From Deltaproteobacteria bacterium (lineage in GTDB: Bacteria; Desulfobacterota; Syntrophobacteria; BM002), in assembly GCA_019309045.1 (NCBI GenBank), contig JAFDGZ010000035.1:1-34408 (forward strand): 34,408 nt of DNA, given 5' to 3'. Below, in pieces: positions 1 through 34,408 of this stretch; positions within the stretch are counted from its first letter, which is position 1, and the number at the start of each line of letters is the position of its first letter. The notes beneath the pieces are model-generated. The model searched no databases and was not told where the DNA came from. It was given only the letters and a program-made list of their open reading frames with translations. Made by a program: the position numbers and the translations under genes.

Positions 1-293
1 TATCTTGATCTGCTGCCGGAGATATGGAGATGCAGAAAAGATACGGAGGTAAGGTTCAGCGTGGGCATCATTCCTTGAACACAAGTTTTCCACACCCCAA
101 CCTCGCACATTGCCTTTCTTGCGGCCAAAATCGATTTGGCCAGTTTTCCCGCGGGCCAGCAAAGTCTTCTCCCTGGCATGCACTTTCTATTTTGAACAAA
201 TTTCAGGTGCTCTTGCCCAACCCTCTGCAGCAACTCCATTTTGCCGACACCTGCTCGTCTACTTGTTCTTCAATCATCTAAAAGGAGGAGCAT
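1..293. other. cobT upstream region, no gene recognised
   Basis: No convincing coding region is visible before cobT. I looked for a cobalamin riboswitch, which commonly precedes B12 genes, and did not recognise a B12 box or a convincing long structured leader. The only clear signal is the strong ribosome binding site AAAGGAGG at 281-288, five bases before the cobT ATG. The left edge of the window may cut an upstream gene or a promoter. Confidence 0.4.
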
Positions 294-1430
294 ATGAGTG
301 AAATGAAGAGAGAAAAGAGAATCACCGAGAAAAGATCGGCAATACAGGATAACATCACGATGTTCGAAGAACCTTACCGATCGATCCTGCAATCAATCGA
401 ACCAGTTGACAAAAGACTGCTGCCTGCAGCTCAGGCTAAAATCGACGGCAAGACCAAGCCTGTGGGCTCGCTGGGAAGACTGGAAGATTTGGCCATTCAA
501 GTAGGTATTATACAGAGAAATCTCAATCCACAAATCAACAGAAAGTTCCTCTTGGTATTCGCCGGGGACCACGGAGTTGTTCAGGAAGGAGTATCTGCCT
601 ACCCTCAGGAAGTAACTGCCCAGATGGTGAAGAATTTCTTGGCTGGCGGTGCCGCCATCAATGTGCTCTGCCGTCACCACGGAATCCACATGCGCGTGGT
701 GGACATGGGCGTTAATGCTGAAATCGCCGATCATCCCCTCCTGCTGAAAAAGAAAGTGGGCAAAGGAACTCGCAATTTCCTCCTTGCCCCGGCCATGACG
801 GCTGCAGAAGCGGCGGCGGCTCTGCAGAACGGTATGGAGGTATTTCTCAGTCAACACAACTCAGCCGCCATAGACATTGTGGGACTCGGTGACATGGGCA
901 TCGGCAATACCACTGCAGCCGCAGCTATAATTTGCGCTGTTACTGGAACAAGTCCTGCGGAGGCCACCGGCCGTGGCACGGGAATCGATGACAACATGCT
1001 GCAACACAAGAGAGAGGTGATCGAAAAGGCGCTGCAATTTCATCGGCCTCATTCGAAAGACGGCCTCGATGTCCTCCAGAAAGTGGGCGGCTACGAGATC
1101 GCCGGTATTGCAGGTGCAGCCCTGGCAGCAGCTGCCAGGCGAGTTGCTGTGGTCCTGGACGGGCTCATATCCACCGCCGCAGGACTCATTGCCTATCTCA
1201 TAGAGCCTGACATAGGTGGCTATCTCATTGCCGGACATCGCTCCCTGGAACCAGCACAATGGGCAGCTCTATCTTACCTGCACCTAGAACCTGTGGTGGA
1301 CCTGAACATGAGACTCGGTGAAGGCACGGGCGCGGCCCTGGCCATCAACATTGCCGAGGCTGCAACTAAAATCATGCGGGAAATGGCCTCTTTCGAAGAG
1401 GCCGGCGTCTCAACCAAGACTGAGGCCTGA
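294..1430 (+). CDS. cobT: nicotinate-nucleotide--dimethylbenzimidazole phosphoribosyltransferase
   Basis: CobT transfers phosphoribose from nicotinate mononucleotide to 5,6-dimethylbenzimidazole or a related base, giving the alpha-ribotide that becomes the lower ligand of cobalamin; it acts in the cytoplasm. The protein has 378 residues. Family hallmarks are the TKPVGSLGRLE segment near residue 60, AGDHGV, the GIGNTTAAAA segment, GRGTGIDD, and the C-terminal RLGEGTGAALA with the expected catalytic Glu at about residue 343. Relative to usual CobT (about 350 residues) it has roughly 20 extra, charged N-terminal residues. An internal ATG at 360 would remove them, but only the ATG at 294 has a strong Shine-Dalgarno sequence, so I kept it. 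No other cobalamin gene is visible, so it either stands alone here or ends an operon that begins to the left. Confidence 0.95.
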   Translation: MSEMKREKRITEKRSAIQDNITMFEEPYRSILQSIEPVDKRLLPAAQAKIDGKTKPVGSLGRLEDLAIQVGIIQRNLNPQINRKFLLVFAGDHGVVQEGVSAYPQEVTAQMVKNFLAGGAAINVLCRHHGIHMRVVDMGVNAEIADHPLLLKKKVGKGTRNFLLAPAMTAAEAAAALQNGMEVFLSQHNSAAIDIVGLGDMGIGNTTAAAAIICAVTGTSPAEATGRGTGIDDNMLQHKREVIEKALQFHRPHSKDGLDVLQKVGGYEIAGIAGAALAAAARRVAVVLDGLISTAAGLIAYLIEPDIGGYLIAGHRSLEPAQWAALSYLHLEPVVDLNMRLGEGTGAALAINIAEAATKIMREMASFEEAGVSTKTEA

Positions 1431-1440
1431 GTGCAACTCA

Positions 1441-1469
1441 TTGCAGCATAGCCAAAGATTGGCTTGCAA
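1441..1469 (+). terminator. hairpin after cobT, possible weak terminator
   Basis: Stem AGCCAA/TTGGCT (1450-1455 with 1459-1464) has a three-base loop. It is extended by TTGCA/TGCAA (1441-1445 with 1465-1469) across a four-base bulge. It sits 11 bases after the cobT stop and before the convergent gene at 1495. No T-tract follows on the plus strand, so intrinsic termination is doubtful. Confidence 0.3.
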
Positions 1470-1494
1470 GTATTAAGGGCTGGAGTTGCTTCAC

Positions 1495-2136
1495 TCAGAT
1501 CAGTATGACCTTACCAACACCACATGTTATGCATTTTTCAGGATAGAGTCGTCTAATTTCTGCTTTATACTGACTGCAATGACAGGGGCACACTAAATCA
1601 AGATTATCAAGTAATTCCAGCCTACTGAAACCATGAAAGCCACCAAGGAGAACTCGAGGTTCGTCAAAAGCTGCTGCAGCCTCGAGAATAGCTTCCAGAC
1701 CTGGATGAGAACACCCTGTCAATACTACCGAGCCCTTGCCTCTCCTGATCACGAGTGATTGCTCAATTCCAGCCAGTTCGCCAGTGGAAAAAATATTTTT
1801 CTGAATTTCACAGGGGCCTTTGACTCTTGTCACCTGCAAAGCGGCAGCAGGTAAAGAGCAGGAATGGGGGATGCAAACTCTGCACTTCCTATTGACCGCA
1901 AGCACCTGCGCAAGCCCCCCTATATGATCCCAATGGGGATGAGAGATGAAAACCAGGGAAAGGTTCTCGACCGAAATATGCAGCTGCTGCAGGTTGTGGA
2001 AAAGCAGAGACCCTTTTGCGCCGGTATCGAAGAGGAGAGTGGTCCCATCCTCCAACTCAACGTGGCAAGAAAAGCCCCAATCAGACTGCAAAGCCGGCCT
2101 GGCCGTTTCATTATCGTATACGACGGTGATCTTCAT
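1495..2136 (-). CDS. metallo-beta-lactamase-fold hydrolase, dihydropterin synthase-like (MptA/DHPS-like group)
   Basis: A 213-residue MBL-fold protein. The metal-binding signature HPHWDH is at residues 66-71, preceded by a beta-strand pair and the FDTGAKG segment. Further metal or active-site motifs are TGCSHPG in the middle and GGFHGF near residue 167, with a Cys/His-rich tail (CPCHCSQ, CITCGVG). This pattern fits the MBL subgroup often annotated as 7,8-dihydropterin-6-yl-methyl-4-(beta-D-ribofuranosyl)aminobenzene-5'-phosphate synthase. True substrates in bacteria are mostly unknown, so the pterin reaction is not claimed. It converges on cobT and has no obvious operon partner. The ATG has no clear Shine-Dalgarno sequence. 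The miniature element at 2331-2552 lies about 195 bases upstream of its start. Confidence 0.85.
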   Translation of the reverse strand: MKITVVYDNETARPALQSDWGFSCHVELEDGTTLLFDTGAKGSLLFHNLQQLHISVENLSLVFISHPHWDHIGGLAQVLAVNRKCRVCIPHSCSLPAAALQVTRVKGPCEIQKNIFSTGELAGIEQSLVIRRGKGSVVLTGCSHPGLEAILEAAAAFDEPRVLLGGFHGFSRLELLDNLDLVCPCHCSQYKAEIRRLYPEKCITCGVGKVILI

Positions 2137-2330
2137 AAGAAAATGTCGACCCGGTCACACGAGTTGCAGGGACTTCTGTGTGGAGGTTTCATCAATTGAC
2201 AGCATAGCACGGCGATGATGATCGCGCCAGGCATAGTGTAACCTGGTCTAACCTGCTCGGGCCGTGTGCCGGGATATCCTCTGATGCCGCCGATTATTGG
2301 CATGAAATCCACTCGAGTCGTGACGGTTGA

Positions 2331-2552
2331 TGGCAAAATGAAAGTGCACCCCTTTCACTAGCCGATTGCTGGCGGCTAACCTTAAGGCTGAGCCAGCGGC
2401 CAGTACTACAATGGCGCCATGGCGCAATTGCTTGCCGAAATAGATGACAACACAGGACAACGCAGGCTAAAGCCTAACTCGTTGCCGTGCCTCCAATTCC
2501 CTCTCCCACCTGGTTGACGATATTGGTTATCAGGTGCACTTTCATTTTGCCA
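2331..2552. mobile_element. miniature inverted-repeat element (MITE-like), copy 1
   Basis: A 222-bp non-coding element bounded by perfect 20-bp terminal inverted repeats: TGGCAAAATGAAAGTGCACC at 2331-2350 and its exact reverse complement at 2533-2552. A related copy occurs at 29232-29464 with the same termini and a recognisably similar interior, sharing for example the ACTCGTTGCCGTGCCTCCA block and an AGGCT..AGCCT hairpin. The inverted symmetry extends four bases into the flanks (TTGA at 2327-2330, TCAA at 2553-2556) instead of showing a direct target duplication. The interior contains the palindrome GCGCCATGGCGC at 2414-2425. No transposase is encoded, so it would have to be mobilised in trans. 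The rest of the 2137-2700 gap shows no gene. Confidence 0.8.
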
Positions 2553-2700
2553 TCAAGTTGTGACTCCTAGGACATGCCTGGCCATTGTGAGTTTGTCGCG
2601 AGGGCACAGATGGCAGCGACTCGGAGCGGCAGACACCTGAGGACAGCCAGAAGCCCAAGGACTTGTCCTGAACGCCCTGTCGATTCATGCAATAGCAGGC

Positions 2701-4077
2701 TCAGTGGAGAACCGTGTTGGTGAGAAAATTGACGTCTTCTTCGGCAAGGTTTCTGAAGCGAACTCCCACAGCATAGATGAGATTTTCCTGACTGGGCTCT
2801 GGACAAATTTCTAATCTAACCATTTCAGCCTCTACCAGAAGGCCGTAGTGATGTTCTGGAATTTCTATGGCAAGCTGAACTATCTCGTCCGGGTTCGGCA
2901 ACTCCTGGCAGTGGATCAGCGCCCCAGTCAGACTGATATTCTTGACTTCTATCTGGTATGAACCCTGGGAGGTATGCATGCTGCCAGGCCAAGACACTGA
3001 CACTCGTGAGTATTCTCTTCTTTTTGCTGACTTCAACACGCTTTGCACCTTTTTCTTATTGGCAAGTTTGCCTTTGTTAGATAAAGCAAAAGTCTTCAAT
3101 TCTACCTGACACTGTTTAAACCGAAAATTTCCCTGGTTCCAGCTCGCCAATTCTTCTGCGGTCTTCTTTATTTGATAATTCAGCAGTTTTTGCAAAACAC
3201 TCTGACTCACATAGCCGCTATCCAGCAGGATCTCTCCCAGTCGTTTGCCAGATTCCCGGGCCTTCTCGAGGGCTTGCTGCAGCTGTTTCGGAGAGATCAT
3301 CTTTTTGTGCAACAGTATGTGACCGAGTCGTAAATGCTCATTTCCGGTAGCCGCTATTATGCTGCCCCGCTTCAAACAGATGGCTCTCCTCTTCCGTCCT
3401 TGTTGAAGAGAAAGAATGCCACTCTTCTTTTGCGAACACAGTATTCTCAGCACAGAAGGAACATCCCATGAACTCAATTTCCCCGCCAATTCTACGGCAT
3501 CTGTAGAAGCTGGCGATACCCCGAAAGGCTGCCAAATGACCTCAGGAGACGATCCGCCTGGCAGAGACTCACAGGGATGAGCCTCTGAAGTGGGTTGTTG
3601 AAAAGGAGGATGTGAGTCTAAGAGGTAAAAGCCTATTATCTTTTTATTGTGTTCACTTAACTGTTTAAATTCAACGCCGACATAATTCCCTTTGACAATT
3701 TTAACTATCGCTGCAGTCGTGATATGAGATTTATGAATATCATCTAATTTAAAATCCAATAGTATAATATTATCAATATCTAACGTATTTCTTGTTACTG
3801 TCGTGAATCCTAGACCAGCTCTAGAAATATCTTCAATATTTACTCTGCCTATAACACTATTATCCGGGTAAATACGCTGAAAAGTTCCAACGATATTCAC
3901 ATTCTTTCTATAACATTGCCGCTTCTCTACTTCTACGCTATATTTATTCCCACAGTAACACTTAATTTCGACTATTTTGGTTTTATTATGATTTTTTACA
4001 TTTACTTTGTTCAGCTTACCACATTTAGAACAGCTGCTGTATCCAGTGTCACTCTGATTTATGAAAAGCTTTCTCAT
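2701..4077 (-). CDS. zinc ribbon - PilZ - DUF4388 - PilZ fusion protein
   Basis: A probable cyclic-di-GMP effector of 458 residues. Domains in order: a CxxC...CxC zinc ribbon (Cys16, 19, 40, 42); a first PilZ domain with RQCYR (53-57) and DISRAG (83-88); a linker near 155-195; a DUF4388/PATAN-like domain (about 200-260); a helical segment like the N-terminal domain of type II secretion ATPases (about 260-325); and a second PilZ domain with REYSR (354-358) and NISLTG (380-385). Both PilZ domains keep the RxxxR and (D/N)xSxxG residues that contact cyclic-di-GMP in known members. I prefer the ATG at 4077, preceded by AAGGTGA, over a TTG at 4113. The DNA for residues 1-155 is visibly AT-rich while the remainder is not, which suggests that a stand-alone ribbon-PilZ gene was fused on. 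Confidence 0.85.
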   Translation of the reverse strand: MRKLFINQSDTGYSSCSKCGKLNKVNVKNHNKTKIVEIKCYCGNKYSVEVEKRQCYRKNVNIVGTFQRIYPDNSVIGRVNIEDISRAGLGFTTVTRNTLDIDNIILLDFKLDDIHKSHITTAAIVKIVKGNYVGVEFKQLSEHNKKIIGFYLLDSHPPFQQPTSEAHPCESLPGGSSPEVIWQPFGVSPASTDAVELAGKLSSWDVPSVLRILCSQKKSGILSLQQGRKRRAICLKRGSIIAATGNEHLRLGHILLHKKMISPKQLQQALEKARESGKRLGEILLDSGYVSQSVLQKLLNYQIKKTAEELASWNQGNFRFKQCQVELKTFALSNKGKLANKKKVQSVLKSAKRREYSRVSVSWPGSMHTSQGSYQIEVKNISLTGALIHCQELPNPDEIVQLAIEIPEHHYGLLVEAEMVRLEICPEPSQENLIYAVGVRFRNLAEEDVNFLTNTVLH

Positions 4078-4205
4078 TACTGTGGAATCACCTTTGTAAA
4101 GCCACTTTCGCAAGAATCTCTACACAGATAGCAAAAGAAACTCACTACTTTCAGACTTCACTCTTTATCTACACTGATCTCACTTCGTCAGCCTCTCTCA
4201 TCAAT

Positions 4206-4952
4206 CTATACTCTTTGGACAGCGACCTCCTCATCTTTTCTCACAGCAGCCTCAAGCATCACTTCCGTTGTACTTATTTCTTCTACTGCCCGTGTATCAA
4301 AATACACTTCACAGTCATGATACTCGAATTCTCCTTCGCCCCAGAACAGCAGGTCGAACACTATCTCCCGTACCTGGTGACGGATGAGATCTTTCAAGGT
4401 ACTTTCATCCACACACCCCATGGCGAGCAGCACATCCCCTACTCTCTTTCCTGACTCTCTCGCCTTTTGCAGGACTTCACTGAGTTTAGCCTCTGAGATC
4501 AATCCCTTGGCAAACAGGAGTTGGCCCAGCCGCACACCGCCCAAACCACTCGCTGCAATAATCTTGCCATCTTTCAGGCAAATTGCCCTGCGGTCTTTGC
4601 CAGAAACAAACTGCAAGGTGCCCGTCTTGCCTTCTGAAGAAAGAATCTGGAGAATCACAGGAAAGCCAATGGATTTCAGGTTTCCTTTCAAATCCTCCAT
4701 TTCCGGACAAGCAGGATGAATCGGCAGGCTGAAAGGATTCCAGGAAAAAGACTCGGTGGAGAACGATCTGTTGTTCCAAGCATTTCTTGCTTCTTCAGCG
4801 GTATTTTTGATAGGACCCGTGGCACCACATAGGCAAAAGACCGCAGAACTGCCATTCCTGTCAGAAGCGACAGCTAGCTGCCTCCTGCCTTTTTCATATT
4901 CCCGAGCACCACAAAAAGGGCATGACCTCAGCTGATTTTCCCTGGTTCGCAT
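4206..4952 (-). CDS. Lar-like zinc ribbon fused to DUF4388 domain
   Basis: A 248-residue cytoplasmic protein. Residues 8-62 form a zinc ribbon with CPFCGA (11-16) and CLCGATGP (40-47), then TAEEARNAWNNR. This is the layout of the phage/prophage Lar (restriction alleviation) ribbon family. Residues 90-150 match DUF4388 (the GTLQF...RRAICLKDGKIIAASG pattern), followed by the same helical KARESGKRVGDVLL segment as in the gene at 2701-4077, so the two are paralogous over about 120 residues. The ATG at 4952 is chosen because GAGGAG lies seven bases upstream (4960-4965). The gene follows the PilZ gene at 4991-5527 by 38 bases and is probably co-transcribed. A signalling or scaffold role is inferred; nothing links it to restriction beyond the ribbon. 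Confidence 0.75.
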   Translation of the reverse strand: MRTRENQLRSCPFCGAREYEKGRRQLAVASDRNGSSAVFCLCGATGPIKNTAEEARNAWNNRSFSTESFSWNPFSLPIHPACPEMEDLKGNLKSIGFPVILQILSSEGKTGTLQFVSGKDRRAICLKDGKIIAASGLGGVRLGQLLFAKGLISEAKLSEVLQKARESGKRVGDVLLAMGCVDESTLKDLIRHQVREIVFDLLFWGEGEFEYHDCEVYFDTRAVEEISTTEVMLEAAVRKDEEVAVQRV

Positions 4953-4990
4953 TGCTTTACTCCTCGCTGTGCACCCCTTTACCAAAAGAA

Positions 4991-5527
4991 TCAAAGTCCA
5001 TGGTCCCAGGCAGACCAGGTTCGAGAATTACTAACGGACGACTTCTGTTGTCCACCTGAGGTTTTCTCCTCAAATAACTTGTCACGACGTTCGGCGATCC
5101 TGCGGAGATCATTTACGACCAGCGCCAGAAAGCGGCTGCTTTCTCTGGGCACCTGCACAAATTTGATGGCGATTTTGTAATGGGGTTCCCTGCTTCCAGC
5201 ATGCTGGAAGTGACGCGACCGTACCACTTCTGCAACCATTTCCACGAATCTTTCCGAGGCATTCATTGTTATTTTCACAACATCACCCAGGGGTAGCGGC
5301 TGCACACAATCCAGCAGGGCACCAGTCAAGCTGATATTTACCGTTTCAGCCTGGATGGTGCCCATGACGGTCTCGATGGCAACAGGCCAACGCACGTCTA
5401 CTCTGGCGTCCAACCGGCTGCGCTCCATATTTCTCCCATGGTACTCGTCCTTTGCAATGAGGACCAATACCAAGAGCACATAACAAAAAGGCAACCACCA
5501 TGCTGAAAGCATGTCCAGGCCTACCAT
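4991..5527 (-). CDS. membrane-anchored PilZ domain protein
   Basis: A 178-residue protein with one predicted N-terminal membrane helix (about residues 5-25, rich in Leu/Val/Trp) and a cytoplasmic PilZ domain containing RLDAR (37-41) and NISLTG, nearly the same block as the second PilZ domain of the gene at 2701-4077. The tail after about residue 150 is polar and probably disordered. It likely senses cyclic-di-GMP at the inner membrane. The start is uncertain. ATG 5527 lies directly after TAGAGG, which is too close for a normal binding site. An internal ATG 33 codons later (MERSR) has GGGAG at good spacing and would give a soluble form without the helix. The upstream neighbour is a 55-residue membrane protein whose stop lies three bases before this ATG. 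Confidence 0.75.
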   Translation of the reverse strand: MVGLDMLSAWWLPFCYVLLVLVLIAKDEYHGRNMERSRLDARVDVRWPVAIETVMGTIQAETVNISLTGALLDCVQPLPLGDVVKITMNASERFVEMVAEVVRSRHFQHAGSREPHYKIAIKFVQVPRESSRFLALVVNDLRRIAERRDKLFEEKTSGGQQKSSVSNSRTWSAWDHGL

Positions 5528-5530
5528 CCT

Positions 5531-5698
5531 CTAGTTGTTTAGTTCAGTGTGTGATGTGGTTGTAACAATTCCCTCGAGATCATACAGGTCGATCTCTACG
5601 GCACAGTCATCAACCCAGAGAATCTTGACCATCTGCGCCACCAGGAATATAACGAGCAGCGCCACAGCAACAAACACACACCAAAAAATAATAGCCAT
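5531..5698 (-). CDS. small membrane protein (55 aa)
   Basis: ATG at 5698 to TAG at 5531-5533. The first 22 residues form a clear hydrophobic helix (MAIIFWCVFVAVALLVIFLV), followed by a short acidic, Thr-rich cytoplasmic or periplasmic tail ending in TELNN. AAGGGA precedes the ATG at suitable spacing. The stop lies three bases before the ATG of the PilZ membrane protein at 5527, so the two may be translationally coupled. No family was recognised. A partner or regulator role for the adjacent PilZ protein is inferred from position only. Confidence 0.5.
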   Translation of the reverse strand: MAIIFWCVFVAVALLVIFLVAQMVKILWVDDCAVEIDLYDLEGIVTTTSHTELNN

Positions 5699-6278
5699 AA
5701 TCGCGTCCCTTTTATTAGCAATACAGCTCTATGCACAACAGGTACGTTTACATGGATAGCATGGTTGATGCCAAAACCATCCATAAGTTTTTTTATTGTT
5801 ATTTTATACAGTTAAATCATAGATGTCGTGGAGATCCTCTTCTTGTCAGCAATAAAATGGCCAAATGGCCAAGAGTTAATTGAGCAAATGCCCAGATGGA
5901 ATGCGAAAGAATATTGTCTATTTATGTATGCTCGGGAAGAGATCCTGACTGGAGACACAGAGTACCTTCTTTGCAAAAGCACTTTCTCTGGCTGGGATAC
6001 TTGAAGAATGACCTGTTGCTACTGGCGGGTAACCACGGAATTGCCGTTGCTCAGGGATCCTCTGCTCGTCCTGCAAGGTATTATGCGGGCTAAACTGAGG
6101 ACCATATCTCATGTTATCTCGAAGGCCCTCTGGCACGCGGTTGCAAGGCAGCTGCTCTGTCTTTGCTGGTAGTTTCCTTCAGCTTGAGGCAACCAGAATC
6201 TAGGTGGGCATCTTGATGGCAAGTAGGAGCGCTTTCGAGACGGGCTATCGTTGACAAACTATTTTCGCTTCATTCTAC
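5699..6278. other. 580-bp gap, no gene supported
   Basis: Open frames here are short, lack ribosome binding sites and do not resemble proteins. An AT-rich run at about 5786-5820 contains TATAAA on the minus strand and could hold the promoter for the downstream minus-strand unit (5698 to 2701). I did not recognise a cyclic-di-GMP riboswitch. Confidence 0.4.
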
Positions 6279-6653
6279 TCATAACAAGCTCTTGAATGTT
6301 CGCAACTCTCTGAGAAATTCAAAGGCTATGCCATTTCGTTCTTTATCAATTCGCTTCACCACCGCAGGGCCAATTAGATTCAACGTCTTTGGTTGTCCTG
6401 TCATCTCCGGTGGCAATCGTAGCGTTACAACGGTATGGTCGTGTTCCCGCAAAATCGCCCACGAAGGGCTCCTGACGAAAGATCCTTTCTGGGAAATATT
6501 GCAAGTAACTCCTTCCACCTCTGTAGAAGTGCCCTCTATGTGAATTTTCACATTGAAAGTGCGCAGCAGTCGAAGGTAGTTCCGTCTTTCCGGGAAGGAT
6601 TTTCCAGTCTTTTTGCTTACTTTCGAAGGAGCCTTCGGCCGCAAGGAACACAC
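6279..6653 (-). CDS. PilZ domain protein
   Basis: A single-domain protein of 124 residues. After a basic leader come RRNYLR (RxxxR, about residues 23-28) and CNISQKGSF (about 51-59), the two PilZ signatures for cyclic-di-GMP, then the expected beta-strands and a C-terminal helix. The start is a GTG at 6653, since an in-frame stop lies only a few codons upstream. No good ribosome binding site is visible, so the N-terminus is uncertain. It is the fourth PilZ-bearing gene on this strand within 4 kb, but 580 bases separate it from the others, so it is probably a separate transcript. It would act as a small cytoplasmic adaptor; the target is unknown. Confidence 0.8.
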   Translation of the reverse strand: MCSLRPKAPSKVSKKTGKSFPERRNYLRLLRTFNVKIHIEGTSTEVEGVTCNISQKGSFVRSPSWAILREHDHTVVTLRLPPEMTGQPKTLNLIGPAVVKRIDKERNGIAFEFLRELRTFKSLL

Positions 6654-6726
6654 AGTAATTCTACTCGCTTATCCTTGAAGTGACTTCCGAAAAGTACCTC
6701 ATCCAGGAAAAAACCTTACTTGCTTT

Positions 6727-6963
6727 TTACCCGTAAACACCCCTCTGTGACGATATCACTGTCTCTGTAGCAGCAGCCCTAATTTTGTCAGGACTGGCAC
6801 GCCTGGCAGGCAAATCAAGATGTAACCTGGAATGACTGAAAATTGTTAGAAATGTGATTAAGTTGATACTCTCTGGGTGAGCTAGCTCACCTAGCTGAAT
6901 ATCCCCCTTGGAAACGGCGGTTATCCCTTCCGCTTTTCCCCCTCTAAGACCCAAATCGTCCAT
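6727..6963 (-). CDS. doubtful small ORF (78 aa)
   Basis: ATG at 6963, no Shine-Dalgarno sequence. The product is mixed polar with no membrane segment and no recognised family. The C-terminal part (LPARRASPDKIRAA...RGVYG) faintly recalls the end of the anti-sigma factor FlgM, but spacing and the usual DxVxLS block do not fit, so I do not call it. A perfect 16-bp palindrome (6876-6891) lies inside. It could equally be a leader region of the PilZ gene at 6653. Confidence 0.2.
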   Translation of the reverse strand: MDDLGLRGGKAEGITAVSKGDIQLGELAHPESINLITFLTIFSHSRLHLDLPARRASPDKIRAAATETVISSQRGVYG

Positions 6964-7517
6964 TTTACACTAAGCATTTTTCGTACCATAACTGTTAAAT
7001 TTAAACTTTTACTATATTTTCAATATGTTGACTTCTACTCTCCCTCACCTGTCATAGGCAAAAAGGAAGTAATATTGTTTCATCTTTTGGAAAAACAGTG
7101 CAAACTATGAGTACTAATTTACTTCCCACCTGTTTTGAAAACAGACACCGTTTCATACAATAGACCGCGGCTTCTCCGGCGTACCACTGAAGATAGCCGG
7201 GGCCATTCTCCAAGAGCAGACGCAGCTCAATTTTCTCAGAAAAGCAGACACCTTTCTGCCCAATCCCCTCACATGCCGGGGCCACTCTATGATCTGAGAA
7301 ATAACATTTATTGCCTCTAATGGTTGAATTCCAGAATATCTATGGTAAAGATGACATTGAACAGAAAATGGCTGGGTGGAGCTGAAGGCTTATCATTGGC
7401 TCTCTTTTTCTGGTCGAGATCTGGCCAGGAAGAGTTCGCTGAGTGGAAACAGGTTTTTCAGAAACGCCTATGGGCCAGCCGCTTTGGATATGTTGCCATG
7501 AAAAGAGGAGAAGCTAA
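6964..7517. other. gap, no gene supported
   Basis: Short frames on both strands lack binding sites and protein-like composition. The segment 6975-7030 is AT-rich and may carry promoters. The end holds the GAGGAG binding site (7505-7510) of the CBS/ACT gene. Confidence 0.4.
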
Positions 7518-8174
7518 ATGCTGGTTAAATATTGGATGACCACAGATGTCATCACTGTCACTGAAGATGTCTCCATGATGAAAGCATCACGTCTTATGAA
7601 ACAGCATGGAATTCAACATTTGCCGGTCATGAGGAACGGTGACCTTGTGGGGATCGTCTCAGATAGAGATCTCAAGGAAGCCCAACCATCGAAAGCGACT
7701 ACTCTGGATATTCATGAGCTTTACTATCTCCTGGACCAGCTGAAAATCAAGGAACTCGTATCCAAGAATCTCTATACCATCCCTTCTACAGAGACTGTTG
7801 AGAAAGCTGCAGCTCTTATGCTGAAGTACGATATTTCAGCTCTGCCTGTGGTTGATTCGCAGAACACTCTGCAGGGTATTATCACCAAAGGAGACGTGTT
7901 TCGGGCTATGGTATCAATCTCCTGCATTTATCAAGCACCTCTGCAAATTGGCTTTGAGATAGAAGATCGACCCGGCTCTATCCAGAAAATAACCGATATC
8001 ATTCGTTCTCACAGCGGCAGAATTGTCAGTATCATCACCAATTATGAACATGCACCGGAAGGCTTTCTGCACGTTTATATTCGATGCAAATGCGCTGAGG
8101 ACGAACACAAACTCATGGAAGACTTACAGGGTCGTTTCAAGGTCCTCTATACTACCAAAGACAGTATATGCTAA
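7518..8174 (+). CDS. CBS-CBS-ACT domain protein (AcuB-like)
   Basis: A 218-residue cytoplasmic sensor protein. Two CBS motifs form a Bateman module: the first covers about residues 1-60 (HLPVMRNGDLVGIVSDRDL), the second about 75-132 (ALPVVDSQNTLQGIITKGDV). An ACT-like domain follows (about 140-215, starting FEIEDRPGSIQKI). CBS pairs usually bind adenine nucleotides and ACT domains bind small metabolites such as amino acids; the actual ligands are not predictable here. GAGGAG seven bases before the ATG fixes the start. The histidine kinase-like gene begins 173 bases downstream on the same strand, so a regulatory link is possible but unproven. Confidence 0.85.
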   Translation: MLVKYWMTTDVITVTEDVSMMKASRLMKQHGIQHLPVMRNGDLVGIVSDRDLKEAQPSKATTLDIHELYYLLDQLKIKELVSKNLYTIPSTETVEKAAALMLKYDISALPVVDSQNTLQGIITKGDVFRAMVSISCIYQAPLQIGFEIEDRPGSIQKITDIIRSHSGRIVSIITNYEHAPEGFLHVYIRCKCAEDEHKLMEDLQGRFKVLYTTKDSIC

Positions 8175-8347
8175 ACCTGTTAGCAACTGAGCCGAGTTCT
8201 TTTGCTGAGCGCCAATCGTCGGGAGAAGTCTCGGCCTCGTCCACTGATGTTCTTCAGCGAAGCTACCGCCGCGTCCCTTCTGAGGATACGAAGAAAGGCC
8301 ATGTGAGAACAAGCTATTTCCTATAATTTTAGTGGGTTCCTCAGGGC

Positions 8348-9448
8348 ATGTTCAACTCCGGCACAGTGAAAGAAGATATTTCCTCTAGAACCAGGGCGCA
8401 TCCCGCTCCGATCGCCGTTAATATGGCCCTCGTTGGAGGCGGCGCCGCATGCAGGATCTTACTCCAATTTCTTACCACTCACAGTCTGCGGCACTTGAGC
8501 ATCCGCATACTTGGCATTGCTGATCCCCGAGAGGATGCCCCCGGAGTTGTGTACGGGCGTCAACTTGGTATCTATACCACCTGCAATTTTAAGGACTTAT
8601 TTGCAATCTCTGATCTCGACCTGCTCATCGAACTCACAGGCAGAGACGAAGTTTTACATGAAATTCTGCAGAGCAAGCCGGCCCACCTCAAGGTCATGGA
8701 CCATCTCAGCGCCCAACTCTTCTGGGAACTCATTAAACTGCAGGAAGAAAAGGTTCAATGTGAACGAAGGTTGACTCACTCGAACAGGCTGACCAGCGTC
8801 GGCCGCATGGCCTCGTATCTTGCCCACGAAATACGCAACCCTCTAGTCTCTATCGGCGGCTTTGCCAGCACTCTGCTGAACGCCCGGGATTTACCTGAAT
8901 CCTTGCGTCCCAAGGCAGAGATCATTGTAAAGGAAGTGAGACGGCTCGAAATGGTACTCAAGAGTCTCCGTGACTATACCCGTCCATTGGCTCTCAACAA
9001 GAAGGGGGGAAATTTTAACAAGCTGGTGAGCCGAGCTTACGTTGCCCTGGAACATGAACTGAGGTCCAGTGGGGTGGAAATGCACCTGGATCTGGACAGC
9101 GAGATGCCTGACAGCCTTTTCGACAGTGACCTTATTCTCGACGCCCTGGTCACCTTAGCGAGAAAACTCATATCCTTCATGGCTTCAGGTCAGAAAATCG
9201 AAATCCGTACGGAGGTATGCTGGGACAGTATTGGCATTTATCTGCAGAGCCAGCATTGCCTGATTTCCCCAGAGACCCTGGAGAATATGTTCAACCCTTT
9301 CTCACTGTCAGATGCTCCTCAGGGCGGCTTTGACCTGGCTATGTGCAAGAAGATTATCAATGATCATGGTGGCGATGTCCGTATAACAAGCACCCCGAAA
9401 CATGGCACAATAATAATAATTGAACTCCCTGTGGAGGTTGACCTCTGA
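8348..9448 (+). CDS. Rossmann-domain/histidine kinase-like protein with degenerate ATPase domain
   Basis: A 366-residue soluble protein without membrane segments. Residues 22-115 look like an NAD(P)-binding Rossmann domain (MALVGGGAACRIL, then LGIADP, then DLLIELTGRDEV). Residues 145-212 are a HisKA dimerisation domain with an intact phospho-acceptor His160 in the AHEIRNPL box. The C-terminal domain has the HATPase shape and ends with the usual HGGDVRITSTPKHGTIIIIELP pattern. However, the N box shows no Asn pair (TLARKLISF near 269-277), the G1 box reads QSQHCLI instead of DxGxGI, and G2 reads GGFDLA instead of GxGLGL. ATP binding is therefore doubtful and it may be a pseudokinase or phosphotransfer protein. 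No response regulator is adjacent. The start ATG has a weak binding site; GTG or ATG codons further in are alternatives. Confidence 0.75.
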   Translation: MFNSGTVKEDISSRTRAHPAPIAVNMALVGGGAACRILLQFLTTHSLRHLSIRILGIADPREDAPGVVYGRQLGIYTTCNFKDLFAISDLDLLIELTGRDEVLHEILQSKPAHLKVMDHLSAQLFWELIKLQEEKVQCERRLTHSNRLTSVGRMASYLAHEIRNPLVSIGGFASTLLNARDLPESLRPKAEIIVKEVRRLEMVLKSLRDYTRPLALNKKGGNFNKLVSRAYVALEHELRSSGVEMHLDLDSEMPDSLFDSDLILDALVTLARKLISFMASGQKIEIRTEVCWDSIGIYLQSQHCLISPETLENMFNPFSLSDAPQGGFDLAMCKKIINDHGGDVRITSTPKHGTIIIIELPVEVDL

Positions 9449-9526
9449 CGCCATGCGCTTAATCTAGCAGGCAGATTTGTTTCTCCCTTGAACAGGGGGT
9501 GGTAAAATATCCACCAGAAAACAAGA

Positions 9527-10249
9527 CTATAATCTATAGAGATCTGCTTTCCGTCTACGTCGAGCACGTCCCATGATAATTCCCAGCAACCAGCCAAAGA
9601 GCAATACCCCAGCGCCAGACAAGAACCAGCGTATATTATCTGCTCCCTGGAGCTTCTCGTAGCCTTTTTGAGCCTGTGCAAGTTTTTCTTTGATTGCAAG
9701 CGCTTGCTTCTGCAAGCCCTCATATGCATCTTTGAGCTTCAGATAGTTTGACGCCCCTTCGCGCAAATCTTTATATGCCTTCTGAGCAGTTTGTAGATCC
9801 TTTTCGCTGTCCAGCACCAGCTTTTTCAGTCTGCTGTTTTCTTCAGCAAGTTTCTGCTGTAGACTCTTGAGGTCATGAAGTTTTTGCTGCAACCGTTCCT
9901 TTTCTGCAGCGAGTTTTTCAGCAGTGAGCCGCCACGGAACCCTCTCTGACAAGTATCGCCGCAAGATCCACCCTGTGCGTCCATCCTCCAGGGCCACCTT
10001 GGCCCAGCCTCTCTGTTCTTCCAACAGGGTCACTTTTGTCCCAGGACGCAACAAGGCAATAATACGATTGTCCGCCTGAGTGCCTGTTCTCAAGTTTGCC
10101 TCCAGCGTGGTATCGGAAACGTAAAGACTCGCAGCCCAGGCACGCCCCATCTGTCCCCATAGACAAAAGCACATCGCCAAGACCACCACGTACAGACTTC
10201 CAGTTGCTATCCGTCTCTCCACTGGCATGCTCCTTACCGAAAAAGTCAT
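9527..10249 (-). CDS. SH3 domain and membrane anchor protein (TIGR04211-like)
   Basis: A 240-residue envelope protein. A signal peptide or signal anchor (about residues 15-40) is followed by a bacterial SH3 domain (about 42-105; LRTGTQADNRIIALLRPGTKVTLLEE, WAKVALEDGRTGWILRRYL). A long coiled coil (about 110-208) rich in Gln, Lys and Leu comes next, then a C-terminal membrane helix (about 212-230) and a basic Arg/Lys tail. This order is that of the TIGR04211 SH3-and-anchor family (YgiM-like). The start is uncertain: ATG 10249 has no binding site, and ATG 10228 has AAGGAG only one base away. It lies 95 bases after mnmG on the same strand. Confidence 0.8.
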   Translation of the reverse strand: MTFSVRSMPVERRIATGSLYVVVLAMCFCLWGQMGRAWAASLYVSDTTLEANLRTGTQADNRIIALLRPGTKVTLLEEQRGWAKVALEDGRTGWILRRYLSERVPWRLTAEKLAAEKERLQQKLHDLKSLQQKLAEENSRLKKLVLDSEKDLQTAQKAYKDLREGASNYLKLKDAYEGLQKQALAIKEKLAQAQKGYEKLQGADNIRWFLSGAGVLLFGWLLGIIMGRARRRRKADLYRL

Positions 10250-10344
10250 AGGTAGATTTGTAGACGGTACTGCAGCACCCTTGCCCAGTCCCTGTCATGC
10301 ATTTTTCTTGCCAAGTCAGGAAGTTACCTGCAAACGAGATTTCC

Positions 10345-12303
10345 TCACTCTTCACTATGCACAATAAAGCAGCCTTCTCTCCCTGCAATTGGCTCTTGCC
10401 TTATCTCCATCTTGCCTTTCGACAAACAACCCTGTTGTCGGTAGCGTTTGAGATACACCATGAGAATTGACAAAGCCGCCGGAGTAATCCCGGAAATTCG
10501 TGAGGCCTGCCCCAGCGAGGTGGGCTGGATTTCAATGAGCCGTTGCACTACTTCATGCGAGAGACCCTGAATTTTCTCGTAGGGAAAATCTGCCGGCATC
10601 AGCATTTTCTCCAGATTTTTGAATTTCTCCACTTCTGCCTGTTGGCGCTCCAGGTACCCTTCGTACTTGCACTGTATTTCCACCTGCTCGGCAACTCTTG
10701 CAGGCAGTTGTCTGCTCCCGCCAGGCAATTGTTGAATGTCTCGGTAGCCCAGTTCAGGTCTTTTCAACAACTGAGCGAGGGGCAGTGCTCTATCAAGCCT
10801 GGCTGACCGCTTACTGTTCAGGTATGCATTTACCACAGGAGAGGGCTTGATCCAGACTTTCTTGAGCCGCTCGAGCTCGTCCTGGACTTGTCGCCTGCGC
10901 TCTCTCATCTCTTTGAGAGCAGTCCTGTCTATGAGTCCTATTTCGTGACCTTTCTCCATCAAGCGGAAATCTGCATTGTCTTCCCGCAGCAGCAAGCGAT
11001 ATTCGGCCCGAGAAGTGAACATTCGATAGGGCTCACGGGTTCCTCTAGTAACCAGATCATCGACCATCACAGCCATATATGCTTCTGAACGGTCAAGAAT
11101 AAAGGGTCCTCTCTTCTGCACAGAAAGAGCAGCATTGATGCCGGCCCACATCCCCTGAGCCGCAGCTTCCTCGTAACCAGATGTACCGTTTATCTGGCCG
11201 GCCATATAAAGACCTTTGATCTTTTTTGTTTCCAGGGTCGGCCGAAGCTGAGTGGGTTGCACAAAGTCGTATTCGATGGCATACGCTGGTCTCATAATCT
11301 CGGCTTCTTCCAATCCCGCTATTGAGTGGACAAGGTCCAGTTGAATTTCGTAGGGCAAAGAATTCCCCGTGCCGCTGGCATATATTTCTGCTGTCTCCAG
11401 CCCCTCCGGTTCTAGAATGATTTGATGACACTCTTTGTGAGGAAACTTCATGATCTTGTCTTCGAGGGAGGGGCAATAGCGCGCTGAAACTCCTTTGATG
11501 GCCCCGCTGTAAAGAGGAGATAACTGAATGTTTCGTCTGATGATTTCATGAGTATTTCTGGCAGTGTGCCCTATATAACAGGAGAGTTGCGGCAGCGAAA
11601 TTCCTTCAGTAAAAAGGGAAAACGGCCGGGGGTTCTCCTCTCCCTCCTGTTCCTGGAACTGTGAAAAGTCAATGGTGTCTCGCCGCAGCCGTGCAGGCGT
11701 ACCTGTCTTCATCCTGCCCATCTGGAAACCTAATTGACTGAGGTTTGTTGCCAGATTGTCAGCCGGAAATTCCCCTGCCCTTCCTGCAGGAATCTTCTTG
11801 CTGCCAATATGGATCAGGCCGTGCAAGAATGTACCGGTTGTGAGGACAACAGTGGAACCAAGGAATTCCACATCCAGGTGATCTCGGACCCCCACCACTC
11901 TGTCGCCCTCCACCAGCAACTTCTCGACTGTTGTTTGCTTGCAATCGAGGCCCTTCTGCCGCTCCAGCGTGTTTTTCATAATTGCCCGGTAGCGCGATTT
12001 GTCGTTCTGCGTTCTCGTACCCTGCACAGCCGGGCCTTTTCTGGTGTTCAGGGTTCGATATTGAATAGCACTCTGATCGGCAATTTTTGCCATTTCGCCG
12101 CCAAGCGCATCGATTTCCTTCACCAGATGCCCTTTGCCGAGACCACCTACCGAAGGCGAACAGGGCATATGGGCCACGGTGTCTAGATATATGCTCAACA
12201 GCAGCGTCTGACAACCCATGCGTGCCGCTGCCAGTGCTGCTTCACAGCCAGCATGACCAGCCCCCACAACGATCACATCATAGGATTTTGGGTAGACGCT
12301 CAT
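10345..12303 (-). CDS. mnmG: tRNA uridine-5-carboxymethylaminomethyl modification enzyme MnmG
   Basis: The FAD-binding subunit which, with MnmE, installs the cmnm5 group on U34 of several tRNAs. The protein has 652 residues, slightly longer than the usual 620-630. It starts with the dinucleotide motif VVGAGHAGCEAALAAARMG and contains the family blocks PCSPSVGGLGKGHLVKEIDALGG, TRKGPAVQGTR(T/A)Q-like, the AGQINGTSGYEEAAAQG region, the TSRAEYRLLLREDNAD block and the C-terminal helical domain ending in the SRISGITPAALSILMVYLK segment. The last 25 or so residues are extra. mnmE is not adjacent. The gene is divergent from the radical SAM gene at 12375, sharing a short intergenic region. Confidence 0.97.
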   Translation of the reverse strand: MSVYPKSYDVIVVGAGHAGCEAALAAARMGCQTLLLSIYLDTVAHMPCSPSVGGLGKGHLVKEIDALGGEMAKIADQSAIQYRTLNTRKGPAVQGTRTQNDKSRYRAIMKNTLERQKGLDCKQTTVEKLLVEGDRVVGVRDHLDVEFLGSTVVLTTGTFLHGLIHIGSKKIPAGRAGEFPADNLATNLSQLGFQMGRMKTGTPARLRRDTIDFSQFQEQEGEENPRPFSLFTEGISLPQLSCYIGHTARNTHEIIRRNIQLSPLYSGAIKGVSARYCPSLEDKIMKFPHKECHQIILEPEGLETAEIYASGTGNSLPYEIQLDLVHSIAGLEEAEIMRPAYAIEYDFVQPTQLRPTLETKKIKGLYMAGQINGTSGYEEAAAQGMWAGINAALSVQKRGPFILDRSEAYMAVMVDDLVTRGTREPYRMFTSRAEYRLLLREDNADFRLMEKGHEIGLIDRTALKEMRERRRQVQDELERLKKVWIKPSPVVNAYLNSKRSARLDRALPLAQLLKRPELGYRDIQQLPGGSRQLPARVAEQVEIQCKYEGYLERQQAEVEKFKNLEKMLMPADFPYEKIQGLSHEVVQRLIEIQPTSLGQASRISGITPAALSILMVYLKRYRQQGCLSKGKMEIRQEPIAGREGCFIVHSEE

Positions 12304-12374
12304 CCTGATTGTCCTGAAACTGCAAAAACGTACTCGTCCACGGTGTCATTTACTTGCAGAAAGGATTATATATA

Positions 12375-13295
12375 ATGATTTTCATGTTTACCAGACGCTA
12401 CCGTGATCTCAACAGCTTTTTGCGCCAGCGCTTTGGCTGCCGGGTGCAAAAGATCAGCCTCGATGCTGGGCTAACATGCCCGAATCGAGACGGCACCGTA
12501 GGTCTGGGGGGCTGTATTTACTGCAACGCCCTCGGCTCCGGCACAGGGCTTGCCCGCAACTATTCCATTCGCCAGCAACTCGAATTGGGCAAACAACGGC
12601 TGCAACGGCGCTACGGAGCCAAGAAATTTATCGCCTACTTTCAGTCTTTTTCAAATACCTACGCTGCAGTAGACCGACTGCGGCAGCTTTATCTAGAAGC
12701 GCTGTCCGTGAAAGATGTGGTTGGCCTGGCAATTGGCACCAGACCAGACTGTGTTGCCGATGAGGTGTTGGACCTGCTCGCCGAGATCAACGAACGGACC
12801 TATCTATGGCTGGAATACGGACTGCAGTCGATACACGACCGCAGCCTTGTCTTTATAAATCGGGGCCATACAGTTGCCGCTTTTGTGGATGCGGTGGAGC
12901 GGACACGACTGCGCGGCCTGGACATCTGTGTGCATGTTATTCTTGGCCTGCCAGGTGAAGGAAAGGCAGAGATGCTGCAAACTGCCAGAGCGCTGGGTTG
13001 CCTGGACATTCAGGCGGTCAAGATTCATTTGCTTTACGTCATCAAAGACACCCCCCTCGCCATGCTCTATTCCCAGGGCAGTTATCAGTGTCTCAGCCGC
13101 GATCAATATGTAGACATAGTCTGTGACTTCCTCGCCTACCTTCCTCCTCAGGTCGTGATTCACCGACTGACTGGCGACCCCCACCCTGAGGAGTTAGTGG
13201 CGCCCATGTGGGCCCTGGAGAAGCAAACCAATTTACAGGCAATCTGGGACACCATGGAAGAACGCAATCTCTGGCAGGGAAAATACCTGGAGTGA
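12375..13295 (+). CDS. TIGR01212 family radical SAM protein (YhcC-like)
   Basis: A 306-residue cytoplasmic radical SAM enzyme. The cluster-binding cysteines are in TCPNRDG...GGCIYCN, a CxnCxxC arrangement typical of the TIGR01212/YhcC group and not the classical CX3CX2C. Other family blocks are YFQSFSNTYA, GLAIGTRPDC, WLEYGLQSIHD and VHVILGLPGE. Its reaction is not established. I chose ATG 12375, with AAAGGA about nine bases upstream, over a TTG at 12354 that would add seven residues. It is divergent from mnmG, which may be only positional. Confidence 0.9.
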   Translation: MIFMFTRRYRDLNSFLRQRFGCRVQKISLDAGLTCPNRDGTVGLGGCIYCNALGSGTGLARNYSIRQQLELGKQRLQRRYGAKKFIAYFQSFSNTYAAVDRLRQLYLEALSVKDVVGLAIGTRPDCVADEVLDLLAEINERTYLWLEYGLQSIHDRSLVFINRGHTVAAFVDAVERTRLRGLDICVHVILGLPGEGKAEMLQTARALGCLDIQAVKIHLLYVIKDTPLAMLYSQGSYQCLSRDQYVDIVCDFLAYLPPQVVIHRLTGDPHPEELVAPMWALEKQTNLQAIWDTMEERNLWQGKYLE

Positions 13296-13323
13296 ATAGT
13301 CAAATGCAGCGGAGGCAAATACA

Positions 13324-13509
13324 ATGTTCATGCTGCATCAAGCTACAATTCTCTACTTTGAAGCAAGCCGGCTGCTGACGAAATACGTCACTTTTGGCCG
13401 CCAGTGGTCCCTTCCAGCCAAAGATGACTGCATTATATTTCCAAGAGGGGAACAACTCAACATATTGAATTTACAAAGAATTTATTTAGCAAAACACCCC
13501 GGGTCATAG
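13324..13509 (+). CDS. small hypothetical protein (61 aa)
   Basis: ATG at 13324 with a good GGAGG at 13311-13315 (spacing 8), 28 bases after the radical SAM stop. The product is mixed, mildly hydrophobic at the N-terminus (MFMLHQATILYFEASRLL), with no clear membrane helix and no recognised family. The binding site and the close spacing to the gene above are the only arguments for it; codon pattern gives no strong support. Confidence 0.4.
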   Translation: MFMLHQATILYFEASRLLTKYVTFGRQWSLPAKDDCIIFPRGEQLNILNLQRIYLAKHPGS

Positions 13510-13591
13510 TTGGCACTGCCGATGCATTAGCTGCCCGCGTGGCTGACAGCCTTTCTCACAGATAGCAGAACTTACAAGGGAAGGAAAAGAT

Positions 13592-14002
13592 ATGGCTTGT
13601 CTATGGAGTGGAACACATCGACCAGGAGTCCTCGAGTGGGCGCTGATTCATAAAGATGTCGCCTTGACTGAGGTGCCAAATTGGATCGTCATGACCATGC
13701 TCGAAGACATAGCACAGAACAACGGTCAACTCATCGAACAGATGGTAATGGCCGTCAGTGAACCACAGAGCGAAATTGACGAAATGGACTTTATGCGGCA
13801 AGCTACCCAAAAACTGATGGCAAATGTACTCCTGGCAAGTCTGCACGATGATGGTTATATTATTTTTAATGAACAGGTCGGGTTCTTCGACTTCAGCACT
13901 CTTCCAGGAAGGCACGTCTGTATCACCGAGTCCGGCATGGAGGCCCAGGTGTGGGAGGACCTGGCCATGTTTCAGAGGTGTGAGCAGCTCGTTCTTCAAT
14001 AA
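13592..14002 (+). CDS. conserved-looking hypothetical protein (136 aa)
   Basis: ATG at 13592 with AAGGGAAGGA just upstream. The product is acidic and soluble with balanced hydrophobic periodicity: Met-rich helices around residues 30-85 (MTMLEDIAQNNGQLIEQMV) and a beta-rich end (GYIIFNEQVGFFDFSTLPGRHVCI). It looks like a real globular protein, but I do not recognise the family and propose no function. A strong hairpin (14058-14095) follows it and likely ends its transcript. Confidence 0.65.
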   Translation: MACLWSGTHRPGVLEWALIHKDVALTEVPNWIVMTMLEDIAQNNGQLIEQMVMAVSEPQSEIDEMDFMRQATQKLMANVLLASLHDDGYIIFNEQVGFFDFSTLPGRHVCITESGMEAQVWEDLAMFQRCEQLVLQ

Positions 14003-14057
14003 CACTTTTTCTGGCTTGCTTCTCAGGACAATTCGCGCGCAACACTGCGCAGACCAG

Positions 14058-14095
14058 GAAAGGGCTCCGATCACTCACGAGATCGGGGCCCTTTC
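14058..14095. terminator. strong inverted repeat between convergent genes
   Basis: GAAAGGGCTCCGATC (14058-14072) pairs with GATCGGGGCCCTTTC (14081-14095) apart from one mismatch, with an eight-base loop. It lies between the plus-strand gene ending at 14002 and the minus-strand bactofilin ending at 14188, so it could serve both directions. No T-tract follows on either side, so it is a terminator by position and stem strength only. Confidence 0.55.
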
Positions 14096-14187
14096 GCTTC
14101 CAATCCCAGCAATATGCCAGGAGCTCTCTTGGGGAAACCTGAATGGTGCCTGCATGGTAATGGTCGAATGGGAAAAAGGGCCAACAA

Positions 14188-14499
14188 CTACAAGACGCAG
14201 TTGATCTCACCCTGAAGATTCGCTCCTTCTTCCCATTCCAGCTTGGCCGTAGTGATGCAGGCACGCACCTTGGCCGAACTCTTTACCTGCAGCCTGTTTT
14301 CAACCTGCACTTCACCCTGGATATTTCCCGCTACTGTGAGATTGTGCACCCGGATGATGCCGCTGACCATGCCATTCCTATAGACCGCGAGCTCTCCACT
14401 GCTGATAAGAGTCCCCTCGAACTCTCCTGCCACCACCACGTCTTTCTCATGGCATTGTACCGTACCCACAAGTCTGCTCTTTTCGCCTATCAAAATCAT
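14188..14499 (-). CDS. bactofilin (polymer-forming cytoskeletal protein)
   Basis: A 103-residue protein made almost entirely of short beta-helix repeats: GEKSRLVGTVQCHEKDVVVAGEFEGTL, then repeating hydrophobic-x-hydrophobic units with Gly turns (VAGNIQGEVQVENRL, VRACITTAKLEWEEGANLQGEI). This is the bactofilin fold, which polymerises into membrane-associated filaments affecting cell shape, motility or envelope growth. The start is taken at ATG 14499; a TTG at 14556 would add 19 residues that do not look like bactofilin. Upstream on the same strand is a small Cys-rich protein, and the two may form a pair. Confidence 0.85.
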   Translation of the reverse strand: MILIGEKSRLVGTVQCHEKDVVVAGEFEGTLISSGELAVYRNGMVSGIIRVHNLTVAGNIQGEVQVENRLQVKSSAKVRACITTAKLEWEEGANLQGEINCVL

Positions 14500-14595
14500 A
14501 AAATGAGCTACCCGAACAGCAAAGCGGTGAGCAAACCGCTGGCATTTTGCCTCCAACAGACCACAGCTATTGCTTGGCTGGCGCTCCCTTGTGGT

Positions 14596-14814
14596 TCACC
14601 CACAACCAGTGGCTGCTTGCGTCCGTTTCTTTTTGATTTCTCTGTGGCATTCTTCCCAGATAATACAGTGTGTTCTGAATTTGCAGTAAAGCTCAGGATC
14701 CGTACAGGCCTTGCAGTTTTCCAGGCACTCACTGCAATAGCCATAGCCGTGCTTCTCGCAGGCTATGACAGCCTCCCTGTCCGGATGATAGCGGCATTTG
14801 TACTTGTCTATCAT
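14596..14814 (-). CDS. small Cys/His-rich zinc-binding-like protein (B-box-like)
   Basis: 72 residues with a dense metal-ligand pattern: CRYHPDREAVIACEKHG, YCSECLENCKAC, then further Cys and CHREIKKKR, followed by a basic tail. Spacing of C..H and C..C pairs resembles a B-box-type zinc finger, so structural zinc binding is inferred. No catalytic signature is visible. It lies about 97 bases upstream of the bactofilin on the same strand. The ATG has a poor binding site. The antisense and other-frame readings of this stretch are less protein-like. Confidence 0.65.
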   Translation of the reverse strand: MIDKYKCRYHPDREAVIACEKHGYGYCSECLENCKACTDPELYCKFRTHCIIWEECHREIKKKRTQAATGCG

Positions 14815-15067
14815 AGTCGCCGCACTTTAACCAAGTGTGAGCACATCGTCAAGCCCTCAGCTGATTCCCCCTGGCTGGCTGACAACTCGAGTCCTGCGCC
14901 ATGTCCACCTCTGTTCCTGGCCAGTCCTGCCTCAAAATCAACCAGGACCTTTTGGCAAAAATGAGATATACTTCGCAGCAAACAGCAGGCCGCTCGCATG
15001 CTGACAGCGAACCTGCTTGTTTAACACCCTTCACTAGAAACCTTACAAGATTGTGCCTGGGAGCCGC

Positions 15068-15955
15068 ATGGACACCCATAAACCAAAAGCCAGGCCGGCG
15101 TGGCTCAGAAAACGGCTTGCCCCCTCCAGCACAGCTACTCGAGTGAAGAACCTGCTCAGCGATCTCGAGCTCACCACAGTATGCCAGCAAGCCCTTTGTC
15201 CCAATCAGATCGAATGCTTCAGCAAAGGCACAGCCACTTTTATGATCCTCGGCAGCCGTTGCAGTCGAAATTGCACCTTCTGTGCTGTGGAGACCTCTCC
15301 ACAGGGGCCGCCGGCTGCAGATGAGCCCCTGCGGGTGGCTGAAGCGGTTTGTCGACTAGGTCTCCGCTATGTGGTAGTCACTTCAGTTGCCCGGGACGAC
15401 CTTGCCGACGGGGGCGCCAGTCATTTTGCTGCTACCATGCAGGCCATTCGCTGTACATCTCCTGGTGTGAGCATCGAACTCCTTGTTCCCGATTTTGGCG
15501 GCTCACACTCTGCATTGCGGACTGTCCTGCAAGCGCCTCCTGCGGTCTTGAACCACAACGTGGAAACTATATCCCGTCTCTATCCAGCGGTTCGCCCTCA
15601 GGCAAACTACGGCCGCTCTCTTCAGCTGCTGACAACCGCCAAAAAACTCTCTCCAGAGACGTTCACCAAGAGTGGCTTCATGGTGGGCCTTGGTGAAACA
15701 GCAGGGGAGATACGGACGCTGCTTTCCCACATCCGCCATACGGGATGTGATCTGGTGACCATCGGCCAGTATCTCCCTCCTTCGCCGCGGCATCATCCAG
15801 TCGTCGAGTATGTAGCCCCAGAGCGCTTTGAGGAGTATGTCAGTTACGCCCGGGCACTGGGATTCATTGGGGCGGTTGCCGGTCCTTATGTGAGAAGCTC
15901 ATATGAGGCAGCCGAGCTCTACCAGCAGGCTCGCCTGCTTTCCACAGCCACCTAG
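15068..15955 (+). CDS. lipA: lipoyl synthase
   Basis: A radical SAM enzyme that inserts two sulfur atoms into octanoyl groups on lipoyl-dependent proteins. The product has 295 residues, normal for the family. The auxiliary cluster motif CX4CX5C is at residues 39-50 (CQQALCPNQIEC) and the radical SAM motif CX3CX2C at 65-72 (CSRNCTFC). Other blocks are FMILGSRCSRNC, VVTSVARDDLADGGASHF, LNHNVETISRLYPAVRP, KSGFMVGLGET and the C-terminal RSSYEA, whose Ser coordinates the auxiliary cluster. ATG 15068 has GGGAG four bases upstream; a GTG at 15053 is the alternative. No lipB is adjacent. It converges on nifS. Confidence 0.96.
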   Translation: MDTHKPKARPAWLRKRLAPSSTATRVKNLLSDLELTTVCQQALCPNQIECFSKGTATFMILGSRCSRNCTFCAVETSPQGPPAADEPLRVAEAVCRLGLRYVVVTSVARDDLADGGASHFAATMQAIRCTSPGVSIELLVPDFGGSHSALRTVLQAPPAVLNHNVETISRLYPAVRPQANYGRSLQLLTTAKKLSPETFTKSGFMVGLGETAGEIRTLLSHIRHTGCDLVTIGQYLPPSPRHHPVVEYVAPERFEEYVSYARALGFIGAVAGPYVRSSYEAAELYQQARLLSTAT

Positions 15956-16001
15956 TCTAACAAACGCCACTGCCTGCTCGCAGGCCGCCAGCACCTTGCC
16001 T

Positions 16002-17189
16002 TTACGAAGCAGTACAGCTTCTAGCCGTCAAACCACCCTTCCAGAAGGGAGAGATGCTTCGCAGCTGTTCTATTATAGGGGGCATTACCTCCAGAATGTA
16101 GTCCATCTCTTCTTCGCTGTTGTATATGCTCAAACTGAAGCGGATGGAGCCGTGGGCAGCAGTAAAAGGAACGCCCATGGCCCTCAGCACATGGGAGGGC
16201 TCCAGAGACCCCGAAGTGCAGGCAGAGCCGGATGAAGCACATATGCCTTTATCGCTGAGCTTGAGCAGAATAGACTCTCCCTCCACATATTCAAAGCTGA
16301 TGCTCAGAGTATTGGGCAGCCTTTGCTCAGGGTGACCGTTGACCAGGCTGTGCGGAATACTCTCCAACAAGCCTTTTTCCAGTTTGTCCCGCAGCGCTCT
16401 CATGCGCTCCACTTCCACAGGCAGCCGTTGTGCTGCCAGCTCACAAGCTTTGCCGAGGCCAACAATGGCAGGGACATTCTCGGTGCCACCTCTTCTGCCC
16501 CCTTCCTGGTGGCCCCCTATGAGGAAGGGAGCAAAAGGGGTCCCCTTTCGGACATACAACACACCGATTCCCTTGGGTCCATGCAGTTTGTGGCCTGAAA
16601 GACTCAACATGTCGATGGAGCTGGCCGCCAAGTTTATCGGCACTTTCCCTGCCGCCTGAACCGCATCTGTATGAAACAACACGCCTCTGCTTTTTGCCAA
16701 CTCGGCAATCTCCTCCACAGGAAAGAGAACTCCAGTTTCATTGTTTGCCCACATGATGCTGATCAGGGCTGTGTTCGGCATAATCGCCTCCCGTACAGCC
16801 TCCAGCGAAATCATTCCCTCTCTGTCTACGGGCAGCTCCGTAACCGAGTAGCCCTTGCGCTTGAGATGCGCCGCCACGTTTTTCACCGCCGGATGCTCCA
16901 CCCTGGTGGTAATCAGATGATCCTTCGTCGGGTTTACTTCCAGCGCACTCATAATTGCCGTATTGTCGCTCTCAGTACCGCAGCTGGTGAAAATAATTTC
17001 TCCAGGCTCAGCCCCAATCAAGGCGGCAACCCTTTCTCTAGCCTGACGAATTTTCCGCTGCACCTGGCCGCCAAAAAAATGCATGCTGGATGGATTGCCG
17101 TAGAGCTCGGAAAAATACGGCTTCATCTCGGCCATCACTTCCGGGGCCACCATGGTGGTGGCATTATTGTCCACATAGATGAGTTTCAT
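16002..17189 (-). CDS. nifS: cysteine desulfurase NifS
   Basis: A PLP-dependent enzyme delivering sulfur from cysteine for Fe-S assembly on NifU. The product has 395 residues. It starts with IYVDNNATT and has the conserved His99 in the VEHPAV block, the PLP Lys201 in SGHKLHGPKG, and the catalytic Cys324 in the loop SSGSACTSG. The C-terminal tail after about residue 385 is slightly unusual. Its ATG overlaps the nifU stop in an ATGA, so the two are translationally coupled in the order nifU-nifS. With no nif structural genes in sight, this pair more likely serves general Fe-S assembly, as is common in anaerobic Desulfobacterota. Confidence 0.96.
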   Translation of the reverse strand: MKLIYVDNNATTMVAPEVMAEMKPYFSELYGNPSSMHFFGGQVQRKIRQARERVAALIGAEPGEIIFTSCGTESDNTAIMSALEVNPTKDHLITTRVEHPAVKNVAAHLKRKGYSVTELPVDREGMISLEAVREAIMPNTALISIMWANNETGVLFPVEEIAELAKSRGVLFHTDAVQAAGKVPINLAASSIDMLSLSGHKLHGPKGIGVLYVRKGTPFAPFLIGGHQEGGRRGGTENVPAIVGLGKACELAAQRLPVEVERMRALRDKLEKGLLESIPHSLVNGHPEQRLPNTLSISFEYVEGESILLKLSDKGICASSGSACTSGSLEPSHVLRAMGVPFTAAHGSIRFSLSIYNSEEEMDYILEVMPPIIEQLRSISPFWKGGLTARSCTAS

Positions 17190-18031
17190 CCCTGCACCTC
17201 CTCAACCACGAGGGCATCACTCACCATCTCTCGAAGTTTGTTCTCCACGTAGTCCTTCAGAGTAATCTGCGAAGCCATGCAGGTGGCGCACGTACCTGTC
17301 AGAGACACCAGGACGCGGTCTCCCACAATATCCACCAGTTCGATGCCGCCACCATCCTTTGCCAGTTCAGGCTTGATGTCCCGTTCAAGAGTCTGTTCCA
17401 CCAGCTTGATCTTCTGCACATTGGTGAGTGGCCGACGGGCCGCTGCCTCTTGGCTCGGTTTCCTTTTGCCATCTTCTTGCAGTATTCGCTCAAGTATGGC
17501 CTCGATTCGTTCGTGGCAGGATTCGCAGCCTCCTCCAGCTTTGGTGTAATCGGTGATTTGCTCCAGGGTAGTGAGCTCGTTTTGTCGTATTGCCTCCTCA
17601 ATTTCATTTTCAGTAATGCCAAAACACTCGCATACTATCTCTGAGTCCTCTTTGGGGAGTTTTTCACCCCGATAATTGGCAATAGCGGCCCGAAGTGCTT
17701 CCTGTCCCATCACTGAACAGTGCATCTTTTGCTGCGGCAGTCCGCCGAGAAACTCCACTATGTCCTTGTTGGTAATCTTTTCAGCCTCTTCCAGGGTCTT
17801 CCCTATAATCAACTCTGTGAGGGCTGAAGAAGAGGCAATGGCGCTGGCACAGCCAAAGGTTTGGAACTTGGCCTCTGTTATCCTGCCTTCGTCATCGACT
17901 TTGAAAGTGAGTCTCAAGGCGTCACCACAGGCAAGAGAGCCAACCTCGCCAACCCCGTCTGCATCTTCTATATCTCCTACGTTGCGAGGATTGTTAAAAT
18001 ATTCTCGCACCTTATCAGTGTATTCCCACAT
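17186..18031 (-). CDS. nifU: Fe-S cluster assembly scaffold NifU (three domains)
   Basis: 281 residues with the full three-part NifU structure. An IscU-like scaffold carries Cys35, Cys61 and Cys105. A central bacterioferritin-associated-ferredoxin-type [2Fe-2S] domain follows, with Cys134, 136, 169 and 172 (IVCECFG, GGCESCHE). The C-terminal Nfu domain has Cys248 and Cys251 (TGTCATC). It assembles clusters with sulfur from the coupled NifS and hands them to apoproteins. GGGAGG lies six bases before ATG 18031. No IscR-type operator was recognised in the short upstream region. Confidence 0.97.
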   Translation of the reverse strand: MWEYTDKVREYFNNPRNVGDIEDADGVGEVGSLACGDALRLTFKVDDEGRITEAKFQTFGCASAIASSSALTELIIGKTLEEAEKITNKDIVEFLGGLPQQKMHCSVMGQEALRAAIANYRGEKLPKEDSEIVCECFGITENEIEEAIRQNELTTLEQITDYTKAGGGCESCHERIEAILERILQEDGKRKPSQEAAARRPLTNVQKIKLVEQTLERDIKPELAKDGGGIELVDIVGDRVLVSLTGTCATCMASQITLKDYVENKLREMVSDALVVEEVQG

Positions 18032-18144
18032 ATGGAACCTCCCAAATCTCTAGTATTTCAATATGGTTCTTTGAAAAGGTAATTCTCTGGCTGCTAAAAT
18101 GCAAGGAGGCAGCTGAAAGAGGGGCTCAGCCTCATTACAATTAG

Positions 18145-18177
18145 AGCCCCAGACCGCTCTGTCACAGGCCTGGGGCT
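18145..18177. terminator. hairpin between CGGC gene and nifU
   Basis: AGCCCCAG (18145-18152) and CTGGGGCT (18170-18177) form a perfect 8-bp stem with a 17-base loop. It lies after the minus-strand CGGC gene ending at 18208 and before the nifU promoter region, so it probably ends the upstream transcript. No clear T-tract follows on the minus strand. Confidence 0.45.
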
Positions 18178-18207
18178 TGAGGTGTACTAGAAAATAAAGC
18201 CCCCTTC

Positions 18208-18552
18208 TCAGTGATAGTCATGGGTGCCCAGAACTATGGGGACCTGGAATTTATTCTCCAGTATCTGGGCAAACTGTTCAGCACTGCCATAAGGGCAATC
18301 CGGCTTGGCGTTTGCCAGACAGGAACTCAGATAAATGGCATCCGGCTTCATCTCCGAAAGCTTCATGGCCATGCCTACGTTGGCGGCTAGACTCCGTCCT
18401 GGACAGGTGCATTTTACAAATGAGACGACCTGGGAAGGCTCATCAAAACTACCCTCACCAAGGCTGGCAGCTTTCAGACAGCGCCACTCACCCGGACAGC
18501 CATAGCCGCTGTCCATATAAGCACCACAGCCAATCACCATAACCTTCTTCAT
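18208..18552 (-). CDS. CGGC domain-containing protein
   Basis: 114 residues starting MKKVMVIGCGAYMDSGYGCPGEWRC. A Cys-rich start, a central FVKCTCPGRS segment and a later LSSCLANAKPDCPYG block match the CGGC family, putative metal-binding proteins of anaerobes with no proven role. ATG 18552 is fixed by GGAGGAGG directly upstream; longer readings are not supported. It is the last gene of a minus-strand run after the methyltransferase (gap 104 bases) and may be read through from it. Confidence 0.85.
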   Translation of the reverse strand: MKKVMVIGCGAYMDSGYGCPGEWRCLKAASLGEGSFDEPSQVVSFVKCTCPGRSLAANVGMAMKLSEMKPDAIYLSSCLANAKPDCPYGSAEQFAQILENKFQVPIVLGTHDYH

Positions 18553-18656
18553 AGCCTCCTCCTTTCTGCAGTTTTTCAGGTCGTCCTGCTCCCAACTTGC
18601 CTCTATTGGACCACAACTGGCATTTGAGAGCAGGCAACACACGCCAAATGGCCTCT

Positions 18657-19436
18657 TTATCGTTTACAGCCAGTGGCAAGCATCCGTTTGTTCATGAATC
18701 CGTAGTCACCTTTCCTCCTGTGGGGCGCAAAACGGGTGCGTACGATGATGCTCTCAAAAGCGGCCTCTCTTAGGAGAGCTTCTAGAGATTCCGGGAAATA
18801 TAAGCGCATTGCATAGGTACAGTCCCGCACTAACCCCCTTTTCTTGCTGACAACGACTTCACGCGCCAGCACCCTGTCATGCTGCAGTTCCCGCTCGCGG
18901 CAGACTATGATATCATCCCCGATCTCGTGCCAGGCTGAGGAAGTAAAAGACTCTTTTACTGCTCTGCCGTTTGCCACGTCCACCAGGATAGTACCGCCAG
19001 GCCGCAGCACCCTGTTGGCCTCCGCCAAAATTCTGGCATCGGCTTCAGGTTCAGCCGCATAGCCGAGTGAGTTCCCCATTATGAGTACATGGTCAAAGGT
19101 TGCAGCCGGCAGTCCGGTTTCTCTGGCGTCACCCCGGGTAAATTCCATGGAATAGCCAAATTCTGCCGCCCTTGCTTTGGCAATCTCCAGGAGGCAATGC
19201 GAGTAGTCGAGCAGAGTACAGCCATTGAACCCTCTAGCACAGAGCTCCAGGCTATGTCTGCCGTGGCCGCCACAGAGATCCAGGATCCTTTGTCCCGGCC
19301 GTATTTGCAACAACTCCTCTATGATATCCACCTCCAGCCTGGTAATCTCCTCATCGCACACCGATCGCGCATCAGTGAGAAGGTAGACCTCGTCGAAGAT
19401 CTCTTTCCACCAGTCAGGGTCCACTCTTATGTTCAT
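18657..19436 (-). CDS. class I SAM-dependent methyltransferase
   Basis: 259 residues. The SAM-binding motif I is ILDLCGGHGRHSLELCARG (about residues 51-69), the acidic strand-2 motif is in LLDYSHCLLEIAKAR, then GDARE for motif II and FDHVLIMGNSLGY for the post-I region, with the usual RPGGTILVDVANG. A substrate-binding C-terminal part follows (about 165-255). The substrate is unknown. The ATG overlaps the stop of the ATP-grasp gene in an ATGA, so the methyltransferase is translationally coupled to it. The likely substrate is therefore the product, or a precursor, of the ATP-grasp ligase. Confidence 0.88.
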   Translation of the reverse strand: MNIRVDPDWWKEIFDEVYLLTDARSVCDEEITRLEVDIIEELLQIRPGQRILDLCGGHGRHSLELCARGFNGCTLLDYSHCLLEIAKARAAEFGYSMEFTRGDARETGLPAATFDHVLIMGNSLGYAAEPEADARILAEANRVLRPGGTILVDVANGRAVKESFTSSAWHEIGDDIIVCRERELQHDRVLAREVVVSKKRGLVRDCTYAMRLYFPESLEALLREAAFESIIVRTRFAPHRRKGDYGFMNKRMLATGCKR

Positions 19437-20818
19437 GGCGCATCCGGGCTGGAGCCGAAATCAAACAAGCCGTCCGAGGCAATAATCGCTGCTGAGCCGC
19501 CCCATGGCTGCAAACGGGCGATCTCCAGTTCCTCTTCCTCGATCTTGACCATGTGGTCAAGCTCCCCTGCCAGCCACATCCTCTCCAGTTCCAGACAGTC
19601 GGCCCACAGGGCGGCACAGTACTGTTCGAGAGCCTTGAGTTGGGCGGCGGTTATCACTCTGGGCCGCAAAGCGATTTTGATAGGTCCGAGCAGGTAGGTA
19701 AAGTCGTGTTCCAGGGCCAGTTGCTTCTGCCGCTCCACCACCTGGCGCAGATCGCCATAGTCCATGGCGGCAATGGCCTCGTTGATTCGCGACACCGCTT
19801 CTCTCACAGACATCTCCGATTGCAGTACCGCCAGCGGCTGCACCCCGCCACCGCTGCCCACATTGGTGGGCACCCCTCCATACCTGCCCAGGAAACCGAA
19901 CATGCCCCTGGGCCCAAAGAGGCAGCGAAAGTCAGTCTGATACCGCTCTACTGTCACTGTTCCTTCTCTCAGGGCTGGGATCTCTTCCGCCCAGAGTTCC
20001 AGCGGAATTTTTTGCTGCACAATGTAGTTTCCTTCCTTGAGGGCGAGATTGATGGCTTCATCCACGTCATTGTTCACCATTCCGACCCTGACTCCCTTGC
20101 CCGAGTATCCCCTTTCAGGTTTGAGTACGAGTTCGTCCCAGTGGTCCCGAGTCCATTCAACAAGATCGTCTATCTGTTCACCTGCGGGCCCCTGCGTTCG
20201 GCGAGCATAAAACTGGCGAGTCCAGGGAGTTCGCCTGACCGTTTCTGGATGAAAGCGGTCGCGCCCCCAGCCAGTCACGACCTCGAACATGCTCTTCACA
20301 TTGATGGGCTCGGTGCCACGCGGGTTGATCACTCTCCCTTCCTTTACCGCCTGCAGCAACGGCTGCAAACCATGCTTGCGGTGTAGATCGAGGAGCACAT
20401 CAGTATTGAAATCCATGAACACTATCGACACCGGACGTCCACGCCAGCACACCCTGCCATTTTTCAGCTCGAGCTCCTGTGGCGCCAGCAAAGCCCCTGA
20501 CACCCCCTCGACGGCGTTCAGCCGTTCGGCAAGATTTCTGTTCTCTGTCACATCTTCGAGCGTCTCTTGTTCCGCCACCACTGCAATCAACGCCGGCTTG
20601 TCTCCCTCACGCCTCCGGTGCGCCTCTACCAGCATCTCCACAAAACCTTCCACCGGGAAAAGCAATGGATGATCGAAATCTAGCTGTACCTCGAAAGGCC
20701 GAATTTTTTGCAGTTCAGCCCATATTTCCTTGCCAATGATCTGGGTGATGCGCTGGTAGTCCCAACCGCCCGGACTGCCAAGGTTCCATTCGGAATGGTA
20801 TCCATAGAAATCTCTCAA
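19433..20818 (-). CDS. ATP-grasp superfamily ligase-like protein
   Basis: 461 residues. The segment ELVLKPERGYSGKGVRVG (about 229-246) is the Lys/Gly-rich ATP-binding loop of the ATP-grasp fold. The acidic/basic segments around VTVERYQTDFRCLFG and FLGRYGGVPTNVGSGGGVQPL probably supply metal and phosphate ligands. The N-terminal 200 residues are a substrate-binding part I cannot place. ATP-grasp enzymes form amide or related bonds through acyl-phosphates, so ligation of a carboxylate to an amine is the likely chemistry. The start is TTG at 20818, with GGAGGAG seven bases upstream inside the last codons of the peptidase gene, only three bases after its stop. It overlaps the methyltransferase start. 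Family name not recognised. Confidence 0.75.
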   Translation of the reverse strand: MRDFYGYHSEWNLGSPGGWDYQRITQIIGKEIWAELQKIRPFEVQLDFDHPLLFPVEGFVEMLVEAHRRREGDKPALIAVVAEQETLEDVTENRNLAERLNAVEGVSGALLAPQELELKNGRVCWRGRPVSIVFMDFNTDVLLDLHRKHGLQPLLQAVKEGRVINPRGTEPINVKSMFEVVTGWGRDRFHPETVRRTPWTRQFYARRTQGPAGEQIDDLVEWTRDHWDELVLKPERGYSGKGVRVGMVNNDVDEAINLALKEGNYIVQQKIPLELWAEEIPALREGTVTVERYQTDFRCLFGPRGMFGFLGRYGGVPTNVGSGGGVQPLAVLQSEMSVREAVSRINEAIAAMDYGDLRQVVERQKQLALEHDFTYLLGPIKIALRPRVITAAQLKALEQYCAALWADCLELERMWLAGELDHMVKIEEEELEIARLQPWGGSAAIIASDGLFDFGSSPDAP

Positions 20819-20821
20819 TGC

Positions 20822-22474
20822 TTACTCCTCCATGTGCTCTTTTCCCCTGCCATCCATGCTGGCAAATCTCTTGTCTATGAGATGAAAAGGCAGCTCGCCA
20901 CCAGTCAGCATGTTGTGGTGAAATGCAGCATTGCCAAAGCGGCGGCCATATTTTTCCTTCAGTTTCATGATCTCGAAGCGTCCAAGAGTGTAACAGAGTT
21001 GGTAGCCCGGATTCAGGCGGAATCTATGAATCTGGTTTACCGCCTCTTCTGGACTGAATCCAGTAGTGGTGAGCAGCTGAACTCCTTGCTCGAAGCTGAG
21101 CAGACCCGTTGCCAGGCCCACATCTATTTGACATCTGGCCGCTCTCCATAGGCGCCGCTTGCAATCCACTAGTTTGTCCAGAGAACTTTCCACATAGCCG
21201 TAATCGCCCAGAAGGGATTCTGCATAGTATGCCCAGCCCTCGTAGAATAGCGGCGACTCGATTTGACGTCTCACTGGATTGGCCAAAGTTCTCCGCATGG
21301 CGTCCAGCAAGTAATGTCCTGGAATCGTCTCATGGGCAGTAAGAAACTTGAATTCCTTGTGAAGCCTCTTTCTGAGGAGATCTGTGGCGGCGGCAGCTCT
21401 GTTGCCTGGCAAGGTGGTGGTAATGTAGAAGTAGTCCTTCTCCGCTGCATCATCGCTGAAGGCGGCGGCAAAAGAAGCTGCACTGCGAACTGATTTCAGA
21501 TATCTGGGGGTTTCACAAACCAGCAACCCGCCGTCTGCCATGCCAAGGCCAAGTCCCTGTTCCAGGAAAAACTGCTGCAGGGACTCCACCTCCTGCCGGT
21601 ACAGGGTTATGGTATCCCTTTCTTCTGCTGCGGCGGGAAAGTAATCCTGGTAAAGCGACTGCCATGATTTCGAGCTATCTACCCGGTGGCGCAATCTTTC
21701 CAGCTCTTCGAGATTCTCCCTCCATTCTTCCTGGGCAATCTGAAAAACCTCGGGCAAGGAGCGGTTGGAGAGGAAATGCTCCCGCAAAGTGCGTTCCACA
21801 GCCATCCCAGAGAAGCCCTTGTCTGGAACTGGCGAGAGAGATGTGAGAAAACTTGCAAACTCAGCGAGGCTTGCCGCAACCGCCTCAATTCTCTGCTGCA
21901 AAGTCCGCCCTCCTTCTGCGGCGAGACCGGCAGAAATCTCCTCCAGGTAGGCGCGGCAGTCTCCTATCATCAACAAGGCGGCCTGGTGATAACTTGCCGG
22001 TACAGATTTTATGTTTTCTTTGCCCTGGTGGAGAAGTCTGGGAATTGTACTCAACCGTGATTCAACCCTGCTTCTGCGTTCATCACTGCCGGCAGCCGGC
22101 TTTGTCAGAGCATGATCGAGGCCGATGAAGGCAATCTTGAGATAAAGCAGTGGATTGTGCTGCCAGGAGCGGTTCTCAGCAAACTCCAGCAAGACACCGG
22201 CCACACTACCAAGCAGCAAGACCTTGTCCAGATGCGCTTCCAGATCCCTTTCCTGGGTCCTCACTGCTCGAAAGTCTTCTTTAAACCTCCTCAAGGCAGC
22301 CACAACTTCCTGGATCTTTTGCCGACCCAAATCATCCAGCTCTTCATAATATCGCCTGGCAGCCTGGGCCCGGGGAAGAAAATGGAACTCATCGCTGGCG
22401 CACATCACCGGGAAACACCGCGCCAGATATTCGAAGTAGTCTGTGGCCAGAGTGTGCACAGCAGAGACAGTCAT
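20822..22474 (-). CDS. DUF885-type metallopeptidase-like protein
   Basis: 550 residues, soluble, no signal peptide. The zinc motif HETIPGH (381-387, HExxPGH form) and the downstream ESPLFYEGWAYYAE with the third-ligand Glu are the DUF885 signatures, a gluzincin-like group related to M3/M32 peptidases. The N-terminal 200 residues are helical. The ending NPGYQLCYTLGRFEIMKLKEKYG is also typical. Cytoplasmic location suggests peptide processing or salvage. It is the first gene of the unit peptidase -> ATP-grasp -> methyltransferase, and its final codons hold the binding site for the next gene. ATG 22474 has no clear binding site. Two 82-bp repeats lie upstream (22551-22797). Confidence 0.85.
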   Translation of the reverse strand: MTVSAVHTLATDYFEYLARCFPVMCASDEFHFLPRAQAARRYYEELDDLGRQKIQEVVAALRRFKEDFRAVRTQERDLEAHLDKVLLLGSVAGVLLEFAENRSWQHNPLLYLKIAFIGLDHALTKPAAGSDERRSRVESRLSTIPRLLHQGKENIKSVPASYHQAALLMIGDCRAYLEEISAGLAAEGGRTLQQRIEAVAASLAEFASFLTSLSPVPDKGFSGMAVERTLREHFLSNRSLPEVFQIAQEEWRENLEELERLRHRVDSSKSWQSLYQDYFPAAAEERDTITLYRQEVESLQQFFLEQGLGLGMADGGLLVCETPRYLKSVRSAASFAAAFSDDAAEKDYFYITTTLPGNRAAAATDLLRKRLHKEFKFLTAHETIPGHYLLDAMRRTLANPVRRQIESPLFYEGWAYYAESLLGDYGYVESSLDKLVDCKRRLWRAARCQIDVGLATGLLSFEQGVQLLTTTGFSPEEAVNQIHRFRLNPGYQLCYTLGRFEIMKLKEKYGRRFGNAAFHHNMLTGGELPFHLIDKRFASMDGRGKEHMEE

Positions 22475-22550
22475 AAGACAATATTCAGTAGTTTGATCTC
22501 AATGTGAAAGCCACCAGCACAGGCCGTGGCTAGCCTGTCCCGTTGCCGGG

Positions 22551-22632
22551 GAGAACCTCTCCTAAAGAAATCTCCTCATAATGACATGTCCAGGGAGGAG
22601 CGGTTCTCTAACCGCGACCTGATAAAATAGCC
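22551..22632. repeat. 82-bp direct repeat with hairpins, copy A
   Basis: Begins GAGAACCTCTCCTAAAG and ends GACCTGATAAAATAGCC. Identical to copy B at 22716-22797, with 83 bases between copies. Inside, GAGAACC-T-CTCCT pairs with AGGAG-C-GGTTCTC (one mismatch), CTCCTC at repeat positions 22-27 can compete for the same GAGGAG, and CGGTT-CTCT-AACCG forms a third small hairpin. No open frame. It lies between the FAD oxidoreductase stop and the peptidase start. Confidence 0.85.
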
Positions 22633-22715
22633 GCCTTCCAATGATTTTCCTAGAGGACAACTTTACAACCAGTTCCGCAAAACCATAAAGACCAAGTCCA
22701 ATCTGCTCGGGCCTC

Positions 22716-22797
22716 GAGAACCTCTCCTAAAGAAATCTCCTCATAATGACATGTCCAGGGAGGAGCGGTTCTCTAACCGCGACCTGATAAAATAGCC
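22716..22797. repeat. 82-bp direct repeat with hairpins, copy B
   Basis: Base-for-base the same as copy A at 22551-22632. It ends 14 bases before the stop of the FAD oxidoreductase gene, so it lies in that gene's 3' untranslated region on the minus strand. Perfect identity over 82 bases means recent duplication, gene conversion or strong selection. Confidence 0.85.
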
Positions 22798-22811
22798 TAA
22801 TCCCGGTAGTT

Positions 22812-24026
22812 TTAGTAAGGAATCATCAGATCAGCAATGCCAAAACGATCACTGAGGAGCCTGTCCTTGTAAGCAGCCACATCCACCCTTCTCAGCATCA
22901 GGCTTCGATAGACTCCCGCTCCTCTGATATCTCCGGTCAGTCGGAAGCCGACGATACGACCGTCTTTGAGAAATATCTTCCGCAACACATTGCCGCAGCG
23001 AAAGCGCAGCTCCTCATCTGCATGCATGTGTCCAACCGCCACCAGGGGCAGTCCTAAATGCTTCAGGCTGTTCATACTCTCGGCACCCTCATAACGTGTT
23101 TCTTTGCCCATGATGTTGGCAGCAACAATGCGACCCTGGGCCACTGCATTGGGGAATATGGCATGGACATACCTTTCTCCTGTGAGCAGGTCGTGCGTTT
23201 CCGCCACATCGCCTGCTGCGTACACATCACCTCTGCTGGTCCGCAAGTAGTCGTCAACCACCACACCCCACCCCAGGTCGATTCCAGAACCATTGAGAAA
23301 TTCCGTGTTCGGCTTGACTCCACTAGCTGCCACGTACACCTCTCCTTGCACTATTTCCCCGGAGTCAAGTCGAACACCCTCCACTTCCCTTTCTCCTTCA
23401 AATGTCACTGCCTTTGTATCGAGACGAACTTCAACACCGCGTGCTTTCAATGTGCCCAGGGCCATATCTGCAGTCTCTCTATCCAGCACCCGAGGCATCA
23501 CCCTGTCCTGCATCTCAATGATTGTCACTGCCAGGCCAAGCTGCCGCAACAGCAAAGAAACTTCCATGCCAATAAAACCCGCACCCACAATGACAGCACT
23601 GCCCAGCTGCCCTTGACGCACCTTTTCCATCAATGACCTGGCAGCAGTCAGAGACTTGAAGTTGTAGATTCCTGGCAGGTCAGAACCCTCAATTGGGGCA
23701 TACAACCTGCTGCCAGTGGCAATGACCAGGGTGTCATAGTGAACTTTGCGGTTGTTCGCCTCCACTACATCATGATTGTCAGTCTCCACTGCTTGGATAG
23801 AAATCCCTGGCCGATAATCTATTCTCAACTGATCACAGAACTCCTTTCCTTTCCAAAAAAGAGTCTCTTCTCTTCCGGATACCAGATAATCTACTATGGC
23901 CGGGGGGGCGTACGGCGGGAAAGGTTCTGCGGCATACAGAACAATCTCACTGTCCATGTCGTAATTGCGCAGAGTCTCAGCCACAGTAAGGCCGGCCGGG
24001 CCGGCTCCAATAATGACTACGCGCAT
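22812..24026 (-). CDS. NAD(P)/FAD-dependent oxidoreductase of the CO dehydrogenase cluster
   Basis: 404 residues. An N-terminal FAD-binding GAGPAGLTVAE (7-17), the VIATGSRLYAPI linker, a second dinucleotide motif VGAGFIGMEVSLLLR (about 147-161) for NAD(P)H, and the AAGDVAE flavin motif (about 270-276) define a pyridine-nucleotide-disulfide-type reductase without redox-active Cys pair, like rubredoxin or ferredoxin reductases. Placed directly after cooF-cooS (53 bases after cooS), it probably transfers electrons between CooF and NAD(P). GGGAGG upstream of ATG 24026 supports the start. Such a cooF-cooS-reductase arrangement is known from other anaerobes. Confidence 0.88.
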   Translation of the reverse strand: MRVVIIGAGPAGLTVAETLRNYDMDSEIVLYAAEPFPPYAPPAIVDYLVSGREETLFWKGKEFCDQLRIDYRPGISIQAVETDNHDVVEANNRKVHYDTLVIATGSRLYAPIEGSDLPGIYNFKSLTAARSLMEKVRQGQLGSAVIVGAGFIGMEVSLLLRQLGLAVTIIEMQDRVMPRVLDRETADMALGTLKARGVEVRLDTKAVTFEGEREVEGVRLDSGEIVQGEVYVAASGVKPNTEFLNGSGIDLGWGVVVDDYLRTSRGDVYAAGDVAETHDLLTGERYVHAIFPNAVAQGRIVAANIMGKETRYEGAESMNSLKHLGLPLVAVGHMHADEELRFRCGNVLRKIFLKDGRIVGFRLTGDIRGAGVYRSLMLRRVDVAAYKDRLLSDRFGIADLMIPY

Positions 24027-24079
24027 GACCTTGCCTCCCTGAGGTCATATCTTACCCAGCCAGGGCTAGCTGAGCTTGG

Positions 24080-26029
24080 CTAGGCCACCGCCGGGCTCTT
24101 TTCCCTGCCCCTTTCAGGCAGGGGAATTGTTTGCGGATCATGATAAGGCAACCCCAATTCCCTCCGTTTAACCTCAATGTGTCGACGAATCAGGCTGGCG
24201 GCCCGCTCGGCATCAGGTTCAATGGCAAAGGTAGCTCCCACCACATCCTCAAGACCTTCAGCCAGAAGCTGCACCACATTCTTGCTGCCGAAGATAGGGG
24301 GCTGCACCCCGAGTACAGTGTAGATTCCGCTGGCAACGGCATACGTTCCAATGGCAGCCGCCTTTTCCGAATACCACTCGGGCGCGGCCGCGGCCAATGG
24401 CAATTGGCTGATATCCACATCCAACTGATTGGCCAGGGCCGCTGCCAACACCAAAATGCGGGTATTGTCAACACAGGACCCCATATGCAGAACCGGAGGA
24501 ATACCCAAGGCCTTACAAATGCCGGCCAGTCCAGGACCAGCCATATCCGCCGCTTCGGGCCTCATCTGGCCGGCCTTGCCGTTGGCGACTGCGGCGCACC
24601 CTGTAACCACTACCAGGATATCGTTTTCAATGAGTCTGCGGCAGAGCTGCACATGGCCAAAGTCCTGCTTGATTTTTGGATTGTTGCAACCAACAACCCC
24701 CACCGCACCTCTGATCTTGCCATCCTTGATAGCAGCAAGCAGCGGTTCGGGGCTACCTCCCAGGGCTTCCACTATTGCCTCCACTGAAAAACCCGCCATC
24801 ATTGGTATTGGCTCCCCGGGAATGTATACTTTGTCTGCAACCCTTCCTGCATAGGCTTGCACAGCCCGACGGACGATCTCCTTGCCGATCTCTATACCGC
24901 GGTGCGGATCAAAGGTTATGTGAATGGCGCCCGGAAACTTGGCCTTGTCAAAGGTCGAGATCACTGCGGTGTGAAAGCATTTGGCAACATCGGTTACCGA
25001 AGGCATGATGCACTGGTAGTCAACAACCATAGCATCCAAAGCACCAGTCATTATAACCAGCTCCTGAATCAAATGATTGCCCGCCATAGGAATGCCGCGT
25101 CTCATCAGCAGTTCGTTGCCAGTACAACACAGCCCCACCAGGTTGATGCCCGCCGCTCCTTGCTCCTTTGCCAGATTCAGCAGCTCCGGATCCTGAGAAG
25201 CCTGCACTATCACGTCCGAGAGCACCGGGTTATGCCCGTGCAGGGCGATGTTCACTTCGTCAGCTTTCAGCACTCCCAGATTCATTTCTGAGCTCACTGG
25301 TTTGGGTGTGCCAAACATTACATCCGAAAGCTCCGTGGCAACCATGGAGCCGCCCCAGCCGTCGGACAGGCTCGTTCGCAGACAGTGAAGCAAGATGTTG
25401 ACGTAGTCGTTGTCTACGCCCATGTGTGTTCGGTGCAGCATCTCCACGTTCTCCCTATCGATGCCCCGAGGTAGGATGTCTAGCTTCTGCCAGACTGCCA
25501 GACGCTTGGCTGGGACGCGTTTGAGAAAACCCAGAGATCCTTTCCTGGTGCCATAATCTTCCATTATGGCCTCAGCCACCTCCAAAGCAACTTCCCTGGT
25601 AGAACGGTCCTCCAGCTCAACACCATAGTCCGCAGCAATAGCTTTCAGCTTTCCTTCGTCGGCGATTTGGTATCCTGTTGTCTCACCCGCTGCAGTGGCG
25701 TGAAACACCTCGAGGATATCGCGCCCGTGGTCCGAGTGAGCCGAAGCTCCAGCCGCAATAGCACGCCCCAGGTTGCGCGCCACAATTACGTCAGCGTCAG
25801 CTCCGCAGACGCCCTTCTGCGGGCCATCTCCGAAGGGGTCCACCCTGCAGGGTCCCATGGCACAGTTGCGGCAGCTCAGTCCCAGCGAGCAGTAGCCGCA
25901 CTGGGGCTCTTGCTTGGCCAGTCGATCCCACACGGTCTCGATGCCTTCCTCGCTGGCACGCCTCAACATGGCCTGACTGTCTTTGTGCACACTCATACGC
26001 TGAAAATCGACCGGGAAAATCGTTTTCAT
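24080..26029 (-). CDS. cooS: anaerobic Ni-CO dehydrogenase catalytic subunit
   Basis: Oxidises CO to CO2 at the Ni-Fe-S C-cluster; 649 residues, full length. N-terminal cysteines C44, C47, C53, C56, C61 and C75 supply the D and B clusters. C-cluster ligands are seen in ALHGHNPVLSDV (His), GLCCTGNELL, GVVGCNNPK, VTGCAAVANGKAG and HMGSCVDNTR. The start overlaps the cooF stop in an ATGA. No acetyl-CoA synthase genes are near, so it is a monofunctional CODH for energy, redox balance or detoxification, not visibly part of the Wood-Ljungdahl enzyme. No cooC nickel-insertion ATPase and no CooA-type CO sensor are in the window. Confidence 0.97.
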   Translation of the reverse strand: MKTIFPVDFQRMSVHKDSQAMLRRASEEGIETVWDRLAKQEPQCGYCSLGLSCRNCAMGPCRVDPFGDGPQKGVCGADADVIVARNLGRAIAAGASAHSDHGRDILEVFHATAAGETTGYQIADEGKLKAIAADYGVELEDRSTREVALEVAEAIMEDYGTRKGSLGFLKRVPAKRLAVWQKLDILPRGIDRENVEMLHRTHMGVDNDYVNILLHCLRTSLSDGWGGSMVATELSDVMFGTPKPVSSEMNLGVLKADEVNIALHGHNPVLSDVIVQASQDPELLNLAKEQGAAGINLVGLCCTGNELLMRRGIPMAGNHLIQELVIMTGALDAMVVDYQCIMPSVTDVAKCFHTAVISTFDKAKFPGAIHITFDPHRGIEIGKEIVRRAVQAYAGRVADKVYIPGEPIPMMAGFSVEAIVEALGGSPEPLLAAIKDGKIRGAVGVVGCNNPKIKQDFGHVQLCRRLIENDILVVVTGCAAVANGKAGQMRPEAADMAGPGLAGICKALGIPPVLHMGSCVDNTRILVLAAALANQLDVDISQLPLAAAAPEWYSEKAAAIGTYAVASGIYTVLGVQPPIFGSKNVVQLLAEGLEDVVGATFAIEPDAERAASLIRRHIEVKRRELGLPYHDPQTIPLPERGREKSPAVA

Positions 26030-26655
26030 CGCTCACCTCCCCCTTGCGTTGCTTCCTCTGCAGATGCACCCCAGGCTCGCCAGGCATGCACTGTCTCGGG
26101 TACCGCTGGAGCCTGGCCCTCCATCATGGTTGTGGCAGCAACAACTGCGTAGGACTCACGCAACCTTCCTGCTTTCAGGAGTTCGTTCAGCTCGCCAAAC
26201 ACCAGGGCCTCCGCCTTGCAGGCTTCCACACAGGCAGGGATATCGCCACGGCTGAGACGATCCACACAGCCGTCACACTTCACTGCCACCACCCGTTGGG
26301 GGCCTGTCTCTGCTACGGGATAGTAGGTCAGCACATCAAAAGGACACACCATAGCGCACATGGCGCAGGCAATACATTTTGTTGCTGTGATGAGCACCAG
26401 ATCATGATCCTGCTGCCGATGGATGGCGCCAGTAGGGCAAACCTGCTCACAGGGAGCCGGGTTGCAGTGACGACACTTGTTTGCAAATGAGGTATTGTAC
26501 GTGGGGCCGGGTTCTACGTGGATTCGCCGCCTGGGCAGAGGCTCTTCCCAGAGCGCCAGTGACACCTCTTTACTGGAAGAGTGTGCCACTGCACAGGCGA
26601 TTTCGCACTGGTGACAGCCAAGGCAACGTTCTGGATTGACGAATACAGTCTTCAT
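26026..26655 (-). CDS. cooF: 4Fe-4S ferredoxin-type electron transfer subunit (CooF-like)
   Basis: 209 residues with four cysteine groups for about four [4Fe-4S] clusters: CLGCHQCEIAC (11-21), CRHCNPAPCEQVC, CIACAMCAMVC and CDGCVDRL...PACVEAC. This is the CooF/HycB/DmsB-type ferredoxin plan. It would accept electrons from the coupled CooS and pass them to the FAD oxidoreductase. The last 30 residues are extra and Ala/Thr-rich. GAGGAGGGGG lies just before ATG 26655. The 132-base leader back to the MCE gene contains a GCCTGC/GCAGGC inverted repeat, but no CooA-like site was recognised. Confidence 0.93.
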   Translation of the reverse strand: MKTVFVNPERCLGCHQCEIACAVAHSSSKEVSLALWEEPLPRRRIHVEPGPTYNTSFANKCRHCNPAPCEQVCPTGAIHRQQDHDLVLITATKCIACAMCAMVCPFDVLTYYPVAETGPQRVVAVKCDGCVDRLSRGDIPACVEACKAEALVFGELNELLKAGRLRESYAVVAATTMMEGQAPAVPETVHAWRAWGASAEEATQGGGER

Positions 26656-26787
26656 TTCCCCCTCCTCACCTCAGTGCCCGGTGACGCCTGCGGCAGGCTG
26701 ATCTCCGGACAGGGAAAATGCCAAAGACAGAGACTATCCTCCAGGTGCGACCATCACCTCCCTTCTGAAGGGGTTCACTTGTGTTCA

Positions 26788-27459
26788 TCAAATCTGCCGT
26801 AATTCTTTCATCTGCACCTCTATGATCTCCACTTCTTTCGACCTTCCTTGCTGCCGCAAACGGTTCTGTAAATCCTTCCATATCTTTTCGAGCCTGGGCA
26901 GGATTTCCCGGCGAAAACGGCGTCTGGTCACCTCTCCAGCCCTTTTCAGCTCGGTCAACCATTGCTCGAGCTCTTGCTGAAACTGTCTGTACCACTCTTC
27001 CACAGGAATCGCCTGTATTTGTTGTTGCCAGTTGACAATTTCATCCATTAGCTGGCCCAGCAAAGAATTGAATTCATGTCTGCTTTGCTCCAGTTTCAAC
27101 GAAAATTCTGTACTTCCAGGAATTTCAGCACCTGCTGGCAAGGGTTCTCCGGCCTCCGCAAGCTGAATCATCTGCACGGCTTTCCTCCCTGGCCGCCCGG
27201 GATCGTATTGCAGCAAAAACCTGGATTGCTTGGTAATCTGAGCACGATAGTCTCTGTCAATGGCAACTGTTACCGCTATCGGGCCACGACCATAATCCTC
27301 TATTCGCCGTACCTCACCAATTTTCTGCCCATGCCACAGCACCGGATCAGCCACAGCCAGCCCATCGACGTAAGGGTACAGAATCCTCAAATGGTATTCC
27401 CCAGGACAGGCTATAAGGAATCCGCAGAGGAAGCACAACAAAATGCCTAGTCGATTCAT
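26788..27459 (-). CDS. MCE/MlaD-domain lipoprotein
   Basis: 223 residues. A lipoprotein signal ends in LIAC (Cys18). Residues 25-105 form one MCE (MlaD-like) domain: VDGLAVADPVLWHGQKIGEVRRIE, with the pattern VTVAIDRDYRAQITKQSRF. From about residue 115 onward there is a long Gln/Glu/Arg-rich helical, probably coiled-coil tail. MCE proteins shuttle phospholipids between membranes as part of Mla-type transporters, normally anchored in the inner membrane by a helix; here anchoring appears to be by lipid. No permease, ATPase or MlaC partner is adjacent, so its transporter must be elsewhere or it acts alone. ATG 27459 has a weak binding site. Confidence 0.75.
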   Translation of the reverse strand: MNRLGILLCFLCGFLIACPGEYHLRILYPYVDGLAVADPVLWHGQKIGEVRRIEDYGRGPIAVTVAIDRDYRAQITKQSRFLLQYDPGRPGRKAVQMIQLAEAGEPLPAGAEIPGSTEFSLKLEQSRHEFNSLLGQLMDEIVNWQQQIQAIPVEEWYRQFQQELEQWLTELKRAGEVTRRRFRREILPRLEKIWKDLQNRLRQQGRSKEVEIIEVQMKELRQI

Positions 27460-27820
27460 GGTTGCCGCCTTTTGGTTTCTCTGGAGCGTTTGTCGAAATG
27501 TGCAGACAAGCTATTATAGTACGATCATACACTGCCTTGCAGCAGTAATGAAACTTTTTTTCATTAGTTTACTCTTTTCTGGTAGCTGACCTGCGGGGCA
27601 TGGCTAGGCCGATACTTTTTGCCTGCATGTTTTACAGAATGGCGTTGCGGGAAGGAATGAGTGGCTGGACTGGCAAGATGAGCTCTTCGAGCCGTCACCC
27701 TGGATCGAAATCAAAGCATGATCAGATAGCTCTTGGCGGGATGTCAATTGACAAAGCTGATGCGGCGGCTCCATTACAGTGCCGCTGTCACGTGGAGGCG
27801 ACGATTGCCTGAGAGTCTGA
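27460..27820. other. 361-bp gap, no gene supported
   Basis: No convincing frame. A small stem AATGAAA/TTTCATT (27547-27553 with 27559-27565) embedded in a T-run lies upstream of the MCE gene; on the plus strand it is followed by AGTTT and could act as a weak terminator, although no plus-strand gene precedes it. Confidence 0.3.
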
Positions 27821-28003
27821 CTAGAGATGCTGAAATTTATTCATTCTCTCCAGCTTGCGCTGTTCCAGAGAATATCTCAAAAAGCGGCGCTCTGCTTCTC
27901 GATGCTTCTCTTTTTCGGCACTGTCAGTTCCACTTTTTGAAGGTTGAAAGACAAAACGCCAGAACAGCCGAAGCCTTGACTGTCTCCTGTCGATTTCCAC
28001 CAT
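27821..28003 (-). CDS. small basic helical protein (60 aa)
   Basis: ATG at 28003 with AGGGGA six bases upstream, 42 bases after the stop of the nuclease-family gene on the same strand. Highly charged (Arg, Lys, Glu) and likely helical: RRQSRLRLFWRFVFQ, then EKEKHREAERRFLRYSLEQRKLERM. No family recognised. The binding site and operon-like position support translation; its function is unknown. Confidence 0.45.
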   Translation of the reverse strand: MVEIDRRQSRLRLFWRFVFQPSKSGTDSAEKEKHREAERRFLRYSLEQRKLERMNKFQHL

Positions 28004-28045
28004 TTTCTTCCCCTGCAAGGATGATTAGATGGGGCTGGCCTCAAT

Positions 28046-28543
28046 TCACATTTTATACTTGCCAAAATCTTCTGGTGACATATTTTCTAGTATTTCTGTC
28101 CATTTATCTGCATGCCTGTCTTCAATTGCCGCTTCGGCAGCCCGTCTTCCTCTCTCCAGTTTTTCAAACACTCGCTCGTTTACATAAATGGGAGCATTAG
28201 TGCGCAAGGCTAGAGCCAGGGCATCACTCGGGCGTGAATCTACCCGCGTTCTTTTGCCGTTCACACTGAGGTAAATCCAGGCGTAAAAGGTCCTGTCCCG
28301 AAGATCGCAGACCTCTACTCCAATGACACGGATGCCAAACTTGATGGTGAGATTCTTGAGCAAATCATGGGTCATGGGGCGGGTGAATCTTATACCTTCT
28401 AATTCTGTAGCAATTGCGGTGGCCTCGGCAATGCCGATACTCATGTGCAAAAATGTTTCAGTCTCTGGATCCTTGAGCACAACTATGGGCGTCTTGGTCT
28501 CTGGATCCAAGGTGAGAACACTGATCTTCATTCTCCTTAGCAT
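28046..28543 (-). CDS. bifunctional nuclease family protein (DUF151/BFN)
   Basis: 165 residues. The BFN domain covers about residues 5-135, with VVLKDPETETFLHMSIGIAEATAIATELEG, TRPMTHDLL and the hallmark SRPSDALALALRTNAPIYV near residues 106-124. Plant and bacterial members have been reported to cut RNA and DNA, but activity here is unproven. The C-terminal 30 residues are a charged tail. ATG 28543 has AGGGAG five bases upstream; an ATG four codons later has AAGGAG too close to be used. Confidence 0.9.
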   Translation of the reverse strand: MLRRMKISVLTLDPETKTPIVVLKDPETETFLHMSIGIAEATAIATELEGIRFTRPMTHDLLKNLTIKFGIRVIGVEVCDLRDRTFYAWIYLSVNGKRTRVDSRPSDALALALRTNAPIYVNERVFEKLERGRRAAEAAIEDRHADKWTEILENMSPEDFGKYKM

Positions 28544-29231
28544 GGTGTCTCCCTTTTCTCTGATCACTTCTCTTGCACACTGCCCCCCTGAGTCTGGCCC
28601 AAAGCAGAGTACAGAAAATACTCCTGCCATCTAGCCGCTGCCTAATGTCCCTGGATAGTTCGAAACAATGGCCGAAAAACTGGCCAAATTACCCAACAAC
28701 TTCCTTTCAGAGTTTGAAAAATGTGTGCCAGCTGATCGAAAAACGTAATTATGGTATATAATCAATAGGTTATAATATAAAAGGTTAGTTTAACTGGACA
28801 ACACTTGGGTAATTCAGCGGAAGATTTAGGAAATCAATTACCACCATTGAGTACTGAACAACACACTTCTCAGCCTCGTGAAACAGCTCTTGAAAGGCTC
28901 TTACTCGTCGGAGTGAACGGCTGTTTTGCTGCTTTCCATCTTGACTGAGGAAAATTGCTGCTTACTGTTTAGGTAGTATTGCTTTTACATGGAACACCAA
29001 TACAACCTCCTTGTAAGAGATGATACCAGCGGCCCTTCAGGTTACTGGCCCTGACCTGGGGCCTTTTTCAATATCGACAGCAAGACTTTCACCTTCAGTC
29101 CCTGGAATTGCAATTTCTGGAAAGACGCTTCTTCGGCTTGAAAAAATGCTCGGCTGCAAGAACATCATGAGATACAATCCACCCACCTGGTGACCTCTTT
29201 TAACATGCTGCCAGTATTACAGACTGGTTCA
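28544..29231. other. 688-bp gap with AT-rich promoter-like block and terminator-like hairpin
   Basis: No protein gene is supported; a 26-codon frame from 28668 (MAEKLAKLPNNF) lacks a good binding site. TATAAT-like boxes lie at about 28755-28776, an inverted repeat AAACAGC/GCTGTTT near 28880-28925, and a terminator-like hairpin at 29047-29068. A short plus-strand RNA between them is possible. Confidence 0.3.
29047..29068 (+). terminator. possible intrinsic terminator
   Basis: GGCCC (29047-29051) pairs with GGGCC (29059-29063), seven-base loop, followed directly by TTTTT (29064-29068). No annotated plus-strand gene precedes it, which suggests an unannotated transcript upstream. The stem is short. 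Confidence 0.4.
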
Positions 29232-29464
29232 TGGCAAAATGAAATGCACCCCTCTCACTGCAGGTTTGCTAGTGGCAGGCTGAACGCTGAGCCTGCGGCC
29301 AATGTTACAGTGGTGCCATGGGGTAAATGCTTCTCGAAATATTGATAGCAACACAGGGCAACGCAGGCTGAAGCCTTCGGCTACCAACTCGTTGCCGTGC
29401 CTCCAGGCCTCTGCCATGCCTTGTTAACCGATATTGGTTGTCAGGGTGCACTTTCATTTTGCCA
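29232..29464. mobile_element. miniature inverted-repeat element (MITE-like), copy 2
   Basis: A 233-bp diverged copy of the element at 2331-2552. The left end lacks one base (TGGCAAAATGAAATGCACC at 29232-29250) while the right end (29445-29464) is identical to that of copy 1. Flanks GTTCA (29227-29231) and TGAAC (29465-29469) again continue the inverted symmetry, but with different bases from copy 1. It ends 18 bases before the ribosome binding site of the damaged flavoprotein gene. Confidence 0.8.
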
Positions 29465-29496
29465 TGAACTCAGACTTGCTACAGGAGGAACAGCAG

Positions 29497-30196
29497 ATAA
29501 AGATCCTGGGAATTTCTGGCAGCCCGTGAAAGAAATATACCTCCGGCGCCTACAAGCTGGTAAGAACTGTTCTGGAAGCTACGGGAGTTGATTACCAGCT
29601 GATATCTTTGCGGAAAAAAATATAGCTGGCTGTATCACCCGCCTTGGCTCCGTCAAAGACAATGTCTGTAAAGTGGAAGATGACCTGCAACCCTTGCGAG
29701 AGAAAATCGTCGCTGCCGATGCCTATGTGCTCGGCGCCCCCAATTACTGCTCGGGCCTCAATGCTCACACGCACGCCTTCTTGGAGCGGTGGTTTCAGTT
29801 TCGTCATCAGGAAGGGAATCTCTTGTGGGGAAAACTTGGAGTTGCTGTTGGGGTTGGAGGGATGCTGGAGACTACCCCGCCGATGAAACAGAAAAATTCT
29901 TTCTCTACAACTTTATCAAAATAGTGGCCAAGGTCTCAGGGCAGGGCGCCGCCTCCTGTTTTTCATGTGGATACGGAGAAAGTTGTAAAGTAGGCGTCCC
30001 TTACTTTCTCTATAGTGAAGGAGTAAAAATCACAGAGGACATTATTCCAGACCTTGCCAAACAGCCGCAAGTAATCAGGGCCGCACAGGAGGCTGGCAAG
30101 CTTTTAGGGGAGCATCTGCGCCATGGCCACGACCGCGGACAGGTCACTGAGAAAATGCAAGCCATTACGATGGCAAAGTTGAAAGAGAGCGCTTAA
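29497..30196 (+). pseudogene. degraded NADPH-dependent FMN reductase/flavodoxin-fold protein
   Basis: Joined frames give a flavodoxin-fold reductase of about 230 residues: KILGISGSP phosphate loop, ADAYVLGAPNYCSGLN flavin-site block, a ferredoxin-like FSCGYGESCKVG, and a C-terminal helix. There are four lesions. The expected start at 29497-29499 is ATA eight bases after AGGAGG (29483-29488). TGA at 29527-29529 replaces the usual Arg after GSP. One base is missing in the A7 run at 29614-29620. One G is missing near 29859-29861. An in-frame ATG at 29464 lies at the edge of the inserted element, but it reads only to the TGA. The gene is therefore almost certainly non-functional. Homopolymer errors could explain the two frameshifts but not the ATA or TGA. 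Confidence 0.75.
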
Positions 30197-30438
30197 TTCG
30201 TCTACATCTTATTGGAACGAGCCAACTGCAAAGTCAGCAGACTGATCCTGAATCAGCAAAGCCGACCAAGAGGTGGCTCTGTCGCTGCGATTATGCGATG
30301 CGGCTACGCTTCGCCAATGTCTGGTGCCAATGATGTTCGCACCAAAAGGAAAGTGACTATCGTCCACCTTTTCCCGAACAGTTTTTGACCGCAAAGCCTA
30401 CCCGATATCTTGCGCTCGACAACGTGCCCGCAAATGGC

Positions 30439-31152
30439 TCAGGCCCCTTTTGTAAAGAATTCTTTCTCATACTTGATGTTTGCCTCATCGAAGGCAGCAT
30501 AAATGGAGGCAAGGCGATTATTCGCTAAAGTCAAAGCCGGCTGCTGCTCTTTTTTTTCGTTCTTCATCGTATAACATGACAAGCACCTGTGACAAATGTG
30601 TTTCTTGCCTAAATAGGTAACGGTAAAGTTTGCTGCCAAAAACACACGTTTTTCTTCATTATGCGCAAAATTTTCAACTGCCGGCAGATACTCTAGCGAA
30701 ACATCAATGGTAATATCGTTTCCTTCCTTAGCGATATTAATATAATCGTCAATAATCAGGGTGGAAACAAAATCATCTTCCTGATCCTTGAATTTTACTA
30801 ACATATCTTCTAAAGTAAATAAGTTTTTTGTAACTTTAATACCACTTTTTTCCAATGCAACATAATCTCTCTGCAGATAGCGATTTGCGATCATAACTGC
30901 CTGGGAAACATGAGGACATAAATTGTGAGGGCAGCCACGTGAGTAACATTTTCTAAAAGAGTATTCCTCTGCATCAACAGTACCATAAAAGCGGCAGAAG
31001 AAGAGAAAGGCCTCAAATGGATGTTTCTCATGTATAAATTCCACTTCGTTAATTTCAAATGAAGTATTAACCTTAATTTCACTGCCTCTTTCCCGCAGCA
31101 TAACAAGATCCATGACACTTATGGGCGGCTTATGAATGATAAAATCGTTCAT
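30439..31152 (-). CDS. AT-rich Cys-rich hypothetical protein (237 aa)
   Basis: ATG 31152 with a near-perfect AAAGGAGGT seven bases upstream. Soluble, no signal. Two cysteine groups: CX4CX4CPH (Cys69, 74, 79, His81) and CX2CX2C (Cys187, 190, 193), with Cys53 and several His nearby. This suggests an Fe-S or zinc site formed by distant parts of the chain. Between them lies a beta/alpha region with no recognised motif. Base composition is more AT-rich than its neighbours, hinting at transfer. No family recognised; neighbours (pseudogene, empty DNA) give no hint. Confidence 0.75.
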   Translation of the reverse strand: MNDFIIHKPPISVMDLVMLRERGSEIKVNTSFEINEVEFIHEKHPFEAFLFFCRFYGTVDAEEYSFRKCYSRGCPHNLCPHVSQAVMIANRYLQRDYVALEKSGIKVTKNLFTLEDMLVKFKDQEDDFVSTLIIDDYINIAKEGNDITIDVSLEYLPAVENFAHNEEKRVFLAANFTVTYLGKKHICHRCLSCYTMKNEKKEQQPALTLANNRLASIYAAFDEANIKYEKEFFTKGA

Positions 31153-31669
31153 TCTAATACCTCCTTTCAATAACAATAGAATTATCCACAAAGGCGCAGG
31201 CCTTGCGGCCCTTGCTGCTTTACTCCTGCAATTACCAAATACAGCGGCAGGCAGAAAGTTCTCAGCCACCCATCTTGGCAATGACGTACTTGTCAGAGAC
31301 ACCAGGCTTACGGTGTCCGTTTGCGGATAACCACAAGGGCATTGCCACCCGCAGGCATGCTCCAGGTGAGGCAGCGTAATATTGCCCACACCCCCCTATG
31401 ATCATTATCTAAACACCACACCTGCTTTGAAGAGCAAAGAGGATGCCATATGGGCACTGCGTGCAAAGCATAAGACCAATATGTTGAAATCGTTATTGAA
31501 TGGAATATTTCTCCAGCCAATTAATTGTTTACTTGAAGCACTTTACGTTAACAAGTGTTCATTGTTGTTAAGGCTTAGCCAGAATACTTCTTGAATCCCA
31601 CCTGAGAGTGACTCATCCCCCAGATATGACTGTTCTTCTCTTTTTGAGTTTTCAGGCCCCACCTTTCGC

Positions 31670-31942
31670 TCAGGAAGCACGACTGCCTGGCAGCAAAGCC
31701 TGAACCTGATCGTTCTCCAGTAGTTCTCCAATAGACCTTTCTGAGATAACCTCTGCACGAACAGCACTGGCAGCGGTGGTGAGCTGCAGCTTCTGGCCAG
31801 ATACTGAATTGGTTCAAGTGCCTCTGTAGCGCAACACTGTATCAAGAAGTATATCTGCTTCTTCGACGTTAGTACTATTGCCTATAGCGACTTTCGATGT
31901 GAGCTGCTGAAGAGAGTCTAGAATAATTATGGTGAGGAAATC
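31670..31942 (-). pseudogene. possible gene remnant with internal stop
   Basis: One minus-strand frame reads as protein-like sequence across a single internal TGA (31814-31816): a hydrophobic strand FLTIIILDSLQQL, then VAIGNSTNVEEADILLDTVLRYRG, and after the stop LTTAASAVRAEVISERSIGELLENDQVQALL. No start codon opens it, because a TGA precedes it at 31943-31945. The composition suggests a decayed 3' part of a gene, family unknown. Chance cannot be excluded. Confidence 0.3.
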
Positions 31943-31951
31943 TCAGCTGTG

Positions 31952-31965
31952 TTATTCTAGAATAA
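31952..31965. promoter_or_regulatory. palindrome, possible operator
   Basis: TTATTCTAGAATAA is a perfect 14-bp palindrome. A further half site CTAGAATAA lies at 31918-31926. It is about 360 bases upstream of the cytochrome ATG and could bind a dimeric regulator; no regulator is identified. Confidence 0.3.
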
Positions 31966-32328
31966 AGCGGTCAAGAGTAAAACCACTTACGGGATTGAAT
32001 CAGCAAGGTTCTGTTTCGAGAGTAGACTTGTGATCAAAAGTATCTCAATTACGCCGGAATTTCCTCACGCAACTGACAACCTTTTTTGCAAGGGTGCGGA
32101 AGATCGCCCAAACTTGCCTACAGCCTTGACTGCGATCACCTCATTGCTTGCTCTTATATCAGGAAAGACAAGAGACCAGCTGCCTGGCCGGGCATGGTGG
32201 CCCACTTCTTTGGGTAATCGGTGTCCTCTCTGGCCGGTCATGCTGCAGCCGTGTCTGCTGACAGAGAAATGTGAAAGTAGCTAGAGCTAATTAGTCCTGA
32301 GATTGTTGGCTGAGAGGAGGGATTCACC

Positions 32329-33456
32329 ATGAAGGCTTTTCCTAGATGTCTGGCGGGCTTTGTGGGTTTCTTGTTGGTAGCGGGGGTATTCTTCCAAAGC
32401 GATTCTGCGGCTGATTCCAATCAGCCATGTTTGACCTCCTTTTTCACCAAGAGCCTCCACTTCACCGGTGAGGGTATGCGTCGCTGGTATGAAGAAGATG
32501 GGGGCTTCATGGAAATTACCAAAATCCCCTACGACCAGCTGAACTGTAAGAAATGCCATGTCAGGAGCTGCGACCAGTGCCATGCCAAAAAGAAAAGAGC
32601 TAAATTAGTTTTCTCTCCCAAAAAGGCTCGGGATATAAACACCTGCCTACCTTGTCATGGTCGTGAGGGTCTTACCTTCAGATTTGATGGGGAGCAGAAT
32701 AAACTGGACGTGCATCTCGCAGCAGGGATGGTGTGTGCTGATTGCCACTGGAGATACGATATTCATGGGGATGGCCGCTTTCGGCCGTCCATGCGTCACC
32801 CCAAAGGAGTTCGAGCCAGCTGCCAGTGCTGCCATGTGGAGCAACAAAAGGAATCTCCAGAATTTGATCCAGACACCGTCAGCCACCGGGTGCACGGAGG
32901 CAAACTTGCATGCGCCGCCTGCCATGTACGCACTACCATGGCCTGCTATAATTGTCATTTTGATCGTTTCCTGAAGACAGGGACAAAAAAAGGAAACTTT
33001 GTTCCCATGAAAGACTGGCTGCTTCTGATCAACTACCAGGGCAAGGTGACTTCAGGCAGTGCTATGACTCTAGTTTACAAAAATAAGAAATTCATCGCCT
33101 ATGTGCCATACTTCACCCACTCTGTATCGTCCGAAGGCCGTTCCTGTAATGAGTGTCACATGAACAAGGCGGTCGCCAAGATGGAGAAAGGAGAGAAGGT
33201 GCCGGTGGTGGATTTCAAGAAGGGCAAGATCGTACCCTGGAAAGGTGTTGTTCCCGTGGTGCAGGGAAAGCTTCAATGGGCTTTCTTGAACAAGACCAAA
33301 GAAGGTTGGCAGCCAGTACCAAGCCAGGAAGAGCCCCAGGTGCAATTTGCAGCCTACGGGTCCCCCCTTAACACTGAGCAGCTCGCCAATATGGCGCAGA
33401 AGGTAAGCCCTGAAGAATTTGAGCAGAAGGCAAAAGAGGAGGGCTGCAGCAAGTAG
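32329..33456 (+). CDS. periplasmic octahaem c-type cytochrome
   Basis: 375 residues. A signal peptide (about 1-28: basic start, hydrophobic LAGFVGFLLVAGVFF, then SDSAADS) sends it to the periplasm. Eight CxxCH haem-binding motifs are at residues 73, 81, 106, 136, 165, 195, 206 and 273, including the tandem CKKCH/CDQCH. Additional His residues in between may be distal ligands. The last 100 residues have no haem and look globular. It may carry electrons to or from an outer-membrane or periplasmic partner; the specific reaction cannot be told, and it does not show the order of NrfA or hydroxylamine oxidoreductase that I would recognise. GAGGAGGG lies seven bases before the ATG. No partner genes are adjacent. 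Confidence 0.9.
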   Translation: MKAFPRCLAGFVGFLLVAGVFFQSDSAADSNQPCLTSFFTKSLHFTGEGMRRWYEEDGGFMEITKIPYDQLNCKKCHVRSCDQCHAKKKRAKLVFSPKKARDINTCLPCHGREGLTFRFDGEQNKLDVHLAAGMVCADCHWRYDIHGDGRFRPSMRHPKGVRASCQCCHVEQQKESPEFDPDTVSHRVHGGKLACAACHVRTTMACYNCHFDRFLKTGTKKGNFVPMKDWLLLINYQGKVTSGSAMTLVYKNKKFIAYVPYFTHSVSSEGRSCNECHMNKAVAKMEKGEKVPVVDFKKGKIVPWKGVVPVVQGKLQWAFLNKTKEGWQPVPSQEEPQVQFAAYGSPLNTEQLANMAQKVSPEEFEQKAKEEGCSK

Positions 33457-33528
33457 AGAAAAGTCACATGCTTGAACCAGCGTATTAAATGCAGGATATC
33501 AATGCCCCCACTCTAATGGCAAGGTGAT

Positions 33529-34049
33529 ATGGCCCCGGTGGTAAGTTGTGAGCCGCGCCCTAGCCGTAAAATTATGAAGGTAAAAAGACTACCGAATGGC
33601 AGCAGCATAAGATCGGCAACAGAGAAGGATTTTGAGCAAGTTATGGAAATTGATCGACTTTCATTCTCGGCCCCCTGGAGCCACAACTTCTTCAAGTCTG
33701 CACTACAAAATATATTCTGGCTCTCGAAAAGGGTAGAGAAATCGCTGGCTATCTGATCGGCTGCATATGCCACGATCTCGAAAAGGCGGTCATAATTAGA
33801 CTGGCCGTACATCCTGTTCACAGGAGACAGGGAATTGCCAAAGCACTCCTCAGAAACTGCATCGATTTGCTCGTGGAAAAGAACATCACCGTTGTGGAGT
33901 TGGATGTGGCATTTATTCAGAAGGATGCAATAAATCTATACGAAAAATTCGGTTTCAAAATCGCAGACGTTATCGTATTCCCGAGCGACACACCTGGCAA
34001 CGGAGAAACTTTTTACATTATGCGGCTGGAGCTGCCAAAATCAGAATAG
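33529..34049 (+). pseudogene. GNAT acetyltransferase (RimI-like) with frameshift
   Basis: Two frames together give one GNAT domain. The first (to about 33717) holds SIRSATEKDFEQVMEIDRLSFSAPWS; the second continues LALEKGREIAGYLIG and the acetyl-CoA motif VHPVHRRQGIAKALL, then NLYEKFGFKI and the end near 34049. The switch is a one-base loss near 33715-33717, where TTC would read TT-C with an extra T. No slippery heptamer is present, so programmed shifting is unlikely. It is either a recent pseudogene or a sequencing error. ATG 33529 has AAGGTG very close; ATG 33574 is the alternative. RimI-type enzymes acetylate protein N-termini, but the substrate is not predictable. Confidence 0.7.
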
Positions 34050-34148
34050 GACGCGATGGTAAAAACCAGACAAGTTGGCCCACCTTTCCAAACCATAATC
34101 TGTGTACACGCTTCTTGCCAGGAGAGAAAATCTCAGGAGTGAAATCTC

Positions 34149-34180
34149 TTGACAATATCTCTCCGCTGAGTTAGTAAAAT
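34149..34180 (+). promoter_or_regulatory. sigma-70-like promoter before tRNA-like gene
   Basis: A consensus TTGACA at 34149-34154 is followed by TAGTAAAAT at 34172-34180. The -35 box is perfect; the -10 box is weak (TAGTAA with 17-base spacing) or too far (TAAAAT with 20-base spacing). It lies about 117 bases before the tRNA-like sequence. Confidence 0.4.
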
Positions 34181-34296
34181 GTGGCTTTACAATTTAACTA
34201 GCTTTGACATTTCAAGAACTCAGACTAATTCATCCTGCAGCAAGTAGGCAATACTCGAAGCACACGAAGCAAGCGGTACAAATTACCTAGATAAAC

Positions 34297-34353
34297 GGGG
34301 GCGTAGTTCAGTTTGGTTAGAACGTCCCGCATTGCATGCGGGAAGGTCGCGAG
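34297..34353 (+). tRNA. tRNA-Ala(TGC)-like sequence lacking the T arm and 3' acceptor strand
   Basis: GGGGGCG acceptor strand, TA, a D arm GTTC...GAAC, then an anticodon stem CCCGC/GCGGG with loop ATTGCAT (anticodon TGC, Ala) and a variable region AGGTC are all present. After GCGAG, the first half of a T stem, the sequence turns into unrelated DNA: there is no TTCGA loop, no CTCGC partner and no CGCCCCC acceptor strand before the next copy. As written, it cannot fold into a full tRNA. It may be a truncated duplicate. Confidence 0.55.
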
Positions 34354-34390
34354 AATAGAAGGATAGGTGCACAGTTGAATGTATATGCAC

Positions 34391-34408
34391 GGGGGCGTAG
34401 TTCAGTTT
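34391..34408 (+). tRNA. start of a second tRNA-like copy, cut by window end
   Basis: GGGGGCGTAGTTCAGTTT repeats the first 18 bases of the sequence at 34297, 94 bases later; the match extends two bases to the left. It is probably the intact tRNA gene, but the window ends before the anticodon. A repeat at a contig end could also be an assembly effect. Confidence 0.45.

Follow-up and report, generated by a model that had tools for sequence, protein, structure and literature searches.

A conserved gene trio encoding a DUF885 peptidase, a putative circularly permuted ATP-grasp ligase and a methyltransferase

Organization of the locus

The window (the whole stretch of DNA analysed, 34,408 nts) has on its minus strand three genes which the preliminary description had taken to be locked together, and the coordinates, a 3-base gap and an ATGA overlap confirm this. 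The first, at 20822–22474 (ATG at 22474, TAA at 20822), encodes a 550 aa metallopeptidase, putatively zinc-dependent, of the DUF885 family (PF05960). The second, at 19433–20818 (TTG at 20818, TGA at 19433), encodes a 461 aa ATP-grasp ligase, putatively circularly permuted, and the third, at 18657–19436 with its ATG start at 19436, encodes a 259 aa class I SAM methyltransferase matching PF13649. Direct reading of the sequence places the ribosome-binding site for the ligase within the final codons of the peptidase gene (20818–20834 with the 3-nt spacer, minus strand). It is a GGAGGAG-like site, in the context ATG GAG GAG TAA GCA TTG, and the TTG is exactly three bases (GCA) past the peptidase stop and in the frame of the peptidase. 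The assignment of TTG as the start is supported by other genomes, since TTG, GTG or ATG occurs there at the matching position to begin M-x-x-F-x-G-Y-H-S-E-W-N. At the next junction the ligase stop and the methyltransferase start share the 4 nts ATGA (19433–19436, minus strand), also by direct reading. (Two irregularities in other genomes were considered and rejected: an in-frame TGA in G025, a candidate selenocysteine codon, is merely an ordinary stop overlapping the methyltransferase start, and an 870-aa ORF suggesting a ligase fusion in G012 stems from a stretch of N and is artefactual.)

The peptidase

The peptidase scores 185 bits against PF05960, for which the cut-off is 32.4, and contains the motif HETIPGH. 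Its HExxPGH motif (with H381, E382 and H387) and E412 are invariant in 26 relatives, and H381-E382-x4-H387 together with E412 of YEGWA is the probable metal site. In a Foldseek search with the AF2 model (pLDDT 92.4) the closest structure was 3u24 (TM 0.75), followed by ACE (9qap, E 4e-4) and an M32 peptidase (5giv, E 0.09). Family, fold, HExxPGH and EGWA are thus common to it and the solved DUF885 proteins 3u24, 3o0y and 3iuk. However, two of these three are described as lipoproteins, whereas the trio peptidase has no export signal obvious on inspection of its sequence and is encoded in a ligase operon. No functional study of DUF885 was found among the literature titles on the family.

The ligase and its circular permutation

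No Pfam model accounts for the ligase. The window protein has no match at E<0.1, and even the best of 29 family members (E 7.6e-5) does not reach the gathering cut-offs of CP_ATPgrasp_1/2 (PF04174/PF14403), Pfam's families of circularly permuted ATP-grasps, for which only six members give any match. For the natural sequence no solved relative rises above noise. The ATP-grasp assignment comes from motifs and predicted fold. For the motif set tested (the LVLKP lysine, the glycine loop, D-x-R, R...TN..GGG and E-x-N), the counterparts K233, G237/S239/G240/G242, D296/R298, R312, T318/N319, G323-325 and E10/N12 are invariant in the 29 sequences. At E<=0.001 the AF2 model (pLDDT 89.6) gives 38 matches in the PDB, every one of them ATP-grasp or ATP-grasp-like by description; the nearest are glutathione synthetase, RimK, YjfC and YgiC, with partial matches at a TM of about 0.45.

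Canonical ATP-grasp domains have their E-x-N metal-binding motif at the C-terminal end. The order in PF04174 and PF14403 is a helical segment, E-x-N, the central part and then GGG at the C-terminus. In the trio ligase the E-x-N-x-x-SPGG metal motif is at the N-terminus (H8-S-E10-W-N12-L-G-S-P16-G-G18-W19, at 20762–20797 on the minus strand), with H8, E10, W11, N12, G14, P16, G17 and G18 invariant in the 29 sequences, and the segment of approximately 130 residues which precedes the motif in the nearest relatives is C-terminal. This C-terminal segment (residues ~332–461, at 19436–19825 on the minus strand) corresponds in profile alignments to the N-terminal ~135 residues of the relatives and terminates in the invariant D449 of SDGLFDFG. 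A profile of cousin proteins matches the window ligase in swapped order, and it is only after a cut at residue ~332 that the permuted ligase profile becomes collinear end to end with non-permuted relatives, the E, N and GG also being invariant in the permuted alignment with the cousins. As judged from these alignments, the ligase is a circular permutant of its nearest relatives.

The initial suggestion that the ligase resembles glutathionylspermidine synthase holds in part. In its favour are the folds of glutathione synthetase and YjfC/YgiC, and a profile match to 3N6X, a putative glutathionylspermidine synthase, which is modest and mainly to the ATP-binding part (E 0.09 without permutation, 4.5e-5 for the permuted plus cousin profile). 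The ATP-binding and E-x-N motifs are common to all of these and to the PF14403/PF04174 proteins. Against it, the segment preceding E-x-N is at the C-terminus in the trio ligase, the scores are below the Pfam cut-offs, and, unlike glutathionylspermidine synthetase, a bifunctional enzyme of glutathione and spermidine with an amidase domain, the ligase has no amidase or other second domain. TTLL6 appeared in the profile search at an E of about 1 only. One of the ligase's distant cousins, itself not permuted, is encoded beside a PmbA/TldD-family gene.

A further comparison is with Cp1B, the fungal E-64 ligase, a stand-alone ATP-grasp with a fold related to glutathione synthetase and with bacterial YgiC/YjfC as structural relatives, which forms an amide outside an NRPS (PMC12568646). 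The trio ligase is also a stand-alone ATP-grasp, and the match of the cousin profile to Cp1B (9cjn, E 0.039) is weak and not significant. The partners of Cp1B are different, an oxygenase and an amide bond synthetase, and no permutation of it is reported (PMC12568646).

The methyltransferase and a second kind of ATP-grasp partner

The methyltransferase scores 63.5 bits against PF13649 (Methyltransf_25; cut-off 27), with motif I as LDLCGGHGRH and a family-specific motif, WWxxxFDxxYLxTDAR. The nearest solved structures are 9ri2 and the glycine sarcosine N-methyltransferase 5gwx (71.6 bits), the latter the best match among solved enzymes with a known function. It falls far short of the NCBIfam cut-off for glycine sarcosine N-methyltransferase (39.9 vs 350) and is below that for the Daptide RiPP methyltransferase NF041820 (45 vs 175 bits). 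The closest family outside the trio, found in nine genomes, is fused to a canonical ATP-grasp of the D-Ala-D-Ala ligase (Ddl) type. The methyltransferase domain of these fusions (L183, L188 and relatives) is 36–44% identical to the trio methyltransferase, with 265–293 bits vs 143 for the next group. The fusions differ from the trio in that their ATP-grasp is not of the permuted family and in having no DUF885 gene, and in two genomes of one family an M32 carboxypeptidase gene follows the fusion. By sequence relationship, the fusions are an independent link of this methyltransferase lineage to a ligase. This link to a second kind of ATP-grasp and the circular permutation are additions to the preliminary description.

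Conservation and distribution

An alignment scan of genome contigs yielded 178 ligase relatives, where a single-sequence scan yielded none. Of 80 ligase loci, the best in GTDB, 66 have the complete trio in identical order (most of the remainder are cut by contig ends), so that its adjacency is not restricted to the source genome, and the order recurs in many families at ligase identities of 44–75%. Genome co-occurrence is near perfect. Among 395 genomes of the phylum a close peptidase is present in 19, all with the ligase, and a close methyltransferase in 21, 20 of them with the ligase (P about 1e-31, a value uncorrected for relatedness and inflated by the kinship of the genomes). Divergence of the three proteins is correlated, with r of 0.45–0.63. 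The core of the cassette is the ligase and the methyltransferase. The peptidase gene is first in the operon, and occasionally it lies apart from the other two or is absent: two genomes without an adjacent copy have it on a separate contig, and it is not detectable in the 94%-complete genome G015 or in the MAG G435, both of which have the other two genes.

The spread is patchy, 24 of the 395 genomes with distant cousins counted in, and the carriers are mostly bacteria of sulfate-reducing lineages. A link to sulfate reduction itself is not convincing (dsrA in 21 of 31 trio genomes vs 121 of 247 in a phylum sample, P 0.057, with genomes that overlap and are related). Plasmid or phage carriage had no match, PHROGs included, and the sole PADLOC result was a partial match of the methyltransferase domain to mad2, so that a defence system was likewise rejected.

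No additional gene is conserved beside the trio among the loci compared. This includes the CGGC protein at 18208, which had been put forward as a possible pathway member and is missing from other trio loci. (The start of its ORF is more likely the ATG at 18555, behind AGGAGG, than the GTG at 18642.) The short precursor ORF that had also been envisaged was sought in the 800-bp flanks of 88–100 loci, and none is conserved beyond one genus. Nor was a conserved transporter, C39 peptidase, importer or regulator found beside the cassette.

Proposed function

Given conserved neighbours and co-occurrence, the best reading is the one originally offered, that ligase, methyltransferase and peptidase make, modify and trim a peptide-like compound, and on balance we think the trio to be one cassette, probably for an undescribed pathway, that ligates, methylates, and trims or recycles such a metabolite. 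From the chemistry of its family, the ligase would convert a carboxylate to an acyl phosphate and then join it to an amine, in the manner of glutathione synthetase, YgiC/YjfC and Cp1B. The methyltransferase would next modify this amino-acid- or peptide-like compound, and nitrogen is the most likely site because the enzyme is related, albeit distantly, to N-methyltransferases of glycine/sarcosine and of peptides. The peptidase, probably cytosolic, may supply the acceptor or donor peptide, or may trim or recycle the product. As the cassette travels without a precursor gene, what it makes is probably a small metabolite and not a peptide of ribosomal origin.

Cycles of tubulin tyrosine ligase and carboxypeptidase are a precedent for a different role, post-translational modification, in which a cellular protein would have its terminal residues exposed or removed by the peptidase, receive an amino acid or amine from the ligase and be capped by the methyltransferase. 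The weaker likeness of the peptidase, after DUF885, to ACE and M32 carboxypeptidases and the nearness of the ligase fold to RimK and YjfC/YgiC are in keeping with this. So is the existence of ATP-grasp loci tied to peptidases with no precursor found nearby, graspetide branches 7 and 8 (PMC8939145), though these have graspetide ATP-grasps and several unrelated peptidase families, with no such permutation described (PMC8939145). However, no target protein is conserved beside the cassette, the patchy presence is ill-suited to a housekeeping target and the methyltransferase is closest to small-molecule enzymes, making this role unlikely.

Less probable still is a graspetide-like RiPP with its precursor encoded elsewhere, for which the ligase would join side chains through amides or esters, and the peptide would be modified by the methyltransferase and lose its leader to the peptidase. 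ATP-grasp, methyltransferase and zincin peptidase genes do occur together in graspetide loci, and the PmbA/TldD-family neighbour of the ligase cousin fits. The lack of a short flanking ORF conserved beyond one genus, the lack of a conserved transporter or C39 peptidase, and a segment order in the ligase different from that of RimK-type enzymes argue against it. Very improbable is degradation or detoxification, with the peptidase cutting an external peptide-like compound and the other two enzymes conjugating the pieces. The peptidase does head the operon and DUF885 proteins are not confined to genomes with the ligase (weaker matches in eight ligase-negative genomes), but ATP-dependent ligation and methylation are unusual in such a role, and a conserved importer or regulator was not found. 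Chance adjacency of three unrelated genes has no point in its favour and is refuted by the recurrence of order across many families at the ligase identities given and by co-occurrence.

On the favoured metabolite-pathway reading, the cassette points to a metabolite of sulfate-reducing and allied lineages that is probably a methylated amide. More tentatively, this could be an undescribed natural-product or cofactor pathway of anaerobes, with a new ATP-grasp topology whose termini are cut between two metal-ligand strands and a methyltransferase lineage common to an independently assembled methyltransferase-Ddl pathway, in which case one methylated amide metabolite may have two non-homologous ligases. 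An ATP-grasp family previously without annotation can now be given a fold and a firm context of three genes, and a circular permutation sets it apart from its protein relatives. The cassette is amenable to experiment since a cultured bacterium, Desulfospira joergensenii DSM 10085 (locus L143), carries the trio.

Gene order and co-inheritance

The three coupled minus-strand genes lie exactly as the preliminary description had them. A DUF885 peptidase gene (20822-22474) comes first; three bases past its stop is the TTG start of a gene for a ligase-like protein of 461 aa (19433-20818), which overlaps the methyltransferase gene (18657-19436) by ATGA. Relatives of the ligase begin with ATG, GTG or TTG at the position aligned to this TTG, which supports it as the start, and in their loci the distances between trio genes are frequently <40 nt.

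Conservation of the three as neighbours, left as a point to check, is borne out. A GTDB-wide scan with the ligase alignment gave 178 loci, and in 66 of the best 80 (top matches, hence biased to close relatives) the order is peptidase-ligase-methyltransferase. A contig end cuts 10 of the 80; among the remaining 4 are two that have the peptidase on a different contig and one in which the ligase is present twice. In ligase searches, relatives were found in 20 of 60 near genomes and in 24 of 395 phylum genomes (four of these 24 have only distant cousins); copies at 44-54% identity from the phylum search, more distant than the best 80, mostly retain the gene order too. Within the 395-genome sample all 19 genomes with a close peptidase (>400 bits) and 20 of the 21 with a close methyltransferase (>300 bits) are ligase-positive (P ~1e-31, relatedness ignored), and these genomes are spread over many families. 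Pairwise divergences of the trio proteins correlate, with r 0.45 to 0.63 against a permutation maximum of 0.23. The peptidase was undetectable in two genomes, G015 and G435. At one locus (L138:4823-10595) a second ligase copy gives a ligase-peptidase-ligase arrangement, and the methyltransferase was not found there. Another ligase copy (L105:8001-9503) has an insertion holding two in-frame stop codons and may be inactive or misassembled.

No extra gene family recurs beside the trio, save single-genus or generic signalling/transport families, so the CGGC-domain gene downstream (18208-18555, with a better start at ATG 18555, and followed by a GC-rich hairpin) is local; its suggested membership is not supported, as it is not conserved with the trio in other loci. 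A named system with this trio was not found.

A circularly permuted ligase

Pfam gives no match to the window ligase at E<0.1, and NCBIfam only a marginal one. The AlphaFold2 model of the ligase is confident (pLDDT 89.6); its best Foldseek match is human glutathione synthetase, followed by RimK, synapsin, a glutathione-synthetase-like effector, YjfC and YgiC. Canonical ATP-grasp domains such as those of RimK and Ddl are closed by a metal motif, E-x-N-x-x-P-G. Sequence resembling it, an H-S-E-W-N-L-G-S-P-G-G invariant among relatives, appears to stand instead at the ligase N-terminus (residues 8-18).

The distant cousins, at ~30% identity in four phylum genomes, account for this displacement by circular permutation. 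In one cousin row of the ligase search, query residues 332-430 match upstream of residues 61-340. Against the cousins, the ligase profile in its natural order splits into two swapped domains; once it is cut at residue 332 and the pieces are rejoined, it is collinear as a single domain with each of three (12-458 with 12-466 of L072, 13-460 with 21-474 of L071, and 7-405 with 7-413 of L069). The reverse holds: on the window gene, cousin-profile residues 190-463 match at 19835-20644 and residues 3-104 at 19529-19819, and the order is likewise swapped in genome G086. The match to 3N6X, a solved putative glutathionylspermidine synthase, goes from E 0.09 in natural order to 4.5e-5 with the combined permuted profile, which is collinear with it, a gain partly owed to the added cousins since their profile alone gives 0.0017. 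Among the columns that do not vary in the joint alignment are the E and N of E-x-N, ATP-site lysines and glycines, and, close to where the moved segment ends, an aspartate (window residue D449). These alignments and columns place the predicted N-terminus of the trio ligase between the aspartate-bearing and the E-x-N-bearing strands. In the cousins and 3N6X, unlike the trio ligase, the chain ends after the GGG motif. The cousin order we take to be that of glutathione synthetase, from the known order of that enzyme and a weak GSS22 match.

One non-permuted cousin gene (L069:8462-12707) is directly followed by a gene for a PmbA/TldD-family metallopeptidase and by another frame that looks similar, which makes a further pairing of ATP-grasp and peptidase.

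The partner enzymes

The peptidase model (pLDDT 92.4) matches the three DUF885 structures at TM about 0.7-0.75; after these come ACE (E 4e-4) and a weak match to M32 carboxypeptidase. The metal residues of the peptidase are invariant among relatives. The catalytic motifs of the trio are intact. The peptidase gene is the sole DUF885 gene found in this genome, and inspection revealed no evident export signal.

The methyltransferase is a class I enzyme; among solved structures it is closest to 9ri2 (112.9 bits), followed by glycine sarcosine N-methyltransferase (71.6 bits). Bit scores in the phylum sample are 319-413 for trio members, 254-297 for a second group and only 143 for the next. In nine of the ten members of the second group, the methyltransferase is an N-terminal domain in an open frame of 632-750 aa, and the other half, by family scan of two of the nine, is a canonical Ddl-type (D-Ala-D-Ala-ligase-type) ATP-grasp. 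These fusions are at L183:5471-7585, L188:5296-7227, L181, L182, L184, L185, L186, L187 and L189. Methyltransferases of this lineage are therefore linked to two kinds of ATP-grasp ligase, and this lends support to an amide-type substrate common to both settings. An M32 carboxypeptidase is the next gene in two fusion loci (L181 and L184), a local link and only suggestive. The tenth member is single, directly downstream of two SET-domain genes (L190:4939-6642).

In the trio, the ligase would join a carboxylate to an amine as an amide, the methyltransferase would methylate, probably at a nitrogen, this product or one of its precursors, and the peptidase may serve in trimming, supply or recycling. 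In the E-64 pathway a pseudopeptide can be built by a free-standing ATP-grasp ligase whose fold is related (PMC12568646), and for some ATP-grasp loci a link to peptidases but no precursor has been reported (PMC8939145).

Other genes of the window

Upstream of the trio, and separate from it, is a cluster for a CO dehydrogenase (Prismane/CooS family), an Fe-S protein and an FAD/NAD oxidoreductase (22812-26655). Elsewhere a Lar-type restriction-alleviation zinc-finger domain is fused to DUF4388 (4206-4994), next to a DUF4388 and PilZ fusion (2701-4113).
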